This document shows, one piece after another, positions 1 through 64,000 of a stretch of 64,000 bases of DNA. This DNA comes from Planctomycetaceae bacterium (GTDB taxonomy: Bacteria > Planctomycetota > Planctomycetia > Planctomycetales > Planctomycetaceae), in the NCBI GenBank assembly GCA_019636285.1, contig JAHBXV010000029.1, forward strand, positions 1-64,000. Direction: 5' to 3'. Under the pieces are notes generated by a model. That model saw only the letters and a list, made by a program, of their open reading frames with translations, had not been told where the DNA came from and did not search any database. The position numbers and the translations under genes are program-made. The number at the start of each line of letters is the position of its first letter. Positions within the stretch are counted from its first letter, which is position 1.

Positions 1-127
1 GCGCGACGATCCGCTGCCGCAGATCGCGGATGCGCTTCGCGGCCTTCGTTATGGGCAGCTCACCATTCTGATTCAGGATGGCGTGGTGGTTCAGATCGAA
101 CGGACTGAAAAACGCCGCCTGAGATAA
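1..127 (+). CDS. DUF2292 (YezD-like) small protein, 3' end only
   Basis: The window opens inside a reading frame whose last 41 residues are visible, ending in a TAA. The tail reads as an 'ALRGLRYGQLTILIQDG' segment followed by 'VVQIERTEKRRLR', which matches the conserved core of the small DUF2292/YezD family (about 60 residues in full). The function of this family is unknown. The family is common in planctomycetes and in some Gram-positive bacteria near sulfur-assimilation genes, but no such neighbour is visible here. The start lies outside the window. Confidence 0.75.
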   Translation, partial: RDDPLPQIADALRGLRYGQLTILIQDGVVVQIERTEKRRLR

Positions 128-140
128 GTTGGAAGAACCT

Positions 141-216
141 CCGTCAAAACCCGGTTGGCGGCTCGGAAACCTCTGCGAATTCAGGACTATTTCGGACGTC
201 CAGAGGGTTTTGACGG
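141..216. repeat. 76-bp element with GTCAAAACCC / GGGTTTTGAC ends, copy 1
   Basis: A stretch that begins CCGTCAAAACCC and ends GGGTTTTGACGG, so its ends are inverted repeats. Read on the opposite strand it matches the stretch at 39125-39199 closely (by eye well over 80 percent), including the internal segment. This copy sits about 145 bp upstream of the chosen start of the DUF1549/DUF1553 gene. It could be a small non-autonomous mobile element or a shared regulatory element. Confidence 0.75.
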
Positions 217-361
217 TAATACATGTAACTCCTTGCGGCATCCGCCCGGCAATCTTCAAAACATTCGTAAACGCTGACCCGTGACTCTCGGGAGGCTGTC
301 GACCCTCATTCATCGACAGGCTGACTGGATGCTCCAGAAGCTTGATCTTCTGGAGTCCAAG

Positions 362-3127
362 ATGCCTGCCAAACTGCCTCGTCCCGAGACAGCCGGCCGC
401 GGCCGAAGCCTGCCGTCGGAAAGCCGGGATTCATCCCGAAAACCCGGCGCTTCGATCATTTCCCGAGACATTCAAAGACGCTTCCGCCGCCTTGGGCGGA
501 CGCTGTTGCTGGCTGTCGGCACGGCGTTGTCCGTCCAGGGCTTTGCCGGTGCCGCCGATGAAGGCGATGCCGCCAAGCTCGAATTCTTCGAGCGGAAGGT
601 CCGCCCGCTCCTGGTCGCGAACTGCTTCAATTGCCACTCGGCCGATAACAAGGCCGCGGGCGGCTTGCGCGTCGACGATCACAAGGGGCTTCTGCAAGGT
701 GGCAACCGGGGGCCGGGCGTTGTTCCCGGCGATCCCGAGAAAAGCCTCCTCGTTCAAGCGATCCGCCAAAGCGATCCGAAGCTGAGGATGCCTCCCGAGT
801 TCAAACTCGAGGACGAGCAGATCGCGATTCTGGAGCAATGGGTTCGCGAGGGGGCCGTGTGGCCCGCCCTGGAACTTCCCGAAGACCTGGGCAAGTGGGA
901 CGCCAACTACGAAGCCCTGCGGCGCGAACACTGGGCCTGGCAGCCTCTGCAAAACTCGGCCATTCCTGGGGTTTCCCGCCCCGAGTGGGTCTGGGACGAA
1001 CTCGACGCCTTCGTCCTCGCGCGGCAGGAACAGCACCAGTTAAATCCCGTCGCCGATGCCGATCGGTTGTCGTGGCTGCGACGGGTGACCTTCGATTTGA
1101 CTGGTCTGCCGCCGACGCCCGCCGAGATCGATGCCTTTCTCGCCGACGCGACTTCGGAAGCGCATGCCACCGTGGTGGACCGCCTATTGGCTTCGCCCGC
1201 CTATGGGGAGCGCTGGGGGCGGCACTGGCTCGACGTGGCCCGCTATGGCGAATCAACCGGTTCGGCCCGGAATCTTCCGTATCCCCACGCCTGGCGCTAC
1301 CGCGACTACGTGATCGATGCGTTCAACCGCGACAAACCCTATGACGAGTTCCTTCGGGAACAGATCGCGGGGGATCTCCTGCCGCACTCATCCCCCGAGG
1401 AGTTCGATGAACACCAGATCGCGACCGGCTTTCTCGCGCTGGGGGTCAAGGACGTCAATCAGCGGTTTAAGGTCCGGTTCGAGATGGACAACATCGACGA
1501 ACAGATCGACACGGTCACGCGGTCCATTCTCGGCCTCACGGTGAGTTGCGCCCGTTGCCACGACCATAAGTTCGATCCGATTCCCACCACCGACTATTAC
1601 GCCCTCGCCGGCATCTTCCAGAGCAGCGATCACTGCGCGGGGCTGCGCAACAAGATGGGGGGCGGCGGACTCGATTATTACGACAACAACTTGCTGTTGT
1701 CCCTGGCGTCCTACCCCGCTCCAACGACATCCACCGATGCCGAAGAACTGGCGGCGGCGCAGGCCGCGCTCGATAAAGCCAAGGCTGAATTCGAACGGAT
1801 TCGCGGAACCCCCGAAGGGGCCGAACTCGCTCCCAACGGTCGCCCGAAGCAGCAGGTCGCCCGGCAAAAGATGAACCGGGCCCAGGCCGCGTTGAATGCC
1901 CTATCCGACCCCGCCAGTCTGGGAGCCGTTGCCTACGGTGTTCGGGAAGCGAAGCAGATCAGCGATACCGAAGTCCGCCTGCGGGGCGAAGCCGAGAAGC
2001 TCGGACCGGTTGTCCCGCGCGGTTTTCTGACGGCCGTCGACGTTCCCGGCACGCCGGCCGTGAACCGCGAGCAGAGCGGCCGACTGGAACTGGCACACTG
2101 GCTCTCGAGCGCGGAAAACCCGCTGACGTCCCGAGTGATGGTCAACCGTGTCTGGCGTCACCTGTTCGATCGGGGACTCGTCAGCACCGTCGATAACTTC
2201 GGTGTCACTGGCGACACGCCGTCGCATCCGGAACTGCTCGATCACCTGTCGCAGCGTTTCATTCGCGACGGCTGGTCGATCAAGCGGCTGATCCGCGCCG
2301 TAGTTCTCAGCCATACCTACCGGCTGGGAACGAGCCAGTCGCCGGCCGAGTTGGCCATCGATCCCGGCAATCGCTGGCTGTGGCGGCATGCTCCTCGCCG
2401 GCTCGAAGCGGAAGAAATCCGTGATGCCATGCTGGCCGCGACGGGAACATTGTCGTCGGCACGCCCCGAATCTTCCCCCGTCCAGAGTCTGCGGGTGATC
2501 GAGATGCGGAACAACGGGCAGGAATCTCAGGCCATTCTGCGTACGGCAAAGGACAGCCAGCATCGCAGCGTGTACCTGCCGCTGGTCCGTACTCTCGTCC
2601 CGCCGTCTCTGGAGGTCTTCGACTTCGCGGAGCAGGGAATGGTGACCGGCAGCCGCGATACCACGACCGTTCCCGGGCAGGCGCTGTACCTGCTGAACGA
2701 TCCGCTGGTTCGCAAGCAGGCCCTGCGGTATGCCGAGCAGCTTGTTGCCCGTGAAGACTGGGACGACACCCAGCGACTGCGGGAAGCGTATCTGCGGGTT
2801 CTCGGGCGAGCCGCCACGCCGGCCGAGGTCGATCGGGCCGGACAGTTCCTCGACGACTATGCCGCAATTTCCGCCAACGTCCTCGCGGAGTCGTTCGCGG
2901 AGGCGGCGAGTGCCGAGTCACCGCCGGAAAGCGAAGTGGCCAATGTCGACACGGTGCCGGTCAAACCCGCGAACGTCCCCGACCCGGCCGCGAACCCGGA
3001 CGACGTCGAACAAACCGAAGAAGTCGTCGTGGAGGAGCAGATTCTGGCGCGTGATCCCCGGACCGCCGCCTGGGCCAGCTTTGTCCAGGCTCTCTTCGGT
3101 TCCGCCGAGTTCCGCTATCTCCCGTGA
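362..3127 (+). CDS. Secreted cytochrome-type protein, PSCyt1-DUF1549-DUF1553
   Basis: Large exported protein of the planctomycete cytochrome C / DUF1549 / DUF1553 family. Counted from ATG 362 it has 921 residues. A basic stretch and hydrophobic signal (about residues 38-64, ending near 'GFAGAADE') are followed by a heme-type CFNCH at residues 88-92 in a PSCyt1-like region. A DUF1549-like block ('RRVTFDLTGLPPTPAEI') comes next, then a second CxxCH (CARCH, about residue 396) followed by DHKFDPIP, and DUF1553 ('VMVNRVWRHLFDRGLV'). ATG 362 was chosen because GGAG lies 7 nt before it; a GTG at 281 would give 948 residues with no visible binding site. The DUF1501 gene follows after 58 bp, the standard pairing of these families. 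Substrate unknown; polysaccharide or other organic-matter breakdown is only inferred. Confidence 0.9.
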   Translation: MPAKLPRPETAGRGRSLPSESRDSSRKPGASIISRDIQRRFRRLGRTLLLAVGTALSVQGFAGAADEGDAAKLEFFERKVRPLLVANCFNCHSADNKAAGGLRVDDHKGLLQGGNRGPGVVPGDPEKSLLVQAIRQSDPKLRMPPEFKLEDEQIAILEQWVREGAVWPALELPEDLGKWDANYEALRREHWAWQPLQNSAIPGVSRPEWVWDELDAFVLARQEQHQLNPVADADRLSWLRRVTFDLTGLPPTPAEIDAFLADATSEAHATVVDRLLASPAYGERWGRHWLDVARYGESTGSARNLPYPHAWRYRDYVIDAFNRDKPYDEFLREQIAGDLLPHSSPEEFDEHQIATGFLALGVKDVNQRFKVRFEMDNIDEQIDTVTRSILGLTVSCARCHDHKFDPIPTTDYYALAGIFQSSDHCAGLRNKMGGGGLDYYDNNLLLSLASYPAPTTSTDAEELAAAQAALDKAKAEFERIRGTPEGAELAPNGRPKQQVARQKMNRAQAALNALSDPASLGAVAYGVREAKQISDTEVRLRGEAEKLGPVVPRGFLTAVDVPGTPAVNREQSGRLELAHWLSSAENPLTSRVMVNRVWRHLFDRGLVSTVDNFGVTGDTPSHPELLDHLSQRFIRDGWSIKRLIRAVVLSHTYRLGTSQSPAELAIDPGNRWLWRHAPRRLEAEEIRDAMLAATGTLSSARPESSPVQSLRVIEMRNNGQESQAILRTAKDSQHRSVYLPLVRTLVPPSLEVFDFAEQGMVTGSRDTTTVPGQALYLLNDPLVRKQALRYAEQLVAREDWDDTQRLREAYLRVLGRAATPAEVDRAGQFLDDYAAISANVLAESFAEAASAESPPESEVANVDTVPVKPANVPDPAANPDDVEQTEEVVVEEQILARDPRTAAWASFVQALFGSAEFRYLP

Positions 3128-3185
3128 TCGCGCCGCGGTGTTCTCGATCGATCAAGTTCACTCATTGTCAGGAAATGGTGATTCC

Positions 3186-4589
3186 ATGAAAAATACAGAT
3201 TCGACTCTCCTCCCCATCGTGGATGCGCCGCTGGCACGGCGCGATGTTTTGAAGTCGGCCGGGATCGGCTTTGGGTCGGTGGCTTTGGCCGGGATGCTTG
3301 GACTGCAACAGCAGCAGGTCCGAGCGGCTTCCGACGCCGAAGCGCCGCGTCCCCTGGCCGTCAAAAAGCCGCACCGGCCGGCGAAGGCCAAACGCATCAT
3401 CTTCCTGTTCATGGAAGGGGCGATGTCGCACGTCGATACGTTCGACTACAAGCCCACCTTGCAGGAAAGCGACGGCAAGTCGGCCCCCGGCGGCGGCAAG
3501 TTGGTCGCCTCGAAATTCGCGTTTCAACAATATGGAGAAACGGGAACGTGGGTTTCGGATCTCTATCCGAACGTCGCCCGACACGTGGACAAGCTCTGCT
3601 TCCTGCGCGGGCTTCACACGGACACCCCCGCCCATCCGCAGGCGGTGATTCAGCTACATACCGGGGCGGCGATTGCCTCGCTCACCCGACCGTCTATGGG
3701 GGCCTGGCTGCTCTACGGGCTGGGAACCGAGAACCAGGATCTGCCGGGTTACATCACCATCAACCCGTCCCCCAATTTCGGGGGGGCGGTCAACTATGGC
3801 AGTGCTTTCCTGCCGGCCCACTACCAGGGAACCCGGATCAACGACAACGGCCAGTTGCCCAACCTGCGGGCGACATCGCCGGCGACGCTGCAGCGGAAGC
3901 AACTGGAACTGATCCAAGAGATGAATCGTGGGTTGCAGGCTTCACCCGGCGCCCCTCGGGAACTGGAAGCCGTGATTCAGTCCTATGAACTGGCCTTCCG
4001 GATGCAGGGAGATGTTCCGGCCCTTCTGGATATTTCACAGGAGCCGGAATCGGTTCGCGAAGCCTATGGCGTCAAACCGGGGCCGCAGGGAAGTTTCGCC
4101 CGTCAGTGCCTGATGGCCCGTCGGCTGAGCGAAGCCGGTGTCCGCTTCGTCGAAATCCGCCAGCCCGGCTGGGATCATCACAACAATCTGCACAAGGGAT
4201 TGCAGACGAACGCGAAAGCGACGGATCAGCCGACCGCCGCGCTGCTGGCCGACCTGGAGGCCCGCGGGCTGCTCGATGAGACGCTGGTCCTGTTCGGTAG
4301 CGAGTTCGGCCGTTTGCCCACCGCGCAAGGGCCGGACGGCCGGGACCACAACATCACCGGCTATCCCATGTGGCTGGCCGGCGCCGGCGTGAAGCCGGGC
4401 TACTCGCATGGCACGACCGACGAATTCGGAACTCATGCGGTCGAGGGGCGGATGCACACGAACGATCTTCATGCCACGCTCTTGGCGCTCATGGGGCTCG
4501 ATCACGAACTGCTGACGTACCACTACGCCGGTCGCGACTTCCGTCTGACCGACGTCGCCGGAACGGTGGCGACCGAGATCTTCGCGTAG
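3186..4589 (+). CDS. DUF1501 protein with Tat-type signal
   Basis: 467-residue protein with an N-terminal twin-arginine type signal ('ARRDVLKSAGIGFGSVALAG'), so it is probably exported folded. The mature part matches the DUF1501 family, which is related to the alkaline phosphatase/sulfatase fold: 'IIFLFMEGAMSHVDTFDYKP' near the front, 'GWDHHNNLHKG' in the middle and 'ETLVLFGSEFGRLPTAQG' followed by 'GRDHNITGYPMWLAGAGV' near the end. Start ATG 3186 lies after TCAGGAAATGGTGATTCC, a weak site. It directly follows the DUF1549/DUF1553 gene and is very probably co-transcribed with it. No enzymatic activity can be assigned from sequence alone. Confidence 0.92.
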   Translation: MKNTDSTLLPIVDAPLARRDVLKSAGIGFGSVALAGMLGLQQQQVRAASDAEAPRPLAVKKPHRPAKAKRIIFLFMEGAMSHVDTFDYKPTLQESDGKSAPGGGKLVASKFAFQQYGETGTWVSDLYPNVARHVDKLCFLRGLHTDTPAHPQAVIQLHTGAAIASLTRPSMGAWLLYGLGTENQDLPGYITINPSPNFGGAVNYGSAFLPAHYQGTRINDNGQLPNLRATSPATLQRKQLELIQEMNRGLQASPGAPRELEAVIQSYELAFRMQGDVPALLDISQEPESVREAYGVKPGPQGSFARQCLMARRLSEAGVRFVEIRQPGWDHHNNLHKGLQTNAKATDQPTAALLADLEARGLLDETLVLFGSEFGRLPTAQGPDGRDHNITGYPMWLAGAGVKPGYSHGTTDEFGTHAVEGRMHTNDLHATLLALMGLDHELLTYHYAGRDFRLTDVAGTVATEIFA

Positions 4590-4611
4590 AACGCTGTTTT
4601 CAAAATGCCAG

Positions 4612-4696
4612 GAGCGGAAGGCGAAAAGCTGAAAGCCTGACCTGTTCATTCGAGAAAATGGCTGGCTTTTCGCTCTCCGCTTTTTGCTTTCCGCTC
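4612..4696. repeat. Imperfect inverted repeat of GAGCGGAAxGC type
   Basis: The arms at 4612-4637 and 4664-4696 are imperfect inverted copies rich in 'GCGGAAAGC' and 'GCGAAAAGC' words. It lies just before the terminator that separates two convergent genes. It resembles the short palindromic repeats scattered through planctomycete intergenic regions, though no second copy was seen in this window. Confidence 0.45.
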
Positions 4697-4723
4697 ACGG
4701 CGTCGGGAATCCCTGAAAAAGAG

Positions 4724-4758
4724 AACGGCCTCTCCGGTACGGTCGGAGAGGCCGTTTT
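4724..4758. terminator. Bidirectional hairpin terminator between convergent genes
   Basis: A perfect 13-bp stem (arms 4724-4736 and 4744-4756, loop GTACGGT) has a T run on the right and an A run (CTGAAAAAG) on the left. It can therefore stop transcription in both directions, serving the DUF1501 gene on the plus strand and the Cys-rich gene on the minus strand. Confidence 0.85.
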
Positions 4759-4778
4759 CGTATTCCGTGTGGCGATGA

Positions 4779-5234
4779 CTAGCAGCAGCAGCAGACCGGA
4801 GTGCCGTTGAAGCAGACGTAGCAGCAGCAGCCGTTCTTCACGCAGCAGGCAATCGCTTCGCAGCAGGCCTGAACCATCTCGCAGCAGGCGGTGTCGCCAC
4901 TGCAACAGGTGATACAGCAGCCGTCCTCGGTCATTTCACACTTGCAGTGACAGCAGGTGAACTTGCAGTCCAGCACGGTCACGCCGTTGAGCTGGCAGCA
5001 GACCGAACACTGGCCGCCGGCCAGCATGCGACACAGGTTTTGCAGCGTCGCGCACGCGATGTCGTCATCGCAGCAGCACTTGATCTTGCACCCATCCGCG
5101 CATTGCTCGATTTCGATCGAACAGCGCGGAACCACGCACCAGTTGGCTCCTTGAGCGGGAACCGGCTGAGCACCCGGGGTGGTGAAACCCGCCTGACCCA
5201 ACGCACCACGATCCAGCATGATTGCACTCGACAT
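4779..5234 (-). CDS. Extremely cysteine-rich small protein (35 Cys in 151 residues)
   Basis: The start ATG 5234 is preceded by a strong GGAAGGAG 7 nt upstream, which decides it over an upstream ATG at 5264. The first ~30 residues are Cys-free and rich in Ala, Gly and Pro. From there to the end 35 cysteines occur singly, in pairs, in triplets and as a terminal CCCC. The last third has Cys pairs about every 6-7 residues ('ACCEMVQACCEAIACC'), compatible with a helix presenting thiols on one face, as in copper-storage (Csp/DUF326-like) proteins. Such a similarity is an inference; I do not recognise the family. No signal peptide is visible, so it is probably cytoplasmic. Possible roles are metal storage or detoxification, or a structural disulfide protein. 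It stands alone, convergent with the DUF1501 gene. Confidence 0.85.
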   Translation of the reverse strand: MSSAIMLDRGALGQAGFTTPGAQPVPAQGANWCVVPRCSIEIEQCADGCKIKCCCDDDIACATLQNLCRMLAGGQCSVCCQLNGVTVLDCKFTCCHCKCEMTEDGCCITCCSGDTACCEMVQACCEAIACCVKNGCCCYVCFNGTPVCCCC

Positions 5235-5622
5235 GGGACGACTCCTTCCGGCCGTCGGACGCATCCAGATCGCGTCCGTTTGGCCTCATTCCGTGAGGGC
5301 CTCTGGCCTGTCCAGTCAGCAATCTCACCGCGCTGAGAATGCCTCCCGGGGTGCGGGTCGGCGAGAAGTTCGACGCTCGATGGGCAATGTCAAACTTTGA
5401 TGACGGTAGCAGTTACGATGACCATCGGCAAGGTCATGTCTTTGAAGTCGGTCTTGCCGCCAAATCCAGAACTGGCATGCCGTTTGCCAATCCGATCAAT
5501 TCATCATGGCCGCATTCATCACCCACGCCGAGTGTTGTTGTCCCCGATCTTCATCGGACAGACCGGGCCGCGCGCGAATTTGATCATGCCCTCGGCATGA
5601 AATCGCGAAAGCAGAACAGCGG
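5235..5622. other. Gene-free stretch upstream of the Cys-rich gene
   Basis: No convincing coding region. It must hold the promoter of the Cys-rich gene on the minus strand. On the plus strand it ends in a strong terminator hairpin (5623-5647) with no gene in front of it, so a short non-coding transcript or a leader could arise here. I could not define such an RNA. Confidence 0.4.
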
Positions 5623-5647
5623 CCCGGAGTTCCGGGTCTTTTTTTTT
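5623..5647 (+). terminator. Orphan hairpin with nine-T tract
   Basis: CCCGG (5623-5627), loop AGTT, CCGGG (5632-5636), then TC and nine T residues. This is a textbook intrinsic terminator for plus-strand transcription. No protein gene lies upstream on that strand for several hundred bases, and a small gene begins 50 bp downstream, so it may end an unannotated RNA or act as an attenuator. Confidence 0.75.
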
Positions 5648-5697
5648 GAACCGACACACGATTCGCAACCTGCGAGAACATCAAGGGAACGACTGTC

Positions 5698-5925
5698 ATG
5701 CCTGCCAACCGCATCTCCGGCTATTTCAAAGCCACCACTTACCGAAGCCCCTCCCAAGCCGTCGCCCCGCGGCCATCATCGGCACCGCCGACCGGCTTCG
5801 TGGCACTGCCGGCTGGTTTTGCGGGTTCTTCGAGCGCGGTTTACCAGCAGGCCTATCTCCTGGCCCGCGCATCGGCCCGAGAAAAACTGCTGGCGCTTTT
5901 GCGTTCAAGATCGGGCCTGAACTGA
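5698..5925 (+). CDS. Small protein of unknown function (75 residues)
   Basis: ATG 5698 follows AAGGGAACGACTGTC, a usable ribosome binding site. The product has a Pro/Ala/Ser-rich front half and a helix-like tail, 'VYQQAYLLARASAREKLL'. It has no signal peptide or membrane segment. I recall short planctomycete proteins with a similar 'YQxAYxxA' tail, but no function is known. It lies just downstream of an orphan terminator hairpin, which could make its expression conditional. Confidence 0.55.
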   Translation: MPANRISGYFKATTYRSPSQAVAPRPSSAPPTGFVALPAGFAGSSSAVYQQAYLLARASAREKLLALLRSRSGLN

Positions 5926-5954
5926 GCCCGTTATCGAAGGATGGCTTCCTCTTC

Positions 5955-6060
5955 TTGTTCCCACGCTCCGCCTGGGAACACCCGCTGCCGAGGCTCCGCC
6001 TCGTCGAGAGCAGGTCGCGTCGGAACTGCATCGACGATGGCGTTCCCACGCGGAACCTCA
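5955..6060. repeat. GTTCCCACGC-type palindromic repeat, copy A
   Basis: Contains GTTCCCACGCTCCGCCTGGGAAC (a 7-bp inverted repeat, GTTCCCA / TGGGAAC), a second hairpin GAGGCTCCGCCTC, and a closing GCGTTCCCACGCGG. Related copies are at 6137-6193, 9480-9513 and 28171-28256. It belongs to the dispersed REP-like palindromes common in planctomycete genomes. Confidence 0.7.
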
Positions 6061-6136
6061 AGAACGAGTCGTGCTCCCCGTGAACAGTTACGGGGCACAT
6101 CCCTGCAAGGGGATACCGGGAAATATCACGGTCGTC

Positions 6137-6193
6137 CCTTGTTCCCATGCTCCGCGTGGGAACACACTTTCCCGAGGCTCTGCCTCGTTCGGC
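6137..6193. repeat. GTTCCCACGC-type palindromic repeat, copy B
   Basis: GTTCCCATGC...GCGTGGGAAC followed by GAGGCTCTGCCTC, the same order of two hairpins as copy A about 180 bp upstream. It ends only about 20 bp beyond the stop of the membrane-protein gene on the minus strand and may help end that transcript. Confidence 0.7.
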
Positions 6194-6211
6194 ATGACGG
6201 CGGAAGACAGT

Positions 6212-6646
6212 TCAGTCTTCAAAGGGCAGCGTCAACTGACCTTCGGCAGGCGGGGCGTGCTGGTCGGTTTCGTCGCGATCCGCAGGCATCCCCGACGATT
6301 CCCCCAGCAGTTCCTCGAAGCCTCGCAGATCGTGTCGAAAGTGCCCCAACATCACGGCGATGTGAAAGACGAGCAGCAACACGGCCGCCAACTCGACCAG
6401 CCAGGTCGGACCGACGAACTGACTGGTCATCCAGACGACGCCAACCCCGACCACGGCAACCTTGTCTCCGTGGCAGGACATGGCCTGCCGCCGTCGCCAC
6501 AGGGCGACAAGGAACAGAGTCGCCGAACTCCCCACGAAAAATCCCATGACGGCATGCTCGCAAATGACCCGCGCCTGATGGAGGTCGACACCTTTCGCGA
6601 CGCCGCCAGGAACGAGAGCCTGAACCGCGGTGATGAAATCGAACAT
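6212..6646 (-). CDS. Small integral membrane protein of unknown family
   Basis: 144 residues from ATG 6646, chosen because AAGGAG lies 6 nt upstream; an open frame continues further upstream but is low in coding character. Three hydrophobic segments are visible: about 31-50 ('AVMGFFVGSSATLFLVAL'), 61-79 ('VAVVGVGVVWMTS') and 83-104 ('TWLVELAAVLLLVFHIAVML'). Several His residues lie near membrane edges (HQARVICEH, FHIAVMLGHFRHD), followed by an acidic tail 'DETDQHAPPAEGQLTLPFED'. The pattern is compatible with a heme or metal site in the membrane, but this is a guess. I do not recognise the family. It is transcribed away from the cupin-type gene, apparently as a single gene. Confidence 0.7.
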   Translation of the reverse strand: MFDFITAVQALVPGGVAKGVDLHQARVICEHAVMGFFVGSSATLFLVALWRRRQAMSCHGDKVAVVGVGVVWMTSQFVGPTWLVELAAVLLLVFHIAVMLGHFRHDLRGFEELLGESSGMPADRDETDQHAPPAEGQLTLPFED

Positions 6647-6910
6647 GACAACTCCTTCACGAACTGCGTGATCCTTGCAACATGGCCGTTCAGCCAGATC
6701 GCAAGGTCGCGAATTTCGTGGGAGAGGTCTGGAGAGCCGCGGAAGAGGCTGGAATTGCCAGCAGGCGCCATGGACGGGCCTGGAATTCCCGATCTCGCCA
6801 ACGACTGTGATGCGGGCGTCATCTTGAATGAAACTGGATGGCGCGGGCGACGACGACCTGAAATGGACGCCATCCCTTGCCATGGTGGAAGCATCGACGA
6901 GTGAAAGTCG

Positions 6911-9223
6911 TCAGACACGGATTCGCAAGACGATGTCTTTCGTTTTGGTATCCCAGTCCAGTTCCAGTTCGCCGTTGGTCTTTTCGGCGATCGCCTTCTT
7001 CAATTCATCGCAGCGCTTGAAAAGCCACTGGTTCGTGCTGGCCGAGGCGGTTTCATCGAACTTGACGACCCCTCGGCCGCCGGTGTCCTTATCCTGTCTG
7101 ATCTCCGGTCCGTGATAGTCGTTGCTCTTGAGAATAACGTCTTTGATCAGGACGCGATTGCCAAATTCCTCGATGAGGTACTGCATGTACCGCCAGCCGG
7201 AAAGGCTCCGTTTCCCATCGCGAGTCTTGAAGCTCACAACTTTGTCCCGCCACCGCATGGCTCGACGCGCAGCGTCCCATACCGGTCGTTCCGGTTCTGG
7301 CGACGGGCCCGTCTGTTGCGGCGAGGTGCCGGTGTCTGGCTCCGGTTCTGCCGGCACGAGAGGGGAGCTCGATCTTCCGGTCGTCAGTGTTTTGAAGCAC
7401 TCTTCGGCATGGTCGTCGACGACATTGAACCGCAGGATCAACAGACTGGCATCGTTGCATCCGGCGGCCAGCCGCAAACGGTGCGGCCACGAGCTGCGAT
7501 AAACAAGCAGATTATTCAGAGGCCGCGTTCCGTCTCGCTCGGCCGTCGCATCGATTTGCATGAGAGACTTGCCGTTCCATCCCTGAAACTCCAGTTCCAC
7601 GCATCCAGACAAGGGGATGACGCATTCAAACCCGGGGTGACGGTTCCAGGCGCTGTACGAGGGGCCCGATTCCCTGGCCGGCTTCAAATCGAGTCGAGTC
7701 ACCGTGATGTCCGAATTCGCCAGGGTTCGCGAAGGCAGCCAGTACCTCGCGGCGCCGGCCCCTTCCCAGGTGTCCTCCGGGGCGGGAACATATTCGAATC
7801 CGAAGGGATACTCGGAAGCGACTGTCGGGTTCGCGATCTTGTGCTTCGCGCCGCGAACAATCGCGACGCGAATGGCAGGCGGAGAGAGAAAGGCATCGAG
7901 CAGCGCTCGAGGAACCTCCAGGGCGTTCGCCGTTTGTTGAAGCAGCGCGGAATCGGGGGGACTTCGATCGGATTCCAGATCACCGTTTCTGAGGCGCCTG
8001 AGGCGCTGAAGATTCGCGACGGAGAGCTGCCGTTTGAACTCGTTCGCCGCTCTGCCATGCGGCTTCTGCCAGAATTCGGGCGAGTCGGGCGACTTCGTGA
8101 GATCGGGGAAAGGTTGTGACAGAGCGCAATCGATGAAACTGGCGAGCCCGACCGGATCGAGCACGCTTCTGGGCATCGAAGGTCTGAGGCGGTCGAGCGG
8201 ACGGCGAGTCCGGTCGCGGACCCAGGGTTCGATGTGCTGCCAATGCTCGAGCAGCTTGCGCCCCAGTGCTGAAAGTGGTTTATCGAACGTGGCGGAATTG
8301 TCCGCTGAGGCACCTTCGGGAACGTCAGGGTCGGAGAGAGCTTCTTTGGTTCGATCCGATTTTTCGAAGAGTGTCCGCAGCTTTGCCATCCCCTCGAAGA
8401 TTTCATGGAGCAGGGTCCGCTGCTGGTCACGAATCCCCTGTCGGTTGAGCTGGAAGAAGCGAATGACCAGCGCCTCCATCGGGCCATTCTCCAGATTCCA
8501 CAATGAGTGCGGAATCTCGGCGGTGAAATGGATGTAATCTCCCTCGGTCAGTGTCTGGAAAACACCGGTGTTTTCCAGCAGAACTCGCGCGACGCCCTTG
8601 ACGATGTAAATGTACTCATCGCCAGGATGGACATGGGGACGAGTGTGCGGCGGAAGGTGTCCGACGGGACCGAGCGGGTAGCCGTCGTTGGGGGATTGAA
8701 ACAGATCTTCGATCGAATGCTTTTTTGACGTGTTGCCGGCGAGAGTGAGTTTGACAAAAGCGCACTCGAAGCCAAACAGCCGAAGTGTCGCATTGGCGTA
8801 CGTTGCCTGATGCCCGTGATTGCCGACGTCAGTTGGAATGAGAAAGCCGCGGTCCAGCGACAACGCGAGCGCTGGAGTCGTCACCTTCCTGGCGACAAGC
8901 CATTCCGCCATGAGCGTGGGCATGTCGGTCAGTAGGTTGGGGTCGTCGTAAGCGCCGAGAATGTTCTCCAGGAGCGGCAGCTCGACTTCCTCCGCCAGGT
9001 CTCCAGCATGGAATTGATCGAGCCACCTGGGAAAGTCGTCCGGGTGGGGACCAAATTTCGCGGGAGCCCTGGCATGGCGGGTTGAGTACCAGTTCGCAAG
9101 TTTCTCGTCGCTGTGCCCCATCTGCGCGGCGTAGTGCTTCAGAATGGGGCCCAGCTCTGCCAGGGGGACAACCTGGAGAGGACTACTCGAAGGCTCCGGG
9201 AGGGATGACTCTGGACTGGTCAT
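6911..9223 (-). CDS. Large two-cupin protein of unknown function
   Basis: 770 residues. A first cupin barrel lies at about 185-260: motif 1 is complete (H197-x-H199-x3-E203-x6-G210) and motif 2 has G228...P238-H239-x3-N243, so a metal site is likely. A second cupin-like region near residues 515-620 keeps H-x3-E-x6-G ('RHPGFECVIPLSG') and a 'SSWPHRL' strand but lacks HxH. The N-terminal ~180 residues, the helical linker and the C-terminal ~115 residues (with 'GWRYMQYLIEEFGNRVLIKD') match nothing I recognise. No signal peptide, so cytoplasmic. No clear ribosome binding site precedes ATG 9223. It may be a sensor that binds a small ligand, or an enzyme. It stands alone. Confidence 0.8.
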   Translation of the reverse strand: MTSPESSLPEPSSSPLQVVPLAELGPILKHYAAQMGHSDEKLANWYSTRHARAPAKFGPHPDDFPRWLDQFHAGDLAEEVELPLLENILGAYDDPNLLTDMPTLMAEWLVARKVTTPALALSLDRGFLIPTDVGNHGHQATYANATLRLFGFECAFVKLTLAGNTSKKHSIEDLFQSPNDGYPLGPVGHLPPHTRPHVHPGDEYIYIVKGVARVLLENTGVFQTLTEGDYIHFTAEIPHSLWNLENGPMEALVIRFFQLNRQGIRDQQRTLLHEIFEGMAKLRTLFEKSDRTKEALSDPDVPEGASADNSATFDKPLSALGRKLLEHWQHIEPWVRDRTRRPLDRLRPSMPRSVLDPVGLASFIDCALSQPFPDLTKSPDSPEFWQKPHGRAANEFKRQLSVANLQRLRRLRNGDLESDRSPPDSALLQQTANALEVPRALLDAFLSPPAIRVAIVRGAKHKIANPTVASEYPFGFEYVPAPEDTWEGAGAARYWLPSRTLANSDITVTRLDLKPARESGPSYSAWNRHPGFECVIPLSGCVELEFQGWNGKSLMQIDATAERDGTRPLNNLLVYRSSWPHRLRLAAGCNDASLLILRFNVVDDHAEECFKTLTTGRSSSPLVPAEPEPDTGTSPQQTGPSPEPERPVWDAARRAMRWRDKVVSFKTRDGKRSLSGWRYMQYLIEEFGNRVLIKDVILKSNDYHGPEIRQDKDTGGRGVVKFDETASASTNQWLFKRCDELKKAIAEKTNGELELDWDTKTKDIVLRIRV

Positions 9224-9528
9224 TGTCGCGACTTACCAGTGAGGTCGAAACTCGGGGCGAGAGGCGCGCGAAGACTTAGAAGAGACGGACGAAACGTCTC
9301 CGTATGGCTGAAACGAAAATTTGATCTTGATCGATTAAGAACTCTAACTTCGCCGCGTGAACGCTGCGAGTCAATCTTTGAAAACCATCAGCGGCTATTT
9401 GAATCAAACACGGAGCCCACGAGCTGCGTCGTGTTCTTGGCGAGATGAATGAACGAAGGGGCTTCTAAGGTGCTGCCTCTCGTAGCGTTCCCAGGCGGAG
9501 CCTGGGAACGAGCCAGCCTTGCTATCTC
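9224..9528. other. Intergenic region with one palindromic repeat
   Basis: About 300 bp without a convincing gene. It holds a short copy of the GTTCCCAGGC...GCCTGGGAAC palindrome at 9480-9513, just past the stop of the minus-strand DUF1549/DUF1553 gene, plus the unmarked promoter region of the two-cupin gene. Confidence 0.5.
9480..9513. repeat. GTTCCCAGGC-type palindromic repeat, copy C
   Basis: GTTCCCAGGC-GGA-GCCTGGGAAC forms a perfect 10-bp stem with a 3-nt loop. It shares the first hairpin of the copies near 6 kb and 28 kb. Its place after the stop codon at 9529 suggests it could stabilise or end the mRNA. Confidence 0.7.
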
Positions 9529-11997
9529 TTAATGCTGGAACAGGAACTCTTTCGAGTTCAGCACGGCCCAGCCGACGTCTTCGAGGCCCTGGCGGCGGTC
9601 TTGCGAGTTGGCCAGGTGCTGTTTCGCGGCGGCGAGTTCTTCGGCGTCGGGGCGGCGGGAGAGACCGACCAGGTAGAGCGATTCGATGATTTCGTCATCG
9701 CTTTTGCCGGCCTGCATCATCGTGTGAATGCGGCCATTGTCGGCTCGCAGTTTGTTGTGGACGACCGGCCCGTTAATCATCTGGAGGGCCTGCGAGAGGT
9801 TCGATTCGCTCGAACGTTCGCACTGGCAAGCCATCTCCCGCTGCGGCTGGCCGAACACCTTCAGGAAGTAATGGTCGGCCGGGGGTTCCGGAAGCTGCGT
9901 CGCGCGTGTTCCGGCCGGGGCGCCGGGGAAGCTCTCGGCAACGTCGGTCACCGCGCAGATCGCGTCGAGCAATTGCTCGGCGGCCAGCAGACGCGGGCTG
10001 GCGTGCGAGAAATAGAGTTCGTCACTTTTATTGAAGTCGTTCGTGCGCGAGCTGAGCTGATACGTGCGGCTCAGCAGAATCGTTCGGATGGCCCACTTCT
10101 GCGAGAACCCGTTCGTCACGAATTCCGATGCCAACTGGTTGAGCAGTGGCGCGTTGCTTGGCGGGTTCGAGTCGCGGAAGTCGTCGACAGGTTCGACAAT
10201 CCCACGGCCAAACAGATGGCCCCAGATGCGATTCACCACCGAACGGGCGAAGAACGGGTTATCGGCTTTGGTCAGCCAGTCGGCGAACACCACCCGGCGA
10301 TCGGTCTCGACGGGAACATCGACGTCCCCTTGCAGCAGCAAGTGGACCTTCATCTGCTTCCCGGTGCGCGGCTGAGTCACTTCTCCCGTGGGCAGGGCGT
10401 AGATGACTTCTTCCTTGGGATCGGGGCTCTTTTTGCGGCCGACACGCGTGAAGGCGGCGGCGATGCCGTAGTAGTGGTCCTGGGTCCAACGCTCGAACGG
10501 ATGGTTGTGGCACTTCGCGCACTGGATGCGAACCCCCATGAACAGTTGCGATGTCGTTTCGACGGCGTCCTGGGGATCGCGACTGGCCCGCCAGTAATTG
10601 GCCGGGGGATTTTCAAACGTGCTCCCCGAGGCGGTCAGCAGTTCATGGGCGAACTGGTTCATCGGCTTGTCGTCGCGAACCGCTTCGAAAATCCAGCGGC
10701 GGAACTTGTGAACCCCGGCCGCATCGAGCTTCTTGCTGTTGGAACGGAGAATGTCCGCCCATTTGAGACCCCAGAACGAGGCAAAGTCGTCGGTCGCCAG
10801 ATAGCGATCGACCAAAGCCGCTCGCTTGTTGGGGCTGGGATCGTCGGCGAACGCCTTGGCTTCGTCAGCGGTGGGGAGGCGGCCCAGCGTGTCGAGGGCC
10901 ACCCGGCGAATAAACTCGTCGTCGGTACACAGGTCCGACGGCAGAATCTGCATTTCCTTCAGCTTCGAAAAGACGCGCGAGTCGACGAAGTTCTGTTCCG
11001 GCGGGTTGTTCCAGGCGAAGCCGGGAACTTCTTCGAGGAAGGCGACTTCGCACGTGGCCATCTGGTCGAGATAGCGGGCCAGGACGGCAGTTTCGCCGCG
11101 GCTGACCTTCTTGACGAGGCCCGACTGATCGACCGTTCCGACCGCTTCGCTGGAAGATGTGAACTCAGCCAGTTGCGTCAGGTCGCGGACCGTCCCGTCG
11201 CTGAAGTGGCCCAGCACCAGGATCTGCTGGGTATCGGCGGGAGACGATAGCGTGAGGGTCTTGGGCAGCGTTTCGACACGGACCAGGTCGGGTTCCGTCG
11301 CGGGATCGAGACGCAGGCCCTCGGCGATCCACTGCTCCAGAACCCGATGTTCGATGCTGTCCTTCTGCAGCCGCTTGCCGCCGCCGTGGGCGACGTCCAT
11401 CAAGGGCTTTTTGAGCAACAGGCTGGCCGAAGGTTCCAGGATATTGATGCGGCGGCCGAAGAACTCGCTGCGGAGTGTCATAATGTCGAGGGCGGGATCG
11501 TAGGCCCGGAGCGACAGACGGAAGCCCCCCTTGCCGGACGGGCTGCCGTGGCACGCCCCCATGTTGCAGCCTGTGCGCGTCAGGGCCATCTGCGTTTCGT
11601 TCTTGAAGCTGACTGGTTGCGGCTCGACGAACTTCGAGACCGTGATCTCGCACGTGGCGGACTGGCCGGCGGCTTCGGCGGTGATCGTGGCGGTCCCATC
11701 GCCGACCGGCACCACGCGCGAACCTTCCAGCCGCGCGACCTGTTCGTTCGACGAACGGTAAGTGGCGGCATGCGTCAGGTCGAATCGCTGCTGCTCGGAG
11801 GTAAAGCCCGTGAACAGGAGTTGCAGACGCGAGCGCGGGCCGGTCAGCGCGAAGCTGCCCGGCTCAAGCGTCACACGCGCTGGAACCAGCGTGGCCGTTG
11901 CCGGACCGGCTGCCGTCGTGGTCGGGGTTTCCGCGGCGAACAGTCCGCCTCCGCACAGGCCGATGAGCAGGGCTGGCAGTCCCAGTGACACTCGCAT
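9529..11997 (-). CDS. Secreted DUF1549/DUF1553 protein with Ig-like (BIG2) N-domain
   Basis: 822 residues with a clear signal peptide (to 'LCGGGLFAAETP'). An Ig-like BIG2-type domain follows (about 75-125, 'GTATITAEAAGQSATCEI'). Next comes a heme-like 'GCNMGACHGSPSGKGGF' with four residues between the cysteines (CX4CH), a second bacterial Ig-like stretch, DUF1549 ('RRVALDTLGRLPTADEA'), a classical CAKCHNHPFERW, and DUF1553 ('SVVNRIWGHLFGRGIV'). It is one of the planctomycete cytochrome-type secreted proteins but lacks the PSCyt1 domain and has no DUF1501 partner. The PPC-domain gene lies upstream, 136 bp away on the same strand, and the two probably form a transcription unit. Function unknown. 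Confidence 0.9.
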   Translation of the reverse strand: MRVSLGLPALLIGLCGGGLFAAETPTTTAAGPATATLVPARVTLEPGSFALTGPRSRLQLLFTGFTSEQQRFDLTHAATYRSSNEQVARLEGSRVVPVGDGTATITAEAAGQSATCEITVSKFVEPQPVSFKNETQMALTRTGCNMGACHGSPSGKGGFRLSLRAYDPALDIMTLRSEFFGRRINILEPSASLLLKKPLMDVAHGGGKRLQKDSIEHRVLEQWIAEGLRLDPATEPDLVRVETLPKTLTLSSPADTQQILVLGHFSDGTVRDLTQLAEFTSSSEAVGTVDQSGLVKKVSRGETAVLARYLDQMATCEVAFLEEVPGFAWNNPPEQNFVDSRVFSKLKEMQILPSDLCTDDEFIRRVALDTLGRLPTADEAKAFADDPSPNKRAALVDRYLATDDFASFWGLKWADILRSNSKKLDAAGVHKFRRWIFEAVRDDKPMNQFAHELLTASGSTFENPPANYWRASRDPQDAVETTSQLFMGVRIQCAKCHNHPFERWTQDHYYGIAAAFTRVGRKKSPDPKEEVIYALPTGEVTQPRTGKQMKVHLLLQGDVDVPVETDRRVVFADWLTKADNPFFARSVVNRIWGHLFGRGIVEPVDDFRDSNPPSNAPLLNQLASEFVTNGFSQKWAIRTILLSRTYQLSSRTNDFNKSDELYFSHASPRLLAAEQLLDAICAVTDVAESFPGAPAGTRATQLPEPPADHYFLKVFGQPQREMACQCERSSESNLSQALQMINGPVVHNKLRADNGRIHTMMQAGKSDDEIIESLYLVGLSRRPDAEELAAAKQHLANSQDRRQGLEDVGWAVLNSKEFLFQH

Positions 11998-12133
11998 GGC
12001 GATTCCTCCGCAATGGTCTTCACAGGTCGGTCGAGAACCGGCGACCGGTCCTGCAAGTTCGTAAATGCGTTTGCGACACAGGCCTCGCCGAAAAGGACGG
12101 CGATCAAAATTTCAGCGGCAATCAGGGTCGGGA

Positions 12134-14410
12134 TTACTCGACGACGGTCAGGCTCGCGACGGCCGAAGCCGCTTCGAGCTTCTTGTCGCCCACCATGGCT
12201 TCGGCTTTGCCAAGGGTTGTCTTAGTTTCTCCCAGAGCGGCATCGGCGGCCGCCGTCAGGGTGATCTCAGCCGTATCGGTATCGGCCGCAATTGTGACAG
12301 GAGCAGCCGTCACGCCTTGCGGGAGTTTGTCGAGCGTGACCGTCACGGGGCCGGACAACGCCGGGTTGCGGACAACCTGAACCTTCGCGACTGCGGTTCC
12401 GCCACGCTTGAGCGGTTCGGCGGGCCCGGTCAGGGCGACGGTCATGGGAGCGTCGACTTTGAAGCGAATGGCGGGGACCGCAGGTGTGACCGTCGTCTTG
12501 TCCTGCTTCAAGGTGCCGCGCAGGAATGCCGTGAAATCTCCCAGCGGCGTCTTTTCTCCCGCTTTGATCGTCACGGTGGCTTCGGTCTCGCCCTTGGCGA
12601 CCGGCTTCAGGTCGAACGTCACTTCCGGGGGCAGGCCATTCTGGGCGGGCTCGACGGCCAGCGCGATGGCCTCGACCAGATCCTGCGAACGGGCCGCCTT
12701 GATCTTGATCGACGCGGCGAGGTGTTTGCCCAGCACCACTTCCGCCGGTTCGATCGTCAAATTGATGGCCTCAGCAGGGGCTACTGCAAAGGCGACGCTC
12801 TCTTCAAGACGGCGAGCCGGCCAGCGCATGGTGTTGTTTCTCGCCTGCACGGCTCCCGCGCTGGTGGCGACCACTCGCAAGGAATTGTCGCCCACTTTGC
12901 CGGTTCCCACCACGAGCACATTTCGCATCTCGCTGTTGGCCAATTCGGGCGGGATGGTGACCGTGAGAATGGCATCGTTTCGACCGGGGCCGATCACGCT
13001 GTGCGAAGCCGTTGCTCCTTCGGGGAGGTTCTCGACGGTGAGTTCGATCGGTCCTGCATAACCTTTTCGGGTGGCCGTTGCTGTGAGGGCGACCGTTCCT
13101 CCTCGGGGGACGTTGGTGACATCGGACGAAACCGCCAGCGTGAACGCCGGAGCCGTCCGGCGGAATTCGATCCAGTACGCCTGTTCGGAACCGCCCCGGC
13201 GGGTCAGATCCTCGACAACGAGAACGTAGTCGCCGTCTTCCGGGCAGGCGAAGGTCAACTCTCCTTCGTCGGTGTTGGTGTCATCAACGGCGGCAATCTG
13301 CGAGCCGTCCTTCTTGAGCAGCCGCAGGTTCAGGTCCGTCGGCGAACCAACCGTTCGCGTGATGCCTCGCAGCAACCACGACTCTCCCTTCTTCGCCGTG
13401 AACTGGAAGTAGTCGGCGTCGCCGGGCTCTTGCAGGCGACCTTGCAGGTCGTTCCCGGCGGTGACCGCCTGTGCCTGCTCCAGCGAGTTATTCGGCTCGA
13501 TCTCAAGTGTCTGAGGCGTATCGACCACGGCCACATGCCCGAAGGCCGAAGCTCCCTTGTCGGGAAAGCGGAACGCGACGGGCTGCCAGTTCTGTGCGGG
13601 ATCGGTTGCGGCATTGATGGCGACCGGAGCGACGTTCGCGATGGCGATGCCAGCGGGAACGATCTCGGCGGCTGTCCCTCGCTGGACGGCCAACGGATAG
13701 GGAGTTGAGACGAGCGGGAACTCGCCGATTCTCAGGTGGTACGCGCCCCCCTGGTAGCGGATGTCGCGCAGTTCGACGAAATAATCCCCTGCCGTTTCAA
13801 ACGTCAGCGATAACTGGCAGTCCCCGGCGAGTCCGGACGTGTCATCGACGAAGGCGATTTCGCGACCGGCGGAATTGAGAATTCGCAGGCTGGAATCAAG
13901 AGCCGATCCAATCCGGCTGGCGAGGACTTCGAACTGCAGCGTCTGACCAGCGGCAGCGGGAAAGCGGATGTACTGCATCGTCAGGTTAGCAATCGCGCCA
14001 TCGACGCTGGACGGAACCGGTACGGCCAACGCGGTCTCAAGACTGTTGTTGTTGCCCGGCGACGTCACAACGGGCAGATCGTCCACGACGATCAGCGACA
14101 TTGGCGAGACGCCGTTTTCTGTCAGCACGCGGACGGCGTTGAGGCCAAGCGGAGCATCGCTGGGAACCGTCAGCGAGACAGTGACGAGCGAACCGTTCCC
14201 CTTGTCGGCATCGTCCGCGATCGTCACGACCGGCGCGAAACTCGTCCAGACCTGCCGAACTCCCGCGAGCTGGCTGCCGTGGATCTGCCAGGAGACGGTT
14301 TCACCAGGGCGGAGCGTGGAGGGAGTCGTCTTAGTGACCGCCGGTGGCTGAGCCATGGCAATGGCGGCCATGGAAATCCAGCACAATGCAAGGAGGGCAG
14401 GGCGGGGCAT
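12134..14410 (-). CDS. Secreted protein with two PPC domains
   Basis: 758 residues from ATG 14410, chosen because a signal peptide starts there ('MPRPALLALCWISMAAIAMA'); a TTG at 14446 would add 12 residues. The front has an IPT/Ig-like stretch. Two bacterial pre-peptidase C-terminal (PPC) domains follow, near residues 155-235 and 315-420, each ending in the typical 'GDYxxxV.D' strand. The rest is a series of beta-rich Ig-like segments up to the C-terminus. PPC domains usually serve secreted enzymes as adhesion or folding modules, but no catalytic domain is visible here. It is followed by the DUF1549/DUF1553 gene, so a structural or targeting partner role at the cell surface is plausible. Confidence 0.85.
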   Translation of the reverse strand: MPRPALLALCWISMAAIAMAQPPAVTKTTPSTLRPGETVSWQIHGSQLAGVRQVWTSFAPVVTIADDADKGNGSLVTVSLTVPSDAPLGLNAVRVLTENGVSPMSLIVVDDLPVVTSPGNNNSLETALAVPVPSSVDGAIANLTMQYIRFPAAAGQTLQFEVLASRIGSALDSSLRILNSAGREIAFVDDTSGLAGDCQLSLTFETAGDYFVELRDIRYQGGAYHLRIGEFPLVSTPYPLAVQRGTAAEIVPAGIAIANVAPVAINAATDPAQNWQPVAFRFPDKGASAFGHVAVVDTPQTLEIEPNNSLEQAQAVTAGNDLQGRLQEPGDADYFQFTAKKGESWLLRGITRTVGSPTDLNLRLLKKDGSQIAAVDDTNTDEGELTFACPEDGDYVLVVEDLTRRGGSEQAYWIEFRRTAPAFTLAVSSDVTNVPRGGTVALTATATRKGYAGPIELTVENLPEGATASHSVIGPGRNDAILTVTIPPELANSEMRNVLVVGTGKVGDNSLRVVATSAGAVQARNNTMRWPARRLEESVAFAVAPAEAINLTIEPAEVVLGKHLAASIKIKAARSQDLVEAIALAVEPAQNGLPPEVTFDLKPVAKGETEATVTIKAGEKTPLGDFTAFLRGTLKQDKTTVTPAVPAIRFKVDAPMTVALTGPAEPLKRGGTAVAKVQVVRNPALSGPVTVTLDKLPQGVTAAPVTIAADTDTAEITLTAAADAALGETKTTLGKAEAMVGDKKLEAASAVASLTVVE

Positions 14411-14683
14411 TGGAAGGTTACCCAGGCGGGAATGAAGCGGAGGCAATCAACAATCAAAACATGTTGATGGATTTCATGCTAGCGTGATTCGGGAGTCGCC
14501 GTCAAATTGCCGCTGGCGTTCATGTCCCTCCCTCCCAGGACGGATTGGCCCTGGAATACAGATTGCAGGGAATTTGCGGTTCGACGGGCGGTTTGTGGTG
14601 TTGGAACCTGCACGCCGATGCATCTGGCGGAAGGGCCGCCCGGCATCCCTGTGAACGACCGGATTTGATCGGAGAATCCCGGA

Positions 14684-15952
14684 ATGATGAAGAGATCTGT
14701 CGACTGGATGGCCGGACTGTGCCTGATCGCGGTCTCCAGCGGCTGGGCCGCCGCGGGAGACTGGTCGCAATTTCGCGGACCGGGAACCGCCGGAGTCTCG
14801 AACGAAACCACGGCTCCGGTTCGCTGGACAGCGAGCGAGAACCTCCTCTGGAAGACGAAACTCCCCGGTCCCGGAGCATCTTGTCCGATCGTCCAGGGAA
14901 AGAAGGTCTTTCTGACCTGCTGGTCGGGGTATGCGGTTGATCTGGAGAACCCCGGCCCCAAAGCCGACTTGCGGCTGCACGTCGTCGCCTTCGATCGCGA
15001 CACGGGCGAACTTCTGTGGGATCGCTCGCAACCGGCTTCAGACTCCGAGCAGGACATCACCCCGCGCGTCCATGATCATGGATATGCCTCGCCGACACCG
15101 TGTGCGGACGATAGTGCCGTTTACGCTTACTTCGGTGTCTCGGGACTGCATGCCTACAGCCACGATGGCGAACTGTTGTGGAAAGCCGACTGCGGTTCCA
15201 AGACGGCCGGCTTCGGTTGTGCGGCATCTCCCATTCTGTTTGAAGACCTCGTGATTCAGAACGCGAGCATCGAATCGGGTTCGCTGTATGCCTTCGAGAA
15301 GTCTTCCGGACGCCAGGTCTGGGTCGACAAGACGATCGAACGGGCCTGGACGACTCCCACGCTGATTCCACTGGAAGATGGCACGGTTGAACTGGTCATC
15401 AACCACAAGGATCGCGTTCGGGGCTTCAACCCGCGAACAGGAGAGAACCTCTGGTTCTGCTCGGGGATCGACGACTATGTCGTCCCGTGCGTTGTCGGAC
15501 ACGAGGGCGTTGCCTATTGCCTGGGAGGTCGGCAGAACCGGGCGCTGGCGGTCCGTTGCGGCGGCCGCGGCGACGTAACCGAAACGCACAAGCTGTGGGA
15601 AGTTCGCATCGGCGCGAACGTCACCAGCCCAGTGTATTACGACGGCAAGTTGTTCTGGGCCAGCGATCGCGGCGTGTTCTGCTGTCTGAATGCGAAGACG
15701 GGCGAGACGCTCGCGCAACAGCGCCTGCCGACCGGGGCTCGCCTGTATGCTTCGGTCGTGGCGGTGGGCGACAAGCTGTATGTCACTACCCGCGATGCCG
15801 GTGTCGTCGTGCTGGATGCGGTCCCCGAATATCGTGAAGTTGCCGTCAATCGCGTCGAGGGGGACGAAAATCTCTGGAATGCCAGTCCCGCGGTCGCCGA
15901 TCATCGGCTGTACTTCCGCACCAATGGCTGGTTGTACGCGATCGGCGAATAG
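14684..15952 (+). CDS. Exported PQQ-like beta-propeller protein
   Basis: 422 residues with a signal peptide ending near 'SSGWAAAGDW'. The mature part opens with 'DWSQFRGPGTAGVSNE' and carries repeated propeller blades of the PQQ-like (BamB/quinoprotein dehydrogenase-like) type, for example 'GELLWDRS', 'SYDGELLWKAD'-like turns, 'SGRQVWVDKT' and 'KTGETLAQQRL'. Proteins of this 'FRGPxG' family are abundant in planctomycetes and are thought to act in the periplasm; no cofactor binding can be proven here. ATG 14684 follows GGAG about 9 nt upstream. It stands between a divergent gene and a lipoprotein gene and appears to be transcribed alone. Confidence 0.88.
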   Translation: MMKRSVDWMAGLCLIAVSSGWAAAGDWSQFRGPGTAGVSNETTAPVRWTASENLLWKTKLPGPGASCPIVQGKKVFLTCWSGYAVDLENPGPKADLRLHVVAFDRDTGELLWDRSQPASDSEQDITPRVHDHGYASPTPCADDSAVYAYFGVSGLHAYSHDGELLWKADCGSKTAGFGCAASPILFEDLVIQNASIESGSLYAFEKSSGRQVWVDKTIERAWTTPTLIPLEDGTVELVINHKDRVRGFNPRTGENLWFCSGIDDYVVPCVVGHEGVAYCLGGRQNRALAVRCGGRGDVTETHKLWEVRIGANVTSPVYYDGKLFWASDRGVFCCLNAKTGETLAQQRLPTGARLYASVVAVGDKLYVTTRDAGVVVLDAVPEYREVAVNRVEGDENLWNASPAVADHRLYFRTNGWLYAIGE

Positions 15953-16175
15953 ATTCGCCTTCCGTCGAAAGCCAACTTTTTGTGGGACCGTCAGACCTTC
16001 AGCGGTCCCTGACCGGCAAAAACCGCCGATTGGCGCCCTCTTCTTTGATGGCGGCCGCGATTACTCGCGCGCCCCGTTCGAATTTTCTCAAGTCGTCCGC
16101 AGGCTGACGCCGTTACGTCGATGACGGTGTACCGCGCGAAGGATTCGCGTCGGGAAGCGGCCACAGGGACGGGTC

Positions 16176-17408
16176 TTGAACGGGAAACTTCGCGTACTTA
16201 TCGCGGTAACGCTTGCGGGGGTTCTGGCAGCCTCCGGGATGGGTTGCGCGCGGTCGCGGTCGGCGCATGTTGCCGAAAACTGGGAAGGCTACCGGACTTG
16301 GTGGCGCGCCACGGCCGAGAAACCCGAGGGGGAAATCGCGCCCGAAGCGGTCGTTTCGGCCAATCTCAGCATCCATGCGGCGGAAGCAGATCTCGACTCG
16401 GCTGACCCCGTCAAACAGGCGTCCGCGAACGAGAACCCCTGGCCGCCCGTGACCGGATCCGACTCGGAATTGGCCTCCAGCGGCTCTTTCAATGCCGTTC
16501 CCGCATTAAGCCTTGAGACCGCCGGTCATTCCCTCTCGGGGGCGGGGACGAACAACGATGGCGATGCGGGGAGCGGGACAACCGCCCCTCCGACATCGAA
16601 CTCGATTGAACGCTTGCAGGCTTCCCTCAAGGAAGAAGTCTCCAAGAGCCCGGCCGATTCCAGCGAGGCCGACAGCGAAATTCGCTATCGTGTCGAGTCG
16701 ATCCTGGAACGCGCTCGCGACTCTCTGCTCGGGAAAGATTTCGCCACGGCCCGGCGACTCGCGGAAAACGCGAACCGGCTCGTGAATGCAGTCAATCTTC
16801 CGTTTCGCCCGGAAGAAGAGCGGCCCGTTGACCTCTTGCGAGAGATCGAATCGATCGAAGTTTCCCCTCGGGCGGCCGATTTCACGAGAGACGTCCAAAC
16901 TGCCCCCGGCCAACCGACAGAGATTTCCGAAGAGACGGAAACGGAACTCGCGTTCGTGCGATCGGCGGCGAATGGGGCGGCAAGGCTGTCATCGGGGAGC
17001 GACACATACGACCCGAACGAACCGCTCCTTCCGGATCCCTCGCAGGAACCGATTCAGACGCGGCCGTTGGCCCAGTCCGCGTTCCCCGCCGTGAGCGCGG
17101 CTCCGGCCACTGAACCCTGGTTTTCCCCGCTGGATCGCGTTCAGGGCGCGTCGGAAGCCCTGGTGGCCGTCGATCCTCCCGTCCTTCCGGCTCCGAAGTG
17201 GACGCGGGAGGCCGACAGCCCGGAACCGGTCGCGGTCACGCTGCGCGACCTGGGGGCGGCGAGCACCGAGGAACGAGCCTTGAGCCTGGGGACGCCCCGC
17301 CAGAATCTCGGCCGCGACTGGATCTCGCTGTTTGCGAGCATCGCGGCTTTCGCGGGAGTCGGTTACGGCTTCGTCTCGTGGATTCTCGGTCGCCTGCGGT
17401 CGCCGTAA
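16176..17408 (+). CDS. Hypothetical lipoprotein with C-terminal membrane helix
   Basis: 410 residues from TTG 16176 (AGGGACGGG just upstream). The N-terminus is a lipoprotein-type signal with a possible lipobox 'ASGMGC'. The long middle is low in hydrophobic residues and rich in Ser, Glu and Pro, with one helical stretch ('YRVESILERARDSLLGKDF') that resembles a tetratricopeptide-like unit. A hydrophobic segment lies at the very end ('LFASIAAFAGVGYGFVSWIL'). Both ends may therefore touch membranes. I do not recognise a family. It is upstream of a PilZ gene on the same strand, 240 bp apart. Confidence 0.7.
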   Translation: MNGKLRVLIAVTLAGVLAASGMGCARSRSAHVAENWEGYRTWWRATAEKPEGEIAPEAVVSANLSIHAAEADLDSADPVKQASANENPWPPVTGSDSELASSGSFNAVPALSLETAGHSLSGAGTNNDGDAGSGTTAPPTSNSIERLQASLKEEVSKSPADSSEADSEIRYRVESILERARDSLLGKDFATARRLAENANRLVNAVNLPFRPEEERPVDLLREIESIEVSPRAADFTRDVQTAPGQPTEISEETETELAFVRSAANGAARLSSGSDTYDPNEPLLPDPSQEPIQTRPLAQSAFPAVSAAPATEPWFSPLDRVQGASEALVAVDPPVLPAPKWTREADSPEPVAVTLRDLGAASTEERALSLGTPRQNLGRDWISLFASIAAFAGVGYGFVSWILGRLRSP

Positions 17409-17648
17409 TTCCATTCCTGGCGATCCGGCGTGCCAGCGATTTTGGCGCGGAGCACCCGACGTCCAGGCCGCATCGACCGGCCGAATCGGAATTCCCGGCA
17501 AGGCTGTCAGAAATTCCCCCCTGCGCGAGGCGAAATCGACGTCGCGCCGGAAGGGGGCGATTGACCCGATGCTAGGGTTTCCACAGGCGGATACCGGGGT
17601 GTTTTCCCGGCCGCCAACCATTGTCGATGAACGCAGCCGGAGTTTGAA

Positions 17649-18002
17649 ATGTCTGACCCCTGGGCAAGGCCGACAGTTCGCGATCTCAAGGAAATCCTCG
17701 AGTCGATCGACAAGCGGGATGGCGACAATCTCCGCGAGTTCGAGCGGATCGAGTTGATGATTCCCGCCGAGGTGACAACCGCTCGCGGCAACACGATTCC
17801 CGCCATGACACGCGAAATCAGCCGCGATGGCGTGGGCCTCTTGCACCGGGGATCGATCAGCTCGGGCATGGCGACGGTCAAACTCGCCAGCGAGACGCGC
17901 GACTATGTTTATCGTGTCGTCATCGAGTGGTGCATGCCCTGTCAGAATGGAATGTTCATTAGTGGCGGGCGGTTTGAATCGAAGCCGGCAGCCGCGAAGT
18001 GA
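17649..18002 (+). CDS. PilZ domain protein
   Basis: 117 residues forming a single PilZ-type domain after a short helical front. The c-di-GMP binding signature is recognisable: 'LREFERIEL' gives RxxxR, and the later 'EISRDGVGL' stands for the [D/N]xSxxG motif, with Glu in place of the usual Asp/Asn. Reduced or altered ligand binding is therefore possible. PilZ domains act as cytoplasmic c-di-GMP receptors that control motility, adhesion or exopolysaccharide. There is no fused output domain. ATG 17649 is preceded by GGAGTTTGAA, a good site. Immediately downstream begins a large palindromic element. Confidence 0.85.
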   Translation: MSDPWARPTVRDLKEILESIDKRDGDNLREFERIELMIPAEVTTARGNTIPAMTREISRDGVGLLHRGSISSGMATVKLASETRDYVYRVVIEWCMPCQNGMFISGGRFESKPAAAK

Positions 18003-18032
18003 GACCATTGCCGGGAGTCTTGCGACTTTCGG

Positions 18033-18048
18033 GGCGGAGGGTGGCACT
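18033..18048. repeat. 16-bp direct repeat left of the nested palindrome
   Basis: GGCGGAGGGTGGCACT occurs here and again at 18382-18397, on either side of the 332-bp palindromic element. It may be a target-site duplication, or part of the GTGCCACTGG repeat family into which the element inserted. Confidence 0.6.
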
Positions 18049-18052
18049 CAAT

Positions 18053-18384
18053 GCCGTTAACCTTTTTTGTTCGATCAATAGCTGCAAAAAAAGTTTGATC
18101 ATTCTTTCGGCTGCCCGATAGCCCCGGCGGGCTTGTCCCGCCGGACGGAAAGTTTGACGGCTAGAAATCTCGCCCCGCCTCTCTCCGCTCCCCTGCCGGC
18201 TTGTCCGGCAGGAAGCCAAGTCTGAGAGGGCCGGGGCTTTTGGAGATCAGCCCTCAAACTTTCGCTCCGGCCAGACAAGCTGGCCGGGGGCGAAGCGGGT
18301 CGGGTCGCGGTCTCAAGCTAGCTGTCAAACTCCCGTTCCCGCCGGGCAAGCCGGCGGGGGACGGCGGCAAACAAGGTTAACGGC
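18053..18384. mobile_element. 332-bp nested palindrome with 12-bp terminal inverted repeats
   Basis: The ends GCCGTTAACCTT (18053-18064) and AAGGTTAACGGC (18373-18384) are perfect inverted repeats. Inside, the two halves mirror each other imperfectly: each half has two local hairpins of CCGGCxxGCTTGTCC type separated by an AGTTTGACxGCTAG word (and its complement CTAGCTGTCAAACT). A 16-bp direct repeat flanks the element. No gene fits inside. It looks like a non-autonomous, MITE-like element with very strong secondary structure. Confidence 0.7.
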
Positions 18385-18391
18385 GGAGGGT

Positions 18392-18417
18392 GGCACTGGC
18401 TGTGCCAGTGTGACTTA
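18392..18417. repeat. Half copy of the GTGCCACTGG palindrome
   Basis: GGCACTGGCTGTGCCAGTGTG is one hairpin of the palindrome found complete at 20912-20988 and 43985-44060. The second hairpin is absent here. Confidence 0.6.
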
Positions 18418-18809
18418 AGCTGTTCTTCCGTAATAAGATGCGCCGGAAGAGACGGTTTCACTCGAATTCCGAGCCGTGATACGGCTCGCGGTCGCCATTC
18501 CGTCAGCTTGCAAGTCTGACAATCCCGAATGTCCCGATGAACCGGCTTGTTCTGGGCCGCTTGGGGGAGACCGGCTCACCACGAACGGGGTTTCCAGAAT
18601 CGCGCAACTCATTTCCGTGTCAACGCTTGAGGATTTTTTCCTCGCGGACATGTGACGGATCGCGTCGGACTTGCCCTGTTGGAATTACTCCAGCGGCGCA
18701 AGAAATGCCTGTTGGTAAGTCGTGACGCTGGATCGGTGAATCTCGCACGCCACGCGGCCGTGCGGTCGATTGATTCAGTCGACCATGAGGAGTTATCCTC
18801 ATCCTGCCG
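18418..18809. other. Gene-free stretch before the reductase gene
   Basis: About 390 bp in which I see no convincing coding region, RNA gene or strong hairpin. The promoter of the downstream reductase gene should be here, but no clear -35/-10 pair stood out. Confidence 0.4.
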
Positions 18810-20360
18810 ATGGACCTGCAGGTCATCCCGCCGAAGGATTCGCGCGTTCCCTCCCTCCGCGACGAGATCGCTACATCCATGAGTTATGTCCTTCTGACCG
18901 GTGCGACCGGTCTGCTGGGAAACTACTTACTTCGCAATCTGTTGCGGCGCGATGTTCCCGTCGCGGTGCTGGTGCGGCGTGGTCGCAAACAGTCCGCCCG
19001 CGAGCGCGTCGAGCAACTGTTGCTGGGCTGGGAAAGTTCGACCGGCGAATCACTGCCGCGGCCAGTCGTGCTTGACGGAGATCTCACGCAGCCGGACTTG
19101 GGGCTCGATGCCAACAGTCTGCGCTGGGCGACCGAGTATTGCGGCAGCGTCATTAACAACGCCGCCAGCCTGCAATTCGTGGCGACGAGTCCAGAGGGGG
19201 AACCCTACCGCAGCAATATTGGCGGCATGCAGAACGTGCTGGAGTTTTGTCGCCAGGCCGGCGTGCGGCAGTTCCATCACGTTTCGACCGCTTACGTCGC
19301 TGGGGTGCGGCGGGGGAAGGCTCTCGAAACCGAGCTGGACGTGGGCCAGAAACTGGGCAACGACTACGAAAAGTCGAAGCTGACCAGCGAGAAGATGGCT
19401 CGCGAGTTCGAAGGCTTCGACCAGGTCACCGTTTATCGCCCGGGCATCATCATCGGCGATTCAGTAACGGGCTACACGACCACCTATCATGGTTTCTATG
19501 CAGCGCTGCAACTGGCGCACACCATCGCGTCGTCGCACCAGCTCGATGAGACCGGCCACATTGGAGGTCAGAAGGTGCGGCTGGCGCTCGACGGGACCGA
19601 AACCAAGCATCTGGTTCCGGTCGACTGGGTTGCCGATGTGATGACGCACGTGTTCTGCAATCCGGAATGGCACGGAAAGACCTATCATCTGACCCCCGAG
19701 CACCCCGCGACCACCCGCATGATCCGCGATACGCTGCAGCGGTCCTGCGGGTTTTACGGAGTGAAGTTCGCCGGGGCGGACGGACGTCCGGAGGATATGT
19801 CCGAAGTCGAGTCATTGTTTTACGAGCACATCCGCGTTTACGACTCGTACTGGCGGATGGATCCGGAGTTTGACCGGACGAACACGCTGGCGGCCGCGCC
19901 GCATCTGCCGTGTCCGCACGTGGGTCTGAAGCTCCTGAATCGGCTGTCGCAGCAGGTGATCGCGGATGGCTTCCCGACGCCCGGCAAGCGACCGCTGGAC
20001 CTGGATCACGATAGCCTCACGTTGTTGCAGGGGCTGCTCGATGCTGGTCAGCAACTGAGCGCCGCCGGGTCTGCCGCACAAGCCCTGGGCCTGGACGTCA
20101 GGGGCTGCGGAGGCGGGCAGTATCGCCTGCTGCTCAACGAGGGGCGCGTGGTGGGCGCGGAAATCGGCATTCCCGGCGAACAGACCGGGACCGTGACTCT
20201 CGCGACGCCCGATCTGGAATCGCTGTGCGAAGGACGGGCGACGCCGCGCCAATTGCTCGAAGACCGCAAACTCAAGATTGCCGGCTGGGAAGACTCGATC
20301 GACGAGTGTCTCAACCTGCTGAGCGGGGCCCTGCGGTCGTTGACGCAACCGGTTCGCTGA
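18810..20360 (+). CDS. NAD(P)-dependent SDR-type reductase (thioester-reductase-like)
   Basis: 516 residues from ATG 18810; a second ATG at 18879 starts exactly at the Rossmann core (MSYVLLTGATGLLGNYLL) and is a serious alternative. The GxxGxxG loop 'TGATGLLG' and the active-site Tyr-x3-Lys ('NDYEKSKLTSEKM') are both present, so an active extended SDR is expected. The overall pattern fits the NAD_binding_4 / thioester reductase group (fatty acyl-CoA or carrier-bound acyl reduction), not sugar epimerases. About 150 residues beyond the usual fold form an extra C-terminal region I do not recognise. No acyl carrier or adenylation gene is adjacent. Confidence 0.85.
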   Translation: MDLQVIPPKDSRVPSLRDEIATSMSYVLLTGATGLLGNYLLRNLLRRDVPVAVLVRRGRKQSARERVEQLLLGWESSTGESLPRPVVLDGDLTQPDLGLDANSLRWATEYCGSVINNAASLQFVATSPEGEPYRSNIGGMQNVLEFCRQAGVRQFHHVSTAYVAGVRRGKALETELDVGQKLGNDYEKSKLTSEKMAREFEGFDQVTVYRPGIIIGDSVTGYTTTYHGFYAALQLAHTIASSHQLDETGHIGGQKVRLALDGTETKHLVPVDWVADVMTHVFCNPEWHGKTYHLTPEHPATTRMIRDTLQRSCGFYGVKFAGADGRPEDMSEVESLFYEHIRVYDSYWRMDPEFDRTNTLAAAPHLPCPHVGLKLLNRLSQQVIADGFPTPGKRPLDLDHDSLTLLQGLLDAGQQLSAAGSAAQALGLDVRGCGGGQYRLLLNEGRVVGAEIGIPGEQTGTVTLATPDLESLCEGRATPRQLLEDRKLKIAGWEDSIDECLNLLSGALRSLTQPVR

Positions 20361-20397
20361 AAGGCGGTCGCTTGCCAGAAGATGTCGATCGTGGCGA

Positions 20398-20856
20398 TCA
20401 CTCCGCCGAGGGAGTGTCGCTGGCTGGCGTTCGGGAAACCCCGGCGTCGGCTCGGCGACGTTCCGAAGGCACCATGCGATCGAGAATGCCGTTCACGAAC
20501 GCGGATGACTGCGCCGTGCCGTAGGTCTTGGCCAGTTCGAGCGCTTCGTCAATCACCACGCGGTGGGGGGTTTCGGTAAAGAGCAATTCGTAGGCTCCCA
20601 GCCGCAGCACATTGCGATCGGTGGGAGGCATCCGACCCAGACTCCAGTTCGCGGCGGCCGAGGCAATCCGCTCGTCGAGCTGTTTGCGGGCTTCCATGAC
20701 GCCGGCGAACAGGCTCCACGCGAATCGCGCCAGCGTCTCGTCGCGCAACTCCTCCTGAATCATTCCCCGGACGGCGTCGGGGGCGACGTCTTCATTCAGG
20801 TCCAGTTGATACAACATCTGGACGACGACTTCACGAGCTTTGTGACGACGAGACAT
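20398..20856 (-). CDS. nusB: Transcription antitermination factor NusB
   Basis: 152 residues from ATG 20856, where the family starts ('MSRRHKAREVVVQMLYQLDL'). The all-helical NusB fold is recognisable through 'FAWSLFAGVMEARKQLDERI', 'MPPTDRNVLRLGAYELLF' and 'VVIDEALELAKTYGTAQSS' with 'FVNGILDRM'. NusB binds boxA RNA with NusE (S10) in rRNA antitermination. It follows ribH on the same strand, the order seen in many bacteria, but here the two are separated by a palindromic repeat. A short tail after the last helix is rich in Arg/Ala and Ser/Thr. Confidence 0.95.
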   Translation of the reverse strand: MSRRHKAREVVVQMLYQLDLNEDVAPDAVRGMIQEELRDETLARFAWSLFAGVMEARKQLDERIASAAANWSLGRMPPTDRNVLRLGAYELLFTETPHRVVIDEALELAKTYGTAQSSAFVNGILDRMVPSERRRADAGVSRTPASDTPSAE

Positions 20857-20911
20857 TCGGGGGTTCGCAGTACAGTCTTCGCGGGCTCTGTTTGCAGGAA
20901 AGTATTCGTTC

Positions 20912-20988
20912 GTGTGCCACTGGCTTTGCCAGTGTGTCTTCAATTGATGGGCAATAATTAAGCTGCACTGGCGGAGCCAGTGGCACAC
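20912..20988. repeat. GTGCCACTGG palindrome, full copy between ribH and nusB
   Basis: Two hairpins, GTGCCACTGGCTTTGCCAGTG at the left and CACTGGCGGAGCCAGTGGCAC at the right, flank a short AT-richer spacer with AATTGATGGGCAAT. The outer ends are also complementary to each other. Other copies are at 28069-28135 and 43985-44060, with half copies at 18392-18417 and 28272-28298. Confidence 0.8.
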
Positions 20989-20999
20989 GGAAGATATTG

Positions 21000-21482
21000 C
21001 TACATCCCGCGTTCTTTCAGGGTTGTGAGCAGATTCATCTGTTCGATCGCGGCAAGAGCCGCTTCCTGGCCTTTGTTGCCCGCTTTCCCGCCGGCTCGAT
21101 CGAGAGCCTGGTCGAGAGACTGGCAGGTCAACACGCCAAAGGCGACAGGCACGCCGGTTTCAAACGAGGCCTGCAAGATACCGGCCGCGGTCTGGTGATT
21201 AATGTATTCATGATGGGTCGTTTCGCCTTGAATCACCGCTCCCAGACAGACGACCGCGTCGAATTGACCCGATGCGGCCAGCCGACGGGCCGGTAGCGCC
21301 AGCTCGAACGAACCGGGAACATGCACGACGGTAATGTCTTTGTCGTCGACACCGTGACGGCGAAAGGTGTCGACCGCACCCGACAACAGGCGTTCGGTCA
21401 CCAGAGAATTGAACCGGGAAACAACAATGCCGATCCGGCGGCCGCCGCTTGCCAGCATGGTTGCTTCGATCACTTCGGGCAT
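21000..21482 (-). CDS. ribH: 6,7-dimethyl-8-ribityllumazine synthase
   Basis: 160 residues, the usual length. It condenses 5-amino-6-ribitylaminouracil with 3,4-dihydroxy-2-butanone 4-phosphate in riboflavin synthesis. Family marks: '[20 protein letters not shown]', '[17 protein letters not shown]', '[16 protein letters not shown]' with the catalytic His, and 'PVAFGVLTC' near the end. ATG 21482 follows GAAGG about 7 nt upstream. nusB lies downstream on the same strand after a palindromic repeat. No FMN riboswitch was seen upstream. Confidence 0.95.
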
Positions 21483-21646
21483 ATCACACCTTCAATGGTC
21501 AAGTCGGCGGAATCTCTGTCAGAAACTGATTCGCACAGGGGCCGGTTCGGACCGGAACGCTTCCAAATGCACGAGACCGCGCGTTGTCCGGGGTGGCGTC
21601 GAATGCGAGCCCCAATCCATAGGATCGGGTCTGGCCTAACGTCCGG

Positions 21647-23137
21647 CTATCCCAGATTCATGCTGGAGAGGAATTCCTCGTTCGTCTTCGTCCGTTTCAT
21701 GCGACCGGTCAGGAGGTCCATGGCTTCCACGGGGTTCATGTCGTTGAGCACCCGCCGCAGGATCCAGACTCGCCGCAGTTCCTCTTCCGTCATCAGCAGT
21801 TCTTCGCGACGGGTTCCCGATTTGTTGACGTCGATCGCCGGCCAGACGCGCTTTTCGACCATCCGCCGGTCGAGGTGCAGTTCGGTATTTCCCGTCCCCT
21901 TGAACTCTTCAAAAATCACATCGTCCATCTTGCTGCCGGTATCGACGAGAGCCGTGGCGATGATCGTCAGGCTCCCCCCCTCTTCAACATTTCGCGCGGC
22001 TCCGAAGAAGCGCTTGGGATGTTGCAGGGCATTCGCGTCGACACCGCCGGTCAGGATTTTACCCGAGTGGGGAACCTCGGTGTTCCAAGCTCGCGCCAGG
22101 CGGGTGATGGAGTCGAGGAAGATCACGACGTGCTGGCCGTATTCGACCATCCGCTTGGCCTTCTCGATCACCATGTCGGCAACCTGAATGTGGCGGCTCG
22201 ACGGTTCATCGAAGGTGCTCGAAATAACCTCGCAGTTGCGGCCCTTGACCTGCCGCTCCATGTCGGTCACTTCTTCCGGGCGCTCGTCGATCAACAGGAC
22301 GATCACGTAGATGTCCGGTTCGTTCGCCAGCACGGCTTTCGCGAGCTGTTGCAGCAGGATCGTCTTACCAGCTTTGGGGGGCGAGACGATGAGTCCGCGC
22401 TGACCCAGGCCGATGGGAGCCACGATGTCGACCACGCGGGTGCTGAGCAGGTTCGGATCGACCGACAGCTTGAGCCGGCGTTCCGGGTGCAGCGGCGTCA
22501 GGTCGTCGAAAAAGACCTTTTCCGTGAGCTGGTTCGGGTCTTGCCCATTGATGGCTTCGACCCTGAGCAGGGCGAAATACCGCTCGTTTTCCTTGGGAGG
22601 ACGAATCTGGCCGGCGACGGTCGCGCCGTTTCGCAGGCCAAAGCGGCGAATCTGGCTTGGCGAGACGTAAATGTCATCGGGGCAGGGGAGGTAGTGGTAA
22701 TCGGGCGAGCGGAGAAAGCCGAACCCGTCGGGCAGGATTTCGAGGGTGCCATCCCCGAACATCAGCCCGTTCATTTTCGTCCGTTCTTTGAGGATCCGGA
22801 AAATCAGATCCTGCTTCTTCAGCCCGGTGCAGTCGCTGACGTTCTCCTGCCGCGCCAGGGCAATCAGTTCCTTCATGGTCAGCCGCTGCAACTCGGCGAT
22901 ATGAATCTCCGAGTCGCCGCGCTTGATTTCGTCGTAGCGATCGTCGTTGGAGAAGGCGGCCTCGTCCTCGTCTTCATCGGGCGGAGGGAGCTCCGAGGCG
23001 AGCGGGACAGCTCGTTGCGGACTGCGGGGAGGCTCCGGCGCTTCCCACTCTTCGGTGGTGCTCGAGGCCCCGGCGGCAGCCATGGCTTGGGAAAGTGGTC
23101 CGGTACCAACTCGGGGAACGGAGGGGCGCGGTTTCAT
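21647..23137 (-). CDS. rho: Transcription termination factor Rho
   Basis: 496 residues, longer than the usual ~420 because of an N-terminal extension of about 70 residues rich in Pro, Ala and acidic residues ('[11 protein letters not shown]'). The Rho-N region ('[20 protein letters not shown]') and the cold-shock-like RNA-binding domain ('[18 protein letters not shown]') are followed by the ATPase: Walker A '[11 protein letters not shown]' near residue 253, Walker B '[16 protein letters not shown]', then the Q/R loops '[11 protein letters not shown]' and '[11 protein letters not shown]'. It should be an active hexameric RNA translocase. No clear ribosome binding site precedes ATG 23137. Single gene. 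Confidence 0.96.
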
Positions 23138-23731
23138 GGCGAAGTCGCTGATGAAAAACGGAAGGTTCGGGAAAGGTGAAGACTGGGGAGTCTGGCGGGG
23201 ACTTGCGAAATTCGTTCAACCGTCAATCCAGCACGGGAAACAGAAATGTTTCGGTTTCCGGAGAACGGTCGGGTTCATCGATCTGGGTGCGTCGCTGAAA
23301 TCAGTGGCCGGGTTCCATCCGTGACTGGTGAGGAAGGGGTGATTCCGATGGACCATCAATCTGTCTGGATTTGTCTGGTTTTCCGAGACTCGACTGGACG
23401 GAGGATTGTGGGCCGCGGACGAGTGACCAACCCTCACTTGTGGCTTCTGGCGATCCTTCACGAGCGAGACGGGGGTCGCAAGATGGTGTTTCAGGGAGTC
23501 GTATGCGGAGGGAAGCGGTGATTTCTGGAAAAGGTTTAAGTCCGGAAACCGGCGAACAGGTCGTGACATTGGACAGTGGTTCAGGAATACCAATCTCGTA
23601 GGAGGACAGGCCCGAACAATCAGCAGGAAGAACGATGAATCAAGCCGGGGAGGATGGAGGAGAAGACCATTGAGGCCATTGGCAGCTAGCTATTCAGGAA
23701 TTGTCACTGAAGAGACCCGTCGATTCAAGCC
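23138..23731. other. Intergenic region between coaE and rho
   Basis: About 590 bp. Open frames exist on both strands but none has a good start, coding character or recognisable product. It should contain the rho promoter and leader; no terminator hairpin after coaE was obvious. Confidence 0.4.
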
Positions 23732-24436
23732 TCAATTTCGCGAAATCGTCGCAACCTCTTGTCCGCCGCCATTTCCGGACCGGCGGCAATAATGATCGAT
23801 CAGACGGACCAGAGCCTCGACTGCCGCTTCCTCCTCGCCGGGCGGGTTTGGCAGGACGACGTCGGCCTGCCGCCGTTTTTCCGCGAGCGGAAGCTGTGTC
23901 GCTTCCCGACGCTGCCAGTCTTCCCGAGTCCACCCCCGGTTGCCGATCCGCTCCCACCGATCCTGGTCGGAGACCTCGATGAAAACGACGAGGTCGCACC
24001 AATTTCGCCAGCCGGCTTCCAGCAAAAGTGCCGCGTCGAGCACGATTCCTTCGATTTCCGGGGCCCGGTTGGCGGCATCGATCTCGCGGCGGGCGGCTCG
24101 CTCGATCCAAGGGTGCACGATCGCCTCGAGATCGCTTCGCGCGGCGGCGCTGTGCGGTTCCGGGCCAAAGACCAGCTTCCCGAGCGACCGCCGATCGACG
24201 CGTCCCTCTGGTCCGAAGACGTTGCTGCCAAATCGGCTGCGAATCGCGAGCTGAACATCGTGGTCGTCAAGCGCCTGGTGGCCCAGCCAGTCCGCATCGA
24301 TGAGGATAAGAGGGCGACGCGCCACGGCGGCTCGCGCGAGCGTGCTCTTGCCGCAGCCGATGCCGCCGATCAGGCCGATCACCACTTTGCGACTCTTCAG
24401 AGTCGGAGGAATGGGGGCGGGAGAAAGACTGCTCAT
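23732..24436 (-). CDS. coaE: Dephospho-CoA kinase
   Basis: 234 residues from ATG 24436, which has AGGAAG just upstream. It carries out the last step of coenzyme A synthesis, ATP-dependent 3'-phosphorylation of dephospho-CoA. The P-loop 'GLIGGIGCGKST' lies near residues 21-32; 'LIDADWLGHQAL' holds the substrate-binding Asp; 'LEAIVHPWI' and 'VVFIEVSDQDRWERI' match the family core. The C-terminus is slightly longer than usual. Transcribed divergently from the glycosidase-like gene. Confidence 0.93.
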   Translation of the reverse strand: MSSLSPAPIPPTLKSRKVVIGLIGGIGCGKSTLARAAVARRPLILIDADWLGHQALDDHDVQLAIRSRFGSNVFGPEGRVDRRSLGKLVFGPEPHSAAARSDLEAIVHPWIERAARREIDAANRAPEIEGIVLDAALLLEAGWRNWCDLVVFIEVSDQDRWERIGNRGWTREDWQRREATQLPLAEKRRQADVVLPNPPGEEEAAVEALVRLIDHYCRRSGNGGGQEVATISRN

Positions 24437-24681
24437 CACGCTTCCTGCCTGGCCCCAGTTCGGATGTTGACGGCGTCCAGCCACACGCTGACCGTCCAGA
24501 TGGTCTCATGACCCCACCGCAGTGATGGTGAATTGTGCTGGAATCCGTGACGGGCATCTTCCGTGGCACTGCATTGGCGGCCGCGAATTCCAGCGCGTAT
24601 CGTGGGGCGGGCGATCTCACCTGTCAAATCAGCCAATTAAGAGAATCGTCAGGGCGAATCGCTTTCGCGAAGGGAATAGGT

Positions 24682-25638
24682 ATGACCCGAAAATTCAGAG
24701 AACTGCCGTCTGTCAGGATTGGCGGCATCCTTCTGGCCTGCTCGCTGCTGAGTGGAATTCGCGCGGCTCTTGGCGAGGAGCCCGTCTTTCCCGCAGGACT
24801 CACTCGCTGGGTCGCCGATCCTGAAAAGCCCGTCTTTGAAGCCCTTGGCAGTGGAACCTGGGAAGCCCGGATTCGCGAGCGAGGCTGGATCATTCGTGAT
24901 GAAGAGGGTTGGAAGCTGTGGTACACGGGTTATCGCGGCGAGCGGTCCGACGAAAAACACCTGGGGCTCGCCACCTCGAACGATGGCATTCACTGGACGC
25001 GTCATACTGGCAACCCGGTAATTCGGAATGCCTGGGTGGAAGACGTCTGCGTGATTCACCACGACGGAACGTATCACCTCTTCTGCGAAGGAGTTGGCGA
25101 TCGCGCTCAACGCTGGACGTCGCCGGATGGCATCAACTGGACCCATCAGGAACAATTGCAGATTTTTCAGACCAATGGCGATCCAATTCCCGAGGGGCCG
25201 TACGGGACGCCAACGGTTTATGTCGAAAACGGAGTCTGGCACCTGTTCTACGAACGTGGCGATCGCGGGGTCTGGCTGGCCAAGTCGACTGATCTTGTTC
25301 GCTGGGACCATGTTCAGGATGAGCCGGTTCTTGTCCCCGGCCCCGGCGACTACGACCGGGATCTGATCGCCCTCAACCAGATTGTGAAGCTCGATAGCCG
25401 CTATTTTGCCGTATTTCATGGCTCCAAGCGTCCGGAAATTGCTGGCACGCCCAGTCTGTGGGCGACCGGGCTCGCGGTGTCCGACGATCTGGTCCATTGG
25501 ACGAAGTACTCCGGCAACCCGCTACGGCCGGTGTCCGAAAACAAGTCGAGCGGGCAACTGGTCCACGATGGCCAGCGCTGGCTGTTGTACACGCTGCACG
25601 ACAAAGTCTTCCGCCACGTTCCTGAAACAACACCGTGA
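24682..25638 (+). CDS. Secreted GH43/GH32-like five-bladed propeller protein
   Basis: 318 residues from ATG 24682 (AGGGAATAGG upstream). A signal peptide ends near 'GIRAALGEEP'. The mature part has repeated propeller blades typical of the arabinanase/levansucrase/invertase superfamily: 'LWYTGYRGERSDEKHLGLAT', 'SNDGIHWTRHTGNPV', 'EDVCVIHHDGTYHLFCEG', 'SPDGINWTH', 'YGTPTVYVENGVWHLFYE' and 'SDDLVHWTKYSGNPL'. Conserved acids occur at the start of blades (EDVCV), so glycoside hydrolase activity is possible, but specificity cannot be given. Single gene, divergent from coaE. Confidence 0.82.
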   Translation: MTRKFRELPSVRIGGILLACSLLSGIRAALGEEPVFPAGLTRWVADPEKPVFEALGSGTWEARIRERGWIIRDEEGWKLWYTGYRGERSDEKHLGLATSNDGIHWTRHTGNPVIRNAWVEDVCVIHHDGTYHLFCEGVGDRAQRWTSPDGINWTHQEQLQIFQTNGDPIPEGPYGTPTVYVENGVWHLFYERGDRGVWLAKSTDLVRWDHVQDEPVLVPGPGDYDRDLIALNQIVKLDSRYFAVFHGSKRPEIAGTPSLWATGLAVSDDLVHWTKYSGNPLRPVSENKSSGQLVHDGQRWLLYTLHDKVFRHVPETTP

Positions 25639-25834
25639 AGATTGGCGTCGTGGCTTCAAAGCCGGTTGACGCGACGATCCTCGCGGGCGAACTTATGGAA
25701 ACGGGATCGTGTCGCTTGCGGTGGATATCCCCCTCCAGCCAGGCCGGTTACAATTCAGGCTTTGCTCAAAACTCACGCCGGAAGTGACGTGCGCACCGGC
25801 GACATCCTCTGATCAGTGCAGTGGAATTGACTCC

Positions 25835-26692
25835 ATGGGATTGAAGATTTTCCTGGGCGACCGCCTGGTGGACGAGGCTGACGCAAAAATCAGCGTGTTC
25901 GACCATGGCCTGCTCTATGGCGACGGCGTTTTCGAGGGGATTCGCGTTTACAGCGGGAAGGTCTTCCTCCACGAAGACCATTTGCAGCGGCTGTACGAAA
26001 GCGCCCGTGCGATTCGGCTGGAAATTCCCCTGTCCCTAGACGCCCTGCGTAAGGCGGTCGAGGAGACCGTCGCCGCGAATTCCATTTCCGACGGCTACAT
26101 TCGGCTGGTGGTCACGCGCGGCGCCGGCAGCCTCGGGTTGGATATCCGCCGCACGGCCAATCCGCAGGTCATCATCATCGCCGATCGGATCTCGCTGTAC
26201 CCGGCGGAGACCTACACGAAGGGAATGGCGCTGGTGACGGCGAGCACGATTCGCAATCACCCGGCGGCGTTGAGCCCGCGGATCAAGTCGCTCAACTACC
26301 TCAACAACATCCTGGCCCGCATCGAGGGAACGGATGCGGGAATGGTCGAAGCGCTGATGCTCAATCACCGCGGTGAAGTCGCGGAGTGCACGGGCGACAA
26401 TATTTTCATCATCAAGAACGGCGTCGTGAAGACTCCGCCGCCCGATGCTGGCATTCTCGAAGGGATCACGCGGAATGCGGTGATGCGGCTCGCCATTGAA
26501 GCGGGCTACGAGATGCGCGAGTTCGTCATGACGCGGCACGACATCTACACAGCCGACGAATGTTTCCTAACGGGGACGGCAGCCGAAGTCGTTCCGGTGG
26601 TCAGCCTCGACGGCCGACCGATCGGCGACGGGAAGCCCGGCCCCGTGACGAAAGACCTGCTCGAACGCTTCCACGCGCTGACACGCGCGTGA
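25835..26692 (+). CDS. ilvE: Branched-chain amino acid aminotransferase (class IV)
   Basis: 285 residues from ATG 25835, where family members start ('MGLKIFLGDRLV'). PLP-dependent fold type IV: 'VFDHGLLYGDGVFEGIRVY', 'RIKSLNYLNNILARIEG' with the Schiff-base Lys, 'EVAECTGDNIFIIKNGVVKTPP'-type binding loop, and 'LTGTAAEVVPVVSLDGRPIG'. It interconverts Leu/Ile/Val and their 2-oxo acids. D-amino acid aminotransferase is the main alternative in this fold, but the GIRVY and TAAEV signatures favour IlvE. No other branched-chain gene is nearby. Confidence 0.9.
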   Translation: MGLKIFLGDRLVDEADAKISVFDHGLLYGDGVFEGIRVYSGKVFLHEDHLQRLYESARAIRLEIPLSLDALRKAVEETVAANSISDGYIRLVVTRGAGSLGLDIRRTANPQVIIIADRISLYPAETYTKGMALVTASTIRNHPAALSPRIKSLNYLNNILARIEGTDAGMVEALMLNHRGEVAECTGDNIFIIKNGVVKTPPPDAGILEGITRNAVMRLAIEAGYEMREFVMTRHDIYTADECFLTGTAAEVVPVVSLDGRPIGDGKPGPVTKDLLERFHALTRA

Positions 26693-26717
26693 GTCCGTTC
26701 GGCAAGAATGTGAAGTA

Positions 26718-26936
26718 TTACCGGGCCATGCCGCCCATCTCGGCTTCCGGAGCGGCGGGCGCTGGCGCGCGGGTGTGGCCGGGGCGGCTGGCGACCTGCT
26801 GCACTTCCGAAAGGACGCTGACGGCAATCGCCAGGACTAGGAAGATCCCCATGGCTAGGACGATCCAGCCGATCGTCTTGTCGATGGAATCGTTCGGGAG
26901 CAGGCTGTTATCGGTTCGGTCGCCGGTTGGTTGCAT
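26718..26936 (-). CDS. Small single-span membrane protein
   Basis: 72 residues. A polar N-terminus is followed by one clear membrane helix ('TIGWIVLAMGIFLVLAIAVSVL') and a Pro/Ala-rich tail. Start ATG 26936 has only a weak GAAGAG site upstream. It is convergent with the aminotransferase gene, 25 bp from its stop. I do not recognise it; the coding call rests on the well-formed helix and its position. Confidence 0.5.
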   Translation of the reverse strand: MQPTGDRTDNSLLPNDSIDKTIGWIVLAMGIFLVLAIAVSVLSEVQQVASRPGHTRAPAPAAPEAEMGGMAR

Positions 26937-27302
26937 GGTAGCGGCTCTTCGTGAGCAGTCCTGTGCGGGTGTCTGGTGTTCGAAAGTCCGTGCGAGTCGG
27001 AATCGATCGGTTGAGAGTGAATCGGGAGCGCGACCGAGTTCTTAAGTACAGCAACATTGATGCCGGGTCTGTGCGAGGGGAGAGTTTGCCAGGGACAAAA
27101 TGTTGCCTTCTTCGTGTTTCGCCCTTACTTTTTCGCAAGAAGTGCGAGCGTCTGGCCTCGGGGGGCGTTTCGAAAACACAACAACGTGTTGCGGGAATCA
27201 AACGATCGTTGTGTGCGGGACCGGGGTTGAATTGGCGGATTCGCGTGGAAGTTGGGCCATCGAGTCGTGAGAAGTGGCGATCGTTTGAAGGAGAGACTGA
27301 CC
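26937..27302. other. Intergenic region
   Basis: About 365 bp between divergent genes, with a relatively AT-rich part around 27040-27130. It should hold promoters for both neighbours. No gene, RNA or repeat was recognised. Confidence 0.4.
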
Positions 27303-28043
27303 ATGCGCGATTCACGCGGGACTTCGAGCCTTCGCTGTGTCTGGCTGGGGATGGTGGCCTGTGCCGCGCTGACGGCGAGCGGCGATCAACCGTCCGAGCG
27401 GACGCGAGAATCGGTTCTGGCGGCTCTGGATCCGCTCTCTCACCTGGTCGGGGAATGGCGGGGCATCGCCCAGCCGCGGCGCGGGTCGAGTGCCGGCGCC
27501 TGGAAGGAAGGCCAAACGGTCGCCTGGTCGTGGCAGCCCGACCGGACCGGACTGCGCTGGTCGATCAAGGAGAGCGAACTGTGGACCACCGCACTGGTCT
27601 CGCCCGGCGACAACGAGGGTGAACTGGTTTTGCAGGTGACCAAACCCGACAAATCAACGCTGACGCTGAAGGGCAAGCTGGACGGCAAGAAAGCGGTCTT
27701 CGAATCTGCGGCCGATGACAACGATCAGATTCAGCGAATTACTCTGACGTTGCTCAACAGCGATCGCGTGATCTGGCTGCACGAGCGCCGCCGCGATGGC
27801 CAGACTTTCACGGCCCGCATCGCCGAGATCGGCACGCAACGCGAAGGAACCCGGCTGGCCACCTCCTCAAGCGACGGCCCGGAATGCGTGGTAACCGGCG
27901 GGAAGGGGACCATCCCGGTGATGCACGCCGGCAAGACGTACTACGTCTGCTGCACCGGCTGCCGTGATGCGTTCAACGATGATCCGGAAGGGATTCTCGC
28001 TGAGTGGAACGCGAAGCGCGAGAAGGCGAAGACGTCGAACTGA
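27303..28043 (+). CDS. Exported protein with C-terminal YHS/TRASH-like metal-binding motif
   Basis: 246 residues from ATG 27303, preceded by GAAGGAGAG. A signal peptide ends near 'CAALTASGDQ'. The central part ('LDPLSHLVGEWRGIAQP' to 'VIWLHERRRDGQTFTARI') looks like a lipocalin-type beta barrel of the DUF1579-like kind. The tail has 'ECVVTGGKG' and 'KTYYVCCTGCRDAFNDDPE', which resembles YHS/TRASH domains that bind metal through Cys residues. A periplasmic metal-handling role is an inference. Single gene followed by a cluster of palindromic repeats. Confidence 0.75.
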   Translation: MRDSRGTSSLRCVWLGMVACAALTASGDQPSERTRESVLAALDPLSHLVGEWRGIAQPRRGSSAGAWKEGQTVAWSWQPDRTGLRWSIKESELWTTALVSPGDNEGELVLQVTKPDKSTLTLKGKLDGKKAVFESAADDNDQIQRITLTLLNSDRVIWLHERRRDGQTFTARIAEIGTQREGTRLATSSSDGPECVVTGGKGTIPVMHAGKTYYVCCTGCRDAFNDDPEGILAEWNAKREKAKTSN

Positions 28044-28068
28044 CGTTTTGTCGCGCCTTCGTTTTCGC

Positions 28069-28135
28069 GTGCCACTGGCTCTGCCAGTGCGTCTTGTCAT
28101 GGGCAATCAGCTTAGGGCGCGCTGGTAGAGCCAGT
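28069..28135. repeat. GTGCCACTGG palindrome, degenerate copy
   Basis: Left hairpin GTGCCACTGGCTCTGCCAGTG is intact. The spacer shares ATGGGCAATCAGCTTA with the copy at 20912-20988. The right hairpin is decayed (GCTGGTAGAGCCAGT). It follows the stop of the YHS-like gene by 26 bp. Confidence 0.7.
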
Positions 28136-28170
28136 ATCCCCCGGTGATTGCTAATTCAGATAGCAAGTGC

Positions 28171-28256
28171 TTGTTCCCAGTCTCCGTCTGGGAACAGTTC
28201 CGACGGAGGCTCTACCTCGCTCAAGCTTGAATGAGGCAGAGCCTGGGAATGCGAGG
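28171..28256. repeat. GTTCCCAG-type palindromic repeat, copy D
   Basis: GTTCCCAGTCTCCGTCTGGGAAC and a second part GAGGCTCTACCTCGCTC...GAGGCAGAGCCTGGGAATGCGAGG keep the same order as copies near 6 kb. It sits between two pieces of the GTGCCACTGG family, so this intergenic region is a repeat cluster. Confidence 0.65.
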
Positions 28257-28271
28257 AAGAGGCGAGAGAAA

Positions 28272-28298
28272 GGCACACTGGCGGAGCCAGTGGCACAC
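28272..28298. repeat. GTGCCACTGG palindrome, right half
   Basis: CACTGGCGGAGCCAGTGGCAC matches the right-hand hairpin of the full copy at 20912-20988. It lies 24 bp past the stop of the M56-type sensor gene on the minus strand. Confidence 0.65.
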
Positions 28299-28321
28299 GC
28301 ACATAAAACCGTGACAATGCC

Positions 28322-31300
28322 CTAATCGACTTTCAGCAACTCCGGTTCTTCCTTCTCAATGATGATCCGAGGAGAGGTCGTCCCGACTGGCGCGGACGGG
28401 AGAGGCAACAGTTCCTCTTCTTCCTCCTGCACGATGATTCTGGGCGTCATCTCAAGCACGACGCGGCCTCCTTCAGCCAGACGTGGATCGCCCGGCGGAA
28501 TGGTCGCGCTGATGTCGATGAGCACCGTCTGGCCATCGGGAATCGTCATCGGAATCGGTTCCAGACGCGACGGATGACTCGCTGGCAGAATCATGATCGC
28601 GATCTTGCGACGGTCGGCGGAGACAACCGGAAGCACGTCGATCGGACCTCGTTGAAGACTCTTCGCCGGGGTGACGTCGCCTTCCCTCAAGAGGACAAGC
28701 GGGATTCGTTGTGAGTTGAAGACTGTCACTTTGAGTGCCGATTTTGAAGATGGGGCACTTAACAGGCGGACCGATTCGTTTCCATCCAGCGGCGCGGTGG
28801 TTTGCCATTCGTCATTCGAAACCGTTCGTTCGGTCGCCTGAAGGACGATCTGCAGCTCGAGTTGTCGCCGCAGTTGCCCCAGGAGTATGGCGATCTCGTC
28901 GTGATTGCCTTGAGTCTGCCGGATCACCAGGCTCAGCGTCTGCGAGAAGAACTTCATGGTGCAGCGCCCGCCGACGTGATCCCAACTGTTTGGATCGATC
29001 GTTGAGCGGATCAGACTCATCAAGTTTTCCTGATTGACTTCAAGAGTCTTGCCTGCGTCCGTCGGCAGGCTTTGCGGCTTTGTGGGATCGGGAATCGGCA
29101 CGACCAGATCGGCGACGGGGTAGGTCATGACGAGCAGGGGGTTGGCACGGTCGGGGCTCGTGATGACGACCGCTTCATCACCGACGGTCATGGCCAATCC
29201 AAGCGATTGGGCGAGAATCTTCAGCGCTGATCGGGCGGAGATTCCCGACAGCTCCAGATTGACGGGCGCGTTGCGCTGGATTCCGGCTTCTTGCAGCCCG
29301 ATTTCATCGAGCACGATATTCGTGCCCGTGCGACGTTGAACTTCCGCAACAGCTTCACTGAGCGGAGTGTCGGAGAACGTGAGTTCAATGATTTGATTGA
29401 GCCCCGGTGAATCCAGGGTTTTCTGGGCCGGCTGCCGGTATTTGTCCCTCCGCGCCTGATCGGATGGCGGGGCTTTGGTCCACGAAACGGCGGGAGGAAC
29501 AGGTTGAGGAACCGCCGGCCGGTGATTGAGTGCCTGGTTGTAGGATCGCCTGATCAGTGACGTGGATGTTGCCGAGAACTGGATGAAAACGGTGTCATCG
29601 GCTTTGTTGCCACGTAGGTGGGTCGTGAAGTCGACATTGTGATACCCATGCTTCGCGAACCACCGCCGCAGGACTGGGTAGGTGCGTTCGATCTGTTGGT
29701 GATCAAAGGCTAAGCCGCGCTGAATCGGAAAATCCTGCGGGAAGCCCTCATCAAGCATCTCGGGAATGGCGGGTGCAATGAGAAGTCCGCCGACCTTGAA
29801 TCGTCGACCGGTTTCGATGCGAACCCGATAAGGGACGGCATCTGATTCCAGATCTGGCCGCTTCAACCGGGTTGCCCAGCCTCCGGGGGCGACGTAGCCC
29901 TGTCGCAACAAGTGATGCTGAATTGCCTTATGGATGTGGTCGTGGCGCAAAACGGGATACAGCTCCACATCAAGGTCACCAATGCGGCCCAGTTCGGGCT
30001 TGTCGGGGTCCACTTCCTTCCAGGTTTGTTTCAGAACCCGCGGTCCTTCATTCACATAGACGACAGCCTTCCAGCCCGTTCCCGTTTCCGACTCTTCATC
30101 GGGTTCGACGTTTACTTCAATCTTGGCGAACAGATAACCAAGTTTGTGGTAGTGGTCACGCAGTTCATCGGGCAGGCGCTTCGTGACGTCGCCAAACGTC
30201 GTGGGCGGCGAAGCGCGGCGTTTGAGATAATCGCTCGCAATCGTGGACCGTTTCCCGCTAAGCCGAACGCGTACCGGCGTGGTGTCATCGAGCGCGCGAG
30301 AGACGGGAAGCTGAACGATGATGGCGTCATCCGCATTCGCAGGCGGTTCGTACGTTGGCACGATTGGTTTTGGTTGGGGGTTCGCGGACGTTTTTCTCTC
30401 TGGGGCGGGTTTCTCCACGGTTGCCGTCACGATGCCCAGCACGGTCTTGCCGCGAAAATCGGGGAACTCGAGGAGCAGGTGTCTGTCTGGCTCCAGTCGC
30501 AGAGTCGTCTCGATCTGCGAGGCAGCAATCGTCGGAGCCTGCACGTTGGTATCGCCTGTCGGCAGCTCACTCACCTCGGTCACTTCCTGCTGCCGCAGGC
30601 GCAGCCACAGGTGAATGGCCCCATCGTTCTGGATCGTGGGCCTGAGTTCCCAGTTCATTCCATCCGCGACGACCTGAATCACAGCCTCGCGACCCTCGGA
30701 TGTGGGCCGAGTCTCGGTGACAAACGGCCGCTCAGAACCCACCTGAACCATGGCCGATTGCCCGCTGAAGGTGGTGATTTTCGGGGCAGACAGGGTGACC
30801 GCCTGCGGATTGGCCTCGATCTTGGCGATGAGTTGGCGAAGTTGCTTGTCACTCAGAGATGTATGCCGGGGCCGGTTCGTGAGTTCATCCTTTGATTTTA
30901 CCCAGGAGATGTCTTTCATCTGCTTTGCGTCGACGTCCGTCATCCAGCGAGTCTCGATGCGGACCAATTGCTTCGCAGCTTCCGGGTGCTCGCGGCGTTG
31001 TTTCAGCAGGTGAGCCAGTTCGGCATGTTCACCCGGCGTTGCTTCCAGCCGCAGACGGTCTCCGTCCCAGGTGACCTGCCGCAAAGCTGGCTGACCATCG
31101 AACAGGGGTGATCGCGATCGCATTTGGGAATTGCGAACGGCAATCGCGACGACTTCGTTCAGAAACGCGCGGCGGCGCTCCTTGTCGTTGGGGACATCAG
31201 CAAAGTCGGACGACAGCACGTCCGCGACGTCGTATGTCTGCCAGACAGGTTGCTGATCAAAGGCTGGGGAACCCTTCGTCGCTGCTTCGGCCGCCTCGGG

Positions 31301-32458
31301 TGATGAATAGATCTCACCGAGTTCGGGGGCCGGGAGTTCTTGTGGCCCCTCTGCTGCCAGTCGGTCAGCGGCGCCGGGTAAGGTGAGGATCAATCCAATG
31401 GCCAACAGGCCCCAGCCCCACCACGGAGTCTGGGCCGGACGTCCTTGTCCTGTGCGCATGATTCGCTCCATTCGTTCGCGGGTCAGATCGACGGGCCGAA
31501 CTCCCGGCGCCGTGGGGACGGGTTTGAGTCGCTGTTTCAGTTCCAAAGTCGAAAGCAGGCTTCGCGCGTAGCGGGCTGGTTCGCAATCCAGGGCCGAGAG
31601 CACTTCATCGTCGCAGCAGCGTTCCACCAGTCGGGAAAGGCTGCGATTGGCCCACCAGACCAGCGGATGAAACCACCAGACGCACTGGACCGCCGTCTGC
31701 CACCAGCCCAGCCAGAAGTCGCGGCGGCGGACGTGAATCAACTCGTGGGCGAGAATCGGTTCGAGATCGGCGATCGATCGCTGATCGACGAGGGCGGCGG
31801 GCAACAGGAGAGTAGGCCGGGCGATTCCGAGCACGGCCGGGCCGCGGTTGGTCGGTGTCACCCAGATTCGCGGCGGGCGGCGCAGCTGCAGGCGACGACA
31901 CAGCCGCGCGACCAGTTCGTCGAGTTCGGGCCGTTCCACACGCCCGGCTTGTCGCAAATGGTGGAACAGCCACAACAGTCGCATTGTCGTTCCCAGCGCG
32001 AAGATTGCGAAACCGCTGAGCCACCCGGCGACCAGAATTACGGGCCACACCTCGCGATTGAGATGAGTTGCCGGTTCTTCGACCGCAAGGAACTGCACGT
32101 CGGCCGGTTCCCACTCCGTGAGAGGAATGGCTTGCGCGGCCACATCGGGCGGGGTTGGGATTGATGCGGGAATGCTCGTGTCCGCCTCGATCGGCTCTTG
32201 GCGAGGAAAGACCGACGCCACGGTCTCGGCAGCCGGTAGGGTGGCAACCGTTTCGGTTGGGAGCGACCAGGTAAAAAGGCCGATGGGGCTGCTCAGGATG
32301 GGGGGTGTAACGGCTTTGGCAAGAACGAGCAGCCATAACATTGCGGCCAGGTGGGGCCGCGACCGTCGGAACAGACGGCTGAGCACGGCCACTCCCAAAA
32401 TCACGACCGTCAATTGCCAGGTCTGTGCGAACAGCAGCGACAGGATGGGGTCACTCAT
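28322..32458 (-). CDS. M56 (BlaR1-type) membrane metallopeptidase fused to secretin-like and POTRA-like regions
   Basis: 1378 residues, more than twice the length of BlaR1. The N-terminal ~370 residues form an M56 peptidase: membrane helices near 8-30, 38-58, 138-160 and 345-366, with the zinc motif HELIH at residues 238-242. Outside the last helix follow a secretin-like segment (about 550-660, 'LSAPKITTFSGQSAMVQVG'), a region with POTRA-like features (about 770-935, 'YHKLGYLFAKIEVNVEP', 'VYVNEGPRVLK') and an STN/secretin N-domain-like stretch (about 1015-1085, 'TFSDTPLSEAVAEVQRRTG'). The penicillin-binding sensor domain of BlaR1 is not seen. The start overlaps the BlaI stop by 8 nt. In the known scheme the sensor cuts its repressor after a signal; the signal here is unknown. 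Confidence 0.88.
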   Translation of the reverse strand: MSDPILSLLFAQTWQLTVVILGVAVLSRLFRRSRPHLAAMLWLLVLAKAVTPPILSSPIGLFTWSLPTETVATLPAAETVASVFPRQEPIEADTSIPASIPTPPDVAAQAIPLTEWEPADVQFLAVEEPATHLNREVWPVILVAGWLSGFAIFALGTTMRLLWLFHHLRQAGRVERPELDELVARLCRRLQLRRPPRIWVTPTNRGPAVLGIARPTLLLPAALVDQRSIADLEPILAHELIHVRRRDFWLGWWQTAVQCVWWFHPLVWWANRSLSRLVERCCDDEVLSALDCEPARYARSLLSTLELKQRLKPVPTAPGVRPVDLTRERMERIMRTGQGRPAQTPWWGWGLLAIGLILTLPGAADRLAAEGPQELPAPELGEIYSSPEAAEAATKGSPAFDQQPVWQTYDVADVLSSDFADVPNDKERRRAFLNEVVAIAVRNSQMRSRSPLFDGQPALRQVTWDGDRLRLEATPGEHAELAHLLKQRREHPEAAKQLVRIETRWMTDVDAKQMKDISWVKSKDELTNRPRHTSLSDKQLRQLIAKIEANPQAVTLSAPKITTFSGQSAMVQVGSERPFVTETRPTSEGREAVIQVVADGMNWELRPTIQNDGAIHLWLRLRQQEVTEVSELPTGDTNVQAPTIAASQIETTLRLEPDRHLLLEFPDFRGKTVLGIVTATVEKPAPERKTSANPQPKPIVPTYEPPANADDAIIVQLPVSRALDDTTPVRVRLSGKRSTIASDYLKRRASPPTTFGDVTKRLPDELRDHYHKLGYLFAKIEVNVEPDEESETGTGWKAVVYVNEGPRVLKQTWKEVDPDKPELGRIGDLDVELYPVLRHDHIHKAIQHHLLRQGYVAPGGWATRLKRPDLESDAVPYRVRIETGRRFKVGGLLIAPAIPEMLDEGFPQDFPIQRGLAFDHQQIERTYPVLRRWFAKHGYHNVDFTTHLRGNKADDTVFIQFSATSTSLIRRSYNQALNHRPAVPQPVPPAVSWTKAPPSDQARRDKYRQPAQKTLDSPGLNQIIELTFSDTPLSEAVAEVQRRTGTNIVLDEIGLQEAGIQRNAPVNLELSGISARSALKILAQSLGLAMTVGDEAVVITSPDRANPLLVMTYPVADLVVPIPDPTKPQSLPTDAGKTLEVNQENLMSLIRSTIDPNSWDHVGGRCTMKFFSQTLSLVIRQTQGNHDEIAILLGQLRRQLELQIVLQATERTVSNDEWQTTAPLDGNESVRLLSAPSSKSALKVTVFNSQRIPLVLLREGDVTPAKSLQRGPIDVLPVVSADRRKIAIMILPASHPSRLEPIPMTIPDGQTVLIDISATIPPGDPRLAEGGRVVLEMTPRIIVQEEEEELLPLPSAPVGTTSPRIIIEKEEPELLKVD

Positions 32459-32837
32459 GGCGATCCTCCTCCAGTCGATCGATCATGGCTCGCAACTGGG
32501 CGAGATCGTCCGGCGAGATCCCCCGGTCCTCGATGAGATGCCGCATGAGGGGGAGGGCTTCGCCGCCGAAAAGCCGTTCGACCAGATCGTCGATCGTGTC
32601 GCGAATGACGGTGCGAGGCTGCACGCGCGGTGAATAAATCCGCGTGCGGCCTTCCATCCGCCCCTTGAGATAGCCTTTCGATTCGAGCCGCCGCAGATAG
32701 GTTTGCACGGTGGCGAAGTCGATGTCCCGCTCGGGCGGGAAGGCCTCGTGAACCTGCCGCACGGTGGCGGACTTCAGCTCCCACAGGAGCCTCGCCACTT
32801 CCAGCTCTCCCTTGGACAACCCCGGCCGCTCGCCCAT
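32451..32837 (-). CDS. BlaI/MecI-family transcriptional repressor
   Basis: 128 residues, the usual size. The winged helix is typical ('LSKGELEVARLLWELKSATV', 'VQTYLRRLESKGYLKGRM', 'RIYSPRVQPRTVIRDTIDDL'). It is the first gene of a two-gene operon with the M56-type sensor and overlaps it by ATGAGTGA. ATG 32837 follows AAGAAGGAG 6 nt upstream. A 22-bp inverted repeat with TGTAC/GTACA ends lies about 27-48 bp upstream of the start and is a likely self-regulating operator. Many planctomycete BlaI/M56 pairs have no link to beta-lactamases, and none is present here. Confidence 0.93.
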   Translation of the reverse strand: MGERPGLSKGELEVARLLWELKSATVRQVHEAFPPERDIDFATVQTYLRRLESKGYLKGRMEGRTRIYSPRVQPRTVIRDTIDDLVERLFGGEALPLMRHLIEDRGISPDDLAQLRAMIDRLEEDRHE

Positions 32838-32863
32838 GATCGCTCCTTCTTAACGCAAACAAA

Positions 32864-32885
32864 TGTACGCGAACTATGGCGTACA
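32864..32885. promoter_or_regulatory. Candidate BlaI operator
   Basis: TGTACGC (32864-32870), 8-nt spacer, GCGTACA (32879-32885): perfect 7-bp arms. BlaI/MecI/CopY repressors bind dyads containing TACA and TGTA. Its place just upstream of the repressor gene's ribosome binding site fits autorepression of the repressor-sensor operon. Confidence 0.7.
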
Positions 32886-32927
32886 ATTGTCTGTCTGGCA
32901 AGAGCGATTTTGCCCACGCTTCATTTC

Positions 32928-33002
32928 GCCGCCGGTTGCTCGCAACCGGCGGCATCTCCCCAAAACGAAAACAGCCGGCGGACATCGGGATGTCCACCGG
33001 CT
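32928..33002. other. Two strong hairpins between the RRM gene and the BlaI gene
   Basis: The first (32928-32953) has a perfect 11-bp stem GCCGCCGGTTG with loop CTCG. The second (32973-33002) pairs AGCCGG and GGACATC with GATGTCC and CCGGCT around one mismatch and a GG loop, preceded by CCAAAACGAAAAC. They lie upstream of the genes on both sides, so they are not simple terminators of known genes; they may end a short antisense RNA or be repeat remnants. Confidence 0.5.
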
Positions 33003-33125
33003 GCAAGTCTTTGGAGCGTTGACCGCAGTGTCGCTTAGATCTCCTCACACAACCGGTTGTGCCGGTCGGAAACCTGCGGAATACCGGGCAAACACTTCAC
33101 TTCACAAAGGTTGTGTCAGGATCGC

Positions 33126-33473
33126 TTAGTAGCGACGGCCACCGCCACCGCCACCGCCATAACCACCGCCGTATCCGCCGCCACCCGAGCGGCCGCGTCC
33201 GCCACCACCGCCGCCGCCGCGCTCTTCGCGCGGGCGGGCTTCGTTGACGGTCAGCGAGCGACCATCGATATCCTTGCCGTTCATGGCCGCGATAGCGGCG
33301 TTGGCAGCCTGGGCATCGCTGAATTCAACGAACCCGAAGCCCTTGGAACGGCCGGTGTCGCGGTCCATGACAACCTGCGCCGACTTGACTTCTCCAAAGC
33401 TGGAAAACATCTGTTCGAGCGCGGAGCTATCCGTGCCGTACGTCAGGTTACCCACATACAACTTCATCGACAT
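33126..33473 (-). CDS. RNA-binding protein, single RRM with glycine-rich tail
   Basis: 115 residues. RNP2 is 'LYVGNL' and RNP1 'KGFGFVEF', with the classical spacing of one RRM (residues 3-82). The remaining ~33 residues are almost all Gly with Arg and Tyr. This is the cyanobacterial Rbp / plant GRP layout, often linked to cold or stress response. Two starts (MSM and M3) are possible; M1 is used. A second RRM gene lies 177 bp upstream on the same strand, so the two may be co-transcribed. Confidence 0.93.
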   Translation of the reverse strand: MSMKLYVGNLTYGTDSSALEQMFSSFGEVKSAQVVMDRDTGRSKGFGFVEFSDAQAANAAIAAMNGKDIDGRSLTVNEARPREERGGGGGGGRGRSGGGGYGGGYGGGGGGGRRY

Positions 33474-33626
33474 TTCTCAACAGTCCTTTCTGGGCGAGAC
33501 GTCCTGCCGAACCCGAAATCCCCAGAGGACCGGTCGTTGCGAGACGAGACTCAAAATCTAGCCCTCCACGAAAATCGTGGCGAGCCATCGAACGGCGACA
33601 GCAACGACTGCTGCCGCTTGCCTGAT

Positions 33627-33647
33627 TAACCCCTTTTCGGGGCGTTA
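33627..33647 (-). terminator. Weak hairpin after the upstream RRM gene
   Basis: CCCC-TTTTC-GGGG with flanking AA and TT that could pair around a bulge, located directly after the stop of the RRM gene on the minus strand. The stem is short and only a limited T run follows, so this is tentative. Confidence 0.3.
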
Positions 33648-33650
33648 AAT

Positions 33651-33947
33651 CTAGAGGAGATCCAGGAATGGGTTGGTTTTCGGGCGACTCTCCGGGCGAT
33701 TCGACTCGCTTTCCGCCTCGCGGACAACGATCGACCGGCCGGCCTGGCTGGATCCATTCAGCCGCGTGATCGCTTCATCGGCGTCGTCCCACGACGGCAT
33801 CAAGACAAAAGCGAAACCACGGGGATTGCCGGACTGGCGATCGGTGGCGAGACGAATCGAGGAGACGCGCCCAAAGCGTTCAAACAAAGAGCGCAGTTCG
33901 CGCTCGGAAGTGGTGTAGGCCAGGTTGCCTACAAAGATTTGCGTCAC
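33651..33947 (-). CDS. RNA-binding protein, single RRM without glycine-rich tail
   Basis: 98 residues from GTG 33947 ('VTQIFVGNLAYTTSEREL'), which fits the start of RRM proteins; AAGAAGGA lies upstream at a slightly long distance. RNP2 is 'IFVGNL', RNP1 'RGFAFVLM', so the domain is complete but RNP1 is less canonical than in the neighbour. The tail is polar and charged instead of Gly-rich. The pair probably arose by duplication. RNA targets unknown. Confidence 0.88.
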   Translation of the reverse strand: MTQIFVGNLAYTTSERELRSLFERFGRVSSIRLATDRQSGNPRGFAFVLMPSWDDADEAITRLNGSSQAGRSIVVREAESESNRPESRPKTNPFLDLL

Positions 33948-35026
33948 TCGGTGAATTTTCCTTCTTGAGACGGATTTGAAACCCCAGGGGCGGCTTGGCC
34001 CGAGCTGTTGACTCGATGGTTCTAAAAGTGCCGACTGGGGATGTGTGCGTAATTGAAAGAAACGAAGTTCCGGAAAAGGGCCGGTCACGCGCCTCCGATA
34101 TTGGTCGCATAGGACCGCGGAGAGAGTTGGTTCGTGACCGTGGCGCTTGTCAGAGCAGCCGGATGGCTCGTGGACAAGAATGACCGGAGACCTGTTTCAA
34201 GTGCCGATTGATGTGACGGAATCCTTGATTCCGATCCACTGTTCCAAGCGATGGAAACCGTTCAAGGAGATTAAAGCCGCCCTGAATAAGTTCGCGATTC
34301 CCGCAAAGAATCAGCTCGGGTCGTCTGGAGAGAGACGGGTCGAGGAACCGTAAGGTTCAACTCGGCACGACGGTCAGCGAACGAGACAGCAGACTTTCTA
34401 GGGTTCTTCACCACCACCGGAAGTCTAGCATTCGCCAATCAAACTGCCTAGGCCGGAACTGGGAAATCGTGGGAATTCATGAGAAGTCGGTTTTCTGGGG
34501 ATCCAGCCGGGGCATTTCGGATGGAAGTCGAACCCGAGGATCTTGGCCTTAACAAAATCGACGCTCGTGAAGAAGCCAATCTGAAGCACCGCCTCGTGGA
34601 AGGCCGGAGGTGGAAATTCCGAGTGAGGAGTTCCCGGCTTGCCGTGCCGGTTGACCTTCTGCGGGCGTGTGTTTTCACGGAATCAATAGGTGTCGTTGCA
34701 AATTTCCACGAGCTATTTCCACGAGCTAACCGTTGGGATCGCTACAATGAACCCCTCTTCGTTACACGTGCGATGTGAGACGATTTCGAAGGCTGCTTCA
34801 TTGCGGTGATTCGCGTTAAGGCGCTGCCCGCAGGACTAGGGAAAATTCTCCTGGGCAGGCTGCATCGACGGCCGCCGGTATGCGACAGAAGTGCAGACCC
34901 TGCTGTGCCGACAGGTGTCGAAACATCTCGTTCGTCACCAGATCGCTGACTCCTCGCGCCCACGTCAAGAATTCAGAGGATGTTTCCGCTAAGCGGTTGA
35001 GTCGCACAAACACAAAAGGATTGAAG
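33948..35026. other. Gene-poor kilobase
   Basis: Nearly 1.1 kb with only short, unconvincing frames on both strands. A short direct repeat CACGAGCTA occurs twice at about 34708-34728. No tRNA-like cloverleaf or intrinsic terminator was recognised. It could hold a decayed gene, an RNA or a long leader of the small downstream protein. Confidence 0.4.
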
Positions 35027-35419
35027 ATGAGAAGGATCAATGCGTCGCCCGGCGAGGTGTTTGAGTTGTTCTCGGTTGCTGATGATGGCGAAGACAACAC
35101 CGTCATCGTTCAAACATCCAGCATGGGGGTCTCTCGACTACACGTTGCCGCCGGGGTGCGGATCCCGCCCTATCAGGCCCAGGGAGAACTCGTCCTAGTC
35201 TGCATGTCGGGAAACATCACGGTCGAAATGTCGGATCGGAGGGCCGCGCTGAGAGACGGTCAGGCGACTTTTCTGAAGTTCAACGAACTGTTCAGCCTGG
35301 AGGCCATCGAGGAGTCGTCGATGCTGCTCATCGTTGTTGCCACCGGTTCCACTGAAATTGGCACCTTGCTGGGGGAGTGGGAGCTGCCGCGCGGCGGCCG
35401 GCTGCCAAATGTCGATTGA
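35027..35419 (+). CDS. Small cupin-like protein
   Basis: 130 residues from ATG 35027 (AAGGATTGAAG upstream). The pattern of strands and turns ('VSRLHVAAGVRIPPYQAQG', 'ELVLVCMSGNITVEMSDR', 'LRDGQATFLKFNELFSLEAI', 'SMLLIVVA') fits a single cupin barrel, but the metal-binding His residues of motif 1 and motif 2 are missing, so it may bind a ligand without a metal. No signal peptide. Function unknown; convergent with the zinc-ribbon membrane protein gene. Confidence 0.72.
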   Translation: MRRINASPGEVFELFSVADDGEDNTVIVQTSSMGVSRLHVAAGVRIPPYQAQGELVLVCMSGNITVEMSDRRAALRDGQATFLKFNELFSLEAIEESSMLLIVVATGSTEIGTLLGEWELPRGGRLPNVD

Positions 35420-35489
35420 ACTGGCGCGTCAGGACGGGACGTTCTCAGGCGGAGCCGGGAAACGAAATCGAAGAAGTCGATTCCGGCAA

Positions 35490-35936
35490 TTACAGGGAGT
35501 CGAAGCCGGATATGGCCACGAAGACTCCCAGAACGCTGTAAGCGAAAGGCAGTCCGGCGATGTCGAACCGCTTGAAGAGAAACACGGTCGGCATGAAGGG
35601 GACCAGCAGGACCATCATGGCGTTTGGCAGGTCCAGTTCGCGAAAGACCAGTGCCGTCAGCCAGACGCGGCCGATGACGATCATGAGAAGTCCGACGGGA
35701 AACAAGGCGCCGGGCGAGTAGGTGGCGCTGATGGCCGCGACAATGAAGGTGACCACGAGAATGGCGATCGCCGGACGGTTGGCGGAATTCTCGCCGTCCC
35801 GTGGAGCCGATCCCGGCGTGTAGGCAACTCTCGGAATGCGGACGTCTCGGCCGCAATGGCAGACGAATGTGCTACCCGCGTCGCGTGTGGTGACGGGAAA
35901 AGGTTGTCCGCATTCGCAGGTGACGACGTCGGACAT
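35490..35936 (-). CDS. Zinc-ribbon-like membrane protein
   Basis: 148 residues from ATG 35936, 14 bp after the stop of the RND gene. The N-terminus has 'VTCECGQPF' and 'TFVCHCGRDVRIP', two CxC pairs that can form a small zinc ribbon. It is followed by hydrophobic segments near 61-75, 78-92, 99-115 and 125-145. Family not recognised. Its tight coupling to the MMPL-type transporter gene suggests a helper or shared-regulation role, which is inference. Confidence 0.75.
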   Translation of the reverse strand: MSDVVTCECGQPFPVTTRDAGSTFVCHCGRDVRIPRVAYTPGSAPRDGENSANRPAIAILVVTFIVAAISATYSPGALFPVGLLMIVIGRVWLTALVFRELDLPNAMMVLLVPFMPTVFLFKRFDIAGLPFAYSVLGVFVAISGFDSL

Positions 35937-35950
35937 CTTGCGCCCCGAGA

Positions 35951-38221
35951 TCAAGAACCGGCAATACCATCGCCGGCTTGAGTTGGCCGATCAGTGAATC
36001 GCAGGAGAATCGGCAGCAGGACCAGGTTGCCGAGCAGGCCCCCCAGCATGGCGAGGCTGACAAGAATTCCAAAATAAATTGTCGGAATAAAATACGACAA
36101 TGTCAGTACCGAAAAACCGGCGACAAGGGCCACGTTCGAGAAGACCAGTGCCAAGCCGACTCCCTGGTGCGTGGTTTCCAGCGCGTCGTCGAAGGGAACA
36201 CCCTGGCGGCGTTTCTCGCGAAACGACCAGATGTAGTGAATGGTCGAGTCGACCGTCAGCCCGACCGAGACGCTGGCGATCATGGCGGTGGCAATATTGA
36301 TGGGGACGCCGACCCAGCCCATGGAACCGATCACCAGGACAATCGGGAACAGGTTGGGGAGCAGGGAGATGAGGCCGACGCGCCAGTCGCGAAAGGCGAC
36401 CGCCATTGTCAGGACAATGGCGGCGGCCGCCAGCAGAAAACTGGACCATTGATCGGCGAGAAGGCTGTCGATGAGGAACGTCAGCAGCACGAAGAGCCCC
36501 GTCGCCTCGGCTTCGGGGAAGTGGCGGCGAGCCGTCGCTTCGACATCGGCGATGAGTTTCAGCTTCGTTTCCGCGGGCTGCCGTTCGAGCGCGCGAAGAA
36601 CGATCCGCATGCGGCCTTCGCGGGCGTTGTAGAGTCCGTCCGCGAACTGCGACTGGATGCCGCTCAACAGGGCCATCCGCGTTTCGAGAGAAAAGCGAGT
36701 GAACAGGATCCGCGAAGGGACCAGTTCCAGTCCGTCGGTGAGCGAAATCACCTTGGTCAGGCGGTCGAGCCCCTGTCGTTTTTCCAGTTCGCGAAGATCC
36801 TCGGTCAGGTGGCGCACCTTATCGAGGAATTCTTCATCGAGCTCATGCGGCGCGGGAAAGTCGACTTCCCAGGTTCCGGCTCCCCCCAGTTTGGTTTCGA
36901 AGAAATTCAACGCCTGGACGATGGGGCTGTTGGAACGGAAGTTCTTGCTGAAGTCGGTTTCGACTTCCAGCCGCAAGAGGCCAGCCGCGCAGAACGCCAT
37001 GATGCCGAACATTCCGACGGCATACAGGGCCGGCCGGCGTCCGACGGCCCGGGTAATGCCTCCCAGGTTCCGGGTGAGGCGGTCTTCGAAGAGGGGCACC
37101 GCGGGGGTGGCCGTTTTGCGGCCCAGCAGCACCAGGCCGGGAGTGAGCAGCGCGGTCATCACGAGAACACCCAGCGTGGCCGTGGTCATCATCAGGCCGA
37201 AGCTGGCGACCGGCGCGATCCGGCTGGAGAGGAGCGACCCAAAACCGGCCGCCGTTGTCACGATCGTCCAGAAAATGGGGAGTCCCAGCCCGGCGATTGT
37301 CCGCGTGAGGGCGGTGGTTCGATCGCAATTCCTGACCTCATCGCGGTAACGCAGCGTGATGTGCATGACCGTCGCGATGCCGATGATGATCGTCAGCGAG
37401 TCGAGCATGCTGCTGACCATGCTGAGTGGAGTGCCACTGAGAACAAGCAGCGCCTTCGTGAGGATCAACGATCCCTGCACGATCAATAGGGGCAGGACCA
37501 TCCAGCGCAGACTGCGGAACAGGACGAGAATGACCAGCAAGAGCAGCCCGGTGGAGGCGATGCCCAGTGTCGCGCCGTCCCGTTCGACGTAGCGAAACAT
37601 GTCGTGGACCTGGATCGGCTCGCCCAGCACGAAGGCCGGCGGGTCTTCCCGCGCGGCGATGTCGCGAATGCGCTGAAAGATTTCGGCCCGGGAAATGGGT
37701 GATTCGCGAGCGGGCACCAGCCGCGCGATGATGGCGGTGGTTTCGCCGTCGGACCCAAGCAGCAGACCTTCGAGGAATTCGCGAACCAGGGCGCGGCCAT
37801 AGGGAAACTTGAGAGCATCGGCCAGATTCTGGATGCTTGGCTGATCGAGCCCCGGAACCTGCCGAATCTGGTCGGTGAGTTGTTGCAGGTGCAGCCGGGC
37901 AGGCTGGGAAAGCTGATTTCCCTGAAGGAACAACTCGGGTTCGCGCCAGGCGACGATCACGAACTCGTCACCGCCAAACCAGGTCTTGCTGTCGCGATAG
38001 GCGCGCAGTCGGGGGTTGTCATCGGCGAAGAGCGACTCGATCGATTCTTCGAACGTCAGGGACAGCGCGGGTCGCAGTCCCGCGAGGCAGGTGACGATGG
38101 CGACTGCGAGGAGCACCCAGCGGTAGCCGACCAGCCATGCCGCGGCACGTTCGCCCGGAGCCGTTTCCTCGGCACCCCTGGTGGATTCGGGAGGAGTCAT
38201 GTCGCGATCGGGGTCGTGCAC
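35951..38221 (-). CDS. RND superfamily exporter, MMPL type
   Basis: 756 residues from GTG 38221; ATG 38200 is an equal alternative. One membrane helix near residue 35 is followed by a large extracytoplasmic loop, then five helices (about 215-400), a second loop and five more helices at the end: the 1+5+1+5 layout of MMPL/HpnN proteins. Typical blocks are 'MVSSMLDSLTIIIGIATVMH' and 'IASVSVGLTVDSTIHYIW'. Such proteins export lipids or hydrophobic compounds (hopanoids, mycolipids) using the proton gradient. Substrate here is unknown. It lies between a glutaredoxin-like gene upstream and a zinc-ribbon membrane gene downstream on the same strand. Confidence 0.92.
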   Translation of the reverse strand: MHDPDRDMTPPESTRGAEETAPGERAAAWLVGYRWVLLAVAIVTCLAGLRPALSLTFEESIESLFADDNPRLRAYRDSKTWFGGDEFVIVAWREPELFLQGNQLSQPARLHLQQLTDQIRQVPGLDQPSIQNLADALKFPYGRALVREFLEGLLLGSDGETTAIIARLVPARESPISRAEIFQRIRDIAAREDPPAFVLGEPIQVHDMFRYVERDGATLGIASTGLLLLVILVLFRSLRWMVLPLLIVQGSLILTKALLVLSGTPLSMVSSMLDSLTIIIGIATVMHITLRYRDEVRNCDRTTALTRTIAGLGLPIFWTIVTTAAGFGSLLSSRIAPVASFGLMMTTATLGVLVMTALLTPGLVLLGRKTATPAVPLFEDRLTRNLGGITRAVGRRPALYAVGMFGIMAFCAAGLLRLEVETDFSKNFRSNSPIVQALNFFETKLGGAGTWEVDFPAPHELDEEFLDKVRHLTEDLRELEKRQGLDRLTKVISLTDGLELVPSRILFTRFSLETRMALLSGIQSQFADGLYNAREGRMRIVLRALERQPAETKLKLIADVEATARRHFPEAEATGLFVLLTFLIDSLLADQWSSFLLAAAAIVLTMAVAFRDWRVGLISLLPNLFPIVLVIGSMGWVGVPINIATAMIASVSVGLTVDSTIHYIWSFREKRRQGVPFDDALETTHQGVGLALVFSNVALVAGFSVLTLSYFIPTIYFGILVSLAMLGGLLGNLVLLPILLRFTDRPTQAGDGIAGS

Positions 38222-38301
38222 GTTTCCAGACCGGTTAGCGTTTCGAGACTGTCGGATGCTTGAACTGCCCCCGCGTCACGCAAAGGGTCTTGAAACGTGT
38301 A

Positions 38302-38805
38302 TCAGGTGTCAACAACGGGCGAACCTTCAATCAGTCGTCGCAAGAGCGTTTCGCACAGAGCGCCGCGAAAGCGGACTTTGCCATCGAGCGCGACGACGGG
38401 GACCGTCTTGCGAAACTGCGCGACCAGACGCGGATCGGTTTCGATGGAAACTTCGACGGGGTCGGGCAGCCAGCGACGATAACGGGAGATCAGCGCCAGG
38501 GTCTCGTCGCACAAGGTGCAACCGGGAGCGGTATAGACGATGCACTCGCGAAATCGCTTGCCCGGAACCGACGGTCGCCACATCAGCCGCTGGGGCGCGA
38601 CCGATCTCGACATTGCGGTGAATCCCGCGGCAAGGCTGACCAGCGACAACAGCCACCAGATGGGCTGATGCTGATACCAGAATCGCGGGAAGCCCGACAG
38701 CCCGTATGTGGCCTCCAGCCCGCATAAGATGAGGCCGGCAATCCCGAGATGAAAGAAGCCGGGGCCGACCCGGTCGGCTCGCCGTGGAGCCACTTCGCAG
38801 CTCAT
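38302..38805 (-). CDS. Membrane protein with glutaredoxin-like domain
   Basis: 167 residues from ATG 38805. Two membrane segments (about 16-33 and 46-64) are followed by a thioredoxin-fold domain with 'YTAPGCTLCDETLALI' (CxxC near 95-98) and the cis-Pro 'KTVPVVALDGK'. This is the DUF836/glutaredoxin-like group. The redox site would face the cytoplasm or periplasm depending on topology, which I cannot settle. It is upstream of the RND gene with 80 bp between them. The open frame extends further upstream without coding character. Confidence 0.8.
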   Translation of the reverse strand: MSCEVAPRRADRVGPGFFHLGIAGLILCGLEATYGLSGFPRFWYQHQPIWWLLSLVSLAAGFTAMSRSVAPQRLMWRPSVPGKRFRECIVYTAPGCTLCDETLALISRYRRWLPDPVEVSIETDPRLVAQFRKTVPVVALDGKVRFRGALCETLLRRLIEGSPVVDT

Positions 38806-39269
38806 GCCAAATCCCGGAAAAAAGGGCGTGGTTGTCTGAACGGAAGCGACACCGATGCCGGGCTGGGGGCCGCTCGTCGAGCGCGGTTCATGGCTGGGGG
38901 GCGTATCATTCGCGGAGATCCTTCCCGTCGCGAAACATACTGGCAGTTCGATTTGTTGCACGCTACGGTACACTGCTTACGGTGACTTTGTCTTCGATCT
39001 CGGCAATCCGTACCGAAATCGAGAAGGGTACTCGTGCTGAGCATGCGGGGCTCGGTTGCCGCGAATGTCCGTCGTGGAGCGACGGGAGACTTTGGCTGGG
39101 TCAATTCGAGGTTCTTTGTCGTACTGTCAAAACCCCGTGGACATCCGAAACATTCCTGAGTTTGCAGAGGTTTCCGAACCGCCAACCGGGTTTTGACCGA
39201 GGTTCTCTGTCGTTTTCAACTTCCGACCGGACGTGGTCGCCTTCGTTTCTCGGGAAGAGGTTTCCGGAG
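38806..39269. other. Divergent intergenic region holding copy 2 of the 76-bp element
   Basis: The kinase frame is open through this whole region, but nothing in its translation resembles a kinase N-terminus. The repeat at 39125-39199 lies inside it. I therefore treat it as the promoter region for the glutaredoxin-like gene (left) and the kinase (right). Confidence 0.5.
39125..39199. repeat. 76-bp element with GTCAAAACCC / GGGTTTTGAC ends, copy 2
   Basis: TGTCAAAACCCC at the left and CCGGGTTTTGACCG at the right. The internal sequence is the reverse complement of the copy at 141-216 with a few substitutions, so the family is more than a pair of ends. It lies about 70 bp upstream of the likely kinase start. 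Confidence 0.75.
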
Positions 39270-42257
39270 TTGTCGACGTCCAGCAAACTCAATACGGGTT
39301 CTTTTCTGGCGATCGTTCGCAAGAGCGGGCTGATCGAGGAGACCCGTCTCAACAAACTACTCGATGAGTATCAGGCCGCTGGGGGCGATGCCGCCAACGC
39401 GGCGGCTCTGGCAGATTTTCTCGTGCAGGCCAATGGCCTCACTCGCTGGCAGTCGGAAAAGCTGCTGCAAGGGCGGCATAAAGGGTACTTCCTGGGGAAG
39501 TATCGGCTGCTCCAGCTTCTGGGCAAGGGGGGGATGAGCGCGGTCTACCTGGCCGAGCACACGGTGATGCGGCGGCGTTGCGCGATCAAGGTGCTGCCGA
39601 CGAAACGCGTCACCGATTCTTCGTACCTGGCCCGTTTTCACCGCGAAGCGCAGGCGGTCGCCTCGCTGGATCACCCGAATATCGTGCGGGCGTACGATGT
39701 CGATCATCAGACCGACAACGAAACGGAAATCCACTTCCTGGTCATGGAATACGTCGATGGCATGAGCCTTCAGGAATACGTGGTCAAGCACGGCCCGCTC
39801 CCGTTTCGCGACTCGGTCGAGTACATCCGGCAGGCAGCCCTGGGCTTGTCGCACGCGCACAAAGCCGGGCTCGTCCATCGCGACGTGAAGCCGGGCAATC
39901 TGCTGCTGGCGAACAATGGCGTCGTGAAAGTGCTCGACCTGGGTCTGGCGCGATTCTTCGACGACAGCGACAACACCGACGCCCTCACCATTCGCCATGA
40001 CGAGAAGGTGTTGGGAACAGCCGACTATTTGTCGCCGGAGCAGGCGCTCGACAGCCACACGGTCGACGCCCGGGCCGATATCTACAGCCTTGGGTGCACG
40101 CTCTATTTCATGCTCTGCGGGCATCCGCCGTTTACCGAGGGAACACTCGCACAGCGGTTGATGGCCCATCAGACGAAAGAGCCGCCCACGATTGAGTCGC
40201 AGCGGGCGGACATTCCCCCGACCCTGGCGGCCGTCTTGCGGAAAATGATGGCCAAGCAGGCCAGTGACCGCTATGCCTCGGCGGAGGAACTGTCCGAAGC
40301 CCTGCAACAATGGCTGACCACGGCGGGTGGAACGGCTCCAGTCGATGGTGCACAGACCGCGAAGAAACCCGTAGCGCGGCCAGTTGTCAAGAAGCCGGTC
40401 GCCGCCCCCGTCGCGAAAGTGACGGCGCCGGCCGACGGCGAACAGTTTCCTGTCGTGGCACCCCCATCTCCCACCCCGTCAGTAGCGGCATCAGCTGCCA
40501 AGCCGTCCCCGCCGGCGGCGAAGTCGGGATCGGGGCCCGACTTCAGTTTTCTCGACGCGCCGGCCTCTGAACCGGAACCGGTCGACGACATTCCGGATTT
40601 TACGACCTGGCAGCCCAAAGAGCCGGAACGAAAAGTCGAAACGAAACCGGTCGCGGAAGCCCCGGAACCAGTGGTTGTCGACAGCAAGCCCGATACGGCG
40701 GAAATTGAAGCCACTTCTGATGCAATAAACGTCAACTCGTCCTTGCCGCCATCCGACCAGTCAACGGAAGTTGAGCCCTCGGTTGCCGGACCACCGCCGG
40801 GAGTGTTTGAGTCACCGATCGGGCCGCCGAGCGACGAGCCGGAAGGCGAATTTGGCTGGACACCCGCGGCCTCCGACCCATTTGCCGTGACGATTTCAAG
40901 CAGTCCCGGCCCCATGGTGGCCAGTACAACGGCCAAAGTCGCGAAGCCGGCTGGCAAATCCAAGTCGGAGCTGTCGATTCCCTGGATGATCGGGGGAGCG
41001 GTCGCGGGGTTCTTGATTTTGTCGGGCGGCACCTGGTTCTTCCTGGGAGGGAGTTCCGGCAAGAAGAATACTCTTCCCGCGGTCGTGTCACCGTCCACGT
41101 CCGGGGAATCGTCGCCCGCGGCGACAGGAACTACCGCATCGGCCACGAAGCCGAAGGCCAAGCCCGGTCTGGACCTGTCGCGTCGTCGCAAGGTGGAGGT
41201 TGGTCCGACCGGGGACTTCAGGACGATTCGCGAAGCTCTCGATGCCGTGCGCGCGTCGTATCAGCCCCTCGGTCGGCGGGACTCGTTCCGAATCTCGGTC
41301 GCCGCGGGCGATCATGATGAACGCATCACGTTCACCGCGAAAGATCCGGAGGGGCTCGTTATCGCCGGGGAACTGGGCGCGGTCCTCAAGCCCACCGGCG
41401 ATGGCCCGGTCATCCGCTTCGAAGGGGCCACGCGCTGCGCGGTGGAAGGCTTCGAAGTGGCCGCCGAGGGGAAGCCGGTTGCCATTGAGATTGTCGACGG
41501 CGCGATGGCTTGCCGAGTCTCCAAAATCAACGCTCACGGATTTACCAAGGCGGGTGTTCTGGGGCGCGGTGCGTCCGGGAGTTTCGGCGACCTGACTGCC
41601 GTCATTGAGAACTGCCAGTTTGTCGGCGGAGGAGGCGAAGCCGTCGGCGTTGTCCTGGAACCCAACGGGGGAACCGACTGCGGCTACCTGGCGTTCCATT
41701 CCTGCGATTTTCGCGGGAGCCTCGGCAGCGGCGTTCGGATTTCGGGGAAGCAGGTCACCGGTATCGACATTCGCCGCAGTGTGTTCGACGGCATGCCGGA
41801 TGGAGTCGTGATTCAGGGCCAGGTGCTGCTGCGAGAGCTTGTCGTGTCTCAGAACACGTTCCACCAGGTAAAACGTGGCATTGTCTTCGAGAAGCTGCCA
41901 GCCGACGGAAGCCGCGGCATGAATCTCAGGCGTAATCTCTTCGCGAGCGTAGGACAGGAAGCCGTGGTGGTGTCTGGCTACGACGCCGAGAAGTTTGGAT
42001 CGGTGCTGGAACGAGGGGGATCGAGCCTCGGGTTTAACCTCTCCGACAAAGCAGCGCCGGCTACTCCCACGCCCGACGAAATCGCGCCGATGTTCGAGTA
42101 CGCCACGAACAGCCAGCGAGGCCTCGAAGCGATTAAGTTTCAGTCCACGAATCCCCAGGATCCGAAGTATTTCGCGCCGTTTCCGGGCAGTCCAGCGGCC
42201 GCCGCTGGAGAGGTGCTCAGCGGCGAAAATCCCTGGATCGGGGCGCGTCAGCCGTGA
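39270..42257 (+). CDS. Ser/Thr protein kinase, single-span receptor with C-terminal beta-helix
   Basis: 995 residues from TTG 39270 (start uncertain; the frame is open far upstream). A short helical front ('VRKSGLIEETRLNKLLDEYQ') typical of planctomycete kinases leads to a complete Hanks-type kinase: 'LGKGGMSAVYLAEH', 'CAIKVL' with the ATP-binding Lys, 'HRDVKPGNLL' near residue 203, 'DLGLARF' (DLG in place of DFG) and 'GTADYLSPEQ'. A Pro/Glu-rich linker of about 230 residues reaches a membrane helix (about 569-592, 'WMIGGAVAGFLILSGG'). The outer part (about 634-977) is a right-handed beta-helix-like repeat beginning 'VEVGPTGDFRTIREALDAV'. It is probably a sensor of extracellular polymers; this is inference. 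Confidence 0.9.
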   Translation: MSTSSKLNTGSFLAIVRKSGLIEETRLNKLLDEYQAAGGDAANAAALADFLVQANGLTRWQSEKLLQGRHKGYFLGKYRLLQLLGKGGMSAVYLAEHTVMRRRCAIKVLPTKRVTDSSYLARFHREAQAVASLDHPNIVRAYDVDHQTDNETEIHFLVMEYVDGMSLQEYVVKHGPLPFRDSVEYIRQAALGLSHAHKAGLVHRDVKPGNLLLANNGVVKVLDLGLARFFDDSDNTDALTIRHDEKVLGTADYLSPEQALDSHTVDARADIYSLGCTLYFMLCGHPPFTEGTLAQRLMAHQTKEPPTIESQRADIPPTLAAVLRKMMAKQASDRYASAEELSEALQQWLTTAGGTAPVDGAQTAKKPVARPVVKKPVAAPVAKVTAPADGEQFPVVAPPSPTPSVAASAAKPSPPAAKSGSGPDFSFLDAPASEPEPVDDIPDFTTWQPKEPERKVETKPVAEAPEPVVVDSKPDTAEIEATSDAINVNSSLPPSDQSTEVEPSVAGPPPGVFESPIGPPSDEPEGEFGWTPAASDPFAVTISSSPGPMVASTTAKVAKPAGKSKSELSIPWMIGGAVAGFLILSGGTWFFLGGSSGKKNTLPAVVSPSTSGESSPAATGTTASATKPKAKPGLDLSRRRKVEVGPTGDFRTIREALDAVRASYQPLGRRDSFRISVAAGDHDERITFTAKDPEGLVIAGELGAVLKPTGDGPVIRFEGATRCAVEGFEVAAEGKPVAIEIVDGAMACRVSKINAHGFTKAGVLGRGASGSFGDLTAVIENCQFVGGGGEAVGVVLEPNGGTDCGYLAFHSCDFRGSLGSGVRISGKQVTGIDIRRSVFDGMPDGVVIQGQVLLRELVVSQNTFHQVKRGIVFEKLPADGSRGMNLRRNLFASVGQEAVVVSGYDAEKFGSVLERGGSSLGFNLSDKAAPATPTPDEIAPMFEYATNSQRGLEAIKFQSTNPQDPKYFAPFPGSPAAAAGEVLSGENPWIGARQP

Positions 42258-42636
42258 TGGATTTTGGTGTAACCTTTTTTTTGGTAACGTCTTGCGGCGA
42301 TGGTGAACAAGCCCGCAAAATCTCTGCCGGAGCGTGAAACGCGTCTCGCATGAGCTCGAGTGTCCGTAACCCGCTCGCCCGGTCGAGTTTGCGCTCCCGG
42401 GCCTGAGGCGGAGTTTTTCCGCGCGCCACGTCGCGGCCTGGACGAGCCCGGTTTCCGCTCTCGCAACCCATGCTGTCTCGGGGACTTGCGGTGTACAGTT
42501 GCCGAGTGGTTTACCGCCCCCCTACCATGGACATGTCAGATGCAGGCGGTTTGATCGCGACAGGACGGCATCTGGGGACTTTCAGGGAGATACTTTTGTC
42601 CACGGTCGTGGACGCTGTCGGTGTCGTGGTGTGGTC
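42258..42636. other. Intergenic region
   Basis: About 380 bp without a convincing gene. It begins with an eight-T run (near 42275) shortly after the kinase stop, but I see no strong stem before it. The promoter of the next gene is expected here. Confidence 0.4.
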
Positions 42637-43293
42637 ATGAGTCGGCGTGGGCTGGGAAATCATCGTCTCGCGGAGCGATCGCGGCTGGGCGATCGCGGCA
42701 AAGTCCGACCTGGCGTTGCCTACAGACAGCGCGGGACGATCGATCGCGATCGGGCGAGCAGTTTCAGCGCTCCCGAGGTGTGGCACGAACCCCGCGCTCG
42801 CCAGTTCCCCACGATCATCCAGCAGGAACCGGGCGAAAACTTCTGGCACCCCGTGACCGTCGCCGAGGTTCGCGAGAGGTTGTTGCAGCTTCCGGAATGG
42901 ATGACTTCCCGAGTCGAAGTGGTTCAGCTCAGCCGCATGACCCGCAAACGGGCTCTTTTTCCGCTGTACGGGATGCAGTGGGGAGCCAACATCTATCTGT
43001 ATCCGCTGGAAGCTGGGCTTGTTGAATACTACCTCCGCCCGCCGAACCCGCAGCAGCGGATCGAAGCCGGCATGTACGGGGGAACGTGGACGCAGACCGG
43101 TTCGTTGTGGGAACTTCGCTGGACTTACGAGGGTCTGCGCGACTTCTACCTCAACAACGTGCTGATCCACGAAGTGGGGCACGTGCTCGACCAGCGGAAT
43201 ACGACGCATCGCGATCGCGAGCGGTACGCCAACTGGTTCGCGATCGAATATGGCTACCGCGCGACCGGTGGCCAGCGCCGGCAGCGCGCGTGA
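42637..43293 (+). CDS. Zincin-like protein with HEVGH motif
   Basis: 218 residues from ATG 42637. The HExxH zinc motif, H178-E-V-G-H182, sits in 'YLNNVLIHEVGHVLDQRN' and is followed by 'ANWFAIEYGYR', where the Glu can act as a third ligand. There is no signal peptide and the first ~50 residues are basic. The family is not recognised; it resembles small predicted metallopeptidases. A response regulator gene follows on the same strand 196 bp downstream. Confidence 0.72.
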   Translation: MSRRGLGNHRLAERSRLGDRGKVRPGVAYRQRGTIDRDRASSFSAPEVWHEPRARQFPTIIQQEPGENFWHPVTVAEVRERLLQLPEWMTSRVEVVQLSRMTRKRALFPLYGMQWGANIYLYPLEAGLVEYYLRPPNPQQRIEAGMYGGTWTQTGSLWELRWTYEGLRDFYLNNVLIHEVGHVLDQRNTTHRDRERYANWFAIEYGYRATGGQRRQRA

Positions 43294-43489
43294 GGCACCT
43301 TCGCGCAACTTGTTTCAAACTCCGCCATGCGTCACGGGGCACTCTTCCAGACTCGGAAACCCCGTTTGGGCAAGGGATTTCGTTCCGTTCCCGAATGTGG
43401 TAGACTGCCCCGTTGGACGTAAATTCATCTGGCTGCCCGGATTCGATCCGGGGCGGCATTTCAAGAATCCGTATTCCGAAGAGACGGAC

Positions 43490-43945
43490 ATGACGACATC
43501 TCCGGCGTCGCGCGTGCTGATTGCCGACGACAACCAGCAGAACTGCGAGCTGCTCGATGCGTATCTCGCTGACGAATCCTACGAAATCGCCTTCGCACAC
43601 GACGGGGCGGAAACCCTCGCGAAGGTCGCCGAGTTTCAGCCCGACTTGATCCTGCTCGATATCATGATGCCCAAGTTCAGCGGCTACGAAGTCTGCAAAC
43701 AATTGCGACAGGCCGAGGCACACCGCTCGATTCCCATCCTCATGATTACCGCCCTCAATGAAATGGGGGACATCGAAAAGGCGATTCAAGCTGGCGCTGA
43801 TGACTTCCTGACCAAACCCGTTCATCGGCTGGAGTTGTTGACCCGCGTCCGCTCCCTGCTGCGGGTCCGTCACCTGACCAACGAACGCGATCGACTCCTG
43901 GCCTACCTGGACGCGGTCGAAGGGGCCGCCGCCCGCGAACGCTAG
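43490..43945 (+). CDS. Single-domain response regulator (CheY-like receiver)
   Basis: 151 residues from ATG 43490 ('MTTSPASRVLIADDNQQN'), with GAAGAGACGG upstream. Receiver signatures are complete: acidic pair in 'IADDN', phospho-acceptor Asp in 'DLILLDIMMPKFSGYEV', Thr in 'LMITALNEM' and Lys in 'DFLTKPVHRLELL'. A helical tail 'RVRHLTNERDRLLAYLDAVE' follows, with no output domain. No histidine kinase is adjacent, so it probably receives its signal from a distant kinase. Confidence 0.93.
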   Translation: MTTSPASRVLIADDNQQNCELLDAYLADESYEIAFAHDGAETLAKVAEFQPDLILLDIMMPKFSGYEVCKQLRQAEAHRSIPILMITALNEMGDIEKAIQAGADDFLTKPVHRLELLTRVRSLLRVRHLTNERDRLLAYLDAVEGAAARER

Positions 43946-43984
43946 TCCTCGATGGGAGAAATTGGGGTGTCATCGCCTTTATCC

Positions 43985-44060
43985 GTGTGCCACTGGCTCT
44001 GCCAGTGTGCTTTAAATTGATTTCCCAGAACAATCTGCACTGGCAGAGCCAGTGGCACGC
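43985..44060. repeat. GTGCCACTGG palindrome, full copy
   Basis: GTGTGCCACTGGCTCTGCCAGTG, a spacer TTTAAATTGATTTCCCAGAA, then CACTGGCAGAGCCAGTGGCAC. Both hairpins and the outer complementarity are kept; compare 20912-20988. The rest of the 43946-44281 gap shows no gene. Confidence 0.8.
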
Positions 44061-44281
44061 GAAATTTAGCCCCTGACAACGCACTTGAGCAAAGAGCCAG
44101 CGGCAGGCAACTTCGCCACGGCCAAGTGCCTCGGATCAGTTGCTGAGAAACTTTTCCCGATTCTGACTCAGCAACCCGAAGGTTCGACGACACGGGCCTC
44201 GGACAACCACTGAATTTCTCCTGCCCGCTGTCGCCACATGTCGGTTGGCAGTGCCTCTCTTTTTTCCGCAAAGCATCCGTC

Positions 44282-45487
44282 ATGGCGACAGCCAATACAT
44301 CCACAGCCACGATCACGCTCAAGCCGCGCATGGCGCTGCCGTTTTTCAGCCGTCATCCGTGGGTCTTCTCAAAACCGATTGCCAAGATTCACGGCGATCC
44401 GCAACCTGGCGAGGAAGTGACGCTGGTCACTCATGACGGCCAGTTCGTCGCCCGGGGGCTGTTCAATCCGCACAGCGCCATTCGCGTGCGTCTGTACTCG
44501 TGGAACCCGGACGAAGCTCTGGATGAGGACTTCTGGCGTTCCCGCGTGGTCGAGGCGGTGGACCTGCGGCGAATGTTGTTTGATATGTCCCCGACGGGAG
44601 GCTGCCGGCTGGTCGCCAGCGAGGGAGACCGCCTGTCGGGCCTGACCGTCGACCGGTATGGCGAATTTCTAGTTGTCCAGTTGACCAGCCGGGCGCTGGC
44701 CGAACGCAAGGATCGGTTGATCGAAGCCCTCGTCGAGCAGGTTCAGCCAAAGGGAATCTGGCTGCGGACGGAAAAAGGGATGCGCGACGCCGAGCAACTC
44801 GACGCCAGCGATGGGCTGTTGTGGGGTGAAGCGCCGCCCCGGCCTATGTTTCTGGAAGAGAACGATGTTCGATTCGGAATCGATCTGACCGAAGGCCAGA
44901 AGACGGGGTTCTTCCTGGACCAGCGCGACAATCGGCAACTGGTCCGAAAGCTGTCCAACGGCCGCCGCGTGCTCGATTTGTGCTGCTATAGCGGCGGATT
45001 CGCGATCAACGCCGCGCTGGGCGGGGCAGCCGAGGTCGTGGGAGTGGACGTCTCGGAGTCGGCATTGACGCTGGCGGCGAACAACGCGGCGCTGAACGAA
45101 GTCGGGGACCGCATTCGCTGGCGCAAGGGGGATGCGTTCAAGACGCTGGAAGCGCTCCGCGAGGAAGCGAAGTCGTTCGATCTGATCGTGCTCGATCCAC
45201 CCAAGCTGGCCCGGCACCGGGCAGGGCTTGATTCGGCGATTCGCGGCTATCACAGCCTCAACCGGCTGGCGGTTGATCTGGTGGAACCGGGGGGGCTCCT
45301 GGTGACGTGCAGTTGTTCGGGACTGGTTTCGCACGACATGTTCTGCGAAATCCTCAGCAAGGTGGCGGCTCAGGCGAACCGTCACATCCAGATTCTGGAA
45401 GCGCGCGGCCCGTCAGCCGATCATCCCCGCTCGGTCCACTGCCACGAAAGCGATTATCTCAAGTGCTATGTCTGTCGCGTGGTGTGA
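44282..45487 (+). CDS. PUA-domain SAM-dependent rRNA methyltransferase (RlmI-like)
   Basis: 401 residues. An N-terminal PUA-like part ('LPFFSRHPWVFSKPIAKI', 'GLFNPHSAIRVRLYSW') is followed by a class I methyltransferase: SAM-binding 'VLDLCCYSGGFAINAALGG', acidic 'EVVGVDVSESALTLAANN', and 'DLIVLDPPKLARHRAGL' as motif IV, then 'LLVTCSCSGLV'. This is the RlmI/YccW layout, which makes 5-methylcytosine in 23S rRNA in E. coli; the exact target here is not proven. A second methyltransferase gene follows on the same strand after 78 bp. Confidence 0.9.
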   Translation: MATANTSTATITLKPRMALPFFSRHPWVFSKPIAKIHGDPQPGEEVTLVTHDGQFVARGLFNPHSAIRVRLYSWNPDEALDEDFWRSRVVEAVDLRRMLFDMSPTGGCRLVASEGDRLSGLTVDRYGEFLVVQLTSRALAERKDRLIEALVEQVQPKGIWLRTEKGMRDAEQLDASDGLLWGEAPPRPMFLEENDVRFGIDLTEGQKTGFFLDQRDNRQLVRKLSNGRRVLDLCCYSGGFAINAALGGAAEVVGVDVSESALTLAANNAALNEVGDRIRWRKGDAFKTLEALREEAKSFDLIVLDPPKLARHRAGLDSAIRGYHSLNRLAVDLVEPGGLLVTCSCSGLVSHDMFCEILSKVAAQANRHIQILEARGPSADHPRSVHCHESDYLKCYVCRVV

Positions 45488-45565
45488 ACCGGCTGCCGTT
45501 TTCTCATCCGCATCACTAATGCTAGTCGCTAAATCTGGCCGTCCTTCTCGCAAGCGAATTTCATC

Positions 45566-46714
45566 GTGCCCCGCCGAACCAAGTTTAATCCCAAGATCGA
45601 TGCTAATCCCCAGGCTGGTCTGAGCGCGCGCCCGCAGGAGCAACTCGTCATCGACGCGCTGGACGAACTAGCCGCGACGAACGTGTTGTGCAATTCCGCG
45701 GGGCGCGGGCAGTTCGCCATCGAATATGCCCGGCGCTACCCCGAGACGCAGATTCACTGCTCGTTTTTCGATCTGTATCAGAAAGACCGCACGATCGCCT
45801 GGCTGGGCGACGAAATGCCGCCGAATCTGACATTCCTCTGCGAGTCCGATTTACCCTCCGAGAAGGCCGATCTCGCGGTCGTGTTCTGCCAGAAGTCGGG
45901 GGAGTCAGAGTTCTCACGCGAGATGTTGCAACAGGCGCACGACCGGCTGGAAACGGGGGGACGCCTCGTCGCCAGCATCGACTACGATGAAGACCAGTGG
46001 CTGCACGGCGAACTCAAGAAGATGTTCCCGAAGGTCACCCGCCGGACTTTCAAAAAGCAGGGTGCGTTGTATCTGGCGACGAAGACCGAGCCCATGAAGC
46101 GCCCTCGCGACTTCCATTGCGAGTTCGCGTTTCGCGATGAGGGGCGGCTGATACACCTCATGAGCCGACCGGGCGTCTTCAGTCATCGCCGGCTGGACCT
46201 GGGAGCACGGGCGCTTCTGGAATGGGCGAAAATCGGTCCGGAAGATCATGTCCTGGATCTGGGTTGTGGAACGGGAGCGGTCGGAATCGCGGCGGCGCTC
46301 CGCGGTGAACGGGTGATCGTCCACGCGGTCGACTCCAATCCCCGCGCGATCGAATGCACCCGGTGGGGAGCCGAGAAGAACGGCGTGGCCGATCGGGTGA
46401 CCTCGATCCTGAATGCGGATGGGACGGCCGTCGCGCGCGACTGGTTCGACGTGGTTCTTGCGAATCCACCGTATTTCTCGAACTATCGGATCGCGGAATT
46501 GTTCCTCGCGACGGCGTGGAAGAGCCTGCGGCGGCATGGCTGGGTCCACGTGGTGACGAAGGCCCCAGTCTGGTTCGTGGAAGCGATGCCGGAAGTCTTT
46601 GAAGAGATCGAAGCCAACGAGGTTCGCGGCTACTGGATCGTGAGCGGTCGCAAGCCCGACTTCCACCAGCTCTGGCCGCGCCAGGAAGCGATTGAAGACG
46701 ACGAAGACGAGTAA
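45566..46714 (+). CDS. Class I SAM methyltransferase with duplicated domain (RsmC/RlmG-like)
   Basis: 382 residues from GTG 45566. The first half is a degenerate methyltransferase-like domain and the second half an active one: 'DHVLDLGCGTGAVGIAAALR', 'VHAVDSNPRAIECTRWGAE' and 'DVVLANPPYFSNYRIAELFL' with the NPPY catalytic motif. This two-domain build is typical of RsmC and RlmG, which make N2-methylguanine in rRNA. It is followed by mnmG after 21 bp, so several RNA-modification genes are clustered. Confidence 0.85.
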   Translation: MPRRTKFNPKIDANPQAGLSARPQEQLVIDALDELAATNVLCNSAGRGQFAIEYARRYPETQIHCSFFDLYQKDRTIAWLGDEMPPNLTFLCESDLPSEKADLAVVFCQKSGESEFSREMLQQAHDRLETGGRLVASIDYDEDQWLHGELKKMFPKVTRRTFKKQGALYLATKTEPMKRPRDFHCEFAFRDEGRLIHLMSRPGVFSHRRLDLGARALLEWAKIGPEDHVLDLGCGTGAVGIAAALRGERVIVHAVDSNPRAIECTRWGAEKNGVADRVTSILNADGTAVARDWFDVVLANPPYFSNYRIAELFLATAWKSLRRHGWVHVVTKAPVWFVEAMPEVFEEIEANEVRGYWIVSGRKPDFHQLWPRQEAIEDDEDE

Positions 46715-46735
46715 CGCCCAAGCGGGCCAAGTGAA

Positions 46736-48577
46736 ATGACGACCTACGACTACGACATTGCCGTCATTGGTGCCGGGCATGCCGGTTGTGAAGCCGCGCT
46801 GGCCGCGGCGCGGCTCGGTGCGCGCACCGTCTTGCTGACGATGAACTGCGACACCGTGGGGCAGATGAGCTGCAACCCGGCGATCGGCGGGGTCGCGAAG
46901 GGGCAGATTGTCCGCGAGATCGACGCGCTCGGCGGCGAGATGGGCCGGGTGATTGACGAGACGGGCATTCAATTCCGGATGCTCAATCGTAGCAAGGGGC
47001 CGGCCATGCACAGCCCCCGCGCGCAGGCCGACAAAAAGGCCTATCAGTTCTTGATGAAACGCCGCATCGAAGACCAGGAGAATCTGACGCTACGCCAGGA
47101 AGTGGTGGAGGGTCTGCTGGTTGAAGATGGCCCGTCGGGCGGGCGACGAATGGCCGGAGTCGCCGTGCGCGGTGGTGCCAGCTATCGCTGCCGGGCCGTC
47201 ATCGTCACCACGGGCACGTTTCTGCAGGCGATCATGCATACCGGCGAGGCCAAGACGCCGGGCGGACGGGCAGGGGATGGAACCACGGCTGGCATGTCGG
47301 CCTGCCTCAAGGAACTGGGCTTTGAACTGCAACGATTCAAGACAGGCACCCCCTGCCGCCTGAACGGTCGGACGATTGACTTCTCGGTCCTGGATGAGCA
47401 ACCGGGCGATGACGATCCGCAACCGTTTTCCTACCTGACGGAGCGGATCGCGCAGACGCAGGTCTCCTGCTGGCTGACGGAAACGACCGAGGCGGTTCAT
47501 GAGCTGATTCGGGCGAATCTGCATAGGGCTCCGATGTATTCGGGCCAGATTCAGTCGAGCGGGCCGCGGTATTGCCCGTCGATCGAAGACAAGGTGGTGC
47601 GGTTCGCCGATAAGTCATCGCACCATATCTTCCTGGAGCCAGAAGGCTGGACCACGCGCGAAGTCTATTGCAACGGCATCTCCACCAGTCTTCCGCGCGA
47701 TGTCCAGGACACGATCATTCGCTCCATACGCGGGCTGGAGCGAGCCGAAATTATGCGTTACGGCTACGCGGTCGAGTACGACTACGCACCGCCGACTCAG
47801 TTGCGGGCCACGCTCGAAACGAAGCTGGTCGATGGCCTCTACTTCGCCGGCCAGATCAACGGGACGACTGGTTACGAAGAAGCGGCAGCGCAGGGATTGA
47901 TGGCGGGTATCAACGCGGCAGTTAAGCTGAAAGGCGGGAAGCCGTTCGTGCTTGATCGCGGTCAGGCTTATATCGGCGTGCTGATCGATGATTTGGTTAC
48001 ACGCGGGGTTGATGAACCCTATCGCATGTTTACGTCTCGAGCCGAATACCGACTCCTCTTGCGGCAGGACAATGCCGACCGGCGTCTGACCCCGCTGGGG
48101 CGAGAGATTGGACTGGTCGACGAGCAGCGCTGGTCGCAGTTCGTCCGGCACGAGGCCGACATCGCAGCGGCGACCGAGCGACTCACTTCGACTCGGCATG
48201 AGGGGAACACCCTCGAAGAATGGCTAAGGCGACCTGAAGTCGTCTGGAGTCATGTCGTCGAGATGTCAAACGAACTGGCGTCGCTGGCCATCGCTGAGCG
48301 CGCGGCGCGGCAGGTGGAAATCGAGACCAAGTACGCCGGTTATATTCGCCGTCAGGAACTGGAGATTTCGCGACAGGAACGGGTTGTCGGCATTCCGATC
48401 CCCGAGACGTTCAACTTTCTGGCGATTCCCCAATTGCGTAAGGAGGCCAAGGAAAAACTGACGAAAGTCCGCCCGCGCGACCTGGGCCAGGCCGGCCGGA
48501 TCAGTGGGATTACGCCCGCCGACCTGACCGTGCTACTGTTGTATCTCAAGGAACCGGATCGGCTCTCGTCCGTGTGA
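46736..48577 (+). CDS. mnmG: tRNA uridine 5-carboxymethylaminomethyl modification enzyme MnmG (GidA)
   Basis: 613 residues, normal length. The FAD-binding Rossmann motif '[20 protein letters not shown]' is followed by '[20 protein letters not shown]', '[16 protein letters not shown]' and '[21 protein letters not shown]', all hallmark GidA blocks, and the C-terminal helical domain ('[20 protein letters not shown]') is complete. With MnmE it installs cmnm5U at the wobble position of several tRNAs. ATG 46736 lies after the RsmC-like gene. mnmE is not in this window. Confidence 0.96.
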
Positions 48578-48613
48578 GAACGACGCGACCTTTCTCTCTG
48601 CGATGAAACTCCT

Positions 48614-50857
48614 GTGAAATCCGCGTCGCCGTCTCGAACTCAGCCCACCGTCGACTTCCGTCGGATGCTTCTCGCGGCGGCGATTGCCGGTCTGCTCGTG
48701 GCGCGGTGGATCATGCCGACGGAAGCCGCGCCGCTGGGCGAAACGCTCTGGCTGGCACCCCTGTGGCTGCTGGCCGCTGCGGCCGTCTGCATGATACCCG
48801 GATCGTGCCGTCCCTTGGGGGACCGCTGGAGCGCCATCCTGCTCGCGGGGGTGGCGCTGCTGGTCATCGCGCATGGGGTGTCGGCCGTCGTCATGGATGG
48901 CTCGCCGCTCGCTTGGCTGCCGGATACCCGCTATCGCATTGTCGAGTGGCTCACCGTTGGGCTGAGTCTCGGCGTGATCGTCCTGGCCTCGCGTGTCGAC
49001 GAAGGATTGACGCGGGTCATCGTGCAGGCATTGCTGAGCGTCGCGGTCACCGTCAGCATCCTGGGAATTTACCAGCACCATGTCTGGTATCCGCAGATCG
49101 CCGCAGAGTACGGCACGAAGCTGGATCAGTTGCGGGATCTCGAGTCTGCCGGTGGCGACACGATGGCACTCAAGAGGGAACTGGCGGCTGCGGGAATTCC
49201 GACCGACGGATCGTCCCGCTGGCTCTTCGCGGATCGATTGCGGGAAAGTCGTGAACCGTTCGGCTTTTTCGCTCTTGCCAACACGTTGGGAGGTCATCTG
49301 GCGGCGGTGTTCGTGCTGGGCTGCGGCCTCCTCGCCACGGCACGTCCCATTCGCCAAGTCGTGGTGCCGTTCGGGCTGCTGCTTTTGCCGATCGGTTACA
49401 CGCTATGGCTAACTCAAAGTCGCACGGCGATTGTTGGTGCCGTCGCGGGGTGTGCGATCCTCGCGCTGCGACTGCTCATTGAGAGAAGGAACGTCGCCAA
49501 CTCGGATTCTTCCACCAGTTCATGGTGGCTGCGATGCGCGGCCGTTGTCCTGGTGGTGGCCATGGTGATCGTCTTCAGCCCGCTCACGCCGATCGACTGG
49601 GATCATTGGACCAATGCCGATCGATTGCCGGGACCGCTGAAGTCTTTGCAATACCGGTTTCAATACTGGGCGGCTTCACAGGATCTCCTGGCAAAGCACT
49701 GGTGGTTCGGTGTCGGACCGGGGGGATTCCGGGCGGCCTACCTGCTGGAGAAACGTCCCGAGGCGAGCGAAGAAATCGCCGATCCGCACAATCTGTTCTT
49801 CGATCTCCACGCAAACGCCGGTCTTCTGGGCTTGGTGGTGTTCATCGGCCTCTTGGGACTGTTGGCATGGGGGCATCCTGCAGAGAAGGGCGACCAGGCG
49901 GAAGCGGCAAGCCAACGGGATCGACGAGCGGCTCTCTTCGGCGGACTCGCCGCATTCGGGGTGGTCTTTGCCGTGCTGATGCTGCGCGACGGGGAGTGGG
50001 ATGACAGTTATCTGGTCCTCGCACCGGTGTGCGGATTGGCGATGTGGCTGGCCGGAAAGTCTCTTGAAGCGGTCGACCTTCGTTCGCTGCACGCGATTGC
50101 AGACGCGGCGGCAGCGGCCCTCGTGATACATCTCCTGGCCGCTGGAGGAATTGAAACTCCGGCCGTGGCGGAACTGCTGTTCCTGCTGATGGCGCTGGCC
50201 ATCATCGGCCGAGCGCCGGTGAAAACCGAGACTGCGGAACGTCGATGGGAGACAATCATTGTTCCCGTCGGCCTCGCGCTGGCCGCGTTGGTCGTGGGAG
50301 TGATGGTTGTCCGCCCGCAGTGGCAGGCCGCGTACCTTCTGGGGCACGCGCGGCAACAATCGGCGATCGGAAACCTCGACCGCGCTGCCTCGCTTGCCGA
50401 AGAGGCCGGTCGATGGGAGCCGCGTGAAGCCGCCGTGCCGGAGCTTCGGGCCGCGGTCGCGTTCGCGCGCTGGCAGTCGCGTGGGCAGGCGAACGACTTC
50501 GCCGAGGCGATCGACTGGCAGCGGCGGGCGATTCAACTCCAGCCGGCGGCGCCTGGCGGTTGGGCCCGGCTTGGTGAATTTTTCGCGGCGAAGGCAGCAA
50601 AAGACGGCGATCATGATGCGGCCATCAAGGCCATCGCGGCTTTCCAGGAGGCCAGTCGCCGTCATCCAACGTCGGCCAGACTTTGGGCCGACCTCGCCTT
50701 CGCGGCCCGGCTGGGTCATGACTCGGAACTTACCCGTACGGCGGCCGAAAGAGCCCTTGCCCAGCAGTCCACCAACGAAATCTGCTATCATCTCGATCAG
50801 TTACTTGACGCGGAGACGGTGGGCCGGTTGAAAATGCTTGCCAACGAGAAACCCTGA
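48614..50857 (+). CDS. O-antigen ligase / Wzy-like membrane protein
   Basis: 747 residues from GTG 48614. About ten membrane helices fill the first two thirds. The Wzy_C signature region is clear: 'SQDLLAKHWWFGVGPGGFRA' with a following loop rich in Arg. The last third, after the helices, has alternating helical units that look like tetratricopeptide repeats ('ARQQSAIGNLDRAASLAEEA'). Family members join or polymerise surface glycans at the outer face of the inner membrane. No glycosyltransferase genes flank it, so its substrate is open. Confidence 0.85.
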   Translation: MKSASPSRTQPTVDFRRMLLAAAIAGLLVARWIMPTEAAPLGETLWLAPLWLLAAAAVCMIPGSCRPLGDRWSAILLAGVALLVIAHGVSAVVMDGSPLAWLPDTRYRIVEWLTVGLSLGVIVLASRVDEGLTRVIVQALLSVAVTVSILGIYQHHVWYPQIAAEYGTKLDQLRDLESAGGDTMALKRELAAAGIPTDGSSRWLFADRLRESREPFGFFALANTLGGHLAAVFVLGCGLLATARPIRQVVVPFGLLLLPIGYTLWLTQSRTAIVGAVAGCAILALRLLIERRNVANSDSSTSSWWLRCAAVVLVVAMVIVFSPLTPIDWDHWTNADRLPGPLKSLQYRFQYWAASQDLLAKHWWFGVGPGGFRAAYLLEKRPEASEEIADPHNLFFDLHANAGLLGLVVFIGLLGLLAWGHPAEKGDQAEAASQRDRRAALFGGLAAFGVVFAVLMLRDGEWDDSYLVLAPVCGLAMWLAGKSLEAVDLRSLHAIADAAAAALVIHLLAAGGIETPAVAELLFLLMALAIIGRAPVKTETAERRWETIIVPVGLALAALVVGVMVVRPQWQAAYLLGHARQQSAIGNLDRAASLAEEAGRWEPREAAVPELRAAVAFARWQSRGQANDFAEAIDWQRRAIQLQPAAPGGWARLGEFFAAKAAKDGDHDAAIKAIAAFQEASRRHPTSARLWADLAFAARLGHDSELTRTAAERALAQQSTNEICYHLDQLLDAETVGRLKMLANEKP

Positions 50858-50976
50858 AGTTTCGTAGTCTCTGGGGGCGGAGTCCGCCATGGCAGCCGGT
50901 CCGCTGCTCATGGTCTTCGCGGTAACCCATTATTTGGATTAATCTTCGGCCAATTTTGTCATCTTCGGGCATCGTC

Positions 50977-52140
50977 ATGAGATCCGCAATTGTTGGCCTA
51001 ACCCTGTTCGTGACGGCGTGTGCGGTCACCGGCGTTATCTGGCTGACCAATTACCGTTCCCTGCCGCTCCAGACGTCTTCCGCCAATTTGACGATTGCCG
51101 AGGAAGAGCTGGGACCGAAGGTGGCCCCCAACGGTCCCCATCCGAAAGTGGAAGTCTCTGAACGCGAGTACAACTTTGGCGCGATGACTTTGGGAAGTCA
51201 CGGGACGCACAAATTCGTCCTCAAGAACGTCGGCGAGGCGCCGCTGGAAGTTGTTGCCCGTGAGAGTGATACGTCGTGTCAGTGTACGCTCGGCAAGCTC
51301 TCCGACGACGGCGCGATTCCTCCCGGTGGGTCGGTCGACGTCGAATTGCAGTGGGAAATCAAGTCCCCGAATCCCGAGTTTCGTCATTGGGCGATTCTTC
51401 GCACGAATGATCCGGCGGAGCGCAAGCTGGAGCTTGTGATTCGCGGCCGTGTCGAGCATCCCTACCTTCTGTCGCCGAACGATGCCTGGGATCTCGGCAC
51501 GATCGTCGACGATCAGCCGACCATTGTCCGGGGAACGATTGTCTCTCCCATTCACGACTCCTTCAAAATCGAGCGCATGGAGACCCAGAACGAGCAGGCC
51601 TCGCTGACCTGGGAACCGCTCTCCGAAGACCGCCTGAAGGAACTGAAAGCCAAGTCCGGCTACGAGCTGACGGTCAGCGTTCGTCCCGATCTTCCCGTCG
51701 GCAGCGTGAGCATGAGCATGGGGCTGCACCTCGACCCCCCGTTGACTGATGCGAAGGATCCGCTCCGGTTGTCGTTGCACGGGATTCACCCTGGTCCGAT
51801 CGAGGTTCTGGGGCAGGGCTGGTCCGCGAAATCGAATGCCGTGATGCTGGGCGAATTTTCCGCGAGCGAGGGGAAGACCCAGAAGTTGTCGCTGTTTGTG
51901 CGCGACCTTCCGGAAGACCTGCAACTTCTTGAGGTGAAACCGGCGACGGAGACGGTCAAGGTGCATCTTGAGAAAGACGCGCCGCTCAATGACCACGTGA
52001 CCCGCTATTTCCTGACGATTGAAGTTCCGCCCGGCGCGCCCGCGAATCGCAAACGGACGCAGGCCGAAAAACTGGAACTGCGTTTCAATCACCCCAAAGC
52101 TCAACAAATGAATATCGTTGTTGACTATCTGTCCCTGTAA
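50977..52140 (+). CDS. DUF1573 protein
   Basis: 387 residues from ATG 50977 (an in-frame TTG lies 21 nt upstream). A signal peptide or membrane anchor ('IVGLTLFVTACAVTGVIW') precedes a DUF1573 domain: 'YNFGAMTLGSHGTHKFVLKN', 'SCQCTLGKLSDDGAIPPG' and 'EFRHWAILRTNDPAERKL'. The rest is beta-rich, made of similar Ig-like units. DUF1573 proteins are abundant in Bacteroidetes and planctomycetes with unknown function. It precedes the multiheme lipoprotein gene on the same strand. Confidence 0.87.
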   Translation: MRSAIVGLTLFVTACAVTGVIWLTNYRSLPLQTSSANLTIAEEELGPKVAPNGPHPKVEVSEREYNFGAMTLGSHGTHKFVLKNVGEAPLEVVARESDTSCQCTLGKLSDDGAIPPGGSVDVELQWEIKSPNPEFRHWAILRTNDPAERKLELVIRGRVEHPYLLSPNDAWDLGTIVDDQPTIVRGTIVSPIHDSFKIERMETQNEQASLTWEPLSEDRLKELKAKSGYELTVSVRPDLPVGSVSMSMGLHLDPPLTDAKDPLRLSLHGIHPGPIEVLGQGWSAKSNAVMLGEFSASEGKTQKLSLFVRDLPEDLQLLEVKPATETVKVHLEKDAPLNDHVTRYFLTIEVPPGAPANRKRTQAEKLELRFNHPKAQQMNIVVDYLSL

Positions 52141-52330
52141 TCTCCGATGATCTCTCAATTTCTGTCCCACCGAGTGCCGTGGAGCAGTGAACGCGAGTTG
52201 AACTTCGTCGCGGGGGCCATCTCCGATAAAGTGTCGGGCCATAGACAAGACTTTTCGTTGATTGTCTGAGCGGGTCACCGGCACATGCCAGTGATTCGTG
52301 ATTGTCCTGGTGGAAGAAACGAAGGCCGAC

Positions 52331-53875
52331 ATGGATTTACTTCGCCGAGGGAGCGGCTGCTGGCTGATGGTTCTGGGATCAGTGGTCGGTTTGGCTGGCT
52401 GCTGGTCCTCGCCCAAGCCCCCGGCTCCCGTCGCCAAAAAGGCGGCCCCCGCGCCCAAGCCTTTGCTGGAAGGTTGGAAACAACCGAAGGCCGTGTTGGT
52501 CCTCAGCGGCGATCAGCATGGCTACTTCGAACCGTGCGGTTGCAGCGAAACGCAATCGGGGGGGATGGCCCGCCGGGCGGACCTCGTCCGACAGCTCAAA
52601 GATCGGGGCTGGCCGGTCGCTGGTTTGGATGCCGGGGGGCTCCTTCGCCGCAATCGTCGGCAGGACCAGATCAAGTTTGAAACCATCTGGCAGGCGCTGA
52701 AGACTCTCGACTACCAGGCCGTGGCCATGGGGGTCGAGGAAGTTCGCCTGGGGGCCGATTTCCTGCTCAGTCAGCAACCCGTCGATCCCGAGCAGATCGC
52801 CAGCGGTCCCGTGCTTCTGGGTTCCAATCTCACGGTGTTTGACAGTCCCGACCTGGGGACTCCCCTGCACACCAAGATTTTCGAAGTGGGGGGCTTAAAG
52901 ATTGGCGTGACGGCCGTCTTCGGAGCCTCGCTCAAGGAAGACATTGCTCCGGCGGGTGTGCAGTCCAATGTGCAGTTTCAGGACATTGAACCGGCCGTCA
53001 ATGCGGCCTGGGAAAAGCTGTCGGCTGAACAACCCGACGTCACCATCCTCATTTCGCACGGTTCGCGCGAGGAAGGTCAGGAACTGGCCAAAAAGTTTCC
53101 GCAGTTCCAGTATGTCCTTGCCTCCGGCGGACCCGAAGAACCGGCTGGCGAACCGACGCGCGTCGGCGAAACCTGGGTGATCGAAACGGGCCATAAGGGC
53201 AAGAATGTTGGAGTTCTGGGTCTCTACCCGGGCGAGACGCCGGCCGCGCGGTTCGAACTGGTCAACCTGGACAACCAGCGGTTCGTGAATGATCCGCGGA
53301 TGAACGAGGCCATGCGGCTGTATCAACAGCGGTTGCAGGATGAGCGCCTCGCGGAGTCGGACGAACTTTTGATCCAGCATCCCTCCGGGACCGGCTTCGT
53401 GGGAGCCGCGAAGTGCGGCGAATGCCATACGAAGGCCTACGCCAAGTGGAAGACCAGCAAGCACGCCCGCGCGTTTGAAAGCCTGTCGATCGGCCGCAAA
53501 GGACAGGAAGAAGGTTGGATTTCCCGAATCTACGACCCCGAGTGCCTGTCCTGCCATGTGACCGGCTGGGATCCCCAGGGGGTGTTGCGATTCGAAGGGG
53601 GCTATTTCAATCAGGAGACGACGGCTCATCTGGCGGGGCAGCAGTGCGAAAACTGCCACGGCCCCGGCGAACGCCATACCACGTTGGAATGGCAGATTCG
53701 CGAAGACTCCAAGAGCGTGCCGTTCGAGACCATTCAGAAGGCTCGCACGGAAGTGAAGCGGACTTGGCAGACGGCGGAAAAGCAGATCTGTCACAAGTGT
53801 CACGACGGCGACAACAGCCCCGGTTTTGAATTCAAGAAATACTGGGCCGAAGTCCAGCACCCGGGGCGGGATTGA
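52331..53875 (+). CDS. Lipoprotein with metallophosphatase-like domain and four-heme cytochrome domain
   Basis: 514 residues from ATG 52331. A lipobox (LAGC) follows the signal. The first part has a calcineurin-like/5'-nucleotidase start ('VLVLSGDQHGYFEPCGCSE', a GDxHG motif) and later 'ILISHGSREEGQELAKKF' and 'WVIETGHKGKNVGVLGLY', but the metal ligands in between are not all evident. The last ~155 residues hold four CxxCH motifs at C362 (CGECH), C405 (CLSCH), C439 (CENCH) and C487 (CHKCH), plus free His residues, as in cytochrome c554-like electron carriers. The combination on one lipoprotein suggests periplasmic redox work at a membrane surface; substrate unknown. Confidence 0.88.
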   Translation: MDLLRRGSGCWLMVLGSVVGLAGCWSSPKPPAPVAKKAAPAPKPLLEGWKQPKAVLVLSGDQHGYFEPCGCSETQSGGMARRADLVRQLKDRGWPVAGLDAGGLLRRNRRQDQIKFETIWQALKTLDYQAVAMGVEEVRLGADFLLSQQPVDPEQIASGPVLLGSNLTVFDSPDLGTPLHTKIFEVGGLKIGVTAVFGASLKEDIAPAGVQSNVQFQDIEPAVNAAWEKLSAEQPDVTILISHGSREEGQELAKKFPQFQYVLASGGPEEPAGEPTRVGETWVIETGHKGKNVGVLGLYPGETPAARFELVNLDNQRFVNDPRMNEAMRLYQQRLQDERLAESDELLIQHPSGTGFVGAAKCGECHTKAYAKWKTSKHARAFESLSIGRKGQEEGWISRIYDPECLSCHVTGWDPQGVLRFEGGYFNQETTAHLAGQQCENCHGPGERHTTLEWQIREDSKSVPFETIQKARTEVKRTWQTAEKQICHKCHDGDNSPGFEFKKYWAEVQHPGRD

Positions 53876-53892
53876 TCGCGAGGTGGTCCATT

Positions 53893-54309
53893 GTGACAGC
53901 ACCGCACCATTCAATCGGACGCCGGGCAAAACGCATCGCATTGGGTCTTTCCTGCGCGGCGTTCGCGATTTTGCTGACGTTCTGGGGATGCCAATTCATT
54001 CTGGCCCAATGCCTTTCGCATCATCAGAGATCAATCGCTCGCGAGATTGCGAACTGGGGGAAGGAACTGAGTGTCATTCGAAGCGACTCGGAAGCCCGGC
54101 ATGCCCAGGGGATGATCGGGTACATCGAAGGTTACTATCCCGTTGGAGAAGGTTATCAATCCAACATGTCATCGGATGCCGAATTAGAACAGGCGCGGCG
54201 TGAAGCGATACAGAACATCCGAGAAGGACTCAGCCAATACCGCGCTGCTCGGGAACAACGCTCTCCCGCAATCGACGTCCCGGTATCATCAAGTCCGTCA
54301 CGGGATTGA
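53893..54309 (+). CDS. Hypothetical protein with one N-terminal membrane segment
   Basis: 138 residues from GTG 53893, with AGGTGG 8 nt upstream; a TTG overlapping the previous stop is the alternative. One hydrophobic helix ('LGLSCAAFAILLTFWGCQFI') is followed by a polar, helical outer part ('AELEQARREAIQNIREGLSQ'). Family unknown. Its close spacing (17 bp) to the multiheme lipoprotein gene suggests co-transcription. Confidence 0.65.
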   Translation: MTAPHHSIGRRAKRIALGLSCAAFAILLTFWGCQFILAQCLSHHQRSIAREIANWGKELSVIRSDSEARHAQGMIGYIEGYYPVGEGYQSNMSSDAELEQARREAIQNIREGLSQYRAAREQRSPAIDVPVSSSPSRD

Positions 54310-54406
54310 GAGTGAACCGTCAAGTGTCGATGGCACGAGCGGCACGCTACACTGCGAGCATCAAGATCGTTCACTCACACCGCGAAATTGACGCACACTC
54401 CAAACC

Positions 54407-54712
54407 ATGCAGCCCACCGCCTTACGCGCTCATCGCGACAGCCGCGAATTTGAAGTCACCTGGCCCGATGGCCTGTCGGTCCGCTTGCCATTCCGTCGCG
54501 TTCGCGGCGAATGTCCGTGTGCGACGTGTATTGATGAAATCACCGGCGCGCGATTGCTGGACGCCAACACAATTCCCGCGGATATCGCTCCGACCGAACT
54601 GGGCTATTCGGGCAACTACGCCGTGAAAATCACCTGGAGCGACGGCCACAACACGGGCATCTACACCTGGGACCGCTGGCGGTGGTTGTCCGAGACCGCC
54701 GAGGCGAAATGA
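54407..54712 (+). CDS. DUF971 (GBBH-like N-terminal domain) protein
   Basis: 101 residues. It matches the DUF971 family: 'FEVTWPDGLSVRLPF', 'CPCATCIDEITG' and 'ELGYSGNYAVKITWSDGHNT' followed by 'GIYTWDRWRWL'. DUF971 resembles the N-terminal domain of gamma-butyrobetaine hydroxylase and is often found near Fe-S cluster or Mrp-type genes. The stop overlaps the next start by ATGA, so the two genes are translationally coupled. Confidence 0.92.
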   Translation: MQPTALRAHRDSREFEVTWPDGLSVRLPFRRVRGECPCATCIDEITGARLLDANTIPADIAPTELGYSGNYAVKITWSDGHNTGIYTWDRWRWLSETAEAK

Positions 54713-55272
54713 CGTACGAAATCGAGCTCAAGTTTCCTATTCCCGATCTCACCGTCGTGCGCGACTGGCTGCGCGGTGCGAATGGGCAGATGTTGGAGAT
54801 CGTCGACCAGCGGGATGACTACTTCCAACATCCGTCGCGTGACTTTCGCGAAACGGGAGAAGCCCTGCGGCTGCGGCACGAAGGCGCCGCATCGTGGATC
54901 ACCTACAAGGGGCCTGTTCTCGACCGGGCAGTGAAGACCCGCCGCGAGATCGAACTTCCCCTGGGCGAAACGGCGCGGTCAGGCCCTGCCTGGACCGAGC
55001 TGTTGCAACTGCTCGGTTTTCAACCAGTCGCGTCGGTTCGCAAACGCCGTGAGTCGTGGCAGGTTTTGTGGGAGGGCGAACCCATGACAATCGCGCTCGA
55101 CGACGTGCAAGGCGTGGGAACCTACGTCGAGTTCGAGCGAATCGCCACAGACGACACTCGCGACCTGGCCCGGCAAGCCGTGCTGGCGGCGGCCCACGCG
55201 GCGGGGCTGACCACGCCTGAGTCGCGGAGCTATCTGAGGATGTTGTTGGAGGCGAGAGTGGTTAGTGGATAG
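54709..55272 (+). CDS. CYTH-domain protein (class IV adenylate cyclase / thiamine triphosphatase type)
   Basis: 187 residues from ATG 54709. The CYTH signature 'MTYEIELKFPI' (ExExK) is at the start, followed by 'VDQRDDYFQHPSRDFRETGE', 'ALRLRHEGAASWITYKGPV', 'KTRREIELPLGE' and 'VGTYVEFERIA'. The tunnel fold binds triphosphate compounds with divalent metal; members include CyaB-like cyclases and triphosphatases. The specific activity cannot be read from sequence. Overlaps the DUF971 stop by 4 nt. Confidence 0.9.
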   Translation: MTYEIELKFPIPDLTVVRDWLRGANGQMLEIVDQRDDYFQHPSRDFRETGEALRLRHEGAASWITYKGPVLDRAVKTRREIELPLGETARSGPAWTELLQLLGFQPVASVRKRRESWQVLWEGEPMTIALDDVQGVGTYVEFERIATDDTRDLARQAVLAAAHAAGLTTPESRSYLRMLLEARVVSG

Positions 55273-55605
55273 TGGTTGGTGGCGAGCAGCCAGCAAGCAG
55301 CCGGGAAGTGGGTGATCAGCGGCTCAATTTCTTCTCGGGATCCTTGAAAAAAGCGGCCTTTCTAGATACTATTCATTAGTTCATGTTTTGGCTTGCCGGC
55401 TTGTGTGGTAGGCCGTTGTAACTCGTGTTGAAATCCCGCCTTTTGCTTTCCCCGCGATTGACCAATCGCCCGGAAGGTATTGGAATCGATCAGCAGTCCG
55501 CAAATCAGCCACGGCCAGTGGGCCGTTCGACTTCGAATTTAGTATTTCAGATTTCGAATTTTCGATTTCGACCATCAACCATTATCCCCCCCGGAGCCCC
55601 CTTGC
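55273..55605. other. recA upstream region
   Basis: 333 bp with no gene. It contains a strong promoter-like pair (55344-55372) and, further down, AT-rich words repeating ATTTCGAATTTTCGATTTCG near 55545-55575, which may be a small repeat. No LexA box of known planctomycete type could be assigned. Confidence 0.5.
55344..55372 (+). promoter_or_regulatory. Sigma70-type promoter for recA
   Basis: TTGAAA (55344-55349), 17-nt spacer, TACTAT (55367-55372): near-consensus -35 and -10 with ideal spacing. The transcript would start near 55379 and carry a leader of about 225 nt before recA. Confidence 0.65.
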
Positions 55606-56661
<1,056 letters not shown>

Positions 56662-56706
56662 TGCAGGCAACCTCGACGCGCGTTGGTAAATGATTATCAG
56701 CCAACA

Positions 56707-56742
56707 CGAAAAGAGGGTCCGCAATTCGCGACCCTCTTTTCG
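56707..56742 (+). terminator. recA terminator
   Basis: Perfect 13-bp stem (56707-56719 and 56730-56742, CGAAAAGAGGGTC) with a 10-nt loop. The right arm carries CTCTTTTCG as a T-run. It lies 46 bp after the recA stop, inside the segment that separates the two recA tails. Confidence 0.88.
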
Positions 56743-56793
56743 TCGCCATCTCGCAGCAGCCACATTCGATGTTCAGGATGTCAGGAACTGCCT

Positions 56794-57615
56794 GTGAAGA
56801 CGACCTTTAAACCACCAAGTCTGGATCGTCTGACCGAGGTCGATATCGCTGAATGTGAATACGGCAAGAGTTTGGTGGAAGTTGAAGGGGTTGTTTCGCC
56901 GTCCGGTCAAGGGGGATGGCCCCGCACCGAGAACTACTCGGTCCACTGTTTCAGCTTTGCGGCGTGGCGTCGCCCGGGTGAGGATCTGGTTCATAAGAAT
57001 AGCCTGACTATCCTTCGTCCTGTTCCTGTGAGCGGTGATTGGTGGTCTGAATATCCGGAACTCAGCCTTCAGCGGATCAGTGTTCTCCTCTCAGGGGACG
57101 AGACGCGTGCGATTTTTGCCAACAAGTCAAAGACCAAGCCGCAGGAATCCGGGCTGATCGAGATAGCCGATAACCTCGCAAAACCCGTGACGATCGCCAC
57201 AGAGCGATTCGGCGACTTGACGCTCAATCGTTCGATTGGCTGGTTTGAAGGCAATACCAATTGGTGCGGGGAGTCTATCAGCATTCACTTCGTGGCCGAC
57301 GAAACACAAGACATTTCGGCTAGTTTGGCGGTCGCTGATGAACTCTGGACGGATCAGCTTCTCTGGAAGAAAAGAGTCGGCGATTACGCTGTCCGGAAGT
57401 TGCTTCAACTGAAGAACAAAGATTGGCTCGACGACGGAGAATCACCCCTCACCGCAATGGAATTCAAGGCGAGCATGACCCTTGAATCGATCACAATTCG
57501 TCCGGATGGCAGCATGAATTTCTGGCACAGGGATGGCGGACTGTTTTTTGGGCACGCGATTGAAGTCTCCGGAACGCATGAAGAAGGGCTCACGGACGCC
57601 GGAATATCCGGTTAA
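56794..57615 (+). CDS. DUF2262-domain protein
   Basis: 273 residues from GTG 56794 (AGGAACTGCCT upstream). The second half resembles DUF2262 ('RFGDLTLNRSIGWFEGNTNW' and 'SISIHFVADETQDISASLAV'), a family of unknown function found in scattered bacteria. No signal peptide or membrane helix. The gene lies alone between the recA terminator and a second copy of the recA tail, an arrangement that suggests it arrived as an insertion. Confidence 0.75.
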   Translation: MKTTFKPPSLDRLTEVDIAECEYGKSLVEVEGVVSPSGQGGWPRTENYSVHCFSFAAWRRPGEDLVHKNSLTILRPVPVSGDWWSEYPELSLQRISVLLSGDETRAIFANKSKTKPQESGLIEIADNLAKPVTIATERFGDLTLNRSIGWFEGNTNWCGESISIHFVADETQDISASLAVADELWTDQLLWKKRVGDYAVRKLLQLKNKDWLDDGESPLTAMEFKASMTLESITIRPDGSMNFWHRDGGLFFGHAIEVSGTHEEGLTDAGISG

Positions 57616-57639
57616 GGGCTGAGTGGCTGAATGCGTCAT

Positions 57640-57720
57640 CAGTTAGCCGAACTCTGTGAAAAGGTGATGGAAGCCCACGCCGCGTCCGGTGGTGGGAAGT
57701 CGGAAGATACGTGATGCAGG
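57640..57720 (+). pseudogene. Displaced, diverged copy of the recA 3' end
   Basis: In frame it reads [24 protein letters not shown] and a stop, compared with [24 protein letters not shown] at the true recA C-terminus. The first ~50 nt differ mainly at third positions, then 30 nt are identical. A tiny open frame could start at ATG 57631 (27 residues), but it is better read as the original or an imported recA tail cut off by insertion of the DUF2262 segment. Confidence 0.85.
57691..57720. repeat. 30-bp direct repeat, displaced copy
   Basis: Identical to 56638-56667. Together they delimit a segment of about 1.05 kb containing the recA terminator, the DUF2262 gene and a diverged recA tail. Confidence 0.85.
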
Positions 57721-57726
57721 ATTTCG

Positions 57727-57766
57727 CGCAGAGACGCAGAGACGCAGAGACGCAGAGACGCAGAGA
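57727..57766. repeat. Five tandem copies of the 8-bp unit CGCAGAGA
   Basis: Five exact head-to-tail copies. The unit is part of the right arm of the palindrome at 58288-58335 and 60247-60294, so it looks like slippage expansion inside a half copy of that palindrome (57723-57774). Confidence 0.9.
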
Positions 57767-57806
57767 TCGCGGAGAAGAAGGCTTCTGAGCCGGCCGCGAG
57801 GCCAGT

Positions 57807-58214
57807 ATGAACCGATCGTCCGTACGGAATAACCGTTGCGAACTCTTGCAACTGGCAATCGTGCTGGTGGTGCTCTTTTTCTATTGGGTCTTTTGTGAAC
57901 TGACCTACTTTGCGTCCATGCAGCCGGATGGCGTGAAGACCGTCGACGACTACTGGAAACGATTCGGCGAGCCGCCTCACGTTTACGAGATCGTCAAGGA
58001 CGATGGCACGTACTACATGGTGTTCGGCCGTCTTCCCCCATTCTGGTCGGTCGTGGTTCCATCGAGCCCGCCGACCTATGTCTTTGACGAAAACGGCGTA
58101 TTTGTGGACTGGTGCGCGGACAAGGGAGACGGCCCCGAGGAATACAACCGGAGCTGGCCCCTTGGCAACCGGGTCGAGCCGGCGGAGTTCCTCGCAAGGT
58201 TAAAGCATCAATAG
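57807..58214 (+). CDS. Hypothetical single-span membrane protein
   Basis: 135 residues from ATG 57807. One N-terminal membrane helix ('LLQLAIVLVVLFFYWVF') is followed by a polar, probably extracytoplasmic domain with several aromatic residues ('DYWKRFGEPPHVYEIV', 'TYVFDENGVFVDWCAD'). Family not recognised. It stands between members of a palindromic repeat family. Confidence 0.6.
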   Translation: MNRSSVRNNRCELLQLAIVLVVLFFYWVFCELTYFASMQPDGVKTVDDYWKRFGEPPHVYEIVKDDGTYYMVFGRLPPFWSVVVPSSPPTYVFDENGVFVDWCADKGDGPEEYNRSWPLGNRVEPAEFLARLKHQ

Positions 58215-58287
58215 GTGCGAAAGGCCGTTGGCCCGAATCGACGGGACGGCAAATCTTCAAATCTCAGCGACTTCTTCCCTCCGCGAT

Positions 58288-58335
58288 CTCCGCGTCTCTG
58301 CGCGAAAGCTTCTGATTTCGCGCAGAGACGCGGAG
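58288..58335. repeat. CTCCGCGTCTCTGCGCGAA palindrome, copy 1
   Basis: Perfect 19-bp arms CTCCGCGTCTCTGCGCGAA (58288-58306) and its complement (58317-58335) around a 10-nt loop. Same arms and loop length at 60247-60294; a half copy with tandem expansion is at 57723-57774. Confidence 0.9.
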
Positions 58336-58380
58336 CGCGGACAGGAGACGAGTCGCGCGGCTGAGCCGTGATTGGCCGAT

Positions 58381-60054
58381 TTAACGATTGATCTTGGGGA
58401 CTCTTACGCCCATGTCTTCCCCAAACCATAGGTCGCCTTCGCTACTTCCCCCGTCGTCTATTCTGTTTTCCGACACTGAATAAATCATAATGGAGTCGTC
58501 GTCGATTCTCATCAAGAAGGATTGACCCGTGTATGGATCAATTTGCAGATCGCCGGAGTCCAGTAAATCTAGAGATTCCGGGTCGGCATTATTTTTTGCT
58601 TGGTGGAGCGATGCTCGGACTGCCAACCTCAACAAGCGATAGCGACACAAGTCTCGAACAAGTCCAGAAGACATGAGTTCTGGTTGCCCAAGGTATGCTG
58701 GCAGCACATGAAGATACAAAAGCCGCTCAGGCTTCGTCACAAATTCGGCCAGTTGCAAGGGGCTGGGTTCACCTGAACCATCTTTGGGGATCAGTGTTGT
58801 CGGATCAGGGACCGCCGCGAGAAATTCTCGCCTGAGCTCGAGTTGCTCCGCATTGATTTCTTCAAGTATCTCCTTGAGCACCTCTTGAGTCGGTTGTTCT
58901 GCAAGCCGGTCAAAGTACTCGTTAGCAACCACTAATGCTCTGTCGAAATTAAATTTCCGAGCAGCCGGCTTGTCATGGATATCCTTGGCGATGACGCACA
59001 TGGCATCCAGGAAACGCATCCGGTCCCATTCAATGAATCGCGATAGGTCGATCTCAGGGGGAGCGAAGCCAATGAGTTCACTTTCCATTAGCTCCAGTCG
59101 TTCGCTTCCAACTTCCGACTGTTTGACCACCAGAATCATCAATGTACCGGAGATCACTCTGGCGCTTACCCCCTGAAGACAGGTCACTGGTTCGGGCATC
59201 TCCATCAGGCGACTCCCCAAGAGTCCCAGCGAGACGAGTGCCTCGATCGCACGGTCCGTATTCTCTTCATGTGTCTTCAGCATGGCGTAGGTGCTTAGAT
59301 AGTTGGTGAATTGGACAATCACCTGCTGGTCAAACACAACGTCGACAAGGCTGGCCCCCGCCATTATTGGCATGTAGATGTCCGGCCGACGGCAGGCCGC
59401 ATGAATTCGAGGCAGGATTCCTTCGTTGGCCGCGATCCATGAATGGACTTCTGGAAACTCTTCTCGCGACCATGGGCGTGTCTTTGCCTGGTCTAGCTGT
59501 TGTTGGAGCGAAGTTCCCGCCAGTTGTGCTTGCTCCTCGGCCGTGAGTTCGCGATCTCCAATCACCGCGATGAATGCTGGCCTCAGGTTGATCGTCTGAA
59601 AGAAAGCATCGCCGGGCTTGGCGAGAGTGACTCCCAGCTTTCGGCCGTACTCTTCCACTGCTTCTTCTGGCAGCCCCTGCTGCCCCAGCAATTCACGAAG
59701 CCCCGCGATAATGTTTTTCGACGGCTCGATACCCGAGTGCGCTGCCTCATAGGCACCCAGGTAGTCCGGGTAACCTTCCTCATCCAGTGGCGCGACGATC
59801 TTCGTGACCTCGGGGGCAATTCGAATCAGCGGCTCTGGGCGAATTGGGGCCGCGGACTCGGTGGATGATGGAATCTCATGGGGAAGCGTCTCAACATCCG
59901 GTCGCGGTGTCGTTGAAGTCGATGTCTCGGCAGGATCGAGCGTCGAAGCCTTGGATGGCCGCGTAACATGCGGATCGTCTTGCTGACAGCCGCCGAGGGC
60001 CACGCTAATCACGAAGATGAGACAAGGGTGACTGGCACGGCCACGTCGCCACAT
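58381..60054 (-). CDS. Lipoprotein of unknown function
   Basis: 557 residues from ATG 60054, chosen because a lipoprotein signal starts there ('SHPCLIFVISVALGGCQQ') and GAGG lies upstream. After a Thr/Pro/Ser-rich linker the protein is mostly alpha-helical and soluble, with no repeats or catalytic motif I recognise. It may be anchored at the outer or inner membrane. Palindromes of one family lie on both sides (58288-58335 and 60247-60294). Confidence 0.75.
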   Translation of the reverse strand: MWRRGRASHPCLIFVISVALGGCQQDDPHVTRPSKASTLDPAETSTSTTPRPDVETLPHEIPSSTESAAPIRPEPLIRIAPEVTKIVAPLDEEGYPDYLGAYEAAHSGIEPSKNIIAGLRELLGQQGLPEEAVEEYGRKLGVTLAKPGDAFFQTINLRPAFIAVIGDRELTAEEQAQLAGTSLQQQLDQAKTRPWSREEFPEVHSWIAANEGILPRIHAACRRPDIYMPIMAGASLVDVVFDQQVIVQFTNYLSTYAMLKTHEENTDRAIEALVSLGLLGSRLMEMPEPVTCLQGVSARVISGTLMILVVKQSEVGSERLELMESELIGFAPPEIDLSRFIEWDRMRFLDAMCVIAKDIHDKPAARKFNFDRALVVANEYFDRLAEQPTQEVLKEILEEINAEQLELRREFLAAVPDPTTLIPKDGSGEPSPLQLAEFVTKPERLLYLHVLPAYLGQPELMSSGLVRDLCRYRLLRLAVRASLHQAKNNADPESLDLLDSGDLQIDPYTGQSFLMRIDDDSIMIYSVSENRIDDGGSSEGDLWFGEDMGVRVPKINR

Positions 60055-60246
60055 TTGGAGCCTCTTTTTACCTGGCCTACGGGGAAAGCATCGTTGAGCA
60101 CGAAAAGATCGACAGACGGCAACAAACCCGTCGGGACCGAGCATAATTGGGCCGTTCTTGGAAGCCAATCTTATTGACTTTCTATGAGAACTTCTTGGGA
60201 AAGAAATCGTCGTCAGTCGGACATTCGTTTCGCGGTTCTCTGTGAA

Positions 60247-60294
60247 CTCCGCGTCTCTGCGCGAAAGCTATTTTATTCGCGCAGAGACGCGGAG
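60247..60294. repeat. CTCCGCGTCTCTGCGCGAA palindrome, copy 2
   Basis: Arms 60247-60265 and 60276-60294 are identical to those of the copy at 58288-58335; only the 10-nt loop differs. It lies 17 bp past the stop of the anti-sigma-like gene on the minus strand. Confidence 0.9.
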
Positions 60295-60310
60295 AAGATT
60301 CCGGGGTCGC

Positions 60311-60934
60311 TCAAACATCGGGCGACCCAGCTTCATCAAGGCTCGCGAGTTGTGCGGCGAGTTCTTCGCGACGGGGTTGCAGGCTGCGGCGGACTGCTGA
60401 CTGGTTGAGCCAGTAGACGCCTCCGAAGACTATGGCGCAAATCGTCATGACGAGGCCAAACGCCACGAAGGCCATCGGGCCACCCGCTCGATCCTGCCAG
60501 AGACATTGGGCGAAGAAGGCGACCAGTGCGATCAGGATCGGCAAGAGATACCACCAGAAAACTGTCCGCAAGAGCCGGATCTGATGATCGAGTTGGGCGA
60601 TGGACGCGACCAGCGAGTCGCGCAGGGACGCTCCGGGCTGCAGTTCCAGATGACGAGCCGCGCGCCGCTGGTAAAGCAGATAGCCGGCGATCCAGAGCAT
60701 CGCGGGCACTGCCAGATACCAGGTGACCGGCAATGAGCCCTGGACACCCATCGCGATCCACACGGGAATGAGCAAGATCCCCGTTCCGATTTCCCGGACG
60801 TCGCGCCAGAAGATCTGCTTCTGGAATTTGTCCTGCTGCTGGCGAAGCTGGATTAGCGTCGCATCAATATCTCCGACGGAGGACATCTCGGCGGGTTGCG
60901 ACTGCCAGGCCTGCTGAAGTTGTTCATCGTTCAT
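60311..60934 (-). CDS. Membrane protein, probable partner of the ECF sigma factor
   Basis: 207 residues. The N-terminal ~40 residues are soluble and helical ('MNDEQLQQAWQSQPAEMSSV'). Four membrane helices follow in two pairs (about 48-64, 72-87, 122-140 and 153-175), then a helical cytoplasmic tail. It overlaps the 3' end of the ECF sigma gene by 11 nt. This position fits an anti-sigma factor that holds the sigma factor at the membrane, although the sequence does not show a ZAS or RskA signature. Confidence 0.8.
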   Translation of the reverse strand: MNDEQLQQAWQSQPAEMSSVGDIDATLIQLRQQQDKFQKQIFWRDVREIGTGILLIPVWIAMGVQGSLPVTWYLAVPAMLWIAGYLLYQRRAARHLELQPGASLRDSLVASIAQLDHQIRLLRTVFWWYLLPILIALVAFFAQCLWQDRAGGPMAFVAFGLVMTICAIVFGGVYWLNQSAVRRSLQPRREELAAQLASLDEAGSPDV

Positions 60935-61448
60935 CGCGGAACTCCTGCAACTGTGCGGCCAGCGCGGCTTTCGCTCGGTGCAGCTTTACGCCGACATGGA
61001 CCGCGGAGATGCCAAGGACTTCGGCGATATCGGCGTGAGTCAACCCTTCAAGGTGGAGCAGGACGAGAGCCGAATCGGTTGCGGGCAACGACCGGATCGC
61101 CGCGGATAATCGTTCGACCAGCTCGCTTTGAGCCGCCTTGTCCGGGCCATCTGGGTGTGTTGCCAAGATGGAATCCAGAAAGAGGGAGGCCTTGTGATGC
61201 CGTTGTCGCCGGTGTTCGCGCTCCTGCCAGCGGATGGCCGTATTGAGGGCGACGCGATAGACCCATGTCGACAGTTTTGACCGCCCGGCAAAGTCCGGCA
61301 GCGAACGCCACACTTGAAGCAGAATGTCTTGGGCGAGATCCTGCCGATCGTTCGCGTTCGCCGAATAGGCCCGCGACACCCGCGCGACGATTCCGCCGTG
61401 CTCACTGAGCACTTGCCGAAACAGCAGCTCGGTCTGGTCACTCGCCAA
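60924..61448 (-). CDS. ECF-type RNA polymerase sigma factor
   Basis: 174 residues from TTG 61448 (GGGAGG upstream at a slightly long distance). Sigma region 2 is clear: 'DRQDLAQDILLQVWRSLPDF' and 'LSTWVYRVALNTAIRW'. Region 4: 'LPATDSALVLLHLEGLTHAD' and the helix-turn-helix 'IAEVLGISAVHVGVKLHRAK'. The following membrane protein overlaps its end and is the likely regulator. The regulon is unknown. Confidence 0.94.
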   Translation of the reverse strand: MASDQTELLFRQVLSEHGGIVARVSRAYSANANDRQDLAQDILLQVWRSLPDFAGRSKLSTWVYRVALNTAIRWQEREHRRQRHHKASLFLDSILATHPDGPDKAAQSELVERLSAAIRSLPATDSALVLLHLEGLTHADIAEVLGISAVHVGVKLHRAKAALAAQLQEFRDER

Positions 61449-61712
61449 CGCTGTCGAACCTCCCGCAGGAATGAGTGACGCGAGCCGTGGTTTTATTACG
61501 CGCGAATCGCATGAAGGACGAATTTCCCGTTTCGGTGACTTCCAGACGAAAAATCCAATTTTCGCATTCCGTGCGTGATATTTCGCACAGGTTGACGCTT
61601 AGCCAGATACAGGCGATGGCCATTTCTTCGCCAGCATGGCAATCAGGCGCGTCATGGATGAATCGGGCCGATCGCGGCCAACGCTTCACCGCGCCATCGG
61701 GAGACTCTCCAA

Positions 61713-61979
61713 ATGGGCCTCTTCGCGATTTTCTATTTTATCTACCGGATCCTGTTCTGGACTTACGTCATTCTCCAACTCGGAGCCGTCCTGCTGCCGC
61801 GGGGGCGCTGGAAGCTGTTCGGGCTCTTCGGGCTGGTGATTCCCCTCCTTTGCAACATTGACACTGGTAGTCGAGACGATGGTTCGGGTGAGCTTTGGCT
61901 GGGGGTCATCATCGTGGTGTTCTTCTCGCTGATCTTTCACAACATCATCTGGATGGTTGACCGATCCATTGGTGACTGA
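61713..61979 (+). CDS. Small membrane protein
   Basis: 88 residues from ATG 61713 (GGGAG about 9 nt upstream). Three hydrophobic stretches: about 3-28, 33-48 and 60-82 ('LWLGVIIVVFFSLIFHN'). A polar loop 'DTGSRDDGSGE' lies between them. Family not recognised. It is transcribed towards the protease gene, 102 bp upstream of it. Confidence 0.65.
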   Translation: MGLFAIFYFIYRILFWTYVILQLGAVLLPRGRWKLFGLFGLVIPLLCNIDTGSRDDGSGELWLGVIIVVFFSLIFHNIIWMVDRSIGD

Positions 61980-62081
61980 GACGAGACATCGGCTGGCGTT
62001 GCTCGGCGTGTTGCGTTCCAATGAGACAGAGGACGGAAGGCCGTGATTGCTCTGTCCGCGCCGTGTTGAGGATCGATCGGT

Positions 62082-63611
62082 ATGTTGGCTCGTTGTTTGC
62101 CGGGAATGGTTGTTGTCGCGGGGCTGTTGTGTGCGCTGCCAGCGGTCGCGAGCGCGCAGCCGCCCGTGCTTGTGGAGTTGGAAGAGTGGTTCGTTGAGCT
62201 GGCTCAAACGCGCTCGTCGGGGGTGGTGGCCATCGCTCGAATTCCCGCGACTCCTGCGGCCACGGTTCGATCGACGGAGCTTGATCGCCTTGCTCCGCCG
62301 CTGACGCGGTCTCTGGACGACCAGTTGGACGCCTGGCTGGAGACCGTCCAGCCCGATGCGTTCGGGACCGGCATTTTGCTTCCGCCGATCAACGAAGGGG
62401 ACGAGCCGCGCATTCTGACGACTTGTCACGTCGCACGTGGAGCGCCGCGGAACCCGCAGACCGTCACGGCCGAGCCCGAGCGGCTGTTGCTGCAACTGCC
62501 GAACGGGCGACGGTGCGCGGCTGAGATTGTGGCCGCCGATCCACGTAGCGATCTGGCCGTTCTGAAGCCAGTGGGGCCGAGTCTCGCGGAGACCTTCGCG
62601 AATCTGAAGCCGATCCCGATGTCGGAGGACGATCTGGCCCGCAAAGGGCAATTCGTGCTGCTGCTGGGGAATCCCCATGCGATCGGCCGCGATGGGTCGG
62701 CTTCTCTGGGTTGGGGCATGATCGGGAACGTCGCCCGGCGGGCAGGGGGAGACGAATCGAATGCCTCGCCGGGGCGACTCGCGGCCTTGGGGACGCTGTA
62801 CCAGCTTGATGCAAAAGTTTCAGCCGGGATGAGCGGCTGTGCGGTGCTGAATCTGCGTGGTGAGCTGATCGGCGTCGGGACGGCTCTGGCCGCGCTTTCC
62901 GGATACGACCTGTCGACTGGGTTCGCGATCCCGGTCAATCGGCCGTTCCGCAGAATTGTGGAGTCGCTGGCGGCTGGGCACGAGGTGGAATACGGGCTCC
63001 TCGGGATCGAAACGGCGACGCTGGGGCCGGCGGATGTGGCGAGTCGGCGGATTGGCGTCGCACAGAGCACGGCAGCCGTGGTCTCCAGAGTCCTTCCGGG
63101 GTCGCCAGCCGAGCTTGCGGGGCTGCGCAGTCAGGATCTTTTGCTCACGATCGCGGGAGAGACGATTCTCTCGGGAGCCGACGTGATGCGGGTCGTGGGG
63201 CTGCACGCGCCGGAAGAGGTGCTGGACGTCCGATACTGGCGGCCCTCAAGCCAGGATTCCAACATGACGCAGGTTGTTTTGGGGAAATGGCCGGTCGGGG
63301 ATAACGAGGATCTCATCGCCACCGTTCCTCGTTATCCGGTCTGGCGGGGGATTCTGATCGACTATCCCACGGCCCGAACGAGGTACCTGGCCGAGCCGAG
63401 GCGGTTCTTCCCGGCCGTTCTCACGCTCGCGGTGGCTCCGGACAGCCCGGCGTCCCGTTTGGGGCTGCAAGCGGGGGATTTCATCTCCCACGTCAATGGC
63501 GTTCCGGTCACGTCCCCCCGGGAGTTTCAGCGAGTTGTCGAGAAACTGACCGACGACGCCAGCCTGACGCTGGTTGACGGACGGATGATTGTCGTCCCTC
63601 AAAGCCCCTGA
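62082..63611 (+). CDS. HtrA-like trypsin-family protease with two PDZ domains
   Basis: 509 residues. A signal peptide ends near 'AVASAQPP'. The trypsin-like domain keeps a possible triad: H116 in '[10 protein letters not shown]', D157 in '[11 protein letters not shown]', and S251 in '[13 protein letters not shown]', where the usual GNSGG is replaced by GMSGC. PDZ domains lie at about 330-400 ('[20 protein letters not shown]') and 445-508 ('[20 protein letters not shown]'). It should act in the periplasm on misfolded proteins or as a peptide-sensing protease. The changed loop after the Ser could lower or alter activity. Confidence 0.88.
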
Positions 63612-63640
63612 GAATCGTCCCGGCGCGGGCTCTGCACTGG

Positions 63641-63670
63641 AATCCCGGCGGCGGGATTGTCATGTTTTTG
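63641..63670 (+). terminator. Short hairpin between the HtrA-like gene and alaS
   Basis: AATCCCG (63641-63647), 4-nt loop, CGGGATT (63652-63658), followed after a few bases by GTTTTTG. A modest intrinsic terminator for the protease transcript is plausible. Confidence 0.45.
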
Positions 63671-63747
63671 CAGACGGTTTGATCGACAAATCACCCCGCC
63701 CCCCGTCCTGGTCGTCAGGAACGACGGGCGCGGGCTTACCCCCAGGC

Positions 63748-64000
63748 ATGGTAGCCGAGTTCATGAACGCCGACGAATTACGCGAAGCCTATCTGTCGTT
63801 TTTTGAATCCAAGGGATGCGTGCGACGTCCGACCGACGTGCTGGTTCCCAAGGACGACCCCACGATTCTGTTCACCCCGGCCGGGATGAATCAGTTCAAG
63901 AACCAGTTTCTGGGGCTGGGGCCGCTCGAATTCACACGGGCGACGACGTGCCAGAAGTGCCTGCGAACCGGGGACATCGGCAACGTGGGAGTGACCGCGT
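63748..64000 (+). CDS. alaS: Alanyl-tRNA synthetase, 5' end only
   Basis: The first ~84 residues are visible before the window ends. They match the class II catalytic domain of AlaRS: '[20 protein letters not shown]', '[20 protein letters not shown]', '[20 protein letters not shown]' and '[10 protein letters not shown]'. ATG 63748 and the in-frame ATG 63763 are both possible starts; neither has a strong binding site. It charges tRNA-Ala. Confidence 0.95.

Follow-up and report, generated by a model that had tools for sequence, protein, structure and literature searches.

What does a BlaI repressor respond to when its partner membrane protease has no penicillin detector? BlaR1 itself is best known for sensing antibiotics. 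In the window, the 64,000-nucleotide stretch of planctomycete DNA analysed here, a blaI gene precedes a gene for an M56 sensor-protease. In its tail of about 1000 residues a shortened secretin domain is followed by three POTRA-like repeats, then by an STN/N1-like block and finally by another secretin-like stretch. We favor the reading that the pair forms a self-amplifying proteolytic switch with a sensor built of envelope-protein decoys, and consider it rather probable.

The blaI–M56 operon and its zinc site

The two genes and the protease features are as follows.

32451–32837, minus strand: blaI, a BlaI/MecI-type repressor of 128 residues (open reading frame list, Pfam)
32843–32848, minus strand: likely blaI ribosome-binding site AAGGAG (direct sequence reading)
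28322–32458, minus strand: M56 sensor-protease gene, 1378 residues (open reading frame list, Pfam)
31520–32428, minus strand: Peptidase_M56 domain, residues 11–313 (Pfam, E = 3.3e-42)
31733–31747, minus strand: HELIH zinc site, residues 238–242, which E279 and D283 complete (alignments)

The coordinates given for the pair in a preliminary description are exact, and the two genes form one operon. The 3′ end of blaI overlaps the start of the M56 gene by 8 nt, and the repressor is a Penicillinase_R protein (E = 3.1e-27, 95.7 bits) whose matches among PDB sequences include MecI (1okr) and BlaI (1sd4); four of its ten PDB matches were set aside, being dPPR proteins whose scores add up many weak repeats. 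The M56 gene is a single unbroken frame, and its product is more than twice the size of BlaR1, as had been claimed (585 residues in the NCBIfam BlaR1 model, 602 in the BlaR1 PDB chain). A frame artefact or low-complexity sequence, the worry raised at the outset, is excluded by codon-position GC content, which is coding-like in all modules (GC3 0.64–0.73, GC2 0.41–0.51), and by residue entropy (3.56–4.09 bits per 100 residues).

The Peptidase_M56 domain scores 145.1 bits against a curated Pfam cut-off of 31. Hydropathy places presumed membrane segments at about residues 8–26, 37–55 and 137–165, plus one after the domain at 346–364; further peaks at 206–225 and 1081–1099 were left out of this count. 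H238, E239, H242, E279 and D283 align with H201, E202, H205, E242 and D246 of BlaR1, the latter named partly from excerpts of PMC9834060. The two histidines had been singled out correctly, and E239, E279 and D283 fill out the site. Run against PDB sequences, a profile built from 20 fusions finds BlaR1 (8exp, E = 8.2e-15) in the expected half, and a phmmer search of PDB sequences with the M56 domain of the window protein alone gave no usable match at E up to 0.1.

The candidate cleavage bond in the window BlaI is H100–L101, which aligns with the Staphylococcus aureus cleavage site N101–F102 given in excerpts of PMC9834060. The presumed P1′ residue is Leu, versus the Phe described as near-invariant in BlaI proteins in the literature excerpts available; among 33 BlaIs of fusion loci it is either Phe (17) or Leu (16).

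Predicted paired operators around the −10 of a predicted promoter

Upstream of blaI lie the predicted regulatory elements.

32971–33004, minus strand: terminator-like hairpin of 15 pairs, separating the upstream RRM gene from the blaI operon
32873–32901, minus strand: sigma-70-like promoter TTGCCA-17-CATAGT (consensus match only, 9 of 12)
32882–32891, minus strand: upstream operator GACAATTGTA, one mismatch to TACANNTGTA, in the −35/−10 spacer
32858–32867, minus strand: downstream operator TACATTTGTT, one mismatch, directly past the −10

The two predicted BlaI-type operators thus flank the −10 of the predicted promoter, 24 bp apart. They resemble TACANNTGTA, which we take to be the BlaI/CopY operator type and which occurs exactly in 29 of 55 BlaI upstream regions, compared with 0.15 in shuffles. 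The consensus scan found two such promoter sites in 5.2 kb (0.8 in shuffles), and the six terminator-like sites in the region are not clearly above shuffles (4.5, s.d. 2.2).

Genome-wide scans used paired or extended sites; in 6.4 Mb of genome, a lone TACANNTGTA is too short to be assessed. At up to three mismatches the window pair is the one occurrence in its own 6.37-Mb genome, against nine chance matches for the reversed control pattern; that genome holds no exact pair. Among 170 genomes of the family, 28 exact pairs were found in 20 genomes, every one upstream of a BlaI gene, and the reversed control gave two matches in one genome. An M56 gene follows in 25 of the 28 cases, and the 28th pair is that of locus L109. 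Similarly spaced pairs also precede M56 genes with no detected secretin part (L236–L238). Because the pair is unique in its genome and all 28 exact pairs of relatives lie upstream of BlaI, the blaI–M56 operon seems to control its own expression; the pair points to self-control, which goes beyond what the preliminary description expected. Since no second paired operator site was found in the genome, what the switch mainly produces seems to be the envelope-module protein.

Alternatively, the protein could be an ordinary sensor of envelope trouble, with release of BlaI turning on genes elsewhere by way of single or diverged operators, which are indistinguishable from chance here. BlaR1 signalling induces blaZ and mecA according to excerpts of PMC9834060, and targets with single or diverged operators escape the pair scans. 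However, exact pairs across the family lie at BlaI genes only. In the five loci of the own genome that have secretin matches (51 kb), exact sites are absent and a single one-mismatch site occurs, below the shuffled mean of 7.25, and extended lone sites in 13 relatives of genus g56 were not above the reversed control (53 versus 65). We regard a separate regulon as rather unlikely.

M56–secretin fusions recur and mostly keep their catalytic residues

The fusion had been presented as a signalling design not known to be described. It is not singular but a member of a recurrent set, as M56–secretin fusions turn up repeatedly in the class of the window, in no fewer than two lineages of M56. Co-occurrence with BlaI, a check proposed earlier, was found at 31 of 35 fusion loci. 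The exceptions are L092, at a contig end; L096, with a split M56 frame and BlaI beside the first half; and L115 and L120, which lost catalytic residues and kept the secretin part. BlaI also adjoins all 40 M56 genes in 35 further stretches and is adjacent in 71 of 80 named loci. The fusions in separate lineages, together with the split neighbors L035 and L036, argue for a functional tie between the switch and secretin modules. The M56 tree labelled L231, L233 and L234 as lacking a secretin though the domain is present, which makes its 10 counted changes an overestimate; the secretin tree is weakly supported and served as a hint only. A single-protein scan of genome contigs gave 10 stretches, none confirmed. 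No conserved partner gene was found beside the fusion loci: neighbor clusters spanning at least three genera are, judged from coordinates, mostly frames antisense to M56 or BlaI genes, while one includes the window's protein kinase and another presumably consists of sulfatases.

Of 184 M56 proteins, 182 have an unbroken H/E/H/E/D catalytic set, namely all 175 with an adjacent BlaI and seven without. Only L115 and L120, from one genus and both without BlaI, have a broken set. These calls were taken from aligned residues; a plain HE..H text match conflicts with the alignment for L115, where the match lies elsewhere in the domain, and for L270, where the alignment is intact.

This conservation bears on a second alternative, in which the tail serves as a tether, structural or adhesive, to the cell wall or outer membrane and the protease merely tunes its own abundance, with no external signal. 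A tail can be useful without the switch, because L115 and L120 retained the secretin part after catalysis and BlaI were gone. M56 tails in the class are also highly variable, with carboxypeptidase-regulatory domains in 17 of 38 sampled proteins. Against this, the nearly universal integrity of the catalytic set suggests that selection maintains switching in almost all cases, and we judge the tether explanation unlikely.

Envelope-protein-like modules of the tail

Beyond the last presumed membrane segment, four regions were delimited.

30470–30847, minus strand: shortened secretin domain, residues 538–663 (Pfam PF00263, local model, fusion profile)
29504–30388, minus strand: three POTRA-like repeats, residues 691–985 (Pfam below cut-off, weak BamA model match, GY spacing)
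28847–29401, minus strand: N0/N1-like (STN-like) block, residues 1020–1204 (local model)
28409–28843, minus strand: C-terminal second secretin-like stretch, residues 1206–1350 (local model)

The tail had been described as carrying modules of outer-membrane secretion and assembly proteins. This holds for the secretin, matched by PF00263 at residues 548–660 (E = 2.3e-12, 47.3 bits, cut-off 27.5), and has to be softened for the POTRA, whose match at residues 764–804 falls just below its cut-off (E = 8e-4, 20.5 bits against 21.3). We retain the label POTRA-like because the score is under the curated threshold and, of the repeats scanned singly, only the first matches POTRA (E = 0.0033, below cut-off), the second and third giving nothing. 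GY motifs at 774, 854 and 938 mark three units, with spacings of 80 and 84. A weak NCBIfam BamA match (residues 876–962, E = 5.9e-4), spanning only positions 230–315 of 741, falls on a different repeat from the Pfam POTRA match. A phmmer search of PDB sequences with the POTRA block returned two chance-level matches to Elongator protein 3 and no POTRA-type match, and no C-terminal surface-antigen barrel was found in the M56 protein by Pfam at E up to 0.1. Outside the window, a search of 396 other genomes for the three-POTRA block gave a single weak match, 68 residues long.

The last two regions owe their labels to relatives and to local models that were themselves derived from the same loci, and neither window copy has a Pfam match. 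In the relatives L039, L037, L050 and L035 the block corresponding to N0/N1 has STN matches, all below cut-off, and the L035 counterpart of the C-terminal stretch overlaps a Pfam Secretin match at profile positions 88–168. Both AlphaFold models were of low confidence (mean pLDDT 41.9 and 42.6, from input alignments of 4 and 5 rows) and confirmed no fold.

Could the tail be a genuine secretin ring or assembly factor of the outer membrane, linked to the inner-membrane protease as a trans-envelope channel? Besides the secretin score over cut-off, the profile of 20 fusions matches the solved secretins BfpB (9u5s) and GspD (6hcg) in the expected half (best E = 1.5e-10), and aligns with ring-forming BfpB nearly to the end of BfpB. 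However, the window domain spans only positions 3–116 of the 169 in PF00263, leaving it incomplete, and seven fused domains stop at position 116–130, whereas stand-alone secretins of relatives (n = 3) span 1–169 and those of the own genome (n = 4) nearly the full profile. The window M56 protein also has no Secretin_N match in Pfam. A complete secretin pore was rejected on this coverage, and with an incomplete domain a working outer-membrane pore is unlikely; we consider the channel explanation quite improbable. Beta-lactam sensing, for which the protease and repressor families shared with BlaR1–BlaI could be cited, is opposed by the lack of a penicillin-binding domain among the Pfam matches of the M56 protein, as first noted in the preliminary description, and by a blaR1_generic score (NCBIfam) of 80.6 bits against a cut-off of 400, which leaves it a negligible chance.

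A proposed self-amplifying switch

Replacement of the penicillin detector by export-gate look-alikes suggests a switch that watches or serves the envelope rather than antibiotics. In the proposed mechanism, BlaI dimers would occupy the two operators around the −10 and repress the two-gene operon. By analogy with BlaR1 and from hydropathy, the M56 protein would span the inner membrane, with the zinc protease facing the cytoplasm and the tail of about 1000 residues lying in the periplasm. There, the envelope-protein look-alikes may act as a decoy that captures some client or partner of the machinery for export or outer-membrane assembly. Binding to the decoy would lift autoinhibition, allowing the protease to cut BlaI, probably at H100–L101; the operon would then be derepressed and more sensor made. 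The envelope-module protein may in this way serve as both sensor and effector. We offer only tentatively, as possible though somewhat doubtful, the further idea that the switch is its own effector through self-amplifying dosage of the decoy protein, and that the many M56 paralogues with swapped tails form a general toolkit, each carrying a copied cell-envelope component joined to the protease and monitoring the pathway of that component. If the proposed switch is correct, stress on secretins or on assembly should lead to BlaI being cut and the operon inducing itself.

Relation to known systems

Among the matches listed in a literature search for M56, BlaR1 or BlaI with secretins, TonB, planctomycetes or Verrucomicrobia, we did not recognize this design; in the passages of PMC12578637 available, the visible "M56" matches are catalogue numbers and no BlaI repressor content appears. 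The new elements are the operator pair and its uniqueness, the finding that the only two of 184 M56 proteins with broken catalytic residues have no BlaI, and the shortened fused secretin domains.

The closest systems are BlaR1–BlaI and MecR1–MecI of staphylococci and bacilli, which share the M56 HEXXH motif with its Glu and Asp, the adjacent BlaI-family repressor, the TACANNTGTA-type operator and an expected C-terminal sensor outside the inner membrane. Unlike these, the window system has no penicillin-binding domain, bears a tail some 1000 residues long that contains secretin, POTRA-like and N0/N1-like modules, and lies in an operon without a resistance gene, with the operator pair at the operon itself only. 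Other BlaI–M56 pairs of the same class have the same protease and repressor layout with the tail as an exchangeable module; their tails are redoxin, SLBB, trypsin-like, propeller or carboxypeptidase-regulatory, whereas the window's clade uses secretin-derived parts. Many members of the class carry this protease and repressor with tails taken over from other proteins of the envelope, and the window promoter looks self-contained. Secretins (GspD, BfpB; PF00263) are homologous in sequence over residues about 540–690 of the window protein, in which the final quarter to third of the PF00263 profile has no match and an M56 protease is attached. With the Psp response to mislocalised secretins (PspA/PspBC), inner-membrane sensing of secretin or envelope state may be a shared theme, to judge from excerpts of PMC5596341. 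The Psp proteins themselves are unrelated to the window M56 and BlaI proteins. If correct, the proposed switch would be a way of monitoring the envelope that differs from the Psp, Cpx and sigma-E pathways.

Organization of the operon and the M56 tail

The preliminary description placed both genes exactly, as the ORF list confirms. We interpret the pair as a BlaI/M56 switch that has a tail of a new type and is predicted to work by cutting BlaI. Judged from sequence, the switch is apparently self-controlled and probably acts on the cell envelope. No description of M56–secretin fusions was found among the best matches in searches of the open-licence PMC literature.

Features of the operon and of the window protein
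33004-32971, terminator-like hairpin of 15 pairs, between the upstream gene and the operon
32901-32873, predicted sigma-70-like promoter
32882-32891, predicted operator 1, one mismatch to TACANNTGTA, in the promoter spacer
32858-32867, predicted operator 2, one mismatch to TACANNTGTA, directly after the -10
32451-32837, minus strand, blaI, 128 aa (ORF list); Penicillinase_R, Pfam E 3.1e-27
28322-32458, minus strand, M56 sensor-protease gene, 1378 aa (ORF list), its start overlapped 8 nt by blaI
Residues 11-313, Peptidase_M56, Pfam E 3.3e-42
Residues 548-660, Secretin PF00263, Pfam E 2.3e-12, above cut-off
Residues 764-804, POTRA, Pfam E 8e-4, slightly below cut-off
Residues 1020-1204, N0/N1-like block, local profile models
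Residues 1206-1350, C-terminal secretin-like stretch, local profile models

The preliminary description had considered that the extra regions might be low-complexity or a frame artefact. The tail is a true coding frame, with coding-like codon-position GC in all modules and normal entropy. Weak NCBIfam secretin models also match the secretin stretch, and the BamA model matches residues 876-962 weakly. GY motifs at 774, 854 and 938 (spacing 80 + 84) mark three units in residues 691-985, and POTRA repeats have the appearance of such GY-containing units. Scanned singly against Pfam, only unit 1 gave a POTRA match, below cut-off. Residues 1020-1204 and 1206-1350 of the window copy have no Pfam match; their names are taken from relatives, whose STN matches are themselves below cut-off, and the local models were iterated on the same loci that they afterwards label. 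In L035, a BlaI-M56 locus, a Pfam Secretin match runs at its end into the counterpart of residues 1206-1350.

Two RRM proteins, the first glycine-rich, are encoded in tandem immediately upstream of the operon (33126-33473 and 33651-34088), and the window also encodes a PSCyt1 'Planctomycete cytochrome C' protein, in keeping with a planctomycete origin.

Distribution of the fusion and of other tails

A search for M56 domains gave matches in 116 of 148 class genomes (own included), with at most 15 in any one. For residues 380-985 of the window protein the figure was 64 of 397 (own included), and the listed matches fall on the secretin part. The window and 60 loci fetched from M56 and tail searches gave 35 fusion loci, 31 with BlaI adjoining. 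The others are L092 (contig end), L115, L120 and L096, where the M56 frame is split in two with BlaI beside the first half (L096:3109-6300, a frameshift or assembly error). Named loci that carry a fusion include a Phycisphaera MAG (L125) and, as a weak case, an Akkermansiaceae MAG (L162). Separate secretin-containing genes adjoin BlaI-M56 upstream in L035 and downstream in L036; their large products (L035:9314-13999, L036:3270-6857) have both a secretin and an N0/N1-like part and are a split form of the fusion. At L104:2348-6953 a single BlaI gene precedes a tandem pair of M56-secretin genes. The sole other BlaI-M56 pair found in the own genome (L291:1970-3904, contig 70) encodes a 645-aa M56 protein with no Pfam match outside M56.

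Other tails were surveyed in 38 complete M56 proteins, taken mostly in even steps through the best-scoring matches listed, plus the second copy from the own genome and another two selected by hand. Among them were carboxypeptidase-regulatory (17), AhpC-TSA (4), HEAT (2) and LRR (2) tails. BlaI adjoins 40 of 40 M56 genes in another 35 stretches (two genes edge-cut). Long M56 proteins selected by hand showed, among other things, tails of trypsin-like, PQQ-propeller and thioredoxin-like type, STN matches below cut-off and one POTRA above cut-off (L046). Four of 1698-2992 aa (L046:4356-9449, L047:3226-8829, L048:3238-8598, L049:1290-10265) span POTRA, thioredoxin-like, trypsin-like and PQQ-propeller types.

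Lineages and the secretin part

A FastTree tree of 186 M56 domains groups 26 fusions in a single clade (support 92); the window copy falls in a separate clade of 16 (support 86). The secretin label changes 10 times, an overcount because L231, L233 and L234 are mislabelled as lacking secretin. The separate clades and label changes suggest that the M56–secretin pairing was gained or lost several times. Within the window's clade, 13 of 16 members have the secretin domain and 15 the N0/N1-like block, the exception (L111) being cut by a contig end. Closest to the window protein in the tree is L033, where a redoxin-like stretch (E 0.0059, below cut-off) and no detected secretin domain lie ahead of the N0/N1-like block, and L287 (1580-5476) has SLBB between its secretin and N0/N1-like parts, the position of the window's POTRA-like block. 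Given these differing middles, the middle of the tail looks like an exchangeable slot, with the POTRA-like block as the own genome's putative version; a search of 396 other genomes gave just one match to this block, 68 residues long, in G219.

The fused secretin domains of the window, L034, L086, L088, L103, L104 and L118 end at profile position 116-130 of 169; L118 scores below cut-off (25.3 vs 27.5 bits) and L104 barely above, and the L287 match spans 58-126 only. Stand-alone secretins of relatives span 1-169 (L107, L108, L114) or 3-168 (L117), and four in the own genome span 166-169 positions. Three other frames there have partial matches; one, a 248-aa frame (contig 67:22322-22660), has a match ending at 119, as in M56-fused ones. 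Against BfpB, the fusion profile aligned nearly to the end, with the stretch before the last strand shortened. With the fused domains incomplete, pore formation is unlikely, and the part more probably serves as a decoy or in binding. AlphaFold modelling from 4- and 5-row alignments reached a mean pLDDT of 41.9 and 42.6, too poor to confirm the folds.

Paired predicted operators upstream of BlaI genes

The exact site TACANNTGTA occurs in 29 of 55 BlaI upstream regions vs 0.15 expected from shuffles, and with at most one mismatch in 42 of 55 vs 4.56. The window's two predicted operators are separated by 24 bp. When up to three mismatches are allowed, the own genome has a single match to the pair pattern, at this promoter, with two mismatches; the reversed control pattern gave nine chance matches, so the weight of the window's operator pair comes from its location, not its score. 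Exact pairs occur at 28 places in 20 of 170 family genomes vs two control matches in one genome. All 28 lie upstream of a BlaI gene (the 28th at L109), with M56 next in 25. The remaining three, L232 (G081), L239 (G252) and L219 (G167, about 1.1 kb downstream viewed), have no recognisable M56 behind BlaI.

Where both sites are exact, all seven short fusions (L098, L101, L104, L106, L109, L113, L118) have a spacing of 16 bp, and members of the window's clade such as L085, L088, L229 and L234 one of 23-26 bp. A spacing of 23-24 bp also precedes three M56 genes with no detected secretin part (L236-L238), and 26 bp is found at L099. Extended lone sites were not above control (53 vs 65, 13 genomes), and five own-genome stretches with secretin matches had no exact site. 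From operator pairs at BlaI genes and no excess elsewhere, we read the operon as regulating itself.

Protease, repressor and comparison with BlaR1

Among 184 M56 proteins with sufficient upstream sequence, 175 have BlaI beside them, all with the full catalytic set. Of the nine without, seven are intact, one being the second gene of the L104 tandem, and two are broken (Fisher p 0.002). Both broken-set proteins, L115 (3382-5511) and L120 (3099-5279), keep the secretin part; they come from two genomes of one genus and therefore probably represent one event.

Across an alignment of 20 fusions H238 and D283 never vary, and E239, H242 and E279 hardly do; all five are invariant in the 38 sampled complete M56 proteins. 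The 20-fusion profile matches BlaR1 (8exp, 8.2e-15), and the aligned catalytic residues coincide with its HEXXH and following E and D. PMC9834060 reports that BlaR1 cuts BlaI directly between N101 and F102, with Phe at P1' almost invariant. The pair in the window BlaI aligned to N101-F102 is H100-L101. Of the 33 fusion-locus BlaIs, 28 have H at the first residue, and the second is divided between F (17) and L (16); the other 22 BlaIs have L, A, M, F or I at the second.
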